A stretch of 64,000 bases of DNA from Phreatobacter sp. (GTDB taxonomy: Bacteria > Pseudomonadota > Alphaproteobacteria > Rhizobiales > Phreatobacteraceae): the NCBI RefSeq assembly GCF_027532945.1, contig NZ_JAPZTZ010000009.1, positions 186,001 through 250,000 of the forward strand. Reading direction: 5' to 3'. The position numbers were made by a program, and so were the translations under genes. This document shows, in pieces, positions 1 to 64,000 of this stretch (the stretch's first letter is position 1; each line of letters begins with the position of its first letter). Under the pieces are notes generated by a model. The model ran no database searches, was not told where the DNA came from, and was given only the letters and a program-made list of their open reading frames with translations.

Positions 1-1
1 C

Positions 2-160
2 TCGATGCTGGTCGGTGTCGTGATCGGCACCTATTCGTCGATCTTCATTGCTGCGCCGATCCTGATCTATCTCGGCCTGCGCACCGGCGGCTTCGGCGCC
101 ACGCGCCAGGACGAAGATGAGGGCGAGGCCGCCAAGGCGGCGGCCAAGGCCCGGGCCTGA
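2..160 (+). CDS. secF: SecF, protein translocase subunit (3' end only)
   Basis: Only the last 52 codons lie in the window. SecF works with SecD in the inner membrane to use the proton gradient in Sec-dependent export. The visible part is a transmembrane stretch containing GVVIGTYSSIF followed by a charged Ala/Lys/Glu cytoplasmic tail; this last-helix sequence is typical of SecF. The next gene starts at a GTG one base after the stop, so the two are probably co-transcribed. The 5' end and any secD are outside the window. Confidence 0.85.
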   Translation, partial: SMLVGVVIGTYSSIFIAAPILIYLGLRTGGFGATRQDEDEGEAAKAAAKARA

Positions 161-161
161 C

Positions 162-560
162 GTGGCACGCGGTGAGCCGATCCGCGTTCTCCACGACGGC
201 TTCGTCCCCGGCCGCTTCGCCATCGACGCCTATGGGCGGGGCGGTTTTCGCTTTGCCGAGATGAGCCATCGCGGCTCGATCCTGGCGCTGCCCTCCGGCA
301 TTCTTGCATGGCCGGTCGTATCTGCCGGCGAGATCACCGCTGACACGCTCGACAAGGTTGTCGCCGAACGGGCGGCGATCGACGTGCTGTTGCTCGGCAC
401 CGGGGCAAGCCCCGTTGCGGTCGACGACGCCTTGCGGTGGGTCCTGCGTGACGCCGGCATCGGCCTCGACGTCATGGCGACGGGCGCTGCGGCGCGCACC
501 TACAACATCATGCTCGGTGAAAACCGCAGGGTCGCCGCCGCTCTCGTGGCGGTGGATTGA
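162..560 (+). CDS. Mth938-like domain protein (NDUFAF3 homologue)
   Basis: A 132-residue Mth938/DUF498 fold protein. I chose the GTG directly after the secF stop, because the upstream in-frame ATG at 117 would overlap secF by 44 bases and add a low-complexity Arg/Pro leader. Family hallmarks are the early DGF-x-PG segment, the hydrophobic strand ending LPSG near residue 47, and DVLLLGTG near residue 75. The mitochondrial homologue NDUFAF3 is a complex I assembly factor; the bacterial role is not established. The next gene, 6 bases downstream, is the homologue of another complex I assembly factor, which supports a shared role. Confidence 0.75.
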   Translation: MARGEPIRVLHDGFVPGRFAIDAYGRGGFRFAEMSHRGSILALPSGILAWPVVSAGEITADTLDKVVAERAAIDVLLLGTGASPVAVDDALRWVLRDAGIGLDVMATGAAARTYNIMLGENRRVAAALVAVD

Positions 561-566
561 GCCGTC

Positions 567-1451
567 ATGGCGGTTCCGCCCCGTCCTGAGGCGCTCGCTG
601 CCGCCTTCGCGCATTGCGACACGGCGGTGCGCCAGGGTGACAAGGACCGCTGGCTGGCGAGCCTCTTCGCCCCCGAATCCCGGCGCCCCGATCTCCTCGC
701 GCTCTATGCCTTCAACCTCGAAGTGGCCTCCGTGCGCGAGCGCGTCCGCGAGGCGCTGCCGGGCGAGGTGAGGCTGCAATGGTGGCGGGATGTGCTCGAG
801 GGAGCGGGCCGTGGGGATGTGCAGTCGCACCCCGTGGCAGCCGCGCTCCTCGATGTCGTGACGCGGCATCGTCTGCCGGTGGCACCGTTCGTCGCGCTGA
901 TCGATGCCAGGGTGGCCGACCTATACGACGATCTGCTCCCCACCGTCGGTGATCTCGAAGGCTATTGCGGCGAGACGAGTTCGGCAGTCATGCAGATGGC
1001 CGCACTGGTCCTCTCCGAGGGTGACGAGCCACGCTCCGCGGATGTCGCCGGTCATGCCGGCATTGCCTATGCGGTGACGGGAATGCTGCGCAGCTTCGCG
1101 CCTCTCGCCGCAGCCGGGCGCATGCAACTCCCGGCCGACATGCTTGAGGCACAGGGCATCACGCGCGACGACATCGTCGCACGGCGGAACCCGGAGGCGG
1201 TGAGGGCGGTGTGGGTGGCAGCCATCGCGTTGGCGCGTCGCCATCTCACGACGGCCGAGGCAGCTCTCGGGAGCGCGGATTCGCGGTGCCTTGCGGCCTT
1301 TGCCGGGCTGGCGACGGTCGGGCCAATGCTCGACCGTCTTTCACGGCATGACGATCCCTACGCGCTGGCACCCGACCTGCCGCAATGGCGGCGGCAATGG
1401 GCCATGTGGCGCTGGGCGCGGCGCTGGGCGCGGCTTGAACGCCGCGCCTGA
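567..1451 (+). CDS. squalene/phytoene synthase-like protein (NDUFAF6 homologue)
   Basis: 294 residues with a trans-isoprenyl diphosphate synthase fold, shown by LYAFNLEVASVRE near residue 47 and LQWWRDVLEG near residue 70. The two Asp-rich D-x3-D motifs that bind prenyl diphosphate in true synthases are absent: the first is replaced by FNLEVA and the second by HAGIAYAVTG. That pattern fits the NDUFAF6 (C8orf38) branch, a complex I assembly factor in mitochondria, rather than a carotenoid or hopanoid enzyme. It begins 6 bases after the Mth938-like gene. Prenyl synthase activity is unlikely; the role in assembly is inferred from family and neighbour. Confidence 0.75.
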   Translation: MAVPPRPEALAAAFAHCDTAVRQGDKDRWLASLFAPESRRPDLLALYAFNLEVASVRERVREALPGEVRLQWWRDVLEGAGRGDVQSHPVAAALLDVVTRHRLPVAPFVALIDARVADLYDDLLPTVGDLEGYCGETSSAVMQMAALVLSEGDEPRSADVAGHAGIAYAVTGMLRSFAPLAAAGRMQLPADMLEAQGITRDDIVARRNPEAVRAVWVAAIALARRHLTTAEAALGSADSRCLAAFAGLATVGPMLDRLSRHDDPYALAPDLPQWRRQWAMWRWARRWARLERRA

Positions 1452-1454
1452 TCG

Positions 1455-1619
1455 TCAGGCGGCGTCGGCCACCTTGCGGGCGATGTACTCGATCTCGCCG
1501 CGCTGGAAGCCAAGATCGGCGAGCGCGCGGTCATCGAGCTGGGTCAGCTCCTCGCGGGTGCGCAGATAGACGATATGGGCCTTGAAACGGGCGACAAGGG
1601 CGTTGAGCAGGTACAGCAT
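1455..1619 (-). CDS. DUF1127 small protein
   Basis: A 54-residue basic protein: a hydrophobic N-terminal helix (MLYLLNALVARF), then the DUF1127 core with L-x-x-LDD-x-AL-x-DLGF-x-R-x-EI. I chose the ATG at 1619 because GAGG lies 8 bases upstream; an in-frame ATG at 1673 would add 18 residues but has no ribosome site and would place the palindrome at 1644-1665 inside the coding region. DUF1127 proteins are abundant in alphaproteobacteria; a few have been linked to RNA binding or to phosphate and carbon metabolism. The function here is unknown. Confidence 0.75.
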   Translation of the reverse strand: MLYLLNALVARFKAHIVYLRTREELTQLDDRALADLGFQRGEIEYIARKVADAA

Positions 1620-1643
1620 GGCGGACAACCTCGAACGGACGGC

Positions 1644-1665
1644 GATCGTTCGTTCGCGAACGATC
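1644..1665. promoter_or_regulatory. perfect 9-4-9 palindrome in DUF1127 leader
   Basis: Arms GATCGTTCG and CGAACGATC are perfectly complementary around a 4-base centre. The element ends 25 bases upstream of the chosen DUF1127 start. It could be a 5'-UTR hairpin or a dimeric operator. There is no T tract, so it is not a standard terminator. Confidence 0.6.
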
Positions 1666-1754
1666 TGGCGCATACATAGTCATTATGCTGCAGTTGCGAG
1701 ATGAGAAATTGTGCACCGCAGCTATGCCGTGGGCACATGGGCCGTGAAAGGCAA

Positions 1755-3026
1755 TTAACCAAGCGCCGCCAAGGCGATGAAGGTCGCGACACCGGCCCCC
1801 AGCGCAAGCGCCGAGACCCCGGCGAACACGATGCCGAAACGCCCCGAGCCGAGGGCCAGTCCATAGGCGGCCTTGGCGACCGTGTTCGCGGCGATGGCGA
1901 CCAGCATGGCGAGCGCCGCCACCTCGACGTTGAGACCCTTGCCGGCAAGGCCTGCGGCAGTGATGACCGGCGCGTCGACATCGGCGAGGCCTGAGAGGGC
2001 GGAGATAGCGAAGACGCCCGCATCGCCGAACCAGGCCGCTGCAGCGCGGGTGGCAAAGGCGATGGCGCCGAGCAGAACCGCGAGTTGGATAACACGCCAG
2101 AGATCAAAGGGGTTGGTGGGAGAGATGGCAGCATGCTCGCCTGCATCCTGACGAGCCAGAGCCAGCGCTGCTCCTGCGGCGATCAGCGCCCCGGCCCCGA
2201 GAGCCGGGCCAACCAGGGGCAGCGCGTTGGGCGCCAGTGTCGCGATGATCAGGCCGGTGCGCAGGTAGGAGACCACCCCCGCGGCCAGCGCCCCCGCCGC
2301 AAGGCGCTTGGCATCCCCACCGTCTGCGGAACGCCGGGCGTTGGTGATGGTGGCGGCCGTCGAGGAGAGAAGTCCGCCGACCGCACCGGCCACCAATTCC
2401 CCATGCCGCTCGCCGAGCAGTTTCGCCGCGGCATAGCCCACGAAGGAGATGGCGGCGAGCAGGATGGCGAGGGTCCAGATCCGCGTCGGCGACACGCCAC
2501 CAAAGGGGCCGATCGGCTCGGACGGCACGAGCGGCAGGATGACGAAGGTCATGGCGAGCAGCACGATGGCCGCCCGCAGTTCCGCGAAAGTCAGCGCCTC
2601 GACGAAGCGGTGAAGCGCCTCCCGCGCGGCGAGGATGCCGACGAGGATGACACCACCGGCGCCGGCGATCCTGAGGTCGCCGATCACCGCGAAGGCACCG
2701 AGGGCGAAGGTTGCCATCGCCGCGACGACCGTGGTGACGGAGAAACGACCTTCCGCCACCTGCTCCCGATATTGAAAGAGGCCAAACACCGCGGAGAGAC
2801 CAAGGAACATCGCCGACAGGAGCAGCCCGCGTGGCGCGGTCGCGCCGAGGGCTTGGTCCAGTGCCGCGGCGAGGCCTCCGAGCGCGCCTATCAGCGTGAA
2901 GGTGCGCAGCCCTGCCGTGCGCTGGCCGTCGGTCTCCGCCCGGTCGCGCCAGTGCCGCTCGGCGCCGACGAGGGCGCCGATCGCAAGGGCGACGCCGAGG
3001 CGCTGTGCCAGTTCAAGTTCGGTCAT
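1755..3026 (-). CDS. MgtC/SapB N-domain plus DUF4010 membrane protein
   Basis: 423 residues, very hydrophobic. The N-terminal ~130 residues carry the MgtC/SapB signature (LGVALAIGALVGAERHWRDR, then GLRTFTLIGALGG), and the rest matches the DUF4010 layout of about eight further membrane helices. The ATG at 3026 has AGGA 7 bases upstream; a GTG codon directly before it could also serve. MgtC proteins modulate membrane energetics and intracellular survival, but the MgtC-DUF4010 fusion has no settled function. It stands alone between DUF1127 and uvrA, in the same orientation. Confidence 0.75.
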   Translation of the reverse strand: MTELELAQRLGVALAIGALVGAERHWRDRAETDGQRTAGLRTFTLIGALGGLAAALDQALGATAPRGLLLSAMFLGLSAVFGLFQYREQVAEGRFSVTTVVAAMATFALGAFAVIGDLRIAGAGGVILVGILAAREALHRFVEALTFAELRAAIVLLAMTFVILPLVPSEPIGPFGGVSPTRIWTLAILLAAISFVGYAAAKLLGERHGELVAGAVGGLLSSTAATITNARRSADGGDAKRLAAGALAAGVVSYLRTGLIIATLAPNALPLVGPALGAGALIAAGAALALARQDAGEHAAISPTNPFDLWRVIQLAVLLGAIAFATRAAAAWFGDAGVFAISALSGLADVDAPVITAAGLAGKGLNVEVAALAMLVAIAANTVAKAAYGLALGSGRFGIVFAGVSALALGAGVATFIALAALG

Positions 3027-3072
3027 CACGGGTCCTGGCGACGGGTCGCGTTCCGCCCCGCCGGGGATCCTA

Positions 3073-5994
<2,922 letters not shown>

Positions 5995-6392
5995 CGCAAC
6001 GGGCTCACGGGCGGCGCCAGGCGCGCGGAAAGGGTGACGCTTAAACGGAACGGCGGCAGGGGCATGGCAGCAGGATGCCGGACGCCCGCACTCCGTCCCA
6101 AGGTAGAAACGCTCGGAACGGAAAACCAGACCTGTGCCGTCACTGGATGTGTGCCGTGCACGGGAATCGTCACGTCGTCAGCGTGATATGGGGAACCTGA
6201 CGGACCTTGCGAGCAAAGACAAGAACAAATATAGAACGAACGGCCGCTGCCGCATCACGGAGCGGGTGGCTGGGGATATCCGAGGGTTTTTGCCGGCGGC
6301 GCGGTGACGCATCGCACCGAACGTGGGAAGCCTCGCACCTCGTGAGCGCAAGGCGCCCCGGGCTTCAGGCCGCGGGGAAAGGGAGAGCGACG
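5995..6392. other. uvrA-ssb divergent intergenic region
   Basis: 398 bases without a convincing gene. It must hold the promoters of both divergent genes. The only motif I can name is the GAAC-N7-GAAC box at 6223-6237. The ssb end carries a purine-rich ribosome site (GGGGAAAGGGAGAG) just before the ATG at 6393. Confidence 0.7.
6223..6237 (+). promoter_or_regulatory. LexA (SOS) box, GAAC-N7-GAAC
   Basis: GAACAAATATAGAAC is an exact match to the direct-repeat LexA box known from alphaproteobacteria (GAAC-N7-GAAC or its complement), with an A/T-rich spacer. It sits between uvrA and ssb, 156 bases before the ssb start and 229 before the uvrA start. The motif specifies only 8 bases, so location is the main support. 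Confidence 0.75.
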
Positions 6393-6929
6393 ATGGCAGG
6401 CAGCGTCAACAAGGTCATCCTCATCGGCAATCTGGGGCGCGACCCCGAGGTTCGTCGCCTCAACAATGGCGAGCAGGTCTGCAACCTGCGCCTCGCGACT
6501 ACCGAAACCTGGCGGGACAAGGCTTCCGGCGAGCGCAAGGAGCGCACCGAGTGGCATCAGGTGGTGATCTTCAACGAGAATCTGGTGCGCGTCGCCGAGC
6601 AGTACCTCAAGAAGGGCTCCAAGGTTTACGTCGAGGGCCAGCTCCAGACCCGCAAGTGGACCGACCAGTCCGGCGTCGAGAAATATTCGACCGAGGTCGT
6701 CCTGCAGCGCTATCGCGGCGAGATGACCCTGCTCGACGGCCGAGGCGGCGGGGGTGGCGGCGGCGATTATCCCGACGAGGGCTTCGGCGCCTCGGGCGGC
6801 GGCTTTGGCGGCGGTCAGGTCGAGGGCCGCGGCGCCATGGGTGGTTCTGGGGGGCGACAGGAAGCGCCGCGGCGGTCCGCTGCGCCTGCGGGCGGCCGCC
6901 GCATGGACGATGACGAGATCCCGTTCTGA
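6393..6929 (+). CDS. ssb: Ssb, single-stranded DNA-binding protein
   Basis: 178 residues. The N-terminal ~110 form the OB fold ([19 protein letters not shown], then EWHQVV and [11 protein letters not shown]), followed by a Gly-rich linker and the acidic tip MDDDEIPF that recruits repair and replication partners. I chose the ATG at 6393 over upstream in-frame codons because of its purine-rich ribosome site and because MAGSVNKV is the usual Ssb start. It is divergent from uvrA with an SOS box between; a GNAT gene follows 11 bases later. Confidence 0.97.
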
Positions 6930-6940
6930 CGCCTGCCGCC

Positions 6941-7453
6941 ATGAGCGATACGCCGGTGACGGTCGCCCTGAAGCGGGCGGCCGCCGAGGATCTCAGCTTC
7001 GTCATGGCGACCGAGCGCCTTCCGGAGCATGAAAGCCTCATCGGCCGCTGGAGCGCCGAGCGCCACATGGCGGCCATGGCCTCCGATGATTTCGCCTATC
7101 TGATCGCCTTTGCCAGTGGCGCCCCGGTCGGCTTCGCGATTCTGCGCGAGCTCACCGACCCTCACGGCAATATTGGCCTGCAGCGGATCGCCATGGTGGC
7201 ACCGGGCAGGGGGTTTGGGCGCGCCTTCCTCGACCAGCTCCTCGACTGGGTTTTTGCCGAGACCTCATGCCATCGCCTCTGCCTCGAGGTCTTCACCGCC
7301 AACGCACGGGCTCGCCACGTCTATGCGAGCCTCGGCTTCGTCGAGGAAGGCATTTTGCGCGAGGTCGTGCGCCGGGGGGACGACACCCGCGTCGATCAGG
7401 CGCTGATGTCGATCCTGCGCCCGGAATGGCAGGCGCGGCGGTCGGCGGGCTAG
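6941..7453 (+). CDS. GNAT family N-acetyltransferase
   Basis: 170 residues with one GNAT domain. The acetyl-CoA pyrophosphate loop is seen in MVAPGRGFGRAF near residue 86, followed by the core helix and the late ARHVYASLGFVEEG strand-loop typical of RimJ/RimL-like enzymes. The substrate cannot be predicted. It lies 11 bases after ssb and probably shares its transcript. Its last 4 bases overlap the end of the convergent membrane-protein gene. Confidence 0.85.
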   Translation: MSDTPVTVALKRAAAEDLSFVMATERLPEHESLIGRWSAERHMAAMASDDFAYLIAFASGAPVGFAILRELTDPHGNIGLQRIAMVAPGRGFGRAFLDQLLDWVFAETSCHRLCLEVFTANARARHVYASLGFVEEGILREVVRRGDDTRVDQALMSILRPEWQARRSAG

Positions 7454-7827
7454 CGCGCTGCGACGAGGCAGAGCGCCCCGATGGCGAGGAAAGCCGGCCA
7501 GGCGATGTGACGGCCGCGGCTGAGGGCGAGGATCGCCACGCCGTGGAGGAGGAACGTCACGCCGATCCCGATGATGGCGACCCGGCCGGCCTCGCCCTGC
7601 GGGGTGACGGCGAGCGCGGCGAGAACCACGGCCATTCCCGTCCAGGCGAGGGAGGTGATGTGCCAGGCATGGCGCAGCACCTGCCGGAGGAACGGGCTCT
7701 TGAGCACGCCCGGACGCGGCTCGATGGCGAGCAGGGGGCCGATCAGCCGCCGCTCGCCGATCCAGGAATGAACGATGCTAACTGCGACGGTCAGGATGGC
7801 GGCGATGAGGAGAGCGGTGCTGGTCAT
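7450..7827 (-). CDS. small membrane protein of unknown function, four predicted helices
   Basis: 125 residues, about four hydrophobic segments, including an N-terminal one (ALLIAAILTVAVSIVHSWIG) and two near the C-terminus. I do not recognise a named family. It is divergent from a TetR-family gene, and a perfect palindrome (7837-7854) begins 9 bases upstream of its start codon. This arrangement suggests it is the regulator's target, perhaps a small transport or stress membrane protein; that is inference. Confidence 0.65.
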   Translation of the reverse strand: MTSTALLIAAILTVAVSIVHSWIGERRLIGPLLAIEPRPGVLKSPFLRQVLRHAWHITSLAWTGMAVVLAALAVTPQGEAGRVAIIGIGVTFLLHGVAILALSRGRHIAWPAFLAIGALCLVAAR

Positions 7828-7836
7828 GGTGTCCGT

Positions 7837-7854
7837 CCATACGGGTGCGTATGG
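7837..7854. promoter_or_regulatory. putative TetR operator 1
   Basis: Arms CCATACG and CGTATGG flank a 4-base centre, perfectly palindromic. Its core 14-mer ATACGGGTGCGTAT recurs with only the two central bases changed at 7885-7898. It lies just upstream of the leftward membrane-protein gene and would overlap that gene's ribosome site or transcription start. Confidence 0.75.
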
Positions 7855-7884
7855 ATACGCTACGGCTGTCCCTTGCCCGCGTCA

Positions 7885-7898
7885 ATACGGCAGCGTAT
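7885..7898. promoter_or_regulatory. putative TetR operator 2
   Basis: ATACGGCAGCGTAT, second copy of the operator core: 12 of 14 bases match operator 1, and the arms are perfectly complementary. It ends 9 bases before the TetR-family ATG and abuts the ribosome site GGAGG, so it would allow autorepression. Centre-to-centre distance to operator 1 is 46 bases. Confidence 0.75.
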
Positions 7899-7907
7899 GG
7901 AGGACAC

Positions 7908-8450
7908 ATGAAGGACAGCCTTGATCGTTCGGCCTGGGTTTCGGCGGGTCTTGCGGCCCTCGCCGACAAGGGGCTCGACGCGGTGCGCGTCGAACGGCTC
8001 GCCGCCGATCTGAACGTCACCAAGGGCAGCTTCTACTGGCACTTCCGGGACCGCGGCGATCTGCTCGCCATGATGGTCGAGGCCTGGCGGACATCCGCCA
8101 CCACCGACATCATCACCCGGGTCGAGGCCAAGGCCAGCGATCCGGCCGACCGGCTGAAGACCCTGTTCGCCACCGTGTTGCGCGCCGATGGCCGCCTTGA
8201 AATGGCGATGCGTGACTGGGCGGCGCGCGATGCGGGCGTGGGGGCGGTGGTGGCCGAAACCGACGCACGGCGTGTCGCCTATGTCGAGGCGCTCTTCGCG
8301 TCCATCGGCGTGCCGGCGGCGGAGGCGGGCGCCCGGGCCCGCTTCACCTATCAGGCGCTGATCGGCCAATTCCGCATGGGCGTGGGCGCGGCGGAGGATC
8401 GCGCCCGCGAGGCGCTGGAGATCATCCTGCCGCTGATGAGCCGGCCCTGA
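7908..8450 (+). CDS. TetR/AcrR family transcriptional regulator
   Basis: 180 residues. The N-terminal helix-turn-helix is clear (VERLAADLNVTKGSFYWHFRD, residues about 32-52); the rest is a helical ligand and dimer domain. The ATG at 7908 has GGAGG 4 bases upstream; an in-frame ATG 63 bases earlier would translate through both the promoter and operator 2. Two copies of a palindrome lie between it and the divergent membrane-protein gene, so it probably represses both. The ligand is unknown. Confidence 0.88.
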   Translation: MKDSLDRSAWVSAGLAALADKGLDAVRVERLAADLNVTKGSFYWHFRDRGDLLAMMVEAWRTSATTDIITRVEAKASDPADRLKTLFATVLRADGRLEMAMRDWAARDAGVGAVVAETDARRVAYVEALFASIGVPAAEAGARARFTYQALIGQFRMGVGAAEDRAREALEIILPLMSRP

Positions 8451-8454
8451 CCCA

Positions 8455-8928
8455 TCACGCCGTGCGCGGCGCCATGATGGTGCGCAGGGCGCGGCCGCCG
8501 AACAGGCCCGCGGCGAGCCCGGTGACCGTCGCGAAGGCCATGCCATAGGCCCAGCCGGACAGGACCGCCGGCGCCGCGGCCATCATTGCCCCGTGCACGA
8601 ACTTGGCGCTGAACAGCGTCATCATGCCGGCGAGGGTGAGGTTCTCCCCGGCGATCCGCACGCGTCCGCCTGCCTTGGCCAGGAGCCAGCGTCCCTGCAG
8701 CCGATAGCCTGCCGTCGCACCCGCGCCATAGGCGACGAGATGGGCGGCGAGCGCGATGCCGGCGTGGGGGAGGGCGAGTAAGGTCGGCAGTGTCAGGAGC
8801 CCGATGGCCGGTAACAGGTAGACCACCGTCATGGGGAGGGTGCGCTCCTGTCGCGACCGCAGGCCGAGCAGCAGGAGCAATGCGAGAAGGGGCCAAACCC
8901 AGAGCGGTGCGGAGGTGAGGATCATCAT
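8455..8928 (-). CDS. membrane protein of unknown function
   Basis: 157 residues, with hydrophobic helices near the N-terminus (PLWVWPLLALLLLLGLRS) and in the second half. It resembles the DUF6622-type small membrane proteins in size and layout, but I would not assign it firmly. The start has AAGGAG 8 bases upstream. It converges on the TetR gene (stops 4 bases apart) and diverges from the DUF2306 gene, with a palindromic promoter element in the 89-base gap, so the two divergent genes may be co-regulated. Confidence 0.65.
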   Translation of the reverse strand: MMILTSAPLWVWPLLALLLLLGLRSRQERTLPMTVVYLLPAIGLLTLPTLLALPHAGIALAAHLVAYGAGATAGYRLQGRWLLAKAGGRVRIAGENLTLAGMMTLFSAKFVHGAMMAAAPAVLSGWAYGMAFATVTGLAAGLFGGRALRTIMAPRTA

Positions 8929-8963
8929 GACAGGTCTCCTTCAGTTCGCGATGTGAGGTCTAT

Positions 8964-8999
8964 TGACATGGGAAAAAGAGAATGTAAATAGCATTCTCA
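8964..8999 (+). promoter_or_regulatory. promoter with overlapping 7-7-7 palindromic operator
   Basis: A consensus -35 TTGACA (8964-8969) is followed after 16 bases by an A/T-rich -10-like TAAATA. The perfect inverted repeat GAGAATG / CATTCTC (8979-8999, 7-base centre) covers that -10. This is the arrangement of a repressed promoter driving the DUF2306 gene 18 bases further on. The repeat recalls Fur-family boxes in its A/T content but does not match a consensus I can name. Confidence 0.6.
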
Positions 9000-9017
9000 T
9001 AACGCCGGAGATGTTCC

Positions 9018-9413
9018 ATGACCCTCGCACCGCTTCTCGCCGCGCCGCTCGCCATCCAGCTTCACGCCATCGCCGCCGTGGCGCTGATCCCGCTCACCAT
9101 CGTCCAGCTGGGGCGCCGCAAGAGCGGGACGTGGCATCGGCGCGTCGGCTGGGCCTGGGTGGTGCTGATGACCATCACCGCCGTCTCCTCATTCTGGATC
9201 CACGGCATCCGGCTGTTCGGACCCTTCAGCCCCATTCACATCCTGTCGGTGGTAACGCTGGTGACGCTCGTCCATGCGATTGTCGCGCGCCGAACCGGCA
9301 ATATGCGCGGCCATCGCCTGGGGATGCTGGGCGTGGCGATGGGCTGGGCCGGGGCAGGGCTCTTCACGCTCCTCCCGGGCCGGATCATGGGGCAGGTGGT
9401 CTTCGGCGGCTGA
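9018..9413 (+). CDS. DUF2306-type membrane protein
   Basis: 131 residues, about four membrane helices. It has the DUF2306-like pattern of conserved His residues in or beside helices: IQLHAIAA near residue 15, GTWHRRVGW near 38, a HxxS-like IHILS near 75 and GHRLGMLG near 99. Conserved His in a helical bundle could bind haem or metal, but no function is established. The start has GGAG upstream. Expression is probably set by the palindromic promoter at 8964-8999. Confidence 0.7.
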   Translation: MTLAPLLAAPLAIQLHAIAAVALIPLTIVQLGRRKSGTWHRRVGWAWVVLMTITAVSSFWIHGIRLFGPFSPIHILSVVTLVTLVHAIVARRTGNMRGHRLGMLGVAMGWAGAGLFTLLPGRIMGQVVFGG

Positions 9414-9417
9414 GGGA

Positions 9418-10047
9418 TCAGCCGCGCAGCGCCGCCCGGATGCCGTCGATGACGAACTGAACGGCAAGTGCGGCGAGGATGATGCCGAGCAGGCGCGACA
9501 CCACGGCATTGCCGAGGGTGCCGAGCAGCTTGTTCATCGTCTCCGCCATGCCGAGGCAGATCCAGGAGACGAAGACGACCACGGCGAGAACGCCAATGAG
9601 GGTCGCCATCATCGCGGTGTTGCCCGCAGCCTGACCCGCCAGCAGCAGCGTCGCGGTGATGGCGCCGGGGCCTGCCAGCAGCGGGATCGCCATGGGGAAG
9701 GCGGCGACGTTGACGATGTGCTCCTTGTCGATGGCCTCCTTGGCCGTCTCGCTCTTGCGGCTGGCGCGCAGCCCGAACACCATCTCGAAGGCGATCCAGA
9801 ACACCAGCAGGCCGCCGGCGATCCGGAAGGCCGGCAGCGAGATGCCGAGCATCCTGAGGAGCCAGTCGCCGAAGAAGGCGCAGGCGGCAAGGATCAGGAA
9901 GGCGATGAGGCAGGCCCGCCAGGCGACCTGCTGCCGCTGCGCGGCGGAGAAGCCCTGGGTCACCGCGAGGAAGATCGGCACGAGGGCGATCGGCTCGACG
10001 ATGACGAACATGGTGACGAGGGCCCCGGTGAGGAATTCGAGCGTCAT
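9418..10047 (-). CDS. MarC/UPF0056 family membrane protein
   Basis: 209 residues and about six membrane helices. Hallmarks are the start MTLEFLTGALVTMFVIVEPIA, the central FPMAIPLLAGPGAI segment, and VSRLLGIILAALAVQFVIDGI at the C-terminus. I chose the ATG at 10047; the longer in-frame extension has no family similarity. MarC proteins were once tied to multiple antibiotic resistance, but that link was withdrawn and the substrate is unknown. It is divergent from gyrA and converges on the DUF2306 gene. Confidence 0.88.
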   Translation of the reverse strand: MTLEFLTGALVTMFVIVEPIALVPIFLAVTQGFSAAQRQQVAWRACLIAFLILAACAFFGDWLLRMLGISLPAFRIAGGLLVFWIAFEMVFGLRASRKSETAKEAIDKEHIVNVAAFPMAIPLLAGPGAITATLLLAGQAAGNTAMMATLIGVLAVVVFVSWICLGMAETMNKLLGTLGNAVVSRLLGIILAALAVQFVIDGIRAALRG

Positions 10048-10258
10048 CGGGACCCTGTTCGGCTGCGGTTTCCGGCCAATTGTGACCCGGTGAGACCCGC
10101 GTCGTCCACAGGGCTGACAGGAACCTTTCCAACCCATTGAAAACAGGGCGCTATCCGTCGCCCTGAAATCGCCTCCGGGGTTGGTTATCCCGCGCGGAAT
10201 CGGATAGAAGGTCCAGGTCCCGCGGATGGCCTCCATCCGCCCCATCGGAAGAGTTCTC

Positions 10259-13012
10259 TTGGCCGAAGACGACGACAAGACGCCGGCGGGCGCACAGCCC
10301 ACCGACCCGACAGAAATTCGCCCCGTCTCGATCACGGACGAGATGCGGCGGTCCTATCTCGACTATGCGATGAGCGTCATCGTCAGCCGCGCGCTGCCCG
10401 ACGCCCGCGACGGCCTGAAGCCGGTCCATCGCCGCATTCTCTACTCGATGCATGAGAACGGCTACGAGTGGAACAAGCCCTATCGCAAGTCGGCCCGCGT
10501 CGTCGGCGACGTCATCGGTAAGTACCACCCGCACGGCGACCAGTCGGTCTATGACGCCCTCGTCCGCATGGCGCAGGACTTCTCCATGCGCGTCGAGCTG
10601 ATCGACGGACAGGGCAATTTCGGCTCCGTCGACGGCGATCCCCCGGCGGCCATGCGCTACACGGAGGTCCGCCTCGAGAAGATCGCCGGCGAACTCGTTT
10701 CCGACCTCGACAAGCAGACCGTCGATTTCCAGGACAACTACGACAATTCGGAGCGCGAGCCGAAGGTCCTCCCGGCCAAGTTCCCCAACCTGCTGGTCAA
10801 CGGCGGCGGCGGCATCGCTGTCGGCATGGCCACCAATATCCCGCCGCACAATCTCGGCGAGATCATCGACGCCTGCATCGCCACGATCGAGAAGCCGGAG
10901 ATCGAGATCGAGGAGCTGATGGACTATGTGCCGGGGCCGGATTTCCCGACCGCCGGCCTCATCCTCGGCCGCGCCGGCATTCGCCAGGCCTATCTCACCG
11001 GCCGTGGTTCGGTGGTCATGCGCGCCCGCACGTCGATCGAGACGCTGCGCAAGGAGCGCGAGGCGATCATCGTCACCGAGATCCCCTACCAGGTGAACAA
11101 GGCGCAAATGCTGGAGCGCCTGGCCGAACTCGTGCGCGAGAAGAAGGTCGAGGGCATCTCCGAGTTCCGCGACGAAAGCGACCGCGAGGGCATGCGTGTC
11201 GTCATCGAGCTGAAGCGCGATGCCGTCTCCGACGTGGTCCTGAACCAGCTCTTCCGCTTCACCGCCCTGCAGCAGAGCTTCGGCTGCAATTTCGTGGCGC
11301 TGAACGGCGGCCGTCCCGAGGTCATGAACCTCAAGGACCTCATCGTCACCTTCATCGCCTTCCGCGAGGAGGTCGTCTCCCGCCGCACCAAGTTCCTGCT
11401 CGGCAAGGCGCGCGACCGCGCCCACGTCCTGTGCGGCCTCGCCATCGCGGTGGCGAACATCGACGAGATGATCCGCATCATCCGGACCTCGGCCGATCCG
11501 GCCTCGGCCCGCGAGGCCCTGATGGGCCGCGACTGGGACGCCCGCGACATCGCTCCGCTGATCCTGCTGGTGGACGATCCGCGTCATCCGATCAATGCCG
11601 ACGGCACCTATCGCCTGTCGGAGACACAGGCCCGCGCCATCCTCGACCTGCCGCTGCGGCGCCTCACCGCCCTCGGCCGCGACGAGATCGGCGACGAGCT
11701 GAAGACGCTTGCCGACGAGATCACCGACTATCTCGACATCCTGCGCTCGCGCGCCCGCATCCTCGAGATCATCACCAACGAGCTGAAGTCGGTGCGCGAT
11801 GAATTCGCCACCCCCCGGCGCACGGAGATCGTCGACGGCATCGGCGAGTTCGATGACGAGGACCTCATCGCCCGCGAGGACATGGTCGTGACCGTGTCCC
11901 ATGCCGGCTATGTCAAGCGCGTGCCGCTCTCGACCTACCGGGCCCAGCGCCGCGGCGGCAAGGGCCGGTCGGGCATGCAGACGAAGGACGAGGATTTCGT
12001 CACCCGCCTCTTCGTCGCCAACACCCACACGCCGATCCTGTTCTTCTCCTCGAAGGGACAGGTCTACAAGATGAAGGTCTGGCGCCTGCCGCTGGCCGCC
12101 CCCCAGGCGCGCGGCAAGGCCTTCGTCAACATCCTTCCCCTGGAGCCGGACGAGCGGATCACCACCGTGCTGCCGCTCCCCGAGGACGAGGCGACCTGGG
12201 GCGATCTGGACGCCATGTTCGCCACCACCCGTGGCACGGTTCGCCGCAACAAGCTCTCCGACTTCGTCCAGGTGAACCGTGGCGGCAAGATCGCCATGAA
12301 GCTGGACGAGGGCGAGGGCATCGTCGGTGTCGCCGTCTGCACCGAGGCCGACGACGTGCTGCTGACGACCGCGCTCGGCCAGTGCATCCGCTTCGCGGTG
12401 CCGGAGGTGCGCGTCTTCAAGGGCCGCGACTCCATGGGCGTGCGCGGCATCACGCTGGCCGAGGACGACCGCATCATCTCCATGGCGATCCTGCGCCATT
12501 TCGAGGCCAATTCCGACGAACGCTCCGCCTACCTCAAGATGCGCCGCGCCATCGCCGGCGAGGCAGCGGGCGCGGAGGGGGCGGACGAGGAGGAGAGCAA
12601 CGGCTCCGGCGAACTGGCTGCCGAGCGCTATGCCGCGATGTCGGCGGCCGAACAGGTGGTCCTGACCATCTCCGAGAACGGCTACGGCAAGCGGACCTCG
12701 TCCTTCGAGTACCGGATCACCGGCCGCGGCGGCAAAGGCATCGTCGCCATGGCCGTGAACGAGCGCAATGGCCGGCTGGTGGCGTCCTTCCCGGTGGAGG
12801 ACCGCGACCAGATCATGCTGGTGACGGATGGTGGCCAGCTCATCCGCTGCCCCGTCTCCGGCATCCGCGTCGCCGGCCGCGGCACCCAGGGTGTCATCGT
12901 CTTCGACACCCACGAGACCGAGAAGGTGGTCTCCGTCGAGCATATTTCCGACGAGGGTGATGAGGAGGGCGATGGGTTCGACGCCGAGGGGGACGAGGCA
13001 ACCGAGGGCTGA
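10259..13012 (+). CDS. gyrA: GyrA, DNA gyrase subunit A
   Basis: About 917 residues. I chose the TTG at 10259: GGAAGAG lies about 4 bases upstream, and the resulting N-terminus (AEDDDKTP...[10 protein letters not shown]) resembles other alphaproteobacterial GyrA. An in-frame ATG at 10226 would add 11 residues. The catalytic tyrosine is in AAMRYTE (residue 134), and the wrapping GyrA box QRRGGKG is present in the C-terminal beta-pinwheel, with an acidic tail. In the quinolone region the sequence reads [10 protein letters not shown], so the E. coli Ser83 position is Gln (residue 95) and the Ala84 position is Ser. Gyrase introduces negative supercoils with GyrB, which is not here. Confidence 0.97.
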
Positions 13013-13049
13013 CTCCAGACGGGTCGATCCCGCCATCGCAGGACTTTCG

Positions 13050-13081
13050 ATCGCCCGGCCCCGTGCCGGGCGATTGCTTTT
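13050..13081 (+). terminator. rho-independent terminator of gyrA
   Basis: A perfect 10-bp stem ATCGCCCGGC / GCCGGGCGAT with loop CCCGT is followed by TGCTTTT. It starts 38 bases after the gyrA stop and just before the end of the convergent M20 peptidase gene. Confidence 0.85.
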
Positions 13082-13091
13082 GGCGGAGCGG

Positions 13092-14258
13092 TTAGTCCAC
13101 CTGCGTCCGCAGGATCGCCAGCGCCAGAGCCTGCGCCCGCGGTACGATGCTGTCGATCTCCAGATATTCCTCGACCGTGTGGGCATTGCCGCCGACCGGC
13201 CCGACTCCGCAGATGGTTGGCGTGCCGACGCTCGCCGTGAAGCCGGAATCGGCGCAGCCGCCGGAGAACTCGCCGTCGAGGCTCGCAAGCCCCGCATCGC
13301 GCGCCGCCGCCTGGTAGGCGGTGAAGATGGCCTTGGCCTCCGGCGTCTGGACGACGGGCAGGAACTCGCCCTTGATCTCCAGCTTGGCCGTCGTGCCCTT
13401 CACCGTCGGCGTGTCGATGATGCGCTGGATGGCGGCAAGCGTCGAGGCGCGGTCAGCGGGGTCGATATAGCGCAGGTCGATCTGTCCCTCGGCATGTGGC
13501 GCCGTTGTGTTGACGGACTGCCCGCCCGAGACGAGGCCGACATTCAGGGTGATGCCGCGCTCCAGATCGGTGAGCGCATGGATCTGAACGATCTTGTGAG
13601 CAAGTTCGCCGATGGCGCTGATACCACTGGTGAAATTGCCGCCGGAATGCGCCGCTTTGCCGTAGACGTCGAAGCGCATGAAGACGCCACCCTTGCGCCC
13701 CGTCGTGACATTGCCGGAGGGCCGGCCCGGCTCGGAATTGTACACGGCCCGCGCCGCACGGCCTTCGCGCTCGATGATCGGCCGCGACGAAGGCGAGGCG
13801 ATCTCCTCGTCCGAGGTGATGAGCACCTTGATCGGGCAGGGCGCGCCGCCGAGCGCCTTGAAGGCGGCGGCGACGAAGACGTTCATGACGAGGCCCGCCT
13901 TCATGTCGGCGACGCCCGGCCCGTAGGCACGGCCGCCCTCAATGGTGAAAGGGCGTCTTGAGACTTCACCTTTGGGAAAAACCGTATCCCGATGACCCAT
14001 CAGCAAAATAGGCTTCTCGTTTGAGCCGGGATCGTCGACCTGCGCATGGATGGCATCGCCGAAGACCTCGTGATGCTCGCGCCAACAGGAGATGTCCTGC
14101 TCGGCGAAGAAGCGCTCGAACCGCGCGCCCACCGCATCGACGCCGGTCTTGTCGTAGGAGCCTGAATCGATGTCGACGACCTCGCGCAGCAGGTCGATCA
14201 TGGCGTCCTTGCGGGCCGCCAGCCACGCGGCAATGCGGGTCTCGGTGCTCTGGGTCAT
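13092..14258 (-). CDS. M20 family metallopeptidase (carboxypeptidase G2-like)
   Basis: 388 residues. Di-zinc ligands of the M20 family are visible: GHRDTVFP (H89, D91), ADMKAG (D118), TSDEE (catalytic E151 and ligand E152), NSEPG (E176) and a late His in GGNAHTVEEY. The central AAHSGGNF segment belongs to the dimerisation lid. The layout matches glutamate carboxypeptidase (CPG2-like) rather than DapE or ArgE. The ATG at 14258 has GGAG upstream; the longer N-terminal extension is unlike the family. The substrate, probably an N-acyl amino acid or C-terminal glutamate, is not predictable. Confidence 0.87.
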   Translation of the reverse strand: MTQSTETRIAAWLAARKDAMIDLLREVVDIDSGSYDKTGVDAVGARFERFFAEQDISCWREHHEVFGDAIHAQVDDPGSNEKPILLMGHRDTVFPKGEVSRRPFTIEGGRAYGPGVADMKAGLVMNVFVAAAFKALGGAPCPIKVLITSDEEIASPSSRPIIEREGRAARAVYNSEPGRPSGNVTTGRKGGVFMRFDVYGKAAHSGGNFTSGISAIGELAHKIVQIHALTDLERGITLNVGLVSGGQSVNTTAPHAEGQIDLRYIDPADRASTLAAIQRIIDTPTVKGTTAKLEIKGEFLPVVQTPEAKAIFTAYQAAARDAGLASLDGEFSGGCADSGFTASVGTPTICGVGPVGGNAHTVEEYLEIDSIVPRAQALALAILRTQVD

Positions 14259-14460
14259 CGGTATCTCCTGCTCCCGGCCCTGTGACCGTCTGGCGGGCCA
14301 TTCTTCATGGGTGGCCTTGCAGGGGCAATCGCGCCGCGACATGCCGTCCATGTGCGGCGGGGCTCGTCGGGCTTCCCTTGCGCAGGGACCGGAGTGCCGT
14401 TAAGCCGTCGCAGGTCCGCGCCGGCGGCCACCTTCAGGCGACCAGACGACAGGCGATCAT

Positions 14461-14967
14461 ATGAAGCGCGTCGCGCTCTACACGGGATCCTTCGATCCGG
14501 TCACCAACGGCCATCTGGACGTCATCCGCCACGCCTGCCGTCTCGCCGACGAGCTGGTGGTCGGCGTCGGCATCCATCCCGGCAAGGCCCCGATGTTTTC
14601 GGCCGAAGAGCGCCTGGCCCTGCTCGCCGAGGTCTGCGGACCGATCGCCGCGGCCGAGCAGTGCGACTTCCGCACCATCACCTTCGACGACCTCGCGGTC
14701 TGGGCAGCCCAGCGCGTCGGCGCCAGCCTCTTCATCCGCGGCCTGCGCGACGGCACCGACCTCGACTACGAAATGCAGATGGCCGGCATGAACGCCCAGA
14801 TGGCGCCTGGCGTGCAGACAGTCTTCCTCCCGGCCTCGACCACCGTCCGCCCCATCACCGCCACGCTCGTCAGGCAGATCGCCCAGATGGGAGGCGATGT
14901 GACCTCCTTCGTGCCGCCCGCCGTCGCCAGGGCCCTCGCCGGCAAGGTCAAGCCCAAGACGTCGTGA
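14461..14967 (+). CDS. coaD: CoaD, phosphopantetheine adenylyltransferase
   Basis: 168 residues, the usual CoaD length. It converts 4'-phosphopantetheine and ATP to dephospho-CoA. The nucleotidyltransferase motif [11 protein letters not shown] is at residues 8-18. The second motif, usually ISS-x-x-VR, reads [10 protein letters not shown], a Ser-to-Thr change in the ATP-binding segment. The ending [16 protein letters not shown] is typical. It leads a rightward set with two cyclophilins, queA and tgt. Confidence 0.95.
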
Positions 14968-15018
14968 CCGAGGCCTGATCGCCGACCGAGCCGCCACCGA
15001 TCCCAACGGAGAATCCCC

Positions 15019-15582
15019 GTGCAGCGCCGTTCCTTCCTCGCCGCCTCGCTCGCCCTCGCCGCAGCGCCTGCCGCCGCCCAGGCCATCCGCCTGCCGGCGG
15101 GCCTCGATCCCGAGAACACCCTGGTCATCGAGCTCAAGGACGGCCCGGTCATCATCCGCCTGCGGCCGGACCTCGCGCCAAGGCATGTCGAGCGCATCAA
15201 GCAGCTGACCCGCCAGGGCTTCTACGACGGCATCGTCTTCCACCGCGTTATCGAGGGCTTCATGGCACAGACCGGCGACCCCCAGGGCACCGGCATGGGC
15301 GGCTCGCAGCTGCCGAACCTTGCCGCCGAGTTCTCCCGCGAGCCCTTCGTGCGCGGCGTGCTCGGCATGGCCCGCGCCCAGAACCCGAATTCCGCGAACT
15401 CGCAGTTCTTCATCATGTTCGCCGAGGGCGCGTTCCTGAATGGCCAGTACACGGTCTTCGGCAATGTGGTCTCCGGCATGGAGGCCGTCGACAAGATCAA
15501 GCGCGGCAACGCCGCCGCCAATGGCACCGTCACCCAGCCGGACCGCATGGTCCGGGTGCGCGTCGCCGCCGACATCCGCTGA
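15019..15582 (+). CDS. exported peptidylprolyl isomerase (cyclophilin type)
   Basis: 187 residues starting at a GTG, with GGAG upstream. It has an N-terminal signal (QRRSFLAASLALAAAPAAAQA) with a twin-arginine-like RRSF core, then one cyclophilin domain: FYDGIVFHRVIEGFMAQTGD, the active-site FHR, and NSANSQFFI. It catalyses cis-trans isomerisation of X-Pro bonds, here probably in the periplasm. It lies 51 bases after coaD and 32 bases before a second, cytoplasmic cyclophilin. Confidence 0.93.
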   Translation: MQRRSFLAASLALAAAPAAAQAIRLPAGLDPENTLVIELKDGPVIIRLRPDLAPRHVERIKQLTRQGFYDGIVFHRVIEGFMAQTGDPQGTGMGGSQLPNLAAEFSREPFVRGVLGMARAQNPNSANSQFFIMFAEGAFLNGQYTVFGNVVSGMEAVDKIKRGNAAANGTVTQPDRMVRVRVAADIR

Positions 15583-15614
15583 CATTTCCCTCTCAACGAC
15601 AACAGGAGGCCTGG

Positions 15615-16115
15615 ATGGCCCTCGATCCCGAAAACACCATGATCCTTGAGACGACCAAGGGGCGCGTCGTCATCGCCATGCGCCCGGACCTTGCGCCCGG
15701 CCATGTCGACCACATCAAGAAGCTCGTCCGCGAGGGCTTCTATGACGGCATCGTCTTCCACCGCGTCATCGACGGCTTCATGGCCCAGACCGGCTGCCCG
15801 CACGGCACCGGCACCGGCGGCTCGAAGTACCCGGACCTGAAGCAGGAGTTCAACGCCGAGCCGCATGTGCGTGGCACCACCTCGATGGCCCGCGCCCAGA
15901 ACCCGAACTCGGCCAACTCGCAATTCTTCATCTGCTTCGACGACGCCCGCTTCCTCGACCGCCAGTACACGGTCTGGGGTAAGGTCGTGGAGGGCATGGA
16001 GAGCGTCGACGGCATCAAGCGCGGCGAGCCCGTGCGCGATCCCGACAAGATCGTCGTCGCCAAGATGGCGGCCGACGACCTCGGCACCTATGGCGACGTC
16101 GTCGCCAAGCTCTGA
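15615..16115 (+). CDS. cytoplasmic peptidylprolyl isomerase (cyclophilin type)
   Basis: 166 residues, no signal peptide, preceded by AGGAGG. It is a tandem paralogue of the preceding gene: the core EGFYDGIVFHRVIDGFMAQTG and the NPNSANSQFFI segment are almost identical. The active-site FHR and QFFI are intact. The pair gives one exported and one cytosolic prolyl isomerase from one operon. A strong terminator follows, so the operon probably ends here. Confidence 0.95.
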   Translation: MALDPENTMILETTKGRVVIAMRPDLAPGHVDHIKKLVREGFYDGIVFHRVIDGFMAQTGCPHGTGTGGSKYPDLKQEFNAEPHVRGTTSMARAQNPNSANSQFFICFDDARFLDRQYTVWGKVVEGMESVDGIKRGEPVRDPDKIVVAKMAADDLGTYGDVVAKL

Positions 16116-16133
16116 TCTGTCATGATAGGGACG

Positions 16134-16167
16134 CGGCGCCCGGAGCGATCCGGGCGCCGTTTCCTTT
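16134..16167 (+). terminator. rho-independent terminator after the cyclophilin pair
   Basis: A perfect 11-bp stem CGGCGCCCGGA / TCCGGGCGCCG with loop GCGA is followed by TTTCCTTT. It lies 19 bases after the second cyclophilin stop and ends 18 bases before queA, so queA probably needs its own promoter or read-through. Confidence 0.85.
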
Positions 16168-16184
16168 GGGGCGCCCCTTACACC

Positions 16185-17261
16185 ATGCGCGTCGACCTCT
16201 TCGACTTCGACCTGCCGCCCGACCGGATCGCCCTGCGGCCGGCGAGCCCGCGCGATTCCGCGCGCCTCATGGTGGTGCGGCCGGGCGAGGGGATCGAGGA
16301 CCGCATCGTCCGCGACCTTCCCGACCTGCTCGCCCCGGGCGACGCGCTGGTCTTCAACGACACCCGCGTCATCCCGGCCCAGCTCGAGGGCATTCGCGAG
16401 CGCGCCGGCCAGACCGCCTCCATCTCGGCAACCCTGCACAAGCGCTTGTCGGACAACCGCTGGCTCGCCTTCGTCAAGGGCGCCAAGAAGCTCCAGCCCG
16501 GCGACATCGTCCGCTTCGGCGAGACGCCCGAGGCCTGCCTGCTTGCCGGCGTTCACGCCACCGTCATCGCCAAGGACGACGACGGCGTCACCTTCGAGTT
16601 CGAATTTGCCGGCGCCTATCTCGACGAGGCCATCGCGCGGATCGGCCATATTCCTCTGCCGCCCTATATCGCCTCCAAGCGTCCGGAGGACGCGCAGGAC
16701 CGCGCCGATTACCAGACGATCTATGCGAAGGATGAGGGCTCTGTCGCAGCTCCCACCGCCGGCCTCCACTTCACGCCGGACCTGCTCGACCGGCTGAAGG
16801 CGCGCGGCGTCGATCTCCACTTCGTCACGCTGCATGTCGGCGCCGGCACCTTCCTGTCCGTGAAGGCGGACGACACGACGGGCCACCGCATGCATTCCGA
16901 GTACGGTCTGGTGACGCCGGAGATCGCGGCCGCGCTTAACGCCGTCCGGGCGCGGGGCGGGCGGATCGTGGCCGTCGGCACAACCTCGCTGCGCCTGCTC
17001 GAAAGTACTGCCGCCACAGATGGCACGATCCGACCTTTCGCCGCCGAGACCGACATCTTCATCACGCCGGGCTATCGCTTCCGGGCCGTCGACGCGCTGA
17101 TGACCAATTTCCATTTGCCGCGCTCGACGCTGTTCATGCTGGTCTCGGCCTTTGCCGGGCTCGACACGATGAAGGCCGCCTATGCCCAGGCCATCGCCGT
17201 GGGCTACCGCTTCTACTCTTATGGCGACAGCTCGCTGCTCTTCCGGGCGGAGGCCCCATGA
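16185..17261 (+). CDS. queA: QueA, S-adenosylmethionine:tRNA ribosyltransferase-isomerase
   Basis: 358 residues, usual length. QueA transfers and isomerises the ribosyl group of SAM onto preQ1 in tRNA to give epoxyqueuosine. The start [20 protein letters not shown] is diagnostic, as are the [12 protein letters not shown] segment, [12 protein letters not shown] and the late NFHLPRSTL. An in-frame ATG 63 bases earlier lies inside the terminator stem, so I chose 16185. The last 4 bases overlap the tgt start (ATGA), showing translational coupling. Confidence 0.96.
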
Positions 17262-18406
17262 CCGCATCCGCCCAGGGCTTCTCCTTCGCCCTCCACGGCC
17301 GTGACGGGGCCGCGCGCACCGGCGTTGTCACCACGCCGCGTGGCGCCATTCGCACGCCCGCCTTCATGCCGGTCGGCACCCAGGCGACGGTGAAGGGCAT
17401 GTATATGGATCAGGTCAAGGCGCTCGGCGCCGACGTGATCCTCGGCAACACCTACCACCTCATGCTGCGGCCCGGCGCCGAGCGCATCGCCGCGCTCGGC
17501 GGCCTTCACCGCTTCGGCGGCTGGTCCGGCCCGATCCTCACCGATTCCGGCGGCTTCCAGGTCATGTCGCTGGCCAAGCTCCGCAAGCTCACCGAGCAGG
17601 GTGTGACCTTCGCGAGCCATGTCGACGGCTCGCGCTTCGAGCTGACGCCGGAGCGTTCCGTCGAGATCCAGGGCCTGCTCGGCGCCGACATCCAGATGCA
17701 GCTTGATGAATGCGTCGCGCTGCCCAATGAGCGCGCCGCCATCGACAAGGCCATGCAGCTCTCCCTGCGCTGGGCGGAGCGCTCGCGCCGTGCCTTCGAC
17801 GCGCAGCCGCCGGGCAGGGCGCTGTTCGGCATTGTCCAGGGCGGCGACCAGCCGGACCTGCGCGTCGCCAGTGCCAAGGCCCTCGCGGCCATGGACTTCC
17901 CCGGCTATTCCATCGGCGGCCTCGCCGTCGGCGAGCCGCAGGCGGTGATGCTGGCGATGATCGAGGAGGTCATGCCGCACCTGCCCGACGACAAGCCGCA
18001 CTACCTCATGGGCGTTGGCACCCCGGACGACCTGCTCGCGGCGGTCGCCCGCGGCGTCGACATGTTCGATTGCGTCATGCCGACCCGCAACGGCCGCCAC
18101 GGCCAGGCCTTCACCCGCTTTGGCAAGGTCAATTTCCGCAATGCCCGCCATGCCGATGACCCGCGGCCGCTGGATGAGACCTCATCCTGCCCGGCGGCAC
18201 GCGACTATTCGCGGGCCTACCTGCACCACCTCGTGCGCACCGAGGAAATGCTCGGCTCCATGCTGATCACCTGGATCAACCTTGCCTATTACCAGGAGCT
18301 CATGGCGGGGGCCCGCGCCGCCATCGCCGCGGGCCGCTATGCCGACTACATGGCCGAGGTCCGCGACGGCTGGGCGAGAGGCGACATCCCGCCGTTTCAG
18401 GGCTGA
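17258..18406 (+). CDS. tgt: Tgt, tRNA-guanine transglycosylase lacking most zinc ligands
   Basis: 382 residues, usual length. Tgt exchanges G34 of tRNAs with GUN anticodons for preQ1. The catalytic residues are present: [10 protein letters not shown] (general base Asp) and [10 protein letters not shown] (nucleophile Asp), plus GGLAVGE. The structural zinc site is not. Aligning on SRAYLHHL, the C-x-C-x2-C motif (Cys318, 320, 323 in Zymomonas mobilis) reads S309, C311, A314, and the His349 position is I340. Length and flanks are undisturbed, so this looks like a real zinc-poor variant rather than an error. It is coupled to queA. Confidence 0.95.
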
Positions 18407-18429
18407 TGGGGCAGGGCTGAGCCGTCAAC

Positions 18430-19254
18430 TCATTCGATCCGGAAGTCCGACGGCTTCCACGGCAACTTCGGATATTGCGGATCCATCGCCTCCAGCGTGT
18501 CGCGCACAATGGCGGCAATGATGGCGTTGCGCGCCCATTTGCGGTCGGCCGGCACCACGTGCCAGGGGGCATGCTCGGTCGAGCAGCGCGACAGCGCGGT
18601 CTCATAGGCCTTCTGGTACTCGTCCCAGAGCTTGCGGTCTTCGAGATCGCCAGCGTTGAACTTCCAGTTCTTGGTCTTGTCGTCGAGGCGCTCCTGCAGC
18701 CGCTCGGCCTGCTCCTTCCTGGAGATATGGAGCATGAATTTGAGGATCACCGTGCCGTTCTCGGCGAGGATCCGCTCGAAATCGTTGATCTGCTCGTAGC
18801 GCTGCTCGATCACCTCCTTCGGCGCCAGCTTGCGGACGCGGCCGATCAACACGTCCTCGTACTGGGAGCGGTTGAAGATGCCGATCGTGCCGCGGCGCGG
18901 CGCGGCCAGATGGACGCGCCAGAGGAAATCGTGCGCGAGCTCCTCCTCGCTCGGCTTCTTGAAGGCGGTGACCGACACACCGAGCGGCCCGGTGGCGTTG
19001 AACACGCCGCGGATCGTGCCATCCTTGCCCGAAGTGTCGGTGCCCTGCAGCACCACGAGGAGCGCCCGCTTGCCCTCGGCATAGAGCCGGTCCTGCAGCG
19101 CGTCGATGGCGGTGATGTCTTCCGTCAGCCGCTCCCGCACCGTCTCCTCCCCGCCGAGGAAATCGACCTTTCGCGGGTCGATGTCGCCCAGGTCGACCTT
19201 TGCGCCAGGCTTCACGACGAGATGCTTGAGGTGTTTGGGACAGGATTGCTGCAT
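18430..19254 (-). CDS. polyphosphate kinase 2 family protein
   Basis: 274 residues with one PPK2 domain. It transfers phosphate between polyphosphate and nucleoside mono- or diphosphates. Walker A is GTDTSGKDGTIR near residue 70, the Walker B region is IGIFNRSQYEDVLIGRV, and the lid contains SRKEQ-x-x-RL and APWHVVPADRKW. This wording matches the polyphosphate:nucleotide phosphotransferase branch; I cannot decide the preferred nucleotide by eye. It converges on tgt and stands alone. Confidence 0.92.
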   Translation of the reverse strand: MQQSCPKHLKHLVVKPGAKVDLGDIDPRKVDFLGGEETVRERLTEDITAIDALQDRLYAEGKRALLVVLQGTDTSGKDGTIRGVFNATGPLGVSVTAFKKPSEEELAHDFLWRVHLAAPRRGTIGIFNRSQYEDVLIGRVRKLAPKEVIEQRYEQINDFERILAENGTVILKFMLHISRKEQAERLQERLDDKTKNWKFNAGDLEDRKLWDEYQKAYETALSRCSTEHAPWHVVPADRKWARNAIIAAIVRDTLEAMDPQYPKLPWKPSDFRIE

Positions 19255-19369
19255 GACGTCTCACCGGTTCGGGGCCGGTCATTGTGGTGGCTGCCGCCGC
19301 CGGCGCAAGCGCCCGTGCATCCGAACCGGCTCTCCACGTGTACCCCATCCGATCCCAGAGGAGGACGCT

Positions 19370-19735
19370 ATGGTGAAACAGTGGATGATGGCCGCGACCC
19401 TGGTTGCCCTGATGGCGGGAGGGCCGCTGGCGGCGGCCGAGGATTTCGGCGCCTGGCCACTCCTGCGCGACCCGTTTCCCAGCACCGGCGGGGGAGGGGT
19501 CATGATCGGGGGCTATGACCCGGTTGTCGCGGACGGCCGTTGCCGCACCGCCTTCACCGCGACGTTGCCCGACGGCTCCGTCTACCGCAACCGCGCCGAA
19601 TTCGACGCCGTGCCGGAACAGGGCGGCATCCTTTGCACCAACGGCCGCTGGCGCGCCGAGGATGGCTCGGCGGAGGGTACGACACCGTTTCGCATCTTCA
19701 TCCGCGACGGGGTCAAGCGGATGCCGCCGGACTGA
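19370..19735 (+). CDS. small exported protein of unknown function
   Basis: 121 residues, preceded by GAGGAGG. It has a clear Sec-type signal (WMMAATLVALMAGGPLAAAE), then a mature domain of about 95 residues with two cysteines (GRCRTAF and ILCTNGRW) that could form a disulfide in the periplasm. I do not recognise a family. It faces the convergent DUF2937 gene, with stops 3 bases apart, and no operon partner. Confidence 0.7.
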   Translation: MVKQWMMAATLVALMAGGPLAAAEDFGAWPLLRDPFPSTGGGGVMIGGYDPVVADGRCRTAFTATLPDGSVYRNRAEFDAVPEQGGILCTNGRWRAEDGSAEGTTPFRIFIRDGVKRMPPD

Positions 19736-19738
19736 GGC

Positions 19739-20242
19739 TCACGCGGCCAGACGAGGCTGTTTGCGCCGCCGCTGAATCGGCAGGATGAGCGCGCGACCGC
19801 CGACCCAGCCGACCAGAAAACCGGCGACGGCGGCCATCAGGCCTTCCGAGGTGACCGGGACTGCGGGCTCAAAGGCCTCGAAGGCTCGGCGCGCGATATC
19901 GGCATCATGGTCGCGCGCCAGCAGCGCCACGCGATTGAATGGCCCTGCCTCCGCATAGGACTGCAATTGTCGTTCGAGCCGTGCGGCGCGCGCGATGTCG
20001 CCCTCGATCTGCTCGGCGCGCTGGCGCACGAACCTGTCCGCATTGGCCTTCAGTCGCTCGAGCCCGCTCTCGCGGGTGAGCGCCATGCGCGCCGCGTCGG
20101 CGTCGAAGGCGGTGATGATGCGGTTGAGCTCGTCCACTGCGCCGCCGAGCCGCTGGCGATACTGCTGTGCGAATTCCGGCACCTGCGACGCGAGCGTGGC
20201 GAGGAACAGTGCGAGGGCGAAAACGAGGCGTTTGAGGATCAT
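19739..20242 (-). CDS. DUF2937 family protein
   Basis: 167 residues: an N-terminal hydrophobic helix (LVFALALFLATLASQVPEF), a long predicted coiled-coil middle rich in Arg/Glu/Ala (about residues 28-110), then a C-terminal membrane helix (GLMAAVAGFLVGWVGGRALI) and a basic tail. This matches DUF2937, a family of alphaproteobacterial membrane proteins of unknown function. The geometry suggests a periplasmic coiled coil held between two membrane anchors. Confidence 0.75.
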   Translation of the reverse strand: MILKRLVFALALFLATLASQVPEFAQQYRQRLGGAVDELNRIITAFDADAARMALTRESGLERLKANADRFVRQRAEQIEGDIARAARLERQLQSYAEAGPFNRVALLARDHDADIARRAFEAFEPAVPVTSEGLMAAVAGFLVGWVGGRALILPIQRRRKQPRLAA

Positions 20243-20315
20243 CGGCCGCGGGGCGCTCGGTGGAGAGGAGGGGGCAGTCTAGGGCGGAGCGCCGGTCGGG
20301 CAACCGGGCGCGGAC

Positions 20316-20340
20316 GGAACGTCTCGGGCGGCGGCACGTT
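20316..20340 (+). promoter_or_regulatory. possible EcfG (general stress) promoter, GGAAC-N16-CGTT
   Basis: GGAAC at 20316-20320 and CGTT at 20337-20340, spaced by 16 bases, match the alphaproteobacterial EcfG consensus. The -10 lies 50 bases before the Arg-rich exported protein start. The site also contains a 7-base inverted repeat GGAACGT / ACGTTCC, so it could instead be an operator. About one such match is expected by chance in 64 kb, so position is the main support. Confidence 0.4.
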
Positions 20341-20390
20341 CCCCTCACGTCCGCCCGCCGCTCGGGCGCCCATCAAGATTGGAGTGACCC

Positions 20391-20660
20391 ATGACCACCA
20401 GACGACAACTTTTCGCCGCCGGTGCCGGATTGGCGGTGCTCGCCGCCGGGTCGACCGCAACCTTAGCCGCCCCGGTCGCCGTAGCGGCCGTCCCCGTTGC
20501 TCCGATCTCGGCGGAGAATCCGCTGGAAATGCATGATAACGTCGGCCCCCGCGGCGATGTCATCCGCCGTGGAAGCCGCGGCTATTACCGCCGTCGCTGG
20601 CGCAACCGCGCCGCCCGCCGTCGCTACTGGCGCCGCCGTGACTGGCGCTCGCGCTATTGA
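20391..20660 (+). CDS. exported Arg-rich protein with P-x-E-M motif (copy A)
   Basis: 89 residues, preceded by GGAGTGA. The N-terminus MTTRRQLFAAGAGLAVLAAG looks like a twin-arginine signal, with likely cleavage after TLA. An Ala/Pro/Val linker follows, then PLEM near residue 47, then a tail with 16 Arg in its last 33 residues mixed with Trp and Tyr. Two further genes (34785-35027 and 35184-35441) share this plan: RR signal, Ala/Pro linker, P-x-E-M, Arg-rich tail. No family is known to me. A strongly cationic mature protein could bind LPS, peptidoglycan or nucleic acid; that is speculation. A possible stress promoter lies upstream. Confidence 0.7.
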   Translation: MTTRRQLFAAGAGLAVLAAGSTATLAAPVAVAAVPVAPISAENPLEMHDNVGPRGDVIRRGSRGYYRRRWRNRAARRRYWRRRDWRSRY

Positions 20661-20753
20661 GGGCAGGGGGCCGGTGGCGATCCGCCGGCCCTTTCCTTAT
20701 TCCCATCCCGGCGTTGACTTCCGTCCGCCGATCCGCCAAACCCGCGCCCGGAT

Positions 20754-20828
20754 GGGCGGGTAGCTCAGCGGTAGAGCACGTGACTTTTAATCATGTGGTC
20801 GAGGGTTCGATCCCCTCCCCGCTCACCA
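20754..20828 (+). tRNA. tRNA-Lys (anticodon UUU)
   Basis: A complete cloverleaf of 75 bases with an encoded CCA end. The acceptor pairs GGGCGGG with CCCGCTC (one G-U), the D stem is GCTC/GAGC, the anticodon loop is CTTTTAA with anticodon TTT at 20786-20788, and the T arm contains GGTTCGATCC. It lies between the Arg-rich protein gene and the convergent SDR gene. Confidence 0.97.
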
Positions 20829-20841
20829 TCCGGTGGCTCCC

Positions 20842-21588
20842 TCACAACGAAAAACCACCATCCACGATGTGGATTGCGCCGGTGGTGTAGGCGGCCTCGT
20901 CCGAGGCGAGGTAAAGCGCCAGCATGGCGACCTCTTCCGCCGTGCCGAGCCGACCGATCGGCTGGCGATCGATGAAGGCCTTGCGGGCGGCGGCCTCGCT
21001 CTGGTTGGTCGAAGCTGCGAGCGCCTTGATGCGGTCGTCGAGCGAGGGGGACTGGATCGTGCCAGGGCAGATGGCATTCGAGCGGATGCCGCGGCGGATG
21101 TAGTCCATGGCCACCGACTTGGTGAGGCCGATCACCGCCGCCTTGGAGGCGCCGTAGGCATAGCGGTTGGCGACGCCGCGCACCGAGGAGGCACCCGAGG
21201 CGATGTTGACGATCGAGCCTGCGCCCTTCTCCAGCATGCCCGGCAGGAAGGCCTTGATGGTCCGGTGCATCGACTTGACGTTGAGGTCGAAAGAGCGGTC
21301 CCAGTCGGCCTCGCTGGTGTCGAGGACATTGCCGTGATGCACCCAGCCGGCGGCGTTGACGAGAATGTCGATGGGGCCGGTCTTGGCGGCGAAGGCCTCC
21401 ACCGCGCGGGTCGAGGTCACGTCGAGCTTCAGCTTCCTCGCCTTCGGGATGCCCTCGAGCTTTGCCTTGTCGACATCGGTGGCGAAGACCTTCGCGCCTT
21501 CTGCCACGAAGGCCTCGGCGATCGCTCGGCCGATTCCGTGACCCGCGGCCGTGATCACCGCCACCTTGCCCGCCAGCCTCTTGCCCAT
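20842..21588 (-). CDS. SDR family oxidoreductase (BDH2/DHRS6-like)
   Basis: 248 residues, classical short-chain dehydrogenase. The nucleotide-binding motif is TAAGHGIGRA (residues 13-22), NAAG follows at 78-81, and the catalytic residues are in IASGASS (about S134) and Y145-x3-K149. The stretch KAAVIGLTKSVAMDYIRRGIR, then CPGTIQSPSL, closely resembles human DHRS6/BDH2, reported to act on (R)-3-hydroxybutyrate and on 4-oxoproline. Asp38 after the second strand favours NAD over NADP. It stands alone, convergent with tRNA-Lys. Confidence 0.87.
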   Translation of the reverse strand: MGKRLAGKVAVITAAGHGIGRAIAEAFVAEGAKVFATDVDKAKLEGIPKARKLKLDVTSTRAVEAFAAKTGPIDILVNAAGWVHHGNVLDTSEADWDRSFDLNVKSMHRTIKAFLPGMLEKGAGSIVNIASGASSVRGVANRYAYGASKAAVIGLTKSVAMDYIRRGIRSNAICPGTIQSPSLDDRIKALAASTNQSEAAARKAFIDRQPIGRLGTAEEVAMLALYLASDEAAYTTGAIHIVDGGFSL

Positions 21589-21670
21589 GGTGCTCTCCCG
21601 TGTCGCCGTTCTCTGCGGCTCAATCGGTTGAAGTCATGGCATGGGCGCCGCCACGCTGTCCAGCAGCCCG

Positions 21671-22408
21671 CTACCCACCGAAGCGTTGGGTGAGTTGCGT
21701 ATCGAAGGTCTTGAGATCGGTGAGCACCCGGTCCAGCAGCGCCGGGTCTCGCAGACGGATTGCCGAATCGATGACGTCGAGGGCGGCGCCGATGGCCTCG
21801 GCCTGACGGCGGAAATCGCCGTCGCCGAGGGGATCGCTCGCCGCGAAACTCTCGCAACGCCTGAGGGCGAAACGATAGACGGCGGTGCGGGCGATGATGT
21901 CGACGCGTGCCTCGGCGCGGGTGAGATCGGGCGTCTGCCGCTTGTGGGTCATGAGCGCGTCCAGCGCCTGGTTCGACTCGTCGAGGCATTCGACGAGGCC
22001 ATAGAGGCCGAGGCCGAGGCGCAACGTGATCCAGTCGCGCTTGAGCGGTGCCAGCTCGTCCAGCGCTCCATCTGTACGGCCCTGCGACAGGGCATCGGCG
22101 GCGCGCTTCAGGCGGGCGCGGCTCCCCTCCATCTGCTCGGCGAAGAGGTTGATGCGTTGGGCCAGGGGAGGCGGATCGGCGAGTATGGCCGCAGCCGTCT
22201 CGTCCCACAGGGCGACGAGGGTCTTCAGGCTCGCCTCGGCCTCGGCCGGCCGCCCGGCCCTCAGGTTCACCGTCGTGCTGCGATAGAGGACTTGAGCGTC
22301 GGTGACGCCGCGTACCAGCGCGCCGGTGGTGCGCGCCTCGGCCGTCGGGGCGAGGGATGCGGCGGCGAGCAGCAGGGGCGCAAGGAACAGGAGCGGTCGG
22401 AAGAGCAT
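21671..22408 (-). CDS. exported protein of unknown function, mostly helical
   Basis: About 245 residues: a signal peptide (MLFRPLLFLAPLLLAAASLAPTAEA), then a largely helical mature region rich in Ala, Leu and Arg with one Cys in VECLDES and one in RRCESF. I recognise no domain. The ATG at 22408 begins the hydrophobic signal; in-frame GTG codons just upstream could add a few residues. It lies 27 bases downstream of the PfkB kinase stop in the leftward order, after ybaN-like and kinase genes. Confidence 0.65.
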   Translation of the reverse strand: MLFRPLLFLAPLLLAAASLAPTAEARTTGALVRGVTDAQVLYRSTTVNLRAGRPAEAEASLKTLVALWDETAAAILADPPPLAQRINLFAEQMEGSRARLKRAADALSQGRTDGALDELAPLKRDWITLRLGLGLYGLVECLDESNQALDALMTHKRQTPDLTRAEARVDIIARTAVYRFALRRCESFAASDPLGDGDFRRQAEAIGAALDVIDSAIRLRDPALLDRVLTDLKTFDTQLTQRFGG

Positions 22409-22435
22409 CGTCACACCGGGCACCTTAGCAGATCG

Positions 22436-23338
22436 TCACGCCCCGGCCAGAAGGGCGTCCACGCGGTCGCGCCGCGGCATGCCTTTCCGACCGCCAAATT
22501 CCGTGCATTTCAAGGCAGCCGCCGCGTTGGCGAAAAGCATGGCGCGAGACAGCGGCTGTCCTTCACCGAGCGCGACGGCGAGCGCGCCATGCCAGGTGTC
22601 GCCGGCACCCAGCGTGTCGACCGCTCTCACCGGGAAGGCCGGGACATGAACAACCCGGTCCTTGTCCATGAACCAGCAGCCGCGGGCGCCGTCGGTAACC
22701 GCGAGGATGTTGCCCGCCCCGCGGGCGGCATGGGCGAGGGCGGCGGCAAGATCGTCGATCCCGGTCCAGTCGCGCAGCGCCTGCGCCGAGAAGCCGACAT
22801 GGCTCGCCAGTGTCAGGACTTCCGGCCGGGTCGGCCGTCGGTCGGCATCGAGGACGGAGGGGATGCCGATCGCGCAGGCGCGCGGCAGCAGGTCGAGCGC
22901 CGCCTCGATCCACCGTGTTTCGGCATAGATGGCATGGGCCCCGCGTTCGACGCCCTCGGGGACGAGGCCCGGATCGGTGGGAAGGTCCGGGTCGGAATAG
23001 CTCACCACCATGCGCTCGCCGGCATCGTCGATGATGACCGCTGAGACCGGCGTGCGATGGCCGGGGCAGCGGCGGATGGCCGAGACGTCGATGCCCTCGC
23101 GGGTGAACTCGTCCATGATCATGCCGGCGAAAGGATCGTCGCCCAGCCTGGCCACCAGCGTTACCTTGGCGCCGAGCCGGGCGCAGGCCGTGGCTGCATT
23201 GCCGGCGAGCCCGCCGCCCGACAGCTCCATGCGGTGGGTGCGGAATTTCAGCGGCACGGTCGGGATGGCGTCGAGGCCATAGACGAAGTCGAGCGTGGCA
23301 ATTCCCGCGCAGACGACGCGGACAGGCGTGGTTGTCAT
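22436..23338 (-). CDS. PfkB family carbohydrate kinase
   Basis: 300 residues. The ribokinase-fold motifs are present: an early GGGLAGNAATACARLGA and the catalytic anion hole DTLGAGDTWHGALA near residue 250. The opening VVCAGIATLDFVYGL resembles the ketohexokinase and sulfofructose kinase branch, but the sugar cannot be told from sequence. The ATG at 23338 overlaps the stop of the DUF454 gene by 4 bases (ATGA), so the two are translationally coupled; longer upstream extensions run through that gene and are not real. Confidence 0.85.
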   Translation of the reverse strand: MTTTPVRVVCAGIATLDFVYGLDAIPTVPLKFRTHRMELSGGGLAGNAATACARLGAKVTLVARLGDDPFAGMIMDEFTREGIDVSAIRRCPGHRTPVSAVIIDDAGERMVVSYSDPDLPTDPGLVPEGVERGAHAIYAETRWIEAALDLLPRACAIGIPSVLDADRRPTRPEVLTLASHVGFSAQALRDWTGIDDLAAALAHAARGAGNILAVTDGARGCWFMDKDRVVHVPAFPVRAVDTLGAGDTWHGALAVALGEGQPLSRAMLFANAAAALKCTEFGGRKGMPRRDRVDALLAGA

Positions 23339-23700
23339 GACGAGGGGCGGGTCCCGACATAGAGGGCACTCGCGGCGATGGCGATGCCGGACAGGGCGAT
23401 GCCGATGGGCGGCGCCGTCAGCCAGACGATGCCCCAGGACAAGGCCATGGAGCCGATCGCGACGGCCTTGATGCGCGGTGCGATGGCGCCGCGCTGACGC
23501 CATTGCCGCACCGGTGGCCCGAGCTTGGGATGGTTCAAAAGCCACCATTCGAACCGCGGCGAAGACCGCGCGAAGCACCAGGCGGCAAGGATGAGGAACA
23601 CCGTTCCGGGAATGCCGGGCAGGATGAGGCCGATCACGCCGAGGCCCGTGAACAGGCAGCCGGCGGAGAACAGGATGAATCGGAACGGCCGGGAGATCAT
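23335..23700 (-). CDS. DUF454 (YbaN) family membrane protein
   Basis: 121 residues. The DUF454 signature LGVIGLILPGIPGTVFLILAAWCFARSSPRFEWWLLNHP is split over two membrane helices and an amphipathic stretch, followed by two further helices. In E. coli the homologue is YbaN, an inner-membrane protein of unknown role. It sits between recG (3 bases upstream) and the PfkB kinase, which overlaps it, so all three probably share a transcript. Confidence 0.88.
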   Translation of the reverse strand: MISRPFRFILFSAGCLFTGLGVIGLILPGIPGTVFLILAAWCFARSSPRFEWWLLNHPKLGPPVRQWRQRGAIAPRIKAVAIGSMALSWGIVWLTAPPIGIALSGIAIAASALYVGTRPSS

Positions 23701-23703
23701 GGT

Positions 23704-25818
23704 TCAGCCCGCCTCGACGAGGCGGATCGCCTCGTTGCGCCCGAACAGGTAGAGCAGATCGCGCAGGGCCTCGCCACGGGGACCTGCCAGATGCGGGTCG
23801 GTCTCGACGATCACGCGGGCATCGTTGCGCGCCGTCTCGAGGAGCGGCGCATGATGTTCGAGCCGGGCAATGCGGAACCCCGGCATGCCCGATTGTTTGG
23901 TGCCGAGCAGGTCGCCCTCGCCACGCAGCTTCAGGTCCTCCTCGGCGATGCGGAAGCCGTCTTCTGTCTCCCGCATGATCTCCAGACGCCGGCCGGCGGT
24001 TTCCCCGAGGGGGCCGCGATAGAGCAGGATGCAGGTCGACGCATCCGAACCGCGACCGATGCGGCCGCGGAGCTGGTGCAGCTGCGCGAGGCCGAAATGC
24101 TCGGCATGGTCGATGACCATGATCGAGGCCTTCGGCACGTCGACGCCGACCTCGATGACGGTTGTCGCAACGAGGCAGCGGGTCTCGCCGGCCTGGAACC
24201 GCGCCATGGCCGCGTCCTTGTCGGCGCCCTTCATCTGGCCGTGAACGAGGTCCACCGCCGGCCCGTAACGCTGGCGCAGCATCTCGAAACGCTCTTCGGC
24301 GGAGGCGAGGTCCGGTGTGTCCTCGGTCGGCTCCTCGGCCTCAGCCACGAGCGGGCACACCCAATAGACCTGCCGGCCGGCGGCGAGGGCCCGGCCGATG
24401 CCCTCGACCACGTCGCCGAGCTTGTCCATGCCGATAACGCGCGTGTCCACGGGCTTGCGCCCGGCCGGCTTCTCGGTGAGCTGCGAGGAGTCCATGTCGC
24501 CGAAATAGGTGAGGACGAGGGTGCGCGGGATCGGCGTCGCCGTCATCACCAGGAGGTCCACCGCCTCGCCCTTGGCGGCGAGCGCCAGGCGCTGCTGCAC
24601 GCCGAAGCGGTGCTGCTCGTCGATGACCGCAAGGCCGAGGGCGCGGAACGTGACGCCATCCTGGAACAGTGCGTGGGTGCCGACCACAATATGGATCGCC
24701 CCGTCGGCAAGGCCGGCAAGCACCGCCTCCCGCTCGCGGCCCTTCTCGCGGCCGGTGAGGATGGCGACCTTCAGGCCCGCGGCTTCGGCCAGCGGCGTAA
24801 GGGTGCGGGCATGCTGGCGCGCGAGCAGTTCCGTCGGCGCCATCAGGGCGGACTGCCGGCCAGCTTCCGCTGACGCCGCCATGGCCATCAGCGCCACCAC
24901 CGTCTTGCCCGAACCGACATCGCCCTGGAGAAGCCGCAGCATCCGCGTCGGCGCCGCCATGTCCGCAGCGATTTCGCCGATGGCTTGGCGCTGCGAGCCG
25001 GTCAGCGCGAAGGGCAGGGCGGCCTCGATCCGCGCGCGAATCGATCCATCACCCGCATTGCGGTTGCCGGCGGGTCGCTTGAGATTGGCGCGGACAAGGC
25101 CGAGCGCGAGCTGGTTGGCGAGGAGTTCGTCATAGGCGAGCCGCGTCCAGGCAGGCCCTTCCGGCGCAAAGGCCTCGGGGCGGTCCGGCTGGTGGACGGT
25201 CCGGAGCGCCGCGGAGAAGGCGGGCCAGGAGTGGCGGTCCTTCAGCCTTGCATCGAGCCATTCGGCCAGCGCCGGCAGCCTGTCGAGCGCGGCTTCCGCC
25301 GCCCGTCGCACATGGCCGGAGGCAAGGCCCTCGGTGAGCGGATAGACCGGCTCCATCATCGGCATGGAGGCGGCCTGCTCCGCCGTCAGCACCCGGTCGG
25401 GATGGACCATCTGGCGCATCCCGTCGAAGAGCTCGATACGGCCGGAGACAACCCGCGTTTCGCCGACCGGGCACATCTGCTCGATGCGGCTGCGATGGGC
25501 ATTGAACCAGACGAGCGTGACGTCGCCCGTCTCGTCGGAGGCGAGGACCCGATAGGGCGCGCGTGCCTTGCCGGGCGGGGAGGGCCGGTGCTTCTCGATC
25601 AGCACCTCGACCGTGACGATGGCGCCGGGCGCGGCCTCGGCGAGGGTCGGGCGCGCCCGTCGGTCGATGATCGTGTGCGGCAGGTGAAGAAGCAGGTCGA
25701 TGACGCGCGGCGGCCCCTCGGTGCCGAGGAGCCGCGCATAGAGACCTTCGAATTTCGGGCCGACGCCTTTCAGGCTGGTGAGCGGCGCGAAGAGGGGATC
25801 GAGTCGCGAGGGACGCAT
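23704..25818 (-). CDS. recG: RecG, ATP-dependent DNA helicase
   Basis: 704 residues, usual length. RecG remodels stalled forks and Holliday junctions. After an N-terminal wedge domain (about 60-170), the helicase motifs are complete: LLQGDVGSGKT (motif I), VIDEQHRFGVQQR (II), TATPIPRTL (III), VATTVIEVGVDVPKA (V) and HQLRGRIGRG (VI). It diverges from sdhE-mfd across 212 bases that hold both promoters but no motif I can name. Confidence 0.96.
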   Translation of the reverse strand: MRPSRLDPLFAPLTSLKGVGPKFEGLYARLLGTEGPPRVIDLLLHLPHTIIDRRARPTLAEAAPGAIVTVEVLIEKHRPSPPGKARAPYRVLASDETGDVTLVWFNAHRSRIEQMCPVGETRVVSGRIELFDGMRQMVHPDRVLTAEQAASMPMMEPVYPLTEGLASGHVRRAAEAALDRLPALAEWLDARLKDRHSWPAFSAALRTVHQPDRPEAFAPEGPAWTRLAYDELLANQLALGLVRANLKRPAGNRNAGDGSIRARIEAALPFALTGSQRQAIGEIAADMAAPTRMLRLLQGDVGSGKTVVALMAMAASAEAGRQSALMAPTELLARQHARTLTPLAEAAGLKVAILTGREKGREREAVLAGLADGAIHIVVGTHALFQDGVTFRALGLAVIDEQHRFGVQQRLALAAKGEAVDLLVMTATPIPRTLVLTYFGDMDSSQLTEKPAGRKPVDTRVIGMDKLGDVVEGIGRALAAGRQVYWVCPLVAEAEEPTEDTPDLASAEERFEMLRQRYGPAVDLVHGQMKGADKDAAMARFQAGETRCLVATTVIEVGVDVPKASIMVIDHAEHFGLAQLHQLRGRIGRGSDASTCILLYRGPLGETAGRRLEIMRETEDGFRIAEEDLKLRGEGDLLGTKQSGMPGFRIARLEHHAPLLETARNDARVIVETDPHLAGPRGEALRDLLYLFGRNEAIRLVEAG

Positions 25819-26030
25819 GGCCGCAATCTAGTCCGAGCCGTGCGGCACCGACAGGGCAGGGCGCCGGACCCCTGCCTCGCTTGTGCTGCCCGCCGCGCCT
25901 TTGCTAGGGGTGCGCGGCACCGGCAGGGACCCGAAAGGGGCCTTCCGGCTTTTGCCGTTGTGCGCCGGCCGTTCGCAGCGATCCGCGATGGGTCCTGGAC
26001 GTATAGGCGTCACAGTCCAAAGAGGCCCCG

Positions 26031-26330
26031 ATGACCGGAACGACACGCTCCTCCGCCGATCTCGACCCCCGTCGTCGCAAGATCCTGTTCCGGTCCTGGC
26101 ATCGCGGCACGCGCGAGATGGACCTGATCATGGGCCGCTTTGCCGATGCGCGGATCGGCGAGTTGACCGATGCCGAGCTCGATGATTTCGAACGGCTCAT
26201 CGAGGTGCCGGATCGCGATCTCTTTGCCTGGGTCACCAGCAAGGCCGACACGCCCAGCAACTACGACACCACGGTCTTCCGCTCGCTCAAGACCTTCCAC
26301 GCCGAGGGCAAGGGGGCCTGGGTCGGCTGA
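26031..26330 (+). CDS. sdhE: SdhE, FAD assembly factor for succinate dehydrogenase
   Basis: 99 residues. SdhE helps attach FAD covalently to SdhA. The functional R-G-x-x-E motif is present in WHRGTREMDLIMGRF (about residues 24-38), followed by the DAELDDFERLIEVPDRDLFAW core. The stop shares one base with the mfd start, so the pair is coupled. The recG-sdhE-mfd arrangement recurs in alphaproteobacteria. Confidence 0.93.
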   Translation: MTGTTRSSADLDPRRRKILFRSWHRGTREMDLIMGRFADARIGELTDAELDDFERLIEVPDRDLFAWVTSKADTPSNYDTTVFRSLKTFHAEGKGAWVG

Positions 26331-29300
26331 TGGCCAAGCGTTCCCCTGCCGACGTCGTGGCCTCGCGGGGCCGCCTGACCCTTGCCGGCGTGCCGCAGGG
26401 CTTCGACGCGCTCGTCGTCGCGGACCTGGCCCGCCAGCTCCACGCCAAGGGCAACCAGGCCTCGCCGGAACTGGTGGTGATCTGCCGCGACGGACCGCGC
26501 ATGCAGGCCATGGAGACGGCGCTCGCCTTCTTCGCGCCGGGGATCGAAATCCTGCCTGTGCCGGCCTGGGACTGCCAGCCCTATGACCGCGCCTCGCCCA
26601 ACGGCGCGCTCATGGCCCGGCGGATGCTGACCCTGTCGCGGCTTGCCCGCACCACCGGTCGTGCGACGCCGGCCATCGTGCTGACGACGATCAACGCGGC
26701 GCTGCAGCGGGTGCCGTCCCGGGACCTCCTTGCCCGCCAGTCGCTCTCGGCGGCGCCCGGCAATGTCATCGCCATGGGCGATTTGCAGACCTGGCTCGAA
26801 ACCAACGGCTACCTGCGCACCTCGACCGTCCGCGAGGTCGGCGAATATGCCGTGCGCGGCGGCATTCTCGATCTCTTCGCGCCGGGGCTCGATGCACCGA
26901 TCCGCCTCGACTTCTTCGGCGACCAGCTCGAATCCATCCGGTCCTTCGATCCCGAGACTCAGCGCACCACTGGCAACCTGAAGCGCCTCGACCTCGTGCC
27001 GACCTCGGAAGTGCAGATCACCTCCGAGACCATGGTGAAGTTCCGCCTCGCCTATGTCCGCGCCTTCGGCGGCTCGACCAAGGGCGATGCGCTCTATGAA
27101 GCCGTGTCCGAGGGCCGCCGCCACCCCGGCGTCGAGCATTGGATGCCGCTCTTCCACGACAAGCTCGACACGCTCTTCGACTATGTGCCGGATGCCGGCA
27201 TCGTGCTGGACGCGCAGGTCGAGGAGGCGGCGAAGGAGCGGCTGACGACGATCGCCGACTATTACGACGCCCGCAAATCCCAGATGGAGCAGGATGGCTC
27301 GGGGGCAAGCTACAAGCCGCTGCCGCCCGACGCGCTCTATCTGACGCCGGCCGACTGGGACCGCCGCCGTGGCGGCGAGGCCGTGGTGAAGCTCTCGCCT
27401 TTCGCGCTCGCGGGCGCCTCGGACGGCGCCATGCTCGACCTCGAGGGCCGGCGCGGTCGCTCCTTCGCCGCCGAACGCGCCGACGAGAACGCCAACGTCT
27501 TCGACGCTGTCACCGCCCATGTCGCAGCTTTGCGCCAGGAGAAGAAGCGCGTCCTCATTGCCGCCTGGTCGGAGGGCTCGCGCGAGCGCCTGCAGCCGAT
27601 CCTCGAGGATCACGGCCTTAAGCCTCTGCGGCCGGTGGCGAGTTGGGCCTCCGCCGAAGCGCTGCGCGGCGACGAGATCGCCCTCGCTGTGCTCGGCATC
27701 GAGGAGGGTTTCGAGACACCCGATCTCGTCGTCATTGGTGAGCAGGACATTCTCGGCGACCGGCTCGTGCGCGCCCAGAAGCGCCGCAAGCGTGCCCAGG
27801 ACTTCCTCTCCGACGTCACGACGCTCGCCGCCGGTGACCTCGTCGTCCATGTCGACCACGGCATCGGCCGCTTCATCGGGCTGAAGACCGTCACCGCGGT
27901 TGGCGCACCGCACGACTGCGTCGAGATCCACTATGCCGGCGGCGACAAGCTGTTCCTGCCCGTGGAGAACATCGAACTCCTGTCGCGCTACGGCTCGGAG
28001 GATGCCGAGGCCCAGCTCGACAAGCTCGGTGGCGGCGCCTGGCAGCAGCGCAAGGCCCGCCTGAAAAAGCGCATCCTGGAAATGGCCGCCGGTCTCATCA
28101 AGATCGCCGCGGCTCGCCAGCTGCGCGAGGCCCCGCGCCTGGTGCCGCCTGATGGCGCCTACGACGAGTTCGCCGCGCGCTTCCCCTATGACGAGACCGA
28201 CGACCAGGCCAATGCTATCGACGCCGTGCTCGACGATCTCGGCGCCGGTCGCCCCATGGATCGCCTCATCTGCGGCGATGTCGGCTTCGGCAAGACGGAA
28301 GTGGCCCTGCGTGCCGCCTTCGCCGCCGTCATGGGCGGCAAGCAGGTCGCCGTGGTCGTGCCCACGACGCTGCTCGCCCGCCAGCATTTCAAGACCTTCT
28401 CCGAGCGCTTCAAGGGCCTGCCCGTGACGGTGGCCCAGGCCTCGCGCATGGTGGGCTCGGTCGATCTCGCCGCCGCCAAGAAGGGCCTCGCCGACGGCAC
28501 TGTCGACATCGTCGTCGGCACCCACGCCCTCCTCGGCAAGGCCATTGCGTTCAAGGATCTGGGCCTCGTCATCGTTGATGAGGAGCAGCATTTCGGCGTC
28601 GGCCACAAGGAGCGCCTCAAGGAGCTGCGCGCCGAGGTCCACGTGCTGACCCTGACCGCGACACCCATCCCGCGCACCCTGCAGCTCGCCATGACCGGCG
28701 TGCGCGATCTCTCCATTATCGCGACGCCGCCGGTGGATCGCCTTGCGGTCCGCTCCTTCGTCACGCCCTTCGATCCGCTGATCATCCGCGAGGCCCTGCT
28801 GCGCGAGCGCTACCGCGGCGGCCAGGCCTTCTTCGTCTGCCCGCGCATCGAGGATCTGGCCGAAGCCGAGGCCTTCCTGCGCGAGCATGTCCCGGAGGCC
28901 AAGTTCATCATCGCCCACGGCCAGATGGCAGCCGGCGAGCTCGAGGACCGGATCGGCGCCTTCTACGACGGCAAGGTCGACATCCTCCTCTCGACGACGA
29001 TCGTCGAATCCGGCCTCGACATCCCCCGCGCCAACACGCTGATCGTCTGGCGCGCCGACATGTTTGGCCTCGCCCAGCTCTACCAGCTGCGGGGCCGCGT
29101 CGGCCGGGCGAAGACCCGTGCCTATGCGCTGTTCACATTGCCCGAGAACAAGCCTGTGACCGCGCAGGCCGAGAAGAGGCTCAAGGTGCTGCAGTCGCTC
29201 GACAGCCTCGGCGCTGGCTTCCAGCTGGCCTCGCACGACCTCGATATCCGCGGCGCCGGCAACCTGCTCGGCGACGAACAGTCGGGCCACATCAAGGAGG

Positions 29301-29848
29301 TCGGCTACGAGCTCTACCAGCAGATGCTGGAGGAGGCCGTGTCGATGATGAAGGCCGGCTTCGTCGAGGAGACGGTGGAGGACCGCTGGTCGCCGCAGAT
29401 CACCGTCGGCACGCCGATCCTCATTCCCGAAACCTATGTCGAGGACCTCGGCCTGCGCCTGTCGCTCTATCGCCGCCTCGGCGACCTCGACACCGACGAG
29501 GCCATCGACGCCTTCGCCGCCGAGATGATCGACCGCTTCGGCCCGCTGCCCGAGGAGGTCCAGCACCTCGTCAAGGTCGCAGTCATCAAGGCCTATTGTC
29601 GCCGGGCCAATGTCGAAAAGGTCGATTCCGGCCCGCGCGGTATCGTCATGACGTTCCGCCAAGGCAAGTTCGCCAATCCCGCCGGCCTCGTCCGCTACAT
29701 CGGCGAGCAGGGCTCGCTGGCGAAGGTCAGGCCAGACCAGAAGATCGTGTTCATCCGCGACTGGCCGAAGGCCGACGACCGTCTCAAGGGCACCGCGGTG
29801 ATCCTGCGCAACCTCGTGAAGATCGCTGAAACGAAGAAGGCGGCGTGA
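26330..29848 (+). CDS. mfd: Mfd, transcription-repair coupling factor
   Basis: 1172 residues, full length. Mfd removes RNA polymerase stalled at lesions and recruits UvrA. Domains in order: UvrB-like N-terminal module (residues about 20-330), RNA polymerase interaction domain around LAAGDLVVHVDHGIGRFIGL (about 500-580), a RecG-like translocase with GDVGFGKTEVALRA, DEEQHFGVGHKERL and QLRGRVGRAKTRAY, and the C-terminal UvrA-binding inhibitory domain. Walker and DExx-box residues are intact. It is translationally coupled to sdhE. Confidence 0.96.
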   Translation: MAKRSPADVVASRGRLTLAGVPQGFDALVVADLARQLHAKGNQASPELVVICRDGPRMQAMETALAFFAPGIEILPVPAWDCQPYDRASPNGALMARRMLTLSRLARTTGRATPAIVLTTINAALQRVPSRDLLARQSLSAAPGNVIAMGDLQTWLETNGYLRTSTVREVGEYAVRGGILDLFAPGLDAPIRLDFFGDQLESIRSFDPETQRTTGNLKRLDLVPTSEVQITSETMVKFRLAYVRAFGGSTKGDALYEAVSEGRRHPGVEHWMPLFHDKLDTLFDYVPDAGIVLDAQVEEAAKERLTTIADYYDARKSQMEQDGSGASYKPLPPDALYLTPADWDRRRGGEAVVKLSPFALAGASDGAMLDLEGRRGRSFAAERADENANVFDAVTAHVAALRQEKKRVLIAAWSEGSRERLQPILEDHGLKPLRPVASWASAEALRGDEIALAVLGIEEGFETPDLVVIGEQDILGDRLVRAQKRRKRAQDFLSDVTTLAAGDLVVHVDHGIGRFIGLKTVTAVGAPHDCVEIHYAGGDKLFLPVENIELLSRYGSEDAEAQLDKLGGGAWQQRKARLKKRILEMAAGLIKIAAARQLREAPRLVPPDGAYDEFAARFPYDETDDQANAIDAVLDDLGAGRPMDRLICGDVGFGKTEVALRAAFAAVMGGKQVAVVVPTTLLARQHFKTFSERFKGLPVTVAQASRMVGSVDLAAAKKGLADGTVDIVVGTHALLGKAIAFKDLGLVIVDEEQHFGVGHKERLKELRAEVHVLTLTATPIPRTLQLAMTGVRDLSIIATPPVDRLAVRSFVTPFDPLIIREALLRERYRGGQAFFVCPRIEDLAEAEAFLREHVPEAKFIIAHGQMAAGELEDRIGAFYDGKVDILLSTTIVESGLDIPRANTLIVWRADMFGLAQLYQLRGRVGRAKTRAYALFTLPENKPVTAQAEKRLKVLQSLDSLGAGFQLASHDLDIRGAGNLLGDEQSGHIKEVGYELYQQMLEEAVSMMKAGFVEETVEDRWSPQITVGTPILIPETYVEDLGLRLSLYRRLGDLDTDEAIDAFAAEMIDRFGPLPEEVQHLVKVAVIKAYCRRANVEKVDSGPRGIVMTFRQGKFANPAGLVRYIGEQGSLAKVRPDQKIVFIRDWPKADDRLKGTAVILRNLVKIAETKKAA

Positions 29849-30063
29849 GGTCGCCTGCCGGCCATGCCCCGTGGTGACAAATGAACGGTGAAAGCCTGGG
29901 CGGTGATCTGGCGATCCCGTTCAGGCTTCCCTATTTTTACGGTCAGAGTTCCCTTGCCCGTCCCGGCATGTATCTCGCATTCTCGGTGCCAGGGTTTCGC
30001 CTTGGAGTGGACACAGCAGGATTGGACTGATCGGGGGTGCCGCTCCACCGGCACGAGAGGACG

Positions 30064-30459
30064 ATGACCAAGGACGCCATGCCTCAAGCATTCCATCCGG
30101 TCGGGGCAGCAAAGCCGCTGGCCATGGCGGGCAAACGCGACGAGCGCGACCAGGATCCCGGCGGTCCCGGCACCTCGGTCATCGCCAAGACGCGCCCCCA
30201 GACCAAGCGCCCGAGCCTTTATCGCGTGTTGTTGCTGAACGACGACTACACGCCGATGGAGTTCGTGGTGCACATCCTCCAGAAATTCTTCAACAAGAGC
30301 GCCGATGACGCCACCCGCATCATGCTGCACGTCCACCAGCACGGCGTCGGCGAATGCGGGGTCTACACCTATGAGGTCGCCGAAACGAAAGTGACCCAGG
30401 TCATGGACTTCGCCCGCAAGAACCAGCACCCTCTCCAATGCGTGATGGAGAAGAAGTGA
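30064..30459 (+). CDS. clpS: ClpS, ClpA adaptor for N-end rule substrates
   Basis: 131 residues. ClpS binds N-terminal Leu, Phe, Tyr or Trp and hands the protein to ClpAP. The ligand pocket motif [13 protein letters not shown] is clear, as is the HVHQHG[13 protein letters not shown] segment that contacts ClpA. The N-terminal ~50 residues before the core are longer than in E. coli and probably flexible. The ATG at 30064 has GAGAGG upstream; a GTG 27 bases earlier is possible. clpA follows 71 bases later. Confidence 0.94.
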
Positions 30460-30530
30460 TTTGCCCCGGGGCCGCCCAGCCGGCCCTCCCAGGCGCCGTC
30501 AGGCGCCGCGACCGATAATCCGAGGTTCCC

Positions 30531-33017
<2,487 letters not shown>

Positions 33018-33046
33018 CCGTTCGCCATCACGATCCCGCGGATGCG

Positions 33047-33085
33047 AGCCCGGCCGTCACCGACGCGCCGGGCTTCGTCGTTTCA
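33047..33085 (+). terminator. likely terminator of clpA
   Basis: An 8-bp stem AGCCCGGC / GCCGGGCT with a 12-base loop is followed by a T-rich stretch (TTCGTCGTTT). It begins 29 bases after the clpA stop. The T tract is broken, so efficiency is uncertain. Confidence 0.55.
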
Positions 33086-33184
33086 GGATTGGTCGCTTCC
33101 GGCTCCCCCTTTCGGGCGATGAATGGCCTTCATGCAGCATCGTTCCTTGCCAAGCCCGACGCTTCCGCGGCGTGATCGGCGGTG

Positions 33185-33922
33185 ATGTCAGCCGCCGAGC
33201 CCTCCCTTCCCCTCAGCCAGTCCGCCTATTTCCGCCAGGGATTGCGGGCTGCGGTCGCGCTTCCCGCCGTGATTCTTGCCGCGACCTTCATCGGCATCGG
33301 CTCCGTCTGTGCCGGCTACGGCATGCCTCTCGCCTGGGCGCTGCTCGCTACGGTGCTGATCTGGGCGGGGCCGGCCCACCTCATCCTCGTCGGCGGACTT
33401 GCCTCCGGCGCATCCTGGGTCGCGGTTGGAATCACCGTCGGCCTGTCCTCGGTGCGCCTGCTGCCCATGGTCGTGTCGCTGCTGCCCTATCTCCGGTTGC
33501 AGAACCGCAACCCGGTCGTGGCGGTGATCTGCGCCCATTTCGTCGCCATTTCCATCTGGGTCGAGGGCCTGAGGCTGCTGCCGCAGATCGATGCCGAGGG
33601 CCGGGTGCCGTTCTTCCTCGGGCTCGGGACGGGGCTCCTTGCCTCCGCCACCACCGCGACGGCGGTCGGCTATTTCCTCGCCGGCATCATCCCGCCGGCC
33701 TTCAGCGCGGCGCTGCTCTTCCTCACGCCGATCTTCTTCCTGCTGTCGCTCTTCACCACAGCGCGCGCGCTCTCCGATCGCCTTGCCATCGGCTTCGGCT
33801 TCTTCGGGCTCCTGGCGGCAAGCACGATCGGTGACGGGCTGGAGCTGCTCTATGCCGGCCTTGGTGGCGGCACGCTCGCCTATGGCCTCGCGCGGTTGAA
33901 GCGCCTGCGGGAGGCGCCATGA
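33185..33922 (+). CDS. azlC: AzlC family branched-chain amino acid exporter, large subunit
   Basis: 245 residues with about seven or eight membrane helices. AzlC hallmarks: the early FRQGLRAAVALPAVILAATFIGIGSVCAGYGM, then WAGPAHLILVGGLASGASW and the positively charged LRLLPMVVSLLPYLR loop. AzlC pairs with the small AzlD to export branched-chain amino acids or analogues. The ATG at 33185 follows an alternative GTG by one codon. Its end overlaps the azlD start by 4 bases. Confidence 0.87.
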   Translation: MSAAEPSLPLSQSAYFRQGLRAAVALPAVILAATFIGIGSVCAGYGMPLAWALLATVLIWAGPAHLILVGGLASGASWVAVGITVGLSSVRLLPMVVSLLPYLRLQNRNPVVAVICAHFVAISIWVEGLRLLPQIDAEGRVPFFLGLGTGLLASATTATAVGYFLAGIIPPAFSAALLFLTPIFFLLSLFTTARALSDRLAIGFGFFGLLAASTIGDGLELLYAGLGGGTLAYGLARLKRLREAP

Positions 33923-34269
33923 CCCTCTTTGGCTCCGATCCGACACCCTATATCGCGCTGCTTCTGGTCGGCGTGCTTCCCAGCGAGATCTGGCGCTGGA
34001 TGGCGCTGGTCGTCGGGCGTGGCCTCGACGAGACCTCCGAGATCCTGGTCTGGGTGCGAGCGGTAGCCACGGCGACCCTCGCAGCGGTCGTGGCGAAGCT
34101 CGCCTTCTTCCCCGGTGGAGCGCTTGCCGACCTGCCGACTGGTTGGCGTGTTGCGGCCTTCGTCATCGGCCTCACGGCCTATGCAGCGGGGCGGAAATCC
34201 GTGCTGCTTGGCGTCCTCTCGGCCGAGGCGGTGATCGTCGGGGCCTCGCTCTGGCTCGGGATCCGCTGA
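33919..34269 (+). CDS. azlD: AzlD domain protein
   Basis: 116 residues and about four helices; TPYIALLLVGVLPSEIWRWMAL and the later WVRAVATATLAAVVAKLAFFP are the AzlD pattern of an R-x-x-P-like small subunit. It starts inside the azlC stop (ATGA overlap), so the two are coupled and probably form the heteromeric exporter. Its stop abuts that of the convergent HIT gene with no base between. Confidence 0.84.
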   Translation: MTLFGSDPTPYIALLLVGVLPSEIWRWMALVVGRGLDETSEILVWVRAVATATLAAVVAKLAFFPGGALADLPTGWRVAAFVIGLTAYAAGRKSVLLGVLSAEAVIVGASLWLGIR

Positions 34270-34713
34270 TCAGCTGCCGGCCTGCATGGCCTCAAGCGCG
34301 CTGCGGATGGTCGCCGCGTGTTTCGCCAGAACCTCGCCGTTCTCCATCGCGCCGGTATGCGGGCGGAGGGCGACGCCATCCCAGCGCGGCAGGACGTGGA
34401 CGTGGATGTGGAACACCACCTGGCCGCCGGCGCTCTCGTTGAACTGCTGGATCGTCAGTCCATCGGCCGCCATGGCCTTCTTCACGCCCTTGGCGACGAA
34501 CTGCACCGCCTTGGCGAGCTCGGCGAGGTCGTCAGGGTTGATGTCGAGGATGTTGCGCGCAGCCGCTTTGGGGATCACCAGCACGTGGCCATCGGCACGG
34601 GGCATGATGTCCATGAAGGCCAGCACCTTGTCGGTCTCGTAGACCTTGTGGGCCGGCATCTCGCCGCGCAGGATCTTGGCGAAGACGTTGTTCGGATCAT
34701 AGGCGGCGGACAT
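34270..34713 (-). CDS. HIT family protein
   Basis: 147 residues. The histidine triad FHIHVHVLPRW is intact, with upstream NIFAKI-like NVFAKILRGEMPAHKVYE and FMDIMPRADGHVLVIPK. HIT proteins hydrolyse phosphoramidates or dinucleoside polyphosphates; this layout is the HinT/HIT-like nucleotide hydrolase group. The ATG at 34713 has GAGGGTG upstream, and the longer reading frame adds nothing conserved. Confidence 0.93.
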   Translation of the reverse strand: MSAAYDPNNVFAKILRGEMPAHKVYETDKVLAFMDIMPRADGHVLVIPKAAARNILDINPDDLAELAKAVQFVAKGVKKAMAADGLTIQQFNESAGGQVVFHIHVHVLPRWDGVALRPHTGAMENGEVLAKHAATIRSALEAMQAGS

Positions 34714-34784
34714 GGAAACACCCTCGCGATGAGAACCGCGAGGGTGTCGCAATCCGATGGCGCGGCGTCAAGCGCCGCAGCCGA

Positions 34785-35027
34785 TCACCAGTAGTAGCGG
34801 CGGCGCACGAAGCGACGGCGAACCACAAAGACGCGCCGGCGGCGCACGACGAACACGCGGCGGCGACGCCGACGCACGATGTAGTACTGCATCTCCGTCG
34901 GGGTCGCGGCGGCCGGAGCCACCGGAGCGACGGGAGCGGTGGCAGGCGCGGCCTGGGCCGAACCGGCGGCGGCAGCGACGGCCAGACCGCCGAGGGCGGC
35001 CACGGCGAAAGTGCGACGATGGATCAT
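34785..35027 (-). CDS. exported Arg-rich protein with P-x-E-M motif (copy B)
   Basis: 80 residues. I chose the ATG at 35027 because AGGAG is 8 bases upstream; an ATG two codons earlier is too close to it. The N-terminus MIHRRTFAVAALGGLAVAAAAGSAQA is a signal with a twin-arginine-like start. An Ala/Pro linker leads to PTEM near residue 47 and a tail with 16 Arg in 30 residues, built from two RRRR-VFVV units. It is the middle-sized relative of copies A and C and lies 156 bases downstream of copy C on the same strand. Function unknown. Confidence 0.7.
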   Translation of the reverse strand: MIHRRTFAVAALGGLAVAAAAGSAQAAPATAPVAPVAPAAATPTEMQYYIVRRRRRRVFVVRRRRVFVVRRRFVRRRYYW

Positions 35028-35107
35028 GGGCATTTCTCCTCAGGCAGGCTGCGCATCGGGGGGCACGGTGATGCGCGGGTGACGCGGCGTCAATCCGCTT
35101 CGTTACC

Positions 35108-35120
35108 GACAGTCACTGTC
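35108..35120. promoter_or_regulatory. perfect 6-1-6 palindrome upstream of copy B
   Basis: GACAGTCACTGTC is perfectly palindromic around one base and lies 81 bases before the copy B start. It is a plausible dimer-binding site. No matching regulator can be named from sequence. Confidence 0.4.
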
Positions 35121-35136
35121 ATGTGTTTCTGCCTGT

Positions 35137-35173
35137 CGACGCCCGGCGGCGGAGGCCATGTCGCCGGGCGTCG
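35137..35173 (-). terminator. 12-bp hairpin 3' of copy C
   Basis: Perfect arms CGACGCCCGGCG and CGCCGGGCGTCG with a 13-base loop, 11 bases after the copy C stop. No T tract follows on that strand, so it may end transcription with Rho or protect the transcript 3' end rather than act as a classic terminator. Confidence 0.45.
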
Positions 35174-35183
35174 GAGGGTGGCG

Positions 35184-35441
35184 TCAGGCGCGGCGCGCGG
35201 TGCGGCGGGCCACCCGGCGGGCGCGGCGATGGGCGCGGCGGGCATGGCGGCGAGCATGGCGGCGGCCACGGCGGCGCATCTCGACCGGCTCGCCGGCCTC
35301 CGGCGTCACGGTGGTGGTGGCGGCGGGCTCGATGGCGCTCAGAACCTCGGCGGCGGGAGCGGCCTGGGCGGCAGCGGCGGCGAGGGCGGTCGCGGCGACA
35401 CCAGCACCGAGGGCGGTGAAGAACGAGCGGCGATGCATCAT
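35184..35441 (-). CDS. exported Arg-rich protein with P-x-E-M motif (copy C)
   Basis: 85 residues, preceded by AAGGAG. The start MMHRRSFFTALGAGVAATALAAAAAQA is a twin-arginine-like signal; an acidic/Ala linker leads to PVEM near residue 54 and a tail of short RRxA/RRHA units with 17 Arg in 31 residues. It has no Trp or Tyr in the tail, unlike copies A and B. With copy B it forms a leftward tandem pair. A 10-base palindrome, GAACCGGTTC, lies at 35477-35486 upstream. Function unknown. Confidence 0.7.
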   Translation of the reverse strand: MMHRRSFFTALGAGVAATALAAAAAQAAPAAEVLSAIEPAATTTVTPEAGEPVEMRRRGRRHARRHARRAHRRARRVARRTARRA

Positions 35442-35659
35442 GGTCAATCTCCTTGGGGTTCGAAGCGAAACCGTGTGAACCGGTTCGAGGGTGACTGTGC
35501 TCCTCGCCATCTGAACCGCTCATATCGCCGCGTTTAGGAGCCGTTCATCGCCGCAGGCGTGCGTAACGGGGGGTCGTTCACCGCGGCATCGGGCTGACAT
35601 GATCGGCTCCAATCATGCCCGCCAGCGCAGGGAAAGCCGCACCCGCCGAAGGAGAGCCC

Positions 35660-35976
35660 ATGGCCATCGACCCCAGCATCGCCGCCAAGGCCGCCGAAGA
35701 GGCGGAGGCCGAGGAGAAGCGCAAGGCCGCCGAGAACGGCTCATGGGTCGACGTCGCGGACGTTGCCGGCAGTGTCCTCGACCTCGTTGGAACCGCCGCT
35801 TCCACCGTCGGCCGCACCACGGCTGCAGCAGCCAGCACGGTGACCGAGACGGCCGGCACCCTCGCCACCGGTGCCTTCGAGACGGGTGGCGCCATCGTTT
35901 CCGGTGCCGCCGAAACCGCCGGATCGATCGTCTCGGGTGTCGCCGACGTGGTGGGGGGCTCTTCGACGGCCTGTAA
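35660..35976 (+). CDS. Ala/Thr-rich small protein, probably frameshifted near its end
   Basis: The ATG at 35660 has GGAGAG upstream. The first ~97 codons encode an acidic helix (IAAKAAEEAEAEEKRKAAE), then Ala/Thr/Gly/Val repeats of the form ETxGxIVSGxAxTxG ending VADVVGG. In frame, the reading then runs on to 36316, 329 bases into the opposite-strand DUF482 gene, as low-complexity Arg/Pro sequence. One extra G in the run of six at 35953-35958 would instead give a clean end, GLFDGL, with the TAA at 35974-35976. I give that end. Function unknown. Confidence 0.5.
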
Positions 35977-35987
35977 GGCCGGAGCCG

Positions 35988-37166
35988 TCAGTCCTGCTCT
36001 TCCATCTCGGCGCGGCGGAACGGCGTCAAAGCGCCGAGTTCATCGATCGCCTCGGCGATATAGCGCCGCTCGCGCTCCAGATAGTCCTCGACCGCCCGGC
36101 GGAAGCCGCGATCGACAATCAGATGGGTCGAATAGGTCGTCACCGGCTTGTAGCCTCGTGCCAGCTTGTGCTCGCCCTGAGCCCCTGCCTCGACGCGCTT
36201 CAGGCCCTTCTCGATGGCAAAGTCGATGGCCTGATAGTAGCAGACCTCGAAATGCAGGAAGGGGTGCTGCTCGACCGCGCCCCAATGGCGCCCATAGAGC
36301 ACCTCCCGGCCGATGAAATTGATGGCGCCGGCAACGTAGCGGCCCTCGCGTTCGGCCATGACCAACAGGATTCGGTCCGCCATCCGCTCACCAATCAGCG
36401 AGTAGAAGGCCCGCGTCAGATAGGGCCGGCCCCATTTGCGCGAGCCGGTATCCATGTAGAACGCGAAGAAGTCGTCCCAGACCGCCTCCGTCAGCTCGCG
36501 CCCGGTGAGGCGGCGGATGGTGATGCCGTTCCCCTCCAGCGCATCGCGCCGCTCACGGCGGATCACCTTGCGCTTGCGGGAGGAGAGGGCGGTGAGGAAA
36601 TCCTCGAAGGTGCCATAGCCCTCATTCTCGAAGTGGAACTGGGTATCGGTGCGCTGCAGATAGCCTGCCTCGCCCATCAGGGCCCATTCGTCCTCCGGGC
36701 AGAAGGTAACGTGAAGCGAGGAGACGCCGGCTTCGGCCGCGACCTGCGCCGCACCCTGAACGAGGGCCGACCGCGCCAGATCCGCACCTTCCCCGGGGCG
36801 GACCAGCAGGCGGCGCCCGGTGGCTGGCGTGAAGGGCACGCTCGCCTGCAGCTTCGGATAGTAGCGCCCGCCGGCGCGCTCATAGGCATCGGCCCAGCCG
36901 GCGTCGAACACGTATTCGCCGCGGGAATGGCTCTTCAGGTAGCAGGGCAGGATGCCGGCGACCGCACCGCCACGCTCGAGAACGAGGTGATGGCCGAGCC
37001 AGCCGGTCTCCCGCACCGCGGATTTCGATTCCTCCAGTGACAGGAAGAAGGCGTGGTCGAGGAAAGGGTCGACGGCACCCGTGGAATCGGCGGCGCAGGC
37101 ATTCCAGTCTCCCGCCGCGATGTCCATGAGGCTGCGGGCGACACGGATGGTGAAGCTGTCAGACAT
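35988..37166 (-). CDS. DUF482 (FemAB/GNAT-like) protein
   Basis: 392 residues matching the COG3146/DUF482 family, a double-GNAT fold related to FemAB aminoacyltransferases. Signatures: FLDHAFFLSLEESKSAV near residue 35, the LPCYLKSHSRGEYVFDAGWADAYERAGGRYYPKLQ block, SSRKRKVIRRERRDA, and CYYQAIDFAIEKGLKRVEAGAQGEHK. No enzymatic reaction has been shown for the family. It precedes gdpD-like and ridA-like genes in the same leftward direction but after a 10-base gap downstream of them. Confidence 0.84.
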   Translation of the reverse strand: MSDSFTIRVARSLMDIAAGDWNACAADSTGAVDPFLDHAFFLSLEESKSAVRETGWLGHHLVLERGGAVAGILPCYLKSHSRGEYVFDAGWADAYERAGGRYYPKLQASVPFTPATGRRLLVRPGEGADLARSALVQGAAQVAAEAGVSSLHVTFCPEDEWALMGEAGYLQRTDTQFHFENEGYGTFEDFLTALSSRKRKVIRRERRDALEGNGITIRRLTGRELTEAVWDDFFAFYMDTGSRKWGRPYLTRAFYSLIGERMADRILLVMAEREGRYVAGAINFIGREVLYGRHWGAVEQHPFLHFEVCYYQAIDFAIEKGLKRVEAGAQGEHKLARGYKPVTTYSTHLIVDRGFRRAVEDYLERERRYIAEAIDELGALTPFRRAEMEEQD

Positions 37167-37176
37167 GGCCGGCAGA

Positions 37177-37929
37177 TTAGGCGAGATAGCCCTCGAAGGT
37201 CACCTGATCCGCATGCTTCGCCGCGATCACACGCTCGTCATCCGTGCGTACCGTCCAGCAGATCACCGGCTTGCCGGCAGCGCGGAACGCCGTCGTCGCG
37301 GCATTGGGCAGGTCCGCGACGCGCCAGGAGAGGAAATCCGGCTCCGTGCGGGAGGCATGGGCGAGGGTGGCGAGGTCGCGGCGCACCGCCTCCGGCAGCT
37401 TCGCCCAATGGGCTCCGGCATAATGGCTCTCGGCGACGATGCCGCGCACCAGGGCAGAGGCGTTCTCCTTCAGCCAGGCGATGGGGCCGGGATCGAAGGA
37501 CATCAGGGCGAGCGGGCCTGTGTAGCTGGCCGCCAGCGCCGCAACGCGGCGGGTGAGATCGAGCCGCCCGTCGAATTCCGATTTGATTTCCACCACCAGC
37601 GGCACGCGGCCGGCGACCTGCGCGAACAGGTCGGCGAGCGTCCCCATCCGGTCGTCCGTCGCCTTGAACGTGGTGGCGCGCAGGTCGGCGACAGTCCGCG
37701 AACCGACCCGGCCGCTCGCCGTGGTGAGACGGTCGAGGGTCGAATCATGGAAGACGATGGCGTCGCCATCGGCCGTCGGCTGGACGTCGCATTCGATGGC
37801 ATAGCCGCCGGCAATGGCGGCAGCGAAGGCGCGCGGGCAGTTCTCAAGGGTGCCGGCGGCAAGGCCATGCAGCCCGCGATGGGCGATGGGCCGCGCCGTC
37901 AGCCAGGACAGATCAGCGCGCCCGGCCAT
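37177..37929 (-). CDS. glycerophosphodiester phosphodiesterase
   Basis: 250 residues, one GDPD TIM barrel. Catalytic residues are visible: AHRGLHG near residue 16, ENCPRAF, the metal-binding E-C-D-V and the catalytic His in VFHDSTLDRLT; VVEIKSE follows in the middle. No signal peptide, so cytoplasmic. It hydrolyses glycerophosphodiesters to glycerol 3-phosphate and an alcohol. Its ATG overlaps the TGA of the RidA gene by one base, so they are coupled. Confidence 0.9.
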   Translation of the reverse strand: MAGRADLSWLTARPIAHRGLHGLAAGTLENCPRAFAAAIAGGYAIECDVQPTADGDAIVFHDSTLDRLTTASGRVGSRTVADLRATTFKATDDRMGTLADLFAQVAGRVPLVVEIKSEFDGRLDLTRRVAALAASYTGPLALMSFDPGPIAWLKENASALVRGIVAESHYAGAHWAKLPEAVRRDLATLAHASRTEPDFLSWRVADLPNAATTAFRAAGKPVICWTVRTDDERVIAAKHADQVTFEGYLA

Positions 37930-38387
37930 CACGCGATCTCGACCAGCGCCTCGACCTCGACGGCGGCATTGGCCGGCAGCGCGGCGACACCGATCGTCGA
38001 GCGGGCGTGGCGGCCCTTGTCGCCGAAGACTTCCACCATCAGGTCGGACGCGCCGTTCATCACCTTGGGGCCGTCGAGGAAGTCGGGCGTGCAGTTGATG
38101 AAACCGCCGAGGCGGACGATGCGGATGACACCGTCGAGATTGCCAATCGCGGCCTTGATCTGGGCGATGACGTTGAGGCCGCACTGGCGTGCCGCCTTCT
38201 GCCCTTCCTCGATCGAGACGCCGCCACCCAGCTTGCCCGCCATCAGCCCGTTCGGGCCGAGCGAGATCTGGCCGGAGACGGTCAGCAGCGAGCCGCTGCG
38301 CACGTAAGGCACGTAATTGGCGACGGGCGCGACGGGCTCGGGGAGCACGATGCCGAGTTCGGCGAGACGGGCGGTGATGGCGGACAT
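37929..38387 (-). CDS. RidA family protein
   Basis: 152 residues, YjgF/RidA fold. Seen are VSGQISLGPNG, QKAARQCGLNVIAQIKAAIGNLD, and the active-site Arg region GRHARSTIGVAALPANAAVEVE. RidA deaminates reactive enamine or imine intermediates; this longer group (about 150 residues) may have another substrate. It heads a leftward operon with the GDPD gene. Confidence 0.9.
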   Translation of the reverse strand: MSAITARLAELGIVLPEPVAPVANYVPYVRSGSLLTVSGQISLGPNGLMAGKLGGGVSIEEGQKAARQCGLNVIAQIKAAIGNLDGVIRIVRLGGFINCTPDFLDGPKVMNGASDLMVEVFGDKGRHARSTIGVAALPANAAVEVEALVEIA

Positions 38388-38568
38388 GGCAGGACCTCGA
38401 CCACTGGCAACGGAGAAGCGCCGGGACCCTGCCTCAAGGGGACGGCCGCGACAAGACGGAACGCAGCGACACATCCATGCCGCGTTGTCGCCGCCGGTCC
38501 GCCCCTGTAGCCTGCGACGCACCGGCCCGACCCTGTGACGCGCGGATGCCCCGCGCCCGGAGCCCCCG

Positions 38569-39402
38569 ATGCCATCTGCCGTGCCCTCGCGCTCAGTCCT
38601 CCTGTCCGCCGTTGTCCTCGCTGTCTTCGCCCCTGCGGCGCGCGCCCAGGCGCCGACCCTTGCGCCGCACCGGGCGGTCTACGAGCTGAAGCTCGACGAT
38701 CGGCGCGCCTCCGGTAGCCTTGAGCAGGCGCGGGGCCGCATTCTCTTCGAGACCACCGGCAATCGCTGCGAGGGCTTCACCACCAATTTCCGCCAGGTGG
38801 TCGAACTCACCATGAATGGCAATCGGGTCGTTATGGACGCCCGCACCGCCCATTTCGAGGAGGGTGACGGCTCCGGCTTCCGGTTCACCTCCCGCGCCAC
38901 CCAGAACGGCGCGCCCTATCTGGAGACCGACGGCAGCGCCAACCGCGCCGCCGATGCGGTTGCGGTTCGCCTGCGCAAGCCGCGCGAGGGCACGCAGAGC
39001 CTCGACCGCGCGGTCATCTTCCCCACCGAGCACCTGCTGCGCATGGTCGAGGCCGCCCGCGAGGGCCGCACCATCCTGGAGGCCAAGGTCTATGACGGTG
39101 CCGAGACGGGCGATCGCGTCTATGACGCCACCGCCATCATCGGCCGCCGCATGGAGGGCGAGCCCCAGGAGGCCGAGCCCGCCGCGCGCGACCCGCGGCT
39201 TGCCGGGCTCCCCCGCTGGCCGGTGACGATCAGTTATTTCGAGCAGGGCAAGGACGGCGGAACGCCGGCCTATTCCATCGCCTTCGAACTCTACGAGAAC
39301 GGCGTGTCGCGCCGCATGGTCATCAACTATCCGGAATTCTCGCTGCGCGGCGAGCTCATCCAGCTCGACTGGCAGGCCGCGACGCCCTGCGAGAGGCCGT
39401 GA
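38569..39402 (+). CDS. eipB: EipB (DUF1849) envelope integrity protein
   Basis: 277 residues: signal peptide ending AARAQA (about residue 27), then the DUF1849 spiral beta fold opening LAPHRAVYELKLDDRRASGSLEQARGR. The two cysteines that form the conserved disulfide in Brucella EipB are present (C67 in NRCEGF and C274 in ATPCERP). EipB is a periplasmic protein needed for cell envelope integrity in Brucella. It faces the convergent dinB gene with 7 bases between stops. Confidence 0.88.
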   Translation: MPSAVPSRSVLLSAVVLAVFAPAARAQAPTLAPHRAVYELKLDDRRASGSLEQARGRILFETTGNRCEGFTTNFRQVVELTMNGNRVVMDARTAHFEEGDGSGFRFTSRATQNGAPYLETDGSANRAADAVAVRLRKPREGTQSLDRAVIFPTEHLLRMVEAAREGRTILEAKVYDGAETGDRVYDATAIIGRRMEGEPQEAEPAARDPRLAGLPRWPVTISYFEQGKDGGTPAYSIAFELYENGVSRRMVINYPEFSLRGELIQLDWQAATPCERP

Positions 39403-39409
39403 GCGCCGC

Positions 39410-40672
39410 TCAGTCGTCGAAGGTGATGCCCTTCACCACCGCCCCGCGGCCGAATTTCGCACGCAGCGCATCCACCGCGCCCTCCACCTTCACGTTGCGG
39501 GCGATGGACGTATCGACGAGGTCGGCGGGGTCGGCCTTGTCGAGGGTGGTAAGGTCCGACAGGCCGATGCCGATCAGCCGGTATGCCGTGCCGTCGGCCT
39601 CCTTACCCAGCATCTCGCGTCCCGTCTCGAACAGGCGCGCCGCCAGAACGGTCGGGGTCGGCAGGCCGCGCGACCGGGTGCGGATCTTGAAGTCGGCGCT
39701 CTTCAGCTTGAGCGTCACGGTGTTGCCGGCGAGCCCCTGGGCCTTGGCCCGGGCAGAGACCTTCTCGCAGAGGCGGAACAGGATCTTCTCCAGCGCCCGG
39801 CCGTCGCGGATGTCGGTGTCGAAGGTGGTCTCCGCCGACACCGACTTGGTTTCGCCATCCGACGAGACGCGCCGGTCGTCGATGCCGCGGCAGAGCCGGG
39901 CCAGTCTCAGACCCATCGCGCCATAGCGGCGCATCAGCTCGCTTTCCTCGATCCGCCGCAGATCGGCGATCAGCCTCAGGCCGTCGCGCTCCAGGGCCTG
40001 CTGCATGGCCTTGCCGACGCCCCAGATCAGGGACACGGGCCTCGCTCCGAGGAAATCCAGCGCCTCGCCGCGGCCGATCACCGCGAAACCGCGCGGCTTG
40101 TCGATGTCCGAGGCGATCTTCGCCAGGAACTTGTTGTAGGACAGGCCGACCGAGACGGTGATGCCGATCTCCTTCTCCACCTGCCGGGCGAAGCGGGCGA
40201 GGGTGAGGGCAGGGGGCGCGCCATGCAGCCGCTCAGTGCCGGTGAGGTCGAGGAAGGCCTCGTCGATGGAAAGCGGCTCGACCAGGGGTGTCAGCGCCAG
40301 CATGGCCTGCCGCACCTGCCGACCCACCGCCGCATATTTCTCCATATTGGGCTTGATGACCACGGCGTCCGGGCAGAGCGCCAGCGCCTTGAACATCGGC
40401 ATGGCCGAGCGCACGCCGTGAATGCGCGCGACGTAGCAGCAGGTCGAGACGACCCCGCGCCGGCCGCCGCCGACGATCAGCGGCTTGTCGACGAGGGTCG
40501 GATCGTCGCGCTTCTCGATGGCCGCATAGAAGGCGTCGCAGTCCACATGAGCGATGGAGAGTGCGCCGAGCTCTGCATGGCGCGCGAGGCGCGGCGAGCC
40601 ACAGGCCCGGCAGCGCGGAGCCTCCCCGGGCACCTCGGCGAAACAGTCGCGGCAGAAGGCGAGGAGAGCCAT
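39410..40672 (-). CDS. dinB: DNA polymerase IV with N-terminal zinc ribbon
   Basis: 420 residues. Y-family catalytic motifs are complete: [13 protein letters not shown] (D44) and [13 protein letters not shown], and the little-finger region follows. Before the polymerase there is a ~30-residue extension with two C-x2-C pairs (C7/C10 and C21/C24), a small zinc ribbon not found in E. coli DinB. No recognisable beta-clamp motif is obvious by eye at the end ([10 protein letters not shown]). I find no LexA box directly upstream. Confidence 0.93.
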
Positions 40673-40721
40673 AGCGACAGGGTGGGGGTGACGCCCTTGG
40701 CCCGCAAGGGGGCTTTTGGCA

Positions 40722-41024
40722 TCAGGCGTGATCGCGCTCCCGCGGGCCGGCGCCGAGCTGGTGGGCCGCGCGCACGACGGCCTCGGGCTTCAGGCCTGCA
40801 TGGGCAGCGAAGGCGAGAAGCAGGCTGTCATCCGCCATGAAGTGGTCCATGACGGCCACGAGGAAGCCAGGCTGCGTCGCTGCCTCGCGAATTTGCCCCA
40901 GATCGATGCCCGCGAGGGAGGCAAAACGCTGCAGCTGGTCCTCGTCGCCGGCCAGAAAACCGAGCGCCTGGACGGCTATCGTTTCGGCACTTTCACGCGA
41001 AGAGGTCGGGCGACGTAGCGTCAT
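40722..41024 (-). CDS. DUF3572 family protein
   Basis: 100 residues, helical. The pattern [29 protein letters not shown] then [25 protein letters not shown] is that of DUF3572, an alphaproteobacterial family of unknown function usually found beside divK, as here. Divergent from divK across 95 bases that must hold both promoters. No CtrA-type TTAA-N7-TTAA box is seen there. Confidence 0.82.
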
Positions 41025-41119
41025 GGTTTGTCCTTTTGAAAGGATTTGCCGTTAGCTTGGACACGATCCGTCAGGCTCCGGCAACCATCGGGGGCGGACC
41101 TTCGGAGTGCGAGTGGCCG

Positions 41120-41491
41120 ATGTCGAAGACCGTGATGATCGTGGAAGACAACGAGCTCAACATGAAGCTCTTCCACGACCTTCTGGAGGCGAACGGTTAC
41201 GCCACCATCCAGACCCGGAACGGCAACGAGGCGCTGTCGCTCGCCCGTGAGCACAAGCCCGACCTCATCCTTATGGACATCCAGCTGCCGGAGATCTCGG
41301 GGCTCGACGTTACCCGCTGGATCAAGGAAGACGAGACGATCCGGCACATTCCGATCATCGCCGTCACCGCCTTCGCCATGAAGGGCGACGAGGAGTGCAT
41401 CAGGGCAGGGGGCTGCGAGGCCTATCTGTCGAAGCCGATCTCCGTCGCCAAGTTCCTCGAAACCGTCCGGCATTTCCTCGGCGCCTCCTGA
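41120..41491 (+). CDS. divK: DivK, single-domain response regulator
   Basis: 123 residues, one receiver domain. The acidic pair is ED in VEDN, the phosphoacceptor is D53 in [10 protein letters not shown], and the conserved Lys is in YLSKPI (about residue 105). In Caulobacter DivK signals through PleC and DivJ to control CtrA; alignment of D53 and the gene order divK-pleD support the same role. The ATG at 41120 gives the normal N-terminus; longer frames do not. pleD starts 10 bases later. Confidence 0.95.
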
Positions 41492-41501
41492 GGGTTCCTC
41501 C

Positions 41502-42875
41502 ATGACCGCCCGCGTTCTCGTCGTCGATGACATCCTCGCCAACGTCAAGCTGCTGGAGGCGCGGCTTTCGGCGGAGTATTTCGACGTGGTCACGGCCTCG
41601 TCGGGTGCCGAAGCCCTGTCGATCTGCGACCGTGCCCAGTGCGACATCGTCCTGCTCGACGTGATGATGCCGGAGATGGACGGGTTCGAGACCTGCCGCC
41701 GCCTCAAGGCCAATCCCGCGACCCACCACATCCCCGTCATCATGGTCACCGCCCTCGACCAGCCGGCCGACCGGGTGAAGGGGCTTGAGGCCGGTGCCGA
41801 CGACTTCCTGACCAAGCCGGTCAATGACCTTGCTCTCGTGACGCGCGTCCGATCCCTCGTGCGGCTGAAGATGATGCAGGACGAGCTGCGCATGCGCGCC
41901 GTCACCTCCCGCGAGATCGGCATGCGCGATCCGCTCACGGAGGCCGTCGCGGAAACCGGGCTCAATGGCCGCGTCCTGGTGGTCGATGATCGCACCTCGT
42001 CGCACGAGCGGATCGTCCAGGCCCTGCGCAGCCAGCATCAGGTCGAGGTGGAGACGCGTCCGCAGGAGGCGCTCTTCCGCGCCGCCGAGACCGATTACGA
42101 CCTCATCATGGTCTCGCTGGCGCTGGCGGATTTCGACCCGCTGCGCCTGTGCTCGCAGCTGCGCTCGCTCGACCGCACCCGCGGCCTGCCGATCCTCGTC
42201 ATCGCCGAACCCGAGGATGAGGCGCGCCTGCTTCGGAGCCTCGACATTGGCGCCAACGATTACCTGCTGCGTCCCATCGACCGCAACGAGATGGCGGCCC
42301 GCGTGCGCACGCAGGTGCGCAAGAAGCGCTACACCGCCCGCCTGCGCGACAATGTCCAGCAGTCGATGGAAATGGCGATCACCGACGGCCTCACTGGCCT
42401 GCACAATCGCCGCTACATGGAGAGCCATCTCGGCACGCTGGTCGACCAGGCCTCGATGCGCGGCAAGCCGCTTTCGGTCCTCGTCCTCGACATCGACTTC
42501 TTCAAGTCGGTCAACGACACCTGGGGCCATGATGCCGGCGATGAGGTGCTGCGGGAGTTCGCTCAGCGCCTGCGCAAGTCCGTTCGCGGCATCGATCTCG
42601 TGTGCCGCCTCGGCGGCGAGGAGTTCGTCGTCGTCATGCCCGACACCGATGCCGGCGTCGCATCGATCGTCGCCGAGCGTATCCGCAACCGCGTCGCGAG
42701 CGACCCGTTCCCGATCCATAAGGGGGCCCGGGCCATCGACGTCACCGTGTCCATCGGCATGGCCCAGCGGCAGGGTGGCGACACGTCCGGCGAGGCCATC
42801 ATCAAGCGCGCCGATCAGGCGCTCTACCGGGCGAAACGCGACGGTCGCAACCGCGTGGTTCTCGACGCCGCCTGA
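41502..42875 (+). CDS. pleD: PleD, response regulator diguanylate cyclase
   Basis: 457 residues: receiver 1 with phosphoacceptor D53 ([10 protein letters not shown]), a second, degenerate receiver (about 155-275) in which the phosphoacceptor position is not Asp, then GGDEF. The cyclase motif is GGEEF at 371-375, and the inhibitory I-site is R362-G-I-D365, so product inhibition is expected. It makes c-di-GMP at polar development in Caulobacter. It is co-transcribed with divK. Confidence 0.96.
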
Positions 42876-43094
42876 CGGACGTCTTGGCGTTCACCTTGAT
42901 GATAAACCGTATTCGTTGAGGTTAAGGGAAGGTTGATGCGCTGCGTCGCATCATGCCGATTGTAGCTGTTACAATTGGTGACTAGGGTCCGCCTCAAGAT
43001 CAGGTCGTGACCGCTTCTTCTGTATGGTCTGCGTTGACCTGGTCTCACCCTGCGAGCGCTCAGGTCCGCCGCATCTCCTGGGAATCGTGGGGTC

Positions 43095-43150
43095 GGCCGG
43101 TCGGGTTCGGCGCGGATGGCCTCTCCGTATCGCCGTTGGCCCGACCGGCC
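43095..43150. repeat. 11-bp inverted repeat with 34-base loop
   Basis: Arms GGCCGGTCGGG (43095-43105) and CCCGACCGGCC (43140-43150) are perfectly complementary. On the forward strand the 3' arm is followed by A/T-richer ACCTTGTTCGAAAAACC, so a forward transcript would fold strongly here; a T tract is lacking. Confidence 0.55.
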
Positions 43151-43172
43151 ACCTTGTTCGAAAAACCTTGCC

Positions 43173-43205
43173 CACAAACGAAAAACGGCCCCGCGAGGGG
43201 CCGTT
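43173..43205 (-). terminator. rho-independent terminator of rpmG
   Basis: Read leftward, a perfect 9-bp stem AACGGCCCC / GGGGCCGTT with a 4-base loop runs into TTTTTCGTTTG. It is 33 bases after the rpmG stop. Confidence 0.85.
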
Positions 43206-43237
43206 CGTGTCTCCAGTCGGCTGATGCCGACGCCGGA

Positions 43238-43405
43238 TCACTTGATCTTGGCTTCCTTGAACTCGACGTGCTTGCGCGCGACCGGATCGTACTTCTTCTT
43301 GGTGAGCTTGTCGGTCATGGTCCGCGAGTTCTTCTTCGCGGTGTAGAAATAGCCGGTGTCGGCGGTCGAGATGAGCTTGATCTTGATGGTGGCGGCCTTG
43401 GCCAT
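43238..43405 (-). CDS. rpmG: ribosomal protein bL33
   Basis: 55 residues: [20 protein letters not shown] then [20 protein letters not shown] and a basic C-terminus ending EAKIK. This is the bL33 large-subunit protein of proteobacteria without the zinc-binding cysteines, so the zinc-independent C- form. It is short enough to be missed by length cut-offs. It lies downstream of pleD in opposite orientation and ends with its own terminator. Confidence 0.95.
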
Positions 43406-43547
43406 GGCGCATCCTCACGGATAGGTCTGATGTCGGGGCCGGGCCACGAAAATAGCGGGCGATCGCCCGCCGCGTCGCCGCCGGCTGGTTGGGCGGCATG
43501 TGACAGGTCGGCGAAGGGATGTCAAGGAAAAGCCTTCAGCCGCGGGC

Positions 43548-45020
43548 TCAAACCGGCGTCGGAACGGCAGAGAGCGCCGCTGCGATGTCGTCCTGCGGCG
43601 CCGCGCCGAAAGCTTGCCCATAGAGGATGAGCAGCGGGCCGCTCCAGGCCCGTGCGGCCAGCCGGCCGGCGAGATCGGCAATGGTGCCATGGATGCGCAC
43701 CTCGTCGGGGCGCGTTGCATTGGCGACGGCAATGGCCGGCGTTGCTCCCGACATTCCCGTCTCGATCAGGCCGGCGGCCAGCTCGTGCCATGTCGCACCG
43801 GGCATGTAGACGATTGTCGACGCGGCGGGATCGGTCAGGGCCGGCCAGGACAGGTCGCGCGGCAGGCGGCCGTCGCGGCCATGGGCGGTGACATATTGCA
43901 GCCGGCGCGCATGGTCGCGGTGAGTGAGGGACAGTTTCAGCGAGGCGGCAGCCCCTTGCGCCGCGGAAATGCCGGGCACGACCTCCACCGGAATGCCGCG
44001 CGCCTCGGCAGCGGCGATTTCCTCGCCGGCGCGGCCGAAGATCATGGGGTCGCCGGCCTTCAGGCGCACCACATGCTTGCCCTCGGCCGCGAGGCGGATG
44101 ACGAGGTCGTTGATGTCCTCCTGTCGGCAGGAGGGACCACGGCCGCGCTTGCCCGCCGAGATCCGTTCGGCCTCGCGGCGAGCGACGTCGAGCACCGCCG
44201 GGGGCACGAGGTCGTCATGGACGATGACATCGGCCGACTGGAGGGCGCGCACCGCCCGCATGGTGAGGAGTTCGGGATCACCGGGGCCTGCTCCGACCAG
44301 TACGATGCGGCCGGTGCGGGCAGCTCCGATCTCGCGCGCGCCCTGTTCGAGCGAGATGGCGAGGCAGGCCGGCGGCATGGCCTCGGGCGTAGCCATGGCG
44401 CGCTCGGAGAAGAGCTCCCAGAACCGGCGACGCGCCTGGAAGGGCAGGTCGAGGGACTGGACGCGCCGGCGCCAGCGCCGCGCCGCCTCGGCCCAGCGGG
44501 AAAAGCCCTGCGGCAGCAGCGCCTCGATACGGGCGCGGACGGCCTGGCCGAAGACCGGTGCCGCGCCATCGGTGGAGATGCCGATGACGAGCGGCGAACG
44601 GTTGACGATGCCGCCGAACTGGACGTCGCAGAAGGCCGGCTTGTCGATGACATTGACCGGAACGCCCGCCGCGCGGGCGGCAGCGGCGAAGGCTCCGGCC
44701 GCCTCGTCCTCCTCGAAGGCGCCGATGGCGAAGGCGGCTCCCGCGAGATCGGCCGGGGTCCAGGCGCGGTGGTGAAGGGCGATGGACCCAGCGGGTGGCG
44801 CCGCCACGAGGTCCAGCATGGCCGGGCAGGGTTCATCGGCGAGGACCGCGACGTCCGCCCCCGCGGCGGCGAGCAGCTCGGCCTTCCAGACGGCGGCCTC
44901 GCTGCCGCCCGCGACAATGACGCGGCGTCCCTTGAGCTTCAGGAAAACCGGGAGCACGGCAAGAGGCGCCATCCGGGCGGCGCGCTCGGCACGGGGTCGA
45001 CGGGACACGACTTCGCTCAT
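43548..45020 (-). CDS. cysG: CysG, sirohaem synthase
   Basis: 490 residues, bifunctional. The N-terminal half is the precorrin-2 dehydrogenase/ferrochelatase (PVFLKLKGRRVIVAGGSEAA, later ISTDGAAP); the C-terminal half is uroporphyrinogen III methyltransferase (VLVGAGPGDPELLTMRAVRALQSADVIVHDDLV, GDPMIFGRAGEE, PVEVVPGISAAQG). It makes sirohaem for the upstream siroheme reductase. The ATG at 45020 has AGGGGG upstream; an in-frame ATG at 45041 overlaps the preceding gene. It is the last gene of a leftward three-gene cluster. Confidence 0.95.
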   Translation of the reverse strand: MSEVVSRRPRAERAARMAPLAVLPVFLKLKGRRVIVAGGSEAAVWKAELLAAAGADVAVLADEPCPAMLDLVAAPPAGSIALHHRAWTPADLAGAAFAIGAFEEDEAAGAFAAAARAAGVPVNVIDKPAFCDVQFGGIVNRSPLVIGISTDGAAPVFGQAVRARIEALLPQGFSRWAEAARRWRRRVQSLDLPFQARRRFWELFSERAMATPEAMPPACLAISLEQGAREIGAARTGRIVLVGAGPGDPELLTMRAVRALQSADVIVHDDLVPPAVLDVARREAERISAGKRGRGPSCRQEDINDLVIRLAAEGKHVVRLKAGDPMIFGRAGEEIAAAEARGIPVEVVPGISAAQGAAASLKLSLTHRDHARRLQYVTAHGRDGRLPRDLSWPALTDPAASTIVYMPGATWHELAAGLIETGMSGATPAIAVANATRPDEVRIHGTIADLAGRLAARAWSGPLLILYGQAFGAAPQDDIAAALSAVPTPV

Positions 45021-45030
45021 CGCATCCCCC

Positions 45031-46632
45031 TCAATAGACATCGGCCTGGTAGCGTCCGGCCTTCTTCATCGCCTGGACAAAGGCGACGGCTGCCTCGGCG
45101 CTTAATCCCCCATGGGCGGAAATCACGTCGACCAGGGCGGCCTCCACGTCCTTGGCCATGCGCTTGGCATCGCCGCAGATGTAGAAATGCGCGCCATCGG
45201 CGAGCCAGGACCAGAGATCGGCGCCGGTCTCGCGCATCCGGTCCTGGACATAGATCTTCTGCGCGCCGTCGCGGGACCAGGCCAGCGACAGGCGCGTCAG
45301 CACGCCGTCCTTCTTCAGCGACTCGAGCTCGTCGGCATAGAAGAAGTCGGTCGCCTGCCGCTGGTGGCCATAGAAGAGCCAGTTGCGCCCGGGGGCCCGG
45401 TCGGCGGCGCGGTCCTGCAGGAAGGCGCGGAAGGGCGCGACGCCGGTCCCGGGGCCCACCATGATCACCGGCGTCGCCGGGTCGGCCGGCAGGGCGAAGC
45501 CATGGGCGCGCTGGACATAGACCCGCACCGCATCGCCCGGTTTCACCCGTTCGCCGAGGAAGGTCGAGGCGACGCCGAGGCGGCGGCGCTTGCCGATGAT
45601 GTAGCGAACCGAATCGACGGTGAGCGAGACGCGGCCGGGATGGGCCTTGATGGACGACGAGATCGAATAGAGCCGCGGCTGCAATGGCTCCAGCGCCTCG
45701 ACGAAGGCCTCCGGATGAGGCCGGACGCCCGCGAACTTGGTCAGCACCGCGAGAACGTCGAGGTTGGCCGCATCGCCGTCCGGGTCCTCACCGGTTGCGA
45801 GGGCCCGCGCCTTGGCCCGCTGTGCGCCGCCAGTGAGGAAGGAGATCAGCTCGAACAGGCTGTCGGGAGCCGGTGACAGCGACACCTCTTCGGCGAGTAC
45901 CGTGCGCAGCGGCCGCCCACGAACCTCCGTCAGGTGGGAGGCGCCGAGCATGGCGATGATCTGGTCGACGAGGCCGAGATCATTGGTCGGGAAGACGCCG
46001 AAGGCATCGCCGACCACATAGTCGAGGCCGGCCTCGTTGAGGTCGAACTCGACATGGTGCGTCTCCTTCTCGGAGCCCTCGCCGTTGAGGCGGCGGCGCG
46101 AGAGGAATCGCGCAGCGACGGGGGCTTCGCGCGAGCGGCCGGGCGCCGCCGCCAGCACCACACCCGCGGGAGCCGCTGGTGCTGTTTCCGCAGCAGGCGC
46201 GCCGCCAATCTCCGGCGCCAGGGTTTTCAGCATCCGCAGCGTGTCCTTGCCGCCGGGCACGCAGAGGTTCAGCCGATCCTCCGCCTTGGCGGCCAGCGCA
46301 TTGGCATAGTCCGCGCAATTGTAGCCGCACTGGCCGCAATCCTGCTGGGCCATGGCCGCCATGAGCCGCGGCGCGATCGGCCGACCTTCCGCGAGGGCCA
46401 TGCGGTCGGCGAGCGCCATGGACGGGTCGTGCCATGGCGCGTCGTCGTTGTTCGCCGTGTCGGTTGCCGGAGCGGCGCCGCCGGTCGCCGGCAGGGCCAC
46501 CACACCACCAGGCGGGACGAGCGGCGAGAGGGCGGCGGCGAAGAAGCCTGACAGCCACTGGCGCTGCTCGGGGCTGAAGGGAGCACTGTCGGGGATGAGC
46601 GAGAAGTTCGCGACAGGGGGCTGAACGCTCAT
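45031..46632 (-). CDS. CysJ-like reductase with an RnfB-like [4Fe-4S] domain in place of flavodoxin
   Basis: 533 residues. The C-terminal ~340 form an FAD/NADPH reductase like CysJ or P450 reductase: RLYSISSS (FAD), GPGTGVAPFRAF (NADPH) and YICGDAKRMAKDV. The FMN flavodoxin of E. coli CysJ is missing. Instead residues 95-130 carry CGQCGYNC...LNLCVPGG (C99, C102, C106, C124), the four-Cys pattern of the RnfB-type [4Fe-4S] domain. So electrons probably pass NADPH to FAD to Fe-S to the partner. Its start overlaps the stop of the siroheme reductase by 4 bases. I infer that the two form one enzyme. Confidence 0.85.
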   Translation of the reverse strand: MSVQPPVANFSLIPDSAPFSPEQRQWLSGFFAAALSPLVPPGGVVALPATGGAAPATDTANNDDAPWHDPSMALADRMALAEGRPIAPRLMAAMAQQDCGQCGYNCADYANALAAKAEDRLNLCVPGGKDTLRMLKTLAPEIGGAPAAETAPAAPAGVVLAAAPGRSREAPVAARFLSRRRLNGEGSEKETHHVEFDLNEAGLDYVVGDAFGVFPTNDLGLVDQIIAMLGASHLTEVRGRPLRTVLAEEVSLSPAPDSLFELISFLTGGAQRAKARALATGEDPDGDAANLDVLAVLTKFAGVRPHPEAFVEALEPLQPRLYSISSSIKAHPGRVSLTVDSVRYIIGKRRRLGVASTFLGERVKPGDAVRVYVQRAHGFALPADPATPVIMVGPGTGVAPFRAFLQDRAADRAPGRNWLFYGHQRQATDFFYADELESLKKDGVLTRLSLAWSRDGAQKIYVQDRMRETGADLWSWLADGAHFYICGDAKRMAKDVEAALVDVISAHGGLSAEAAVAFVQAMKKAGRYQADVY

Positions 46633-48398
46633 TCTGCAGCCTCCTTCAGCGGTGCGAGATGCGGCGCGACGAGCGCGTCGAGAGCGGCCGTCTCGTGGCG
46701 CAGCGTGAAGGCCTGGAAGCTCTCCTCCGCCCCCGTCCGGTGGGCCAGATAGGTGCGAAGCAGCGCCTCCACATGGCGCGGGGCATCCTCGGCCTTCACC
46801 GCCTTCCACAGCGGCCGGCCGATGCGGGCCTGTTCGGCGAACCCACCGCCGACGACCATGTCATAGCCCTCGACCGTGTCGCCGTCCTCGTTGACGGGCA
46901 CCCGCGCGCCGATCAGGCCGATATCGCCGATATAGTGCTGGGCGCAGGAATGGTGGCAACCGGTGAGGTGGATGTTCACCGGCACGTCGATCGCGACGCG
47001 TGCCTCCACATGGTCGGCGATCTCCAGCGCATGCTTCTTGGTGTTCGAGGCGGCGAACTTGCAGCCGGCATTGCCGGTGCAGGCGACGAGACCGGCGCGG
47101 ATCGGCGTCGGTCGGGTCGAGAAGCCGAGGGCGGCGATGCGGGCTTCCGCCTCGGCGAGGCGCCCGTCCGGCACGCCGGACAGGATGACGTTCTGCCAGA
47201 CGGTGAGGCGCACGTCGCCATCGCCGCAATCCCGCGCGACCGCTGCGAGGCCACGCGCCTGGTCAGCGCTCATGCGGCCGACCGCCATGACCACGCCCAC
47301 CCAGTTGAGGCCAGTCTGGCGCTGCGGGTGCACGCCGACATGGGCGTAGCGATCGGTCGCCGGGCGCGGGGCGACCAGCGCCTCGTCGATGCGCGTGAGC
47401 TTCCGCCCGAGCTTCTCCTCGACCGTGCCGAGGAACCGTTCAAAGCCCCAGGCGTCGAGGACATATTTGAGGCGTGCGCGGTTGCGGTTGGTGCGGTCGC
47501 CATGGTCGATGAAGACGCGGATGATGGCGTCGGCGATGGCCGTCGCGTCCTCCGGCCGACAGAAGACACCGGTGGGGCGGGCAAGGTCGTGGTGACCCGA
47601 AATGCCGCCGAGAACGAGCCGCAGACGGATGCCGGCCTCGGGACCCTCGGTGACACGCACCGCCTGGAAGCCGATGTCGTTGGTCTCCTCAAGGGCGGGC
47701 GAGACGCCGCCGCCGTCGAAGGAAACGTTGAATTTGCGGGGAAGGCCGTAGAGAACCCGCTCGTTGAGGATGTGGAAGTGCCAGTCGCGGGCGAGAGGCC
47801 GCGTGTCGAGGATCTCATGGCGGTCGATCCCGGCGAGCGGCGACCCCGTGACGTTGCGGATATTGTCGGCCCCCGATCCGCGCGCGACAAGGCCGAGATC
47901 CATCAGCTCTTCCAGCAGCGGCTTGGCGCTTTCGGGACGGATTTCGCGCATCTGCAGGTTGGCGCGGGTCGTCACATGAAGGTAGCCGCCGCCATGGCGC
48001 TCGCAGAGGTCGGCGCAGCCGGCGAGCTGGTGGGCCTTCAGGATGCCATTGGGAATGCGCATCCGGAGCATGAAGCTCTCCTGCGCCGGGGCGACGTTGA
48101 ACAGGCCAAGGTAGCGCCAGCGGAAATTGTCGGCGGGGGCCGGCAGCTTGCCGGTGGCGGCATCGCGGGTGAGGCGGCCATAGGCGTCGAAGGGGTGCTC
48201 GTCACGCTTCCACTTCTCGGCGTCGACGAGCTTGCCCCCGGCCTTCACCTGGGCGTCCTGCGCGGCGAGATGGGGAGCGTCAGGGCCCGTTGGCACGGGG
48301 GGCGCGGCAACCGGGGGCGCCACGACGCGGGTGGCGGCGGCGCCTGCGGCAAATCCTTCGAGATAGCGCTTCTGCTCGGCGCTGAAGTCCTGTGACAT
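46629..48398 (-). CDS. NirA-family siroheme nitrite/sulfite reductase
   Basis: 589 residues. Two ferredoxin-like half domains and the siroheme-[4Fe-4S] site are visible: C440-x5-C446 (ACTGNAGCKF) and C481-x3-C485 (TGCHHSCAQH). It performs a six-electron reduction of nitrite to ammonia or sulfite to sulfide; substrate cannot be settled from sequence. Basic residues near the substrate are in RMRIPNG and TTRANLQ. It heads a leftward operon with a reductase and cysG, making both the electron donor and the cofactor. Lack of nitrate genes in the window leaves the choice open. Confidence 0.9.
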   Translation of the reverse strand: MSQDFSAEQKRYLEGFAAGAAATRVVAPPVAAPPVPTGPDAPHLAAQDAQVKAGGKLVDAEKWKRDEHPFDAYGRLTRDAATGKLPAPADNFRWRYLGLFNVAPAQESFMLRMRIPNGILKAHQLAGCADLCERHGGGYLHVTTRANLQMREIRPESAKPLLEELMDLGLVARGSGADNIRNVTGSPLAGIDRHEILDTRPLARDWHFHILNERVLYGLPRKFNVSFDGGGVSPALEETNDIGFQAVRVTEGPEAGIRLRLVLGGISGHHDLARPTGVFCRPEDATAIADAIIRVFIDHGDRTNRNRARLKYVLDAWGFERFLGTVEEKLGRKLTRIDEALVAPRPATDRYAHVGVHPQRQTGLNWVGVVMAVGRMSADQARGLAAVARDCGDGDVRLTVWQNVILSGVPDGRLAEAEARIAALGFSTRPTPIRAGLVACTGNAGCKFAASNTKKHALEIADHVEARVAIDVPVNIHLTGCHHSCAQHYIGDIGLIGARVPVNEDGDTVEGYDMVVGGGFAEQARIGRPLWKAVKAEDAPRHVEALLRTYLAHRTGAEESFQAFTLRHETAALDALVAPHLAPLKEAAE

Positions 48399-48598
48399 CC
48401 GTTCCCCGTTCGACAGGCGAGGGGGCCGGCGTCATTGGCGGCCTTGAGCTTTGGGCAAAGTGTCGCAAGCGGCGTGCCACCTGCAATCGGAGCGGAAGCC
48501 TCTGGACCGTCAGGGACTTGCGAGGCGCGCGGTAGATGGAAAGCCTTGGTCGTTGCAGCCCGATTGGGCGGATCGCCGCATTTGTGTGCAGCGCAGCG

Positions 48599-50776
48599 TC
48601 AGGCTTCCGCGGGCTTCTCGTGTGGCAGGGCGGCGAGCAGCGCGATCAGCGCCCGGTCATGCAGGATGAGCATGGATTCGCGGTTCGACAGCCATTGCCG
48701 CGCCTCCTCGATGGAATGGGCGTCGGTCAGTTTGGCCTCGGCGATGACCCGGTCAGCGTCCACCTTGCCGCGCACCCGCGGCGGCGGCACCTGGATGATC
48801 TGCTGGTGCACCTCGCGGAAGGTGGGATCGGCATGGACGAGGTCCAGCGCCTTGCCGTCTTCGAGCGACAGGGCCTCGAATTCCTTGCCGAGCTGGTAGG
48901 CCCGTTCGGCGATGGCGGGCGGGGCATGCTCCTCGGGGATCAGCAGCAGGTGCAGGCGCCGCAGCGTCCAGCCAATGCCCGCCGAGGCCGAGGCCCAGGA
49001 GGTGGGAATGGCAAGCCACAGGCCGATGATGGTCGGCGACATCCAGGCGAAGATGTAGGGCGAGATGGAGAAGGCCGCGACCGCCGCGATGATGCCGAGC
49101 ACCGTATGCCGCCAGTGGCGCTCGACGATCGCGCGGAAGGGGATCGAGCCGTCGTCGCGGCGCTGCGTCTTCCAGCCTGTGTCGCGACCCGAAATGATCG
49201 AGGAGACCGAGCTCGCCTGGATCAGCATCATCACCGGGGCGATGAGCGCCGAGAGGATGATCTCGAGGATGGTCGACAGCGTCAGCATGATGCCGCCGCC
49301 ACAGCCCCGCCGCGCCGCGCCGTTCACCAGGGTCACGAACCAGCCGAAGATCTTCGGCGCCAGCAGGATCACCATGGTCAGCACGAAGAGGTTGAAGGCG
49401 CGCTCGGAATCGAAGACCGGCCAGGCCGGGAAGAGCGTGAACTGGTTGGTGAAATATTCCGGGCGGATGAAGGCGGCCTGCAGGGCCAGCGCCAGGCCGA
49501 TGAGCAGCTGGATCAGCCAGAGCGGGCTCGACACATAGCTCATGATGCCGGTGGCGAGGTGCTGGCGCGTCGCCCAGTGCAGGCCCTTCGCGCCGATGAC
49601 GCGGCTGTGCTGGAGATTGCCCTGGCACCAGCGGCGGTCGCGGATGGCAAGGTCCATGAGCGAGGGCGGGCTCTCCTCGAAGGAGCCATCGAGGTGGGGC
49701 AGCATGTAGACGGCATAGCCGCGACGGCGGATGAGGCCCGCCTCGACGAAGTCGTGGCTAAGGATATGGCCGCCGAAGGGCGGTTTGCCCGGCAGGTCCG
49801 GCAGGCCGGCCGAGGAGGCGAAGGCCTCCATGCGGATGATGGCGTTATGGCCCCAGTAATTGCTGTCGCGGCCCGACCAGACGGCGAGGCCCGCCGCGCA
49901 GACCGGTCCGTAGACACGCGCGGCGAACTGCTGCAGCCGCGCGATCAGCGTGTTGCGGTTGATGAGCCGGGGAAGGGTCTGGATGATGCCGGCATCCGGA
50001 TCGCGCTCCATCGCGTCGGCGAGCGCGACAATCGTCTCGCCGGTCATGAGGCTGTCGGCGTCCAGGACGATCATGTGGGCGTAGTTGCCGCCCCATTGCG
50101 TGACGAAATCGGCGATGTTGCCGGCCTTCCGCGCCGTGTTCTTCGGCCGGTGGCGGTAATGGATCGCGATATCCGGCAGCCGGTCGCGCAGCGCCAGGTA
50201 GGAGCGCTCCTCCGCGATCCAGATGTCCGGGTCGGTCGTGTCGGAGAGGAAGAAGAAATCGAACGACGCGCCATGGCCGGTGGCCAACACGTCCTCGGCA
50301 ATGGCCTGCACCGTACCGAAGACCCGCGCGGGGCTCTCGTTGTAGATCGGCATGACGATGGCCGTGCGCTCGCGCAGGGACGCGGGCAGGTCCGGCTTCC
50401 GGTTGAGCCCGTGCCGGAGCAGGTGGCCGAGGCCGAGGATGCCGGTGGTGAAGGCCAGGGCGATCCAGGAAAAGTTGACGACGAAGAAGACCAGGAAGGC
50501 CCATTCCAGCAGCGTCACGCCGCCGGCCTCGACCACCTTGTACATCTGCCAGCCGCCGGCGACGGTGATTGCCGCCATGCCGCCGAAGGCGACGAGGCGC
50601 GAGAACCACGGCGTGCGCCAGAGCTCAGGTGCGATCAACGGGCGACGTTCCGCGTCACGCCAGCGGCGCAGCGACTGGGCGGGCATGGGGAGCGGAGCTG
50701 CAGCCGGCATGGCCTGGCGTTCGCGCAAGCTGGGCGCGGCGGGCCGATCGGTCAGGGCGTCCATCGATAGAGCCAT
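48599..50776 (-). CDS. opgH: OpgH (MdoH), glucan glucosyltransferase
   Basis: 725 residues, GT2 family in the inner membrane. After an N-terminal cytoplasmic and membrane segment, the catalytic motifs are present: IVLDADSLM (D-x-D), LSHDFVEAGLI, and R-x-RRWCQGNLQH (the Q-x-x-RW type). Several C-terminal helices follow. It polymerises UDP-glucose into osmoregulated periplasmic glucans, which OpgG modifies. Its start lies 25 bases inside the end of opgG, so translation is coupled. Confidence 0.94.
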   Translation of the reverse strand: MALSMDALTDRPAAPSLRERQAMPAAAPLPMPAQSLRRWRDAERRPLIAPELWRTPWFSRLVAFGGMAAITVAGGWQMYKVVEAGGVTLLEWAFLVFFVVNFSWIALAFTTGILGLGHLLRHGLNRKPDLPASLRERTAIVMPIYNESPARVFGTVQAIAEDVLATGHGASFDFFFLSDTTDPDIWIAEERSYLALRDRLPDIAIHYRHRPKNTARKAGNIADFVTQWGGNYAHMIVLDADSLMTGETIVALADAMERDPDAGIIQTLPRLINRNTLIARLQQFAARVYGPVCAAGLAVWSGRDSNYWGHNAIIRMEAFASSAGLPDLPGKPPFGGHILSHDFVEAGLIRRRGYAVYMLPHLDGSFEESPPSLMDLAIRDRRWCQGNLQHSRVIGAKGLHWATRQHLATGIMSYVSSPLWLIQLLIGLALALQAAFIRPEYFTNQFTLFPAWPVFDSERAFNLFVLTMVILLAPKIFGWFVTLVNGAARRGCGGGIMLTLSTILEIILSALIAPVMMLIQASSVSSIISGRDTGWKTQRRDDGSIPFRAIVERHWRHTVLGIIAAVAAFSISPYIFAWMSPTIIGLWLAIPTSWASASAGIGWTLRRLHLLLIPEEHAPPAIAERAYQLGKEFEALSLEDGKALDLVHADPTFREVHQQIIQVPPPRVRGKVDADRVIAEAKLTDAHSIEEARQWLSNRESMLILHDRALIALLAALPHEKPAEA

Positions 50777-52305
50777 GTCTCGCTTTGCGGCTGTCCGTCC
50801 TTCTCGAGGACCAGCCGCAGTTCGACCTGATTGGCGGCCTCCGGGTCAAGGTCGAAAGCGACACGGTAGAGTTTCAGGTCCGGCACGAGCCGGCCGTCGA
50901 TATTGCCGACACGGCCGCGCTGGTTGGTGAGATTGGCGCGCAGGCCGGCGGATTTCTCGCGGTCGCCGAAATCCTCGGCGGTGAAATCGACGAGGAAGCG
51001 CCGACGCCGCCCGCCGCCTTGGGCGCGTCCGGTGCGGGTCGCCACCACGAGCGCGGTTGGCGGACGCTCGGGCGGGGCCCAGCACCAGTGCATGCGATAG
51101 GTGAACATGTGCTCCCCGCCGCGCGCCAGCGGCGTCCGTGGCCGCCAATAGGCAAGGATGTTGCGGTTGAGCTCGTCGTTCACGGGAATCTCGACCAGCT
51201 GTACCTGGCCCTGGCCCCAATCGCCGAGCGGCTCGATCCACACGCTCGGCCGGCGTTCGAAGCGGGCGTCGAGATCATTGAAGGCCTCGAAACGGCGGTC
51301 GCGCTGCAACAGACCAAATCCGCGCGGATTCTGGTCGACGAAGCCGGAGACCTGCAAGGTTTCGGGGTTGGTCACCGGTCGCCAGATCCACTCGCCATTG
51401 CCGTTCCAGATCTGAAGGCCCTGGGTGTCGTGGACGCCACCGCGCACGTCATCGACGTTGGCCCGGTCGTTCGGCGCGAAGAGATAGTTCGCCGTCATCG
51501 GCGCGATGCCGACATGCTGGAGGTCGTTGCGCGGAAACAGCGTCACCTCGACGTCGCAGACCGTGGATTCGCCGGGTCGGATGGCAAAGCGGTAAAGGCC
51601 GGTCACGCTGTCTGAGTCGAGCAGCGCGTGAGCGACGAGACTGGTGCCGCCAGGACCCGGCCGCTCGATCCAGAAGGACCGGAAGGCGGGGAACTCCTCG
51701 CCCTGGGCCTCGGCGACATTGAGCGTGAGGCCGCGTGCCATGACACCGAAGACTTGTCCGCGGGCAAGCGCCCGGAACAGGCTCGCCCCCTGGAAGACCA
51801 GCGCTTCGTCCGCAGGCATTCCACTGCTCAGCGCAGCATAGGCCCGGAAACCCGTATAGGGCACCTGGATCTCGGCCGGTAGCGGCGGCGTCTGGCCATA
51901 ATCGTATTGGTCGGCCTGGAAGCGCTTGTCGCGGATGATGCCGCCATCGACGGTGCGGATCGTGACCGGCGTCGTGAAGACATTGCCGGCCGGCAGCAGG
52001 TCGAGGGCGAAGCCGCGATTTTCGCCAGCCCAGACCCGCTGGTCCGGTTTCATGCGGATCTGCCGGTACTGGTCGAGCGAGAGCTGCTGGAGCGCACGCG
52101 GCACGTCGGCGCGCGGGGCCTGATAGGGATTGCGGGACACCTCGCGGGCGAAGGCGAGAAGCGCGTCGCGCGAGATCGCCTGCCCGTCCGAAACGGCGGC
52201 AAGCGCCGCCTGCAGCGGCGTCTGTTGGGCCAGCGCACCCCGGTTCAGCGTGAGGGCTGCCGGCGCGGCGATCAGGGAAGCAAGGAGGTCGCGGCGGCTC
52301 GGCAT
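50752..52305 (-). CDS. opgG: OpgG/OpgD family periplasmic glucan biosynthesis protein
   Basis: 517 residues. The N-terminus MPSRRDLLASLIAAPAALTLNRGALAQ has a twin-arginine motif (SRRDLL), unlike the Sec signal of E. coli OpgG and more like OpgD. The mature part shows the family segments FALDLLPAGNVFTTPV, PYTGFRAYAALS, YRFAIRPGESTVCDVEVTLFPR and GFGLLQRDRRFEAFNDLDARFERRPSVWIEP. It shapes linear glucan in the periplasm. It is translationally coupled to opgH. Confidence 0.93.
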   Translation of the reverse strand: MPSRRDLLASLIAAPAALTLNRGALAQQTPLQAALAAVSDGQAISRDALLAFAREVSRNPYQAPRADVPRALQQLSLDQYRQIRMKPDQRVWAGENRGFALDLLPAGNVFTTPVTIRTVDGGIIRDKRFQADQYDYGQTPPLPAEIQVPYTGFRAYAALSSGMPADEALVFQGASLFRALARGQVFGVMARGLTLNVAEAQGEEFPAFRSFWIERPGPGGTSLVAHALLDSDSVTGLYRFAIRPGESTVCDVEVTLFPRNDLQHVGIAPMTANYLFAPNDRANVDDVRGGVHDTQGLQIWNGNGEWIWRPVTNPETLQVSGFVDQNPRGFGLLQRDRRFEAFNDLDARFERRPSVWIEPLGDWGQGQVQLVEIPVNDELNRNILAYWRPRTPLARGGEHMFTYRMHWCWAPPERPPTALVVATRTGRAQGGGRRRRFLVDFTAEDFGDREKSAGLRANLTNQRGRVGNIDGRLVPDLKLYRVAFDLDPEAANQVELRLVLEKDGQPQSETWLYRWTP

Positions 52306-52388
52306 GAGGTGGGAAATCGCGGGGCTTTCCGGGAACAGTTGCTTGGGGGGCCGGCAACCGCTGAGGGTGTGCCGGCTTATAGCCCAAA

Positions 52389-53366
52389 TTAGGGCGCTGA
52401 GGAGGGGGGAGGCCGGCCGGTTGGCGTGACAAATTTCGCATGGAAGGCGGCGCGCAGCGTCGCCACCACGTCAGGCGGCGCCGTCGCCGCGACGAGACCG
52501 ACCAGGACCAGCGCCATGCCGGCGAGATGGTGGCCCCCGAAGGCCTCGCCAAGGAAGGCCACCGACATGCCGACGCCATAGACCGGTAGAAGGTAGAGGA
52601 AACAGGACGTCACCGCCGGGCCGACCACCTTCACCCCATACTGGTAGAGGGAGAAGGCACCGACGGCCGAGAAGAGGGCGAGGCCGCCGACAGCCACCCA
52701 GAGGCCCGGCCGTGTGGGCCAGCCGCCGACGGTTGCCAGTTCTACGGCGGAGAAGGGCAGGAGGGTCAGCACCCCCGCCATGGCGATGACGGCGAAGAGC
52801 GGCAGGGTCGGCACGCGGGCAAGCGTCTCGTCGCGCAACACCAGCGAATAGCCGGCCCAGGCGAGGGCCGCGGCGGCTATTCCGAGGTCACCGAGATTGA
52901 AGTCGAGGCGGGCGAGAGCTGTCAGGTCGCCCTTGAGCACGATGATGGCGACGCCCGCCATGGCCAGCACCACGCCGAGCAGTCGCGCCGCTGGCAGCCG
53001 CTTGCCGAAGACGAGGCGCTCGATCACCAGGACGAGGATGGGCGAGGTCGTGTAGATCAGCGTGCCGTTGGTGGCAGTGGTCAGCGACAGCGCCATGTAG
53101 ACGCCGGCGCCGCAGATCCACATGCCGAGGAAGCCGAGCAGCAGGAGCCGCCGCCAGCTCCCCCGCAGCACAGGGGCGGCCTCGACGATGCCGCGCCAGG
53201 TGAAGGGCAGGAGAATGAGGACGGCGACCGCCCATCGCAGCAGTGCCAGCGTGAAGGGCGGCACCGCGTCGCCCATCCACCGGGCGATCACCAGGTTCGA
53301 GGAGAAGAACAGCGGCATAGCGAGCAAGAGCACGTAGGCCCGTCTGGTCTCGCTTGGCCCCGCCAT
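52389..53366 (-). CDS. EamA/DMT family transporter
   Basis: 325 residues, ten predicted helices in two EamA repeats. First repeat: YVLLLAMPLFFSSNLVIARWM and TNGTLIYTTSPILVLVIERL; second repeat: GWPTRPGLWVAVGGLALFSAVGAFSLYQYG. The ATG at 53366 is preceded by a purine-rich stretch; an in-frame ATG 30 bases upstream would add ten residues. The substrate is unknown. It stands between opgG and the acyl-CoA ligase in the same leftward direction. Confidence 0.83.
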   Translation of the reverse strand: MAGPSETRRAYVLLLAMPLFFSSNLVIARWMGDAVPPFTLALLRWAVAVLILLPFTWRGIVEAAPVLRGSWRRLLLLGFLGMWICGAGVYMALSLTTATNGTLIYTTSPILVLVIERLVFGKRLPAARLLGVVLAMAGVAIIVLKGDLTALARLDFNLGDLGIAAAALAWAGYSLVLRDETLARVPTLPLFAVIAMAGVLTLLPFSAVELATVGGWPTRPGLWVAVGGLALFSAVGAFSLYQYGVKVVGPAVTSCFLYLLPVYGVGMSVAFLGEAFGGHHLAGMALVLVGLVAATAPPDVVATLRAAFHAKFVTPTGRPPPSSAP

Positions 53367-53455
53367 GATTCCGTCCCCGGGCCCGACGCCCGCCATCCAG
53401 TCAGCACCTGCGCCGCGCCGCCGACAAGCGCGCCGCGCTCATGGCTGGGAACCGG

Positions 53456-55114
53456 TCAACCCGCCGCCCTGATCTCGCTGCGCAACTCGGCGCGCGAGAG
53501 TTTGCCCACCGGCGTCTTCGGCAGGCTGGGACGGAACTCGAGGCCTTGCGGCATCTCGTGGCGGCCCACCTTGTCCTTCAGAAAGACCTGGAGCTCTTCG
53601 AGGCTGAAGGGTTTCGCGCCCTCGCGCAGGGTTACGAAGGCTTTGGCGGCCTCGCCGCGATAGCTGTCGGGAACGCCGAGGACGATCACCTCGCCCACGG
53701 CGGGGTGCTCGTAGATCGCCTGCTCGATCATCTGCGGATAGACGTTGAAGCCGCCGGAAATGATCATGTCCTTCTTGCGGTCGACGATGAAGAAGAACCC
53801 GTCCTCGTCCATGTAGCCGATGTCGCCGGTGAGGAACCAGCCGTCGGCATAGGAGGCGGCGGTCTCCTCCGGCTTGTTCCAGTAGCCGCGGGTGACGTTC
53901 GGGCCGCGGATGCGGATCTCGCCGACCTCGCCGGGCGGCAGGGAGCGCGAGGGGTCTTCGAGGGCGCAGATGTCCATCTCGAGACCCGGCAGCGGCAGGC
54001 CGATCGTGCCAGGCTTCGACACGCCGAAATTCGGCACATTGGTGCCGGATGGGGATGTCTCGGTCATGCCCCAGCCGCCGGTGAGGCGGAAGCCGGCCCG
54101 CTGCTCGAAGCGACGGGCGATCTCCACGGGCAGAGGCGCGCCGCCCGAGGCCGCATAGATCAGCGACGAGAGGTCGGCCGTGGCGAACCGCGGGTGATTG
54201 ACGAGAGCGATCCACATGGTCGGCACGCCGGGGAAGATCGTTGCGCGGCGCGTCTCGAAATCGTCGAAGGTCTGGTCGGGATCGAAGCGCATGCGCAGCA
54301 TGAGGCAGGCGCCGCGGGTAATCTGGCGCAGCATGACGCTTGTCAGGGCGTAGATGTGGAACAGCGGCAGGACGAGGATGACCTTGTCCTTCTCCGGATC
54401 GCCGGTGGGCAGCGCCGCTTGCCAGGCGTCGTAGATCGACACAGCCGCGGTGATGTTCTTGTGGCTGAGCATAGCGCCCTTCGGCAGGCCGGTCGTCCCG
54501 CCGGTATACTGGAGCAGCGCCACCGTCTCCGGATCGACCTTCGGCCAGGCGGCGGGCTCCTGCGCGCCCGCAATGAAGGCCGAGAAGGTCACGATGCCAG
54601 GCTCGCCGGGAATTGGCAGGGTCGGCAGGCCGGAGGGGCCGAAATCGGCGTCCTCGGCGACGATCAGGCGATCGATGAGCCCCTGTGCGTGCAGCTTCAG
54701 CGCCATGCCGAAGAGCGGCGCGATATTGGAGGTGACGAGCGTGCGGGCGCCAGAATCCTTCAGCTTGTAGGCGAGCACCCGTTCGGCATCGAGCGGCGAA
54801 AGATGGACGAGCCTGATGCCGGCCTTGCCCGCGCCGAAGAAGGAGATCGGGTGGGTCGGCATATTCGGCAGGTAGAGCGCGACGGTGTCATTGGCACCGA
54901 GCCCGGCCTGCAGCAATGCGGCTGCGAACTGGTGAACGCGCCGTCCAAGGTCCTCGTAGGTGATGATCTGGTCGCGGAATTCGAAGGCCGCTCGTGCGCC
55001 GAAGGTGGCGGTCGCCTCGTCCACCAGCCCGCCGATCGTGCCGATCCGGATCGGCGTGTCCCAGCGGACGCCAGGCGGATAGGACTTCTCCCAAGCAAAC
55101 GGCCTGGACGCCAT
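53456..55114 (-). CDS. acyl-CoA ligase (FadD/PimA-like)
   Basis: 552 residues, ANL superfamily. Adenylate-forming motifs: LLQYTGGTTGLPKGAMLSH (P-loop), GWGMTETSP, GWFLTGDIGYMDEDGFFFIVDRKKD, and the late PKTPVGKLSRAEL lysine. It activates a carboxylic acid to acyl-AMP then acyl-CoA. Overall similarity is to long-chain and dicarboxylate (PimA) ligases of Rhizobiales; I cannot settle the acid. The ATG at 55114 has GGAGGA 6 bases upstream; the ATG two codons earlier is too close to it. Confidence 0.87.
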   Translation of the reverse strand: MASRPFAWEKSYPPGVRWDTPIRIGTIGGLVDEATATFGARAAFEFRDQIITYEDLGRRVHQFAAALLQAGLGANDTVALYLPNMPTHPISFFGAGKAGIRLVHLSPLDAERVLAYKLKDSGARTLVTSNIAPLFGMALKLHAQGLIDRLIVAEDADFGPSGLPTLPIPGEPGIVTFSAFIAGAQEPAAWPKVDPETVALLQYTGGTTGLPKGAMLSHKNITAAVSIYDAWQAALPTGDPEKDKVILVLPLFHIYALTSVMLRQITRGACLMLRMRFDPDQTFDDFETRRATIFPGVPTMWIALVNHPRFATADLSSLIYAASGGAPLPVEIARRFEQRAGFRLTGGWGMTETSPSGTNVPNFGVSKPGTIGLPLPGLEMDICALEDPSRSLPPGEVGEIRIRGPNVTRGYWNKPEETAASYADGWFLTGDIGYMDEDGFFFIVDRKKDMIISGGFNVYPQMIEQAIYEHPAVGEVIVLGVPDSYRGEAAKAFVTLREGAKPFSLEELQVFLKDKVGRHEMPQGLEFRPSLPKTPVGKLSRAELRSEIRAAG

Positions 55115-55202
55115 GCGCATTCCTCCCTGTCGGCCGCGTTGCAGCGACCCTCGGCCTTCCGGCGGCTTTTGATTTTGTGAGCCGGTCGAACCTCGCCGCG
55201 CA

Positions 55203-56126
55203 TCAGCGCAGCGCCAACCTTTGTCCGTCGAAAACGGTCGGTTTGCAATTCAGTCCTGCGAGGGACAGCGTGGCGCAAAGCCGGGCGGCGGCATTGGCGT
55301 TGGAGAGGGGGCCCGCCACCAGCCGGAGCTCAACGGTGGCACCCGGCCGCGCGCCTTCCTGGATGGCGACGACGGGGCGCAGGCCCTCCAGAACCGGGCC
55401 GTGCTGGGCCCGCAATTGCTGCCAGCGGCTGCGCAGCGCCTCGATGGACTGTTCTCCGGCGAGATCGACACCGAACTCCGTGCGGATCGCGGTCGAATCC
55501 TGCGCTTCCGGTCCCTGCGTGGTCGGGGCGGGGACAGGGGGAGCGGGCGGCGGCGTCTGAACGGCCTGAACAGGAGCCGGGGAGGGTGTTGGCACGGGGG
55601 CTGTCGCCGGAGCGGCGGTCGCAGCGGGTAGAGGATCTGCAACGGGCGGCGCGGTGGGGATGACGCGCACGGCGCGTTGCGGCGGCACTGGATCCGGGCG
55701 GGCGGGTTCGATCCGCGGCGGCTCCGCGCGCGTCGCCTCGGCGCGCGGGATGGAGGCGGTCACGTCGCCGACGCTGCGCTCGACGCTGGCGAGCCGGTCG
55801 GCCAGCGCCTCGCGCTCGGCATTGAGCACCCGCACCTGATCGGCAAGCCGGCGCGTCTCATAGAGCAGCAGCGTGTCGGTGGAGGCCGGCCGCGGCGGTT
55901 CGGCGCGGGCGAGTTGCACCGGCGGCGGGGTGGGCGCAAACAGCCGGGCGATGCGCTGGCTGCCCGTCTCACTGCGGGCGCCAAGCACAGCGGCCCCGAC
56001 GAGGAACAGCGCGACACCCGCCCAGACCATCAGGGTAGACAGGCCACGCCGCGGCGCCTCGTCGGTCAGACCGTCGAGTTTGACCGGCGTCGGCTGTGGA
56101 TCCGTGTCGCGCTTGGCCTTCAGCAT
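55203..56126 (-). CDS. bitopic envelope protein with Pro-rich linker and SPOR-like C-terminus
   Basis: 307 residues. A cytoplasmic tail of ~32 residues, one membrane helix (LMVWAGVALFLVGAAVLGA), a coiled-coil segment (TRRLADQVRVLNAEREALADRLASVE), then ~100 residues of Pro/Ala/Val linker, and a C-terminal ~75-residue domain (TEFGVDLAGEQSIEALRSRW...VELRLVAGPLSNANAAARLCATLS) that reads like a divergent SPOR domain. SPOR domains bind denuded glycan at the septum. Two cysteines in the last 30 residues could pair. Assignment is by pattern. Confidence 0.68.
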   Translation of the reverse strand: MLKAKRDTDPQPTPVKLDGLTDEAPRRGLSTLMVWAGVALFLVGAAVLGARSETGSQRIARLFAPTPPPVQLARAEPPRPASTDTLLLYETRRLADQVRVLNAEREALADRLASVERSVGDVTASIPRAEATRAEPPRIEPARPDPVPPQRAVRVIPTAPPVADPLPAATAAPATAPVPTPSPAPVQAVQTPPPAPPVPAPTTQGPEAQDSTAIRTEFGVDLAGEQSIEALRSRWQQLRAQHGPVLEGLRPVVAIQEGARPGATVELRLVAGPLSNANAAARLCATLSLAGLNCKPTVFDGQRLALR

Positions 56127-56228
56127 GGCCGTCCAGCTTTCGCTGATTCGACCGCCCGCCGTCCATCGAAACGGCAGGAGAAGCGTCCCGCCGAGAAGGA
56201 ATCTGCAAGTGTTTCGAAGCGTTTCGTC

Positions 56229-56675
56229 TCAGCCGCGACCGCGATAGGGTGCGACGCCCTGATCAGGGATCCAGACGCCGGCGGGCGGCGCCCCCGTTTG
56301 CCAGAACACATCGATCGGAATGCCGCCGCGCGGATACCAGTAGCCGCCGATCCGCAGCCAGCGGGGGCCGAGGAGATCGCGCAGGCGCTTGCCGATGGCC
56401 ACCGTGCAGTCCTCGTGGAAGGCCCCGTGGTTGCGGAACGAGGTGAGATAGAGCTTCAGCGACTTCGACTCGACCAGCCACTGGTCCGGGACATAGTCGA
56501 TGACGAGATGGGCGAAGTCGGGCTGGCCCGTCACCGGGCAAAGCGAGGTGAATTCAGGCGCGACGAACCGCGCAACATAGTCCGTGTCGGGATGGGGGTT
56601 AGGCACGCGATCGAGCTCGGCCGCCTCCGGCGAGGCGGGGATGTCGACGGTCTTGCCCAGTTTCAGATCGGTCAT
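56229..56675 (-). CDS. queF: QueF, preQ1 synthase (type I)
   Basis: 148 residues, the short, unimodular QueF type. It reduces preQ0 to preQ1 with NADPH. The catalytic Cys is C46 in [12 protein letters not shown], with D53 and the NADPH motif ESKSLKLYL (E69). FHED at 87-90 completes the site. QueA and Tgt, the next steps on tRNA, are encoded 39 kb away at 16-18 kb, so the queuosine genes here are split. Confidence 0.94.
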
Positions 56676-56845
56676 CGTGTCAGGTCCCGTGACGGGCGCG
56701 TGAGTGAGGGGCGCGTGATAGCAGATCGCGCCGGGCGGAGGGAATTCGCCGCGCCATCTTCCGCGGAGCTACGCCCGCAGCGGCCGGGCCGATCAGCCCA
56801 GCCATGCCGCAGGGCCCGGCTTGAACCGCCCGTGCCATGCTGTAG

Positions 56846-58168
<1,323 letters not shown>

Positions 58169-58193
58169 GCGCCATCACACCTCCAGTACGACG

Positions 58194-58227
58194 AACGGCG
58201 GGCCTCGAAAGTCCGCCGTTTGTGTTT
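58194..58227 (+). terminator. rho-independent terminator of eno
   Basis: An 8-bp stem AACGGCGG / CCGCCGTT with an 11-base loop is followed by TGTGTTT. It lies 25 bases after the eno stop and before the end of the convergent YbjN gene. Confidence 0.75.
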
Positions 58228-58247
58228 CGGGGACGAGGCGATGCCCG

Positions 58248-58907
58248 TCAGGTGCGCCGTTCGCCCGGCATATCGCCGGAATTGCCCTTGCCGCCCGTCG
58301 CCGGCGGGGCCGCCTCGGCCGGCGGGCGCCCGGGAGCCGTCGAACGTCCACCGGGCTGGCCGGGGGTAAGCGTCCGTCCGGCATTGCCCGTATCCGGCGA
58401 AGGACTGCCATCGGCCGGTGTGAAGCGGTTGAAGGTGTTGAGCATCGCCTGGAAGGTCGAGATCGTCTCGGCGACATAGGCCACGGTCACGCCGCCATCG
58501 AGGTCGACATCCCATTCGAGGACCAGGTCGCCGTCACGATCGAGATAGGCCTTGGCGAAACGCTTCTCGAAGTTCCAGGCATTGACGAAGGCGAGGGTGA
58601 AGCGCTCGTTGCGGCGGAACAGCGTGCGGTACTGGATGGATTGGCAGCCGTCGTCATTGCACGAATAGAAATGGACGGAGGTGCGCAGGCCGACGATCTC
58701 GGTGGTGATCCGCGTCCGGTTGTTCTCCGTGGTGATCTCGGCGGAATTGCCGCGCTCGCGCAGGATGGCCGCCATCTGGCGCGGCATGATGCGCCCGAGC
58801 GTCGTCTCCTGTGCGTCGCGCGGGATGCGCTTCTGGGCGAGGGCCTCGGTCAGTGGCAGCGCCGCGAGGAGGGCGCAGAAGGCGAGGGCGGCTGGACGGG
58901 CGGGCAT
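58248..58907 (-). CDS. exported YbjN domain protein
   Basis: 219 residues. A signal peptide (ALAFCALLAALPLTEALA) leads to a YbjN-type domain: EITTENNRTRITTEIVGLRTSVHFYSC, QYRTLFRR, NAWNFEKRFAKAYLDRDGDLVLEWDVDLDGGVTV. A Pro/Gly-rich tail of ~50 residues ends the protein. The two cysteines in SCNDDGC are close enough to pair. YbjN domains resemble type III secretion chaperones in fold. The ATG at 58907 has AGGAGA upstream. Function unknown. Confidence 0.8.
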   Translation of the reverse strand: MPARPAALAFCALLAALPLTEALAQKRIPRDAQETTLGRIMPRQMAAILRERGNSAEITTENNRTRITTEIVGLRTSVHFYSCNDDGCQSIQYRTLFRRNERFTLAFVNAWNFEKRFAKAYLDRDGDLVLEWDVDLDGGVTVAYVAETISTFQAMLNTFNRFTPADGSPSPDTGNAGRTLTPGQPGGRSTAPGRPPAEAAPPATGGKGNSGDMPGERRT

Positions 58908-59055
58908 CGGTCTCTCCTGATCCGGTGCGGCGGGTGAGGCCATACTGCGTCCTTCCGCCGCGTGGGGAAAGACCGTCGCCAGCCGCGGACCGATCTCCAC
59001 ATGGATGCCCTGCGCGATGCGCCATTGTGCAGGTGCGAGAGACCCGTGAGGGTCG

Positions 59056-60015
59056 ATGGCCATGCCTCCGGTCCTGTCGAGCCTACCGCCGCGTACCCTT
59101 GCCCTTGCAGCCATGGCGTTGGCGGTGACGATCTATGGCGGACAGTTCGTCTCCGTGCGCTGGGGCCTGCAGCAGGGCCTGTCCGCCTATGACATGGCGG
59201 CGCTGCGATTCATCTTTGCGGGAGCCGTAATGGCGCCGTTCTTCCTGCGCGCCGGCGTCATGGGGTGTGCAGGGCTCGGCTGGCGCAAGGGCCTGATTCT
59301 CGGCATCACCGGCGGGGTGCCGCTGACGGTCATTTCCAATATCGGCCTCAACTACGCTCCCGCCGCCCACGCCTCCGCCATCCAGCCCGGCATGGTCGCG
59401 GTGACGGCTACCACGCTCGCCTATCTCGGCATGCGTGCCCGCATTCCCGCAGGCGCCGCCATCGGCTTCGCCATCGTCCTGTCGGGTCTGGCCGCCATCG
59501 CCATTGCCGGCTCGACCGGCCTGCAGGGCGCCATGACGCTGTTCGGTGACGCGCTCTTCGTCCTCTGCGGTATCGGCTGGGGAATCTTCACCTGGCTCTG
59601 CGGCCGCTGGATGGTGCCTTCGGTGACAGGCGCCGCCGTCGTCTCGGTGCTGTCGGCGGCGACCTTCCTGCCGGCCTATGTCCTGTGGCTGTCCCCCGGA
59701 TTGGGCGCTGTCTCCTGGCCGATCATCCTGTTCCACGGCATCAACCAGGGCATCCTCAACATCGCCATCGGCCTGTTGCTCTGGACCTACGGCACGCGCA
59801 CCCTTGGTGTGGCGCTCGCCGCCCGTTTCCCGCCAATGATCCCTGTGCTCGGCACGCTGATCGGCATTCCCGCTCTGGGCGAGGTGCCAAGCCCTCTGGC
59901 GGCGGCCGGCGTCGCGGCAATCGTCACCGGCCTCCTCGTCGCTGCCATTGCGGGCACGGGTCGCGCATCTCCTTCAGCGCCGGTTAACCGTCCCGAAACC
60001 GCGACGCGCGCATGA
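59056..60015 (+). CDS. EamA/DMT family transporter
   Basis: 319 residues with ten predicted helices in two repeats (LALAAMALAVTIYGGQFVSVRWGLQQGLS; then LFGDALFVLCGIGWGIFTWLCGRWM). NIGLNYAPAAHASAIQPG is the usual EamA core. It is not closely similar to the other EamA gene at 52389-53366. ftsB starts 7 bases after its stop. The substrate is unknown. Confidence 0.83.
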   Translation: MAMPPVLSSLPPRTLALAAMALAVTIYGGQFVSVRWGLQQGLSAYDMAALRFIFAGAVMAPFFLRAGVMGCAGLGWRKGLILGITGGVPLTVISNIGLNYAPAAHASAIQPGMVAVTATTLAYLGMRARIPAGAAIGFAIVLSGLAAIAIAGSTGLQGAMTLFGDALFVLCGIGWGIFTWLCGRWMVPSVTGAAVVSVLSAATFLPAYVLWLSPGLGAVSWPIILFHGINQGILNIAIGLLLWTYGTRTLGVALAARFPPMIPVLGTLIGIPALGEVPSPLAAAGVAAIVTGLLVAAIAGTGRASPSAPVNRPETATRA

Positions 60016-60022
60016 TCGGAAC

Positions 60023-60340
60023 ATGGTCGTGCGCACGAGACGTCAGCGAATCCTCCAGGCGATGGGCCTCTACGCCGTCGCCGCGGCGCTGATCGCCTAT
60101 TTCGGTTTCCACGCCTATCACGGCGAGCACGGCATCCACGCCAAGCAGCAGTTCCTCGGCCAGATCGAGGAGCTGAACGGCCAGCTCGCTGTCCTTCGCA
60201 AGGAGAAGACCGAGGTTGCGCGGCGGGTTGCGCTTCTGCGCTCCGACGCCATCGACCCCGACATGCTGGACGAGCGCGCCCGCGAAATCCTCAACTTTGC
60301 CGACCCGCGTGACCTCGTCCTTGTGATGCGGCGCCGCTGA
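60023..60340 (+). CDS. ftsB: FtsB/DivIC family septum formation initiator
   Basis: 105 residues: a short basic cytoplasmic tail, one membrane helix (MGLYAVAAALIAYFGFHAYHG), then a periplasmic coiled coil (LGQIEELNGQLAVLRKEKTEVARRVALLRSDAIDPDMLDERAREIL). This is the FtsB plan, a member of the FtsQLB divisome subcomplex. The segment from EELNGQLAxL to DERAR-x-x-L is the DivIC domain. It precedes pdhA, as is common in this group, but with a 179-base gap holding several palindromes. Confidence 0.9.
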   Translation: MVVRTRRQRILQAMGLYAVAAALIAYFGFHAYHGEHGIHAKQQFLGQIEELNGQLAVLRKEKTEVARRVALLRSDAIDPDMLDERAREILNFADPRDLVLVMRRR

Positions 60341-60351
60341 CCGCTATCGTG

Positions 60352-60395
60352 AACCGAATATCGGTTGACGGTCCGTTGTGAACCAACTTCCGGTT
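60352..60395. promoter_or_regulatory. two AACC-N7-GGTT inverted repeats upstream of pdhA
   Basis: AACCGAATATCGGTT (60352-60366) is a perfect palindrome around its centre; AACCAACTTCCGGTT (60381-60395) repeats the same AACC-N7-GGTT frame, with centres 29 bases apart. The pair is a likely dimer-binding operator set for pdhA, 125-168 bases before its start. The regulator is unknown to me. Confidence 0.6.
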
Positions 60396-60426
60396 AAGCC
60401 CCTGATTGTGTTGCAATGCCAATGGT

Positions 60427-60441
60427 TTGTGCAGTGCACAA
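60427..60441. promoter_or_regulatory. perfect 7-1-7 palindrome upstream of pdhA
   Basis: TTGTGCAGTGCACAA is fully palindromic around one base, a different motif from the AACC-N7-GGTT pair. It lies 78 bases before the pdhA start, where it would cover or adjoin the promoter. No regulator is assigned. Confidence 0.6.
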
Positions 60442-60519
60442 CGCCATGACCCCCTCTCTTTGCAGCGTCGCATTCAGCCGCTACATCTGATGCAGCATCC
60501 GAATGCGAAGGGGACACCG

Positions 60520-61608
60520 ATGGCTGCAACCCGGACCAAGACGGCACCGGCCGCCGCGAAACCGGCGGCGAAGGCGGCCAGCGGCAAGGCGGCAAGCGGC
60601 AAGGCCGGTGCGGCCAAGACGTCGGGCAAGATGTCCGGCAAGACCGCGCTCCTCACCCGCGACCAGGAACTCGCCGCCTATCGCGAGATGCTGCTGATCC
60701 GCCGCTTCGAGGAGAAGGCCGGCCAGATGTACGGCATGGGCCTCATCGGCGGCTTCTGCCACCTCTATATCGGCCAGGAAGCCGTCGTCGTCGGCATGCA
60801 GATGGCGTCCAAGCAGGGCGACCAGGTCATCACCGGATATCGCGACCACGGCCACATGCTGGCCACCGGCATGAGCGCCAACGGCGTCATGGCCGAGCTC
60901 ACGGGGCGCCGCGGCGGCTATTCCCGCGGCAAGGGCGGCTCGATGCACATGTTCTCCGCCGAGAAGCACTTCTACGGCGGCCACGGCATCGTCGGCGCGC
61001 AGGTTTCACTTGGCACCGGCCTCGCCTTCGCCAACCGCTACCGCGGCAACGACAATGTCTCGCTGACCTACTTCGGCGACGGCGCGGCCAACCAGGGCCA
61101 GGTCTACGAGAGCTTCAACATGGCAGCGCTCTGGAAGCTGCCGGTCATCTACATCATCGAGAACAACCGCTACGCCATGGGCACCGCGGTGACGCGCGCC
61201 TCGGCGCAGACTGACTTCTCCAAGCGCGGCCTGTCCTTCAACATTCCCGGCGAGCAGGTCGACGGCATGGACATCCGCGAGACCTATGCGGCGGGCCTGC
61301 GCGCCATGGAATGGTGCCGCGCCGGCAAGGGCCCCTACATCCTCGAGATGCAGACCTACCGCTATCGCGGCCATTCCATGTCGGACCCGGCCAAGTACCG
61401 CTCGAAGGACGAGGTGCAGAAGATGCGCACCGAGCACGACCCGATCGAGCAGGTGCGCGAGCGGCTCCTCAAGGACTGGAAGGTCTCCGAGGACGAGCTG
61501 AAGGCGATCGACGCCAGCGTCCGCGACATCGTCGCCGAGAGCGCTGAATTCGCCACCAACGACCCCGAGCCGGATCCGTCCGAGCTGTGGACCGACATCC
61601 TGAAGTGA
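60520..61608 (+). CDS. pdhA: PdhA, pyruvate dehydrogenase E1 alpha subunit
   Basis: 362 residues. An Ala/Lys-rich N-terminal stretch (about residues 5-45: ATRTKTAPAAAKPAAKAASG) precedes the E1 alpha domain, RFEEKAGQMYGMGLIGGFCHLYIGQEAVVVGMQ. The thiamine diphosphate motif is GDGAANQGQVYESFNMAALWKLPVIYIIENN. I chose the ATG at 60520, with GAAGGGGA upstream; longer frames read through the palindromes. With E1 beta it decarboxylates pyruvate and acetylates the lipoyl group of E2. Confidence 0.96.
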   Translation: MAATRTKTAPAAAKPAAKAASGKAASGKAGAAKTSGKMSGKTALLTRDQELAAYREMLLIRRFEEKAGQMYGMGLIGGFCHLYIGQEAVVVGMQMASKQGDQVITGYRDHGHMLATGMSANGVMAELTGRRGGYSRGKGGSMHMFSAEKHFYGGHGIVGAQVSLGTGLAFANRYRGNDNVSLTYFGDGAANQGQVYESFNMAALWKLPVIYIIENNRYAMGTAVTRASAQTDFSKRGLSFNIPGEQVDGMDIRETYAAGLRAMEWCRAGKGPYILEMQTYRYRGHSMSDPAKYRSKDEVQKMRTEHDPIEQVRERLLKDWKVSEDELKAIDASVRDIVAESAEFATNDPEPDPSELWTDILK

Positions 61609-61616
61609 TCTGGCCC

Positions 61617-61635
61617 GGCCGCGGCAGACGCGGCC
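61617..61635 (+). repeat. GC-rich hairpin between pdhA and pdhB
   Basis: Arms GGCCGCG and CGCGGCC with a 5-base loop, 9 bases after the pdhA stop. No T tract follows. It could stabilise or attenuate the pdhA transcript ahead of pdhB. Confidence 0.45.
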
Positions 61636-61695
61636 GCCTCCGCCGGGCCCCGAGCCGGCGCCACCTGTTCCTGACCTCCTGATCGGAAGCCATCC

Positions 61696-63072
61696 ATGCC
61701 TGTCAACATCCTGATGCCGGCGCTGTCGCCCACGATGGAGAAGGGCAATCTCGCCAAGTGGACCAAGAAGGAAGGCGACAAGGTCAAGCCCGGCGACGTC
61801 ATCGCCGAGATCGAGACCGACAAGGCCACGATGGAGGTCGAGGCGGTTGACGAGGGCATCCTCGCCAAGATCCTTATCCCCGAGGGCTCGCAGGACGTCG
61901 CCGTCAATGAAATCATCGCCGTGCTGACGCAAGAGGGTGAGGACGCCGCCGCCGCCCCGGCGCCCGCCGCCAAGCCGCAGCCGGCCCCGGAGGCCGCCCC
62001 GCTGGCAGCGCCGGCCGTGATCCAGGCCCCGGCCGCCGCCGCGCCGCAGGCGACCGTCGCCGCCGATCCCGACGTGCCGGCTGGCACCGAGATGGTCACC
62101 ATGACCGTCCGCGAGGCTCTCCGCGACGCCATGGCCGAGGAGATGCGCAAGGACGACGCCGTCTTCGTGATGGGCGAGGAGGTCGCGGAGTACCAAGGCG
62201 CCTACAAGATCACGCAGGGGTTGCTGCAGGAGTTCGGCGCCCGCCGCGTCATCGACACGCCCATCACCGAGCACGGCTTCGCCGGCATCGGCGTCGGCGC
62301 AGCCTTCACGGGCCTGAAGCCCATCGTCGAGTTCATGACCTTCAACTTCGCCATGCAGGCGATCGACCAGATCATCAACTCCGCCGCCAAGACGCTGTAC
62401 ATGTCCGGCGGCCAGATGGGCTGCCCCATCGTCTTCCGCGGGCCCAACGGCGCCGCCGCCCGCGTCGCCGCCCAGCACAGCCAGGACTATTCGGCCTGGT
62501 ACTCCCACATTCCCGGCCTCAAGGTCGTCGCGCCCTACACCGCGGCCGACGCCAAGGGCCTCCTCAAGGCCGCGATCCGCGACCCGAACCCGGTCATCTT
62601 CCTCGAGAATGAGATCCTCTACGGGCAGAGCTTCGAGGTCCCGAAGCTCGACGATTTCGTCCTGCCCATCGGCAAGGCGCGCATCCATCGCCCCGGCAAG
62701 GACGTGACGATCGTTGCCTGGTCCATTGGTATGACCTACGCCACCAAGGCGGCGGCCGAACTCGAGAAGCTCGGCATCGACGCCGAGGTCATCGACCTGC
62801 GCTCGCTCCGCCCGCTCGACACCGAGACGATCGTCGCCTCCGTCATGAAGACCGGCCGGCTCGTCACCGTCGAGGAGGGCTGGCAGCAGTCCGGCGTCGG
62901 CGCCGAGATCACCGCCCGCGTCGTCGAGCGCGCCTTCGACTATCTCGACGCGCCGCCGGCCCGTGTCTCGGGCAAGGACGTGCCCATGCCCTATGCCGCC
63001 AATCTCGAGAAGCTGGCGCTGCCGTCGGTGGCCGACGTCATCGAGGCGGTCAAGTCCGTCACCTACAGCTGA
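61696..63072 (+). CDS. pdhB: PdhB, pyruvate dehydrogenase E1 beta subunit with N-terminal lipoyl domain
   Basis: 458 residues, about 130 longer than a plain E1 beta. Residues 1-80 are a lipoyl domain (lipoyl Lys K43 in [11 protein letters not shown]) nearly identical to that of PdhC; an Ala/Pro linker follows (about 85-130), then the transketolase-type E1 beta core: [30 protein letters not shown]-like [14 protein letters not shown], and [15 protein letters not shown]. It works with PdhA. This lipoylated E1 beta is known in alphaproteobacteria. Confidence 0.95.
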
Positions 63073-63083
63073 CGAGCGCATCG

Positions 63084-63377
63084 ATGTCGGCGCCCTTCGA
63101 AGCCCTCGCCATCCCGCCCGCCGCGCTCGAGAATGGCGGCGTGGAGATCCTGCGCGCCGGCATCGTCGAAGGCGGCCTCCACATCTCGGTGCGCCGCGCC
63201 TTCGACGACGCACAGGCCTGGGGCATGGTCCTGGCCGACATTGCCCGCCACGTCGCCCGCATCCACGCCATGGAAACGGGCGCCTCCGAGGACCTCACCC
63301 TCGACCGCATCCGCAACATGCTGGATGCCGAACTCGACAGCCCGACCGATCCGGGCACCACCACAGCCATCAGCTAA
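63084..63377 (+). CDS. DUF5076 family protein
   Basis: 97 residues. The pattern ALAIPPAALENGGVEILRAGIVEGGLHISVRRAFDD then AWGMVLADIARHVARIHA is that of DUF5076, regularly placed between pdhB and pdhC in Rhizobiales. It starts 11 bases after pdhB and ends 24 bases before pdhC. It may assist the pyruvate dehydrogenase complex, but no role is shown. Confidence 0.8.
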   Translation: MSAPFEALAIPPAALENGGVEILRAGIVEGGLHISVRRAFDDAQAWGMVLADIARHVARIHAMETGASEDLTLDRIRNMLDAELDSPTDPGTTTAIS

Positions 63378-63401
63378 CGGCCCCGTCCGGAGCACCGCCC
63401 C

Positions 63402-64000
63402 ATGCCGATCGACATCCTGATGCCCGCGCTGTCCCCGACCATGGAGAAGGGGAACCTCGCCAAGTGGCTGAAGAAGGAAGGCGACGCCATCAAGGCCGGC
63501 GACGTCATCGCCGAGATCGAGACCGACAAGGCGACCATGGAGGTCGAGGCGGTCGACGAGGGGATCCTCGCCAAGATTCTCGTCCCCGAGGGCTCGCAGG
63601 ACGTGCCGGTCAACCAGCTCATCGCCGTCATCGCCGGTGAGGGCGAGGACGTGAAGGCCGCGGCCGGCGGGGCAGGGGCCGCGAAGCCCGCCGCTGCCGC
63701 TCCGGTTGCTGCCGCGCCCGCTTCGGCTCCCGCTGCCCCCGCAGCTGCTGCGCCTGCCGCCGCGCCTGCGCCGGTCCCGGCCAGCATCGCTGCCGCCGCG
63801 TCCGGCATCCGCCTCTTCGCCTCGCCGCTCGCCAAGCGCATTGCCAAGCTCGAGGGCATCGACCTGTCGAAGGTCGCCGGCACCGGACCGCATGGCCGCG
63901 TCGTCGAGCGCGACGTGAAGGCGGCGCTGGCCGGCGGCACCGCCAAGGCCGCGCCCGCCACAGCTGCCGCGCCGGCCGCTGCGCCCGCCCCGAAGCCGAC
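63402..64000 (+). CDS. pdhC: PdhC, dihydrolipoamide acetyltransferase (E2), 5' part
   Basis: The first ~199 codons; the window ends inside the gene. Domains seen: lipoyl domain (residues 1-80, lipoyl K43 in [11 protein letters not shown]), Ala/Pro linker (about 85-135), then the peripheral subunit-binding domain ([37 protein letters not shown], about 136-172) that holds E1 or E3. The catalytic acetyltransferase domain lies beyond the window. It transfers the acetyl group to CoA. Confidence 0.95.

Follow-up and report, generated by a model that had tools for sequence, protein, structure and literature searches.

Three small open reading frames within a 64,000-nucleotide stretch of Phreatobacter DNA (hereafter the window) raise the question of whether such arginine-rich frames are real genes and, if so, what their products do. 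The three, designated copies A, B and C (Table 1), have the plan ascribed to them by the initial annotation, namely a signal containing two adjacent arginines, an Ala/Pro linker, the motif P-x-E-M and an Arg-rich tail. Counted from the residue after E-M, Arg occupies 17 of 42 tail positions in A, 16 of 34 in B and 17 of 30 in C (the initial annotation set slightly different tail limits); Lys is missing from all three tails. The tail of A is of an Arg/Tyr/Trp type, that of B of an Arg/Val/Phe/Tyr type and that of C, which has no aromatic residue, of an Arg/Ala/His type. None of the three proteins contains Cys. A second in-frame ATG is found at 35033 for B, and C has an alternative ATG at 35441.

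Table 1. Features of the window and related groups of proteins (L numbers are our own labels)
Feature	Position	Strand	Description
EcfG-type site before A	20316-20340	+	GGAAC-N16-CGTT, 50 bases ahead of the ATG of A
Copy A	20391-20660	+	89 aa; TRRQLF Tat-type signal, Ala/Pro linker, N-P-L-E-M-H junction
HIT-domain gene	34270-34752	-	Pfam HIT, E 5.8e-27; conserved neighbour of the B-C locus
Copy B	34785-35027	-	80 aa; HRRTFA Tat-type signal, linker, T-P-T-E-M-Q junction
Copy C	35184-35438	-	84 aa; HRRSFF Tat-type signal, linker, E-P-V-E-M-R junction
FemAB-like gene	35988-37166	-	Pfam FemAB_like, E 2.2e-158; conserved neighbour flanking B-C opposite the HIT gene
Second-family proteins of Phreatobacter	L142:1477-1890 (window's genome, contig 12), L127:3699-4091, L116:1264-1893, L137-L139, L145, L150		
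Looser same-plan Hyphomicrobiales proteins	L094, L100, L107, L132, L165-L167, L169-L171, L173, L174		

A paralogous family throughout Phreatobacter

A profile, A1, was built from the signal and the P-x-E-M junction (53 rows, 57 positions), and a match was taken as full-length when it started at profile position 1-3 and reached position 54 or beyond. At E <= 1e-7, at least 77 full-length matches are present in 12 of 12 Phreatobacter genomes, that of the window included; the figure is a lower bound, since the first 150 candidates were scored in some genomes. Among the candidates scored, each genome has 5 to 8 profile matches. The window's genome, a 4.13 Mb draft, carries six copies. Besides A, B and C, there are two on contig 6 and a sixth at the start of contig 15 (L114:1-400), which begins at the contig end and whose first codons look damaged. 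With the single query P0003, the best match has an E value of 3.3e-6 or better in 12 of 12 Phreatobacter genomes, its own included, and of only 0.001 in 29 genomes of other families. Most of the counts below refer to 66 members pulled out by regular expression; the other 11 of the 77 share the plan.

No full-length A1 match was detected in 239 non-Phreatobacter genomes of the order (first 26 candidates per genome scored), nor in 384 other genomes of the class (first 17 candidates per genome scored); with this number of candidates, the six copies of the window's genome were still recovered. The order search gave a match at E <= 1e-4 in 33 of 249 genomes, 10 of them Phreatobacter. The 25 matches in the other 23 genomes all end at profile positions 29-47 of 57, and 19 of them sit in frames of at least 200 codons. 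The best (genome G238, E 8.0e-8, profile positions 2-46) belongs to a short protein of the same plan. At E <= 1e-5, the class search of 385 genomes returned the window's genome and two others, whose matches end at positions 29 and 36. Because the outside matches stop where they do, the Tat signal is common to them and the junction is not. They were accordingly rejected as full family members, all of them ending before the junction is covered.

Purifying selection is evident in 13 of 13 ortholog pairs, with overall dN/dS values between 0.03 and 0.40 (A 0.40, B 0.25, C 0.26; leader of A alone 0.58), the pairs being picked by place and similarity and the single values being rough because the sequences are short. 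The ortholog tails differ partly through in-frame indels. The B-C locus has the HIT gene as its neighbour throughout the 12 genomes (in all 11 loci besides the window's own) and the FemAB-like gene in 11 of them; at the twelfth, the contig ends. It holds two copies in nine genomes and has undergone tandem expansion to three copies in one (G007, L050) and four in two (G009, L053; G003, L055). G007 also encodes, close together, two further short Arg-rich proteins that have RR signals and no P-x-E-M (L126:3272-3535 and 3689-3922). Copy A has a divergent DUF2937 gene on one side; on the other come a tRNA-Lys gene (20754-20828) and then a short-chain dehydrogenase gene. Its orthologs in six other Phreatobacter genomes have DUF2937 beside them in six of six cases and the dehydrogenase in five of six. 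The ribosome-binding-site word AAGGAG precedes 24 of the 66 members, where random segments predict 2.4. The codon pattern of A, B and C, whose Arg codons are mostly CGC, resembles that of their neighbours, although the GC3 of A (0.74; B 0.81, C 0.86) lies under the range of 0.81-0.89 seen in five neighbour genes.

High GC and low complexity could suggest GC-driven open frames that yield no protein product. This explanation can hardly be credited at all, being contradicted by the purifying selection, the synteny, the AAGGAG enrichment and the promoter association described below; an origin by chance is rejected on the strength of selection and synteny as well as of the sequence shuffles. The initial view that these are true paralogs and not products of GC chance is thus upheld by their presence in every Phreatobacter genome, their fixed synteny, the selection acting on them and their enrichment in ribosome-binding-site words. 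Copies A, B and C belong to a paralogous family of small, probably secreted proteins that looks old and spans the genus.

The family is undescribed, and the members scanned fall under no Pfam or NCBIfam family. For A, B and C, no match exceeds the cut-off in Pfam, NCBIfam, PHROGs or PADLOC (E <= 0.001 where there is no cut-off), and four further members have no Pfam or NCBIfam family either. The best sub-cut-off matches, TAT_signal (0.0037) and New_glue (0.0079), are both for C. Phage or defence genes were considered and rejected: when A, B, C and two relatives were scanned, neither PHROGs nor PADLOC gave a match at E <= 0.05 (best E values, 0.066 and 0.074). The accessible portions of the literature yielded no description of a Phreatobacter Arg-tail family, and none joining Phreatobacter with twin-arginine.

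The P-x-E-M junction and the tail behind it

All 77 profile matches have [ED]-M-[QRH], a count that leans toward the motif as the profile itself contains the junction. The residue two before [ED]-M is P in 68 of them, T in 4, A in 3 and L in 2; the residue after M, in the 66 members, is Q in 52, R in 13 and H in 1. P-x-[ED]-M-[QRH] occurs in 60 of the 66, against a mean of 0.12 (maximum 2) when the same 66 are shuffled within their own residues, bearing in mind that this list also leans toward the motif since its extraction required [ED]M. The least biased count comes from the B-C syntenic locus, whose members were listed without a motif filter: 29 of 29 have [ED]-M-[QR], and 25 of 29 have P two before it.

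A second Phreatobacter secreted family (Table 1; eight proteins read) shares a P-x-E-M-Q junction ahead of an Arg/Gly stretch. It differs in its Sec-like signal, which has no RR, in a hydrophobic Gly/Ala segment and in its Cys-bounded end, C-W-[IVS]-E-R-R-W-V-D...C. Relatives of one of these proteins are present in 12 of 12 Phreatobacter genomes. The junction is missing from at least three shorter relatives (L148 and two in L152), which have no Arg stretch either. The presence of the junction in a secreted family without RR argues that it has a job of its own, apart from the Tat signal. It may be a recognition or cutting site, a docking site, or a hinge between acidic linker and basic tail that keeps the two apart. 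It is conceivable, though rather doubtful, that P-x-E-M-[QR] constitutes a genus-specific envelope sorting or cutting signal, read by one dedicated enzyme in precursors exported by Tat and by Sec alike. Such a signal would resemble those of the sortase and exosortase substrate classes, but it stands before the tail. If this were true, one enzyme would give Phreatobacter its array of Arg-rich disordered tails, encoded by many genes.

According to the initial annotation, a P-x-E-M kept from genus to genus beside variable tails would support a family. This expectation is borne out in a loosened form only: in the searches made, the strict motif turned up in Phreatobacter alone, and E-x-[VM]-[QRHS] or something similar in other Hyphomicrobiales. 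The 12 looser Hyphomicrobiales proteins (Table 1) share a Tat-type signal, a linker and mostly E-x-[VM]-[QRHS] or something similar before a basic run, with His/Arg/Trp/Tyr tails that often have a closing Cys pair. They differ in having no strict P-x-E-M, and A1 reaches some of them over the first 37-47 of its 57 positions only. A search with one of them found relatives in 11 of 249 genomes from six genera, including one Phreatobacter genome (E <= 1e-6); a search with a second found them in 7 of 249 genomes from two genera (E <= 1e-8). Judged by sequence, the likeness appears to be one of shared plan, and common descent with the family is only possible.

The median net charge is -2 for the linker and +16 for the tail. 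The pooled tails comprise 39% Arg, 12% Gly, 10% Tyr and 9% Trp, with no Lys among 2770 residues, compared with 8.1% Arg and 3.4% Lys in 32 long open reading frames of the window. Gly, Tyr, Trp and Pro together make up about 35%. Two Cys lie within the last 30 residues of 26 of the 66 members, and 23 of the 66 have the end motif R-C-[WF]...G...[VL]-C-R. For one Cys-ended relative, AlphaFold predicts a C-terminal hairpin (residues 83-86/92-95, block mean pLDDT 83-84) and nothing confident in the rest of the chain (mean pLDDT 58.7, with six sequences). On this model, the Cys pair of one subset probably closes a small beta-hairpin. Single-sequence prediction of B gave a mean pLDDT of 54.7, too low to use, and a search of known structures with the Cys-ended subset gave an unconvincing best E value of 0.14. 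A related ending, R-R-C-W-I-N-R-W-G-x-R-V-C, is found on small non-RR secreted proteins of Chelatococcus, Methylopila and Hansschlegelia (L160, L161, L162) and is perhaps a separate C-terminal hairpin element; a further match to R-R-C-W-I-N-R-W-G, in Ruegeria, sits within a large protein.

Three alternatives to the function proposed below turn on these tails. They might belong to matrix or surface-coat proteins that phase-separate or cross-link outside the cell without any specific ligand, forming a biofilm glue, a sheath or a globule coat. The abundance of Gly, Tyr, Trp and Pro, the repeat-like turnover of orthologs through in-frame indels and the frequent Cys pairs are all in keeping with such a role, which is difficult to extend to copy C, whose tail has no aromatics; on balance it is unlikely. 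The same tail of C has an Arg density that amounts to a protamine-like composition, as would suit extracellular or periplasmic nucleic-acid binders involved, for instance, in the capture of environmental DNA. Composition cannot separate nucleic acid from LPS or polysaccharide as the ligand, however, and this alternative seems to us very unlikely.

The third alternative takes P-x-E-M-[QR] to be a processing site, at which an envelope protease frees the tail as a cationic antimicrobial or signalling peptide; the linker would then serve as an acidic pro-segment, holding the tail harmless until the cut. The tails are reminiscent of cationic hairpin and Pro/Arg-rich antimicrobial peptides. The conservation of leader and junction next to very different cationic tails would be accounted for, as would an acidic linker beside a tail of charge +16, the predicted hairpin that ends one relative, and the fact that a second secreted family, under another signal, has the junction too. 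Any likeness to cationic beta-hairpin antimicrobial peptides would lie in the predicted Arg-flanked Cys-x9-Cys hairpin of that one relative, where, unlike in such peptides, it is joined to a long disordered protein; in A, B and C the Cys residues are absent. Competition peptides, moreover, would not be expected to show purifying selection between orthologs or a locus kept, like B-C, in all 12 genomes. One Gly-rich tail is 83 residues long, and no obvious protease or immunity gene figures among the conserved neighbours seen (HIT, FemAB-like, AzlD, DUF2937, dehydrogenase). Release of a peptide is considered distinctly unlikely.

Export signal

RRx[FL] is present in 66 of 66 members, and the signals finish in A-x-A. 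The 66 were collected with an RR filter; a wider listing that allowed KR or RK showed RR only among the evident members. The signals have the RR and the hydrophobic residue two positions on that define Tat signals of the S-R-R-x-F-L-K type, and TatC is encoded in the window's genome (E 4.1e-64, 217.1 bits, above cut-off). Of the curated models, TAT_signal (PF10518) gives 17.6 bits for C, against a cut-off of 22.7, and no match for A or B, and TIGR01409 (NCBIfam) matches none of the three; three of the looser non-Phreatobacter proteins do pass TIGR01409. The hydrophobicity of the h-region (family median 1.73) is not lower than that of two Sec-type signals (1.56 and 1.68) and provides no separation. 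The description of A, B and C as exported thus finds support in the sequence pattern (RRx[FL], A-x-A) and in TatC, but the curated Tat model is not passed.

Like Tat substrates recognised by PF10518 or TIGR01409, the family has an RRx[FL] n-region, an Ala/Gly h-region and A-x-A. It differs in that no folded or cofactor domain is recognised and a disordered Arg-rich tail is found instead. According to one review (PMC6708511), Tat exports unstructured hydrophilic segments of 100-120 residues, export stops at a short hydrophobic stretch, and an scFv with an unstructured tail is not exported. The mature proteins are 46-131 residues long (median 63.5; 66 members, cut sites set by script), and no 15-residue mature stretch among them exceeds a Kyte-Doolittle mean of about 1.5. 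Most members fit the reported limits; the longest exceed 100-120 residues, and some among the 11 extra copies are longer still. From the signals we infer that the family is routed through Tat in practice.

Stress-type promoters and a proposed role

The site that precedes A corresponds to GGAAC-N16-CGTT, given as the EcfG1 motif of R. etli in PMC3892343. It reads on the other strand too (20342-20318; GGAACGT...ACGTTCC, 20316-20342) and, being legible on both strands, may serve the divergent DUF2937 gene as well as A. The same pattern stands before nepR of the window's genome, in a nepR-ecfG pair; NepR scores over its cut-off, and the adjacent sigma-factor-like and response-regulator-like frames were named by reading. 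Within 200 bases upstream, GGAAC-N16-17-CGTT is found for 10 of the 66 members and, among control genes taken from their loci, for 1 of 293 (p 2e-7, a value that overstates independence, as do all such p-values here, because the members are kin). The relaxed form [GT]GAAC gives 15 of 66 versus 2 of 293, and another control set, with a spacing of 15-19, gives 10 of 66 versus 2 of 321; one member, with only 7 upstream bases, could not have shown a site. By eye, the sites are spread over several paralog groups and precede all seven A orthologs, five of which have T for the first G. A site was also seen before 3 of the 12 looser Hyphomicrobiales proteins, all three from one genus.

Copies B and C have no EcfG-type site within 200 bases upstream, nor do 56 of the 66 members, which indicates that stress control is not family-wide. 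Across the whole window, a loose EcfG pattern is not enriched (3 found, 2.63 expected). Simple sE, s32 and s70 patterns are absent upstream of members or found once. Conserved upstream stretches of C (35439-35560; TAAAC..CGATAT..GTTCA) and of B (35028-35150; CAGAAACA..GAAGCG..TTGACG) fit no consensus pattern tried. Going by the EcfG-type sites, the general stress response appears to turn on some copies, A included.

We tentatively propose, as a real possibility that falls short of confidence, that the family consists of Tat-exported, disordered, Arg-rich envelope proteins whose tails glue anionic polymers and which are in part EcfG-induced. A precursor with a twin-arginine signal would be exported by Tat as a short, hydrophilic, unstructured cargo, and the signal would be cut after A-x-A. 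The mature form would then begin with a slightly acidic Ala/Pro linker, continue through P-x-E-M-[QR] and end in a disordered tail; within that tail, binding may fall to Arg, rather than Lys, together with aromatic or Gly residues. Composition suggests that the tails could act outside the inner membrane as a multivalent glue for LPS phosphates, acidic polysaccharide and peptidoglycan. Different tails may suit different targets or conditions, and part of the family, A included, would be raised by the EcfG stress response so as to strengthen the envelope.

Genes of this kind are easily missed as low complexity, yet the profile finds 5 to 8 in each of the 12 Phreatobacter genomes, some at fixed places. 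Their products would offer natural cases of short disordered cargo carried by Tat, and with them the general stress response of alphaproteobacteria gains a concrete set of small exported proteins that can be tested.
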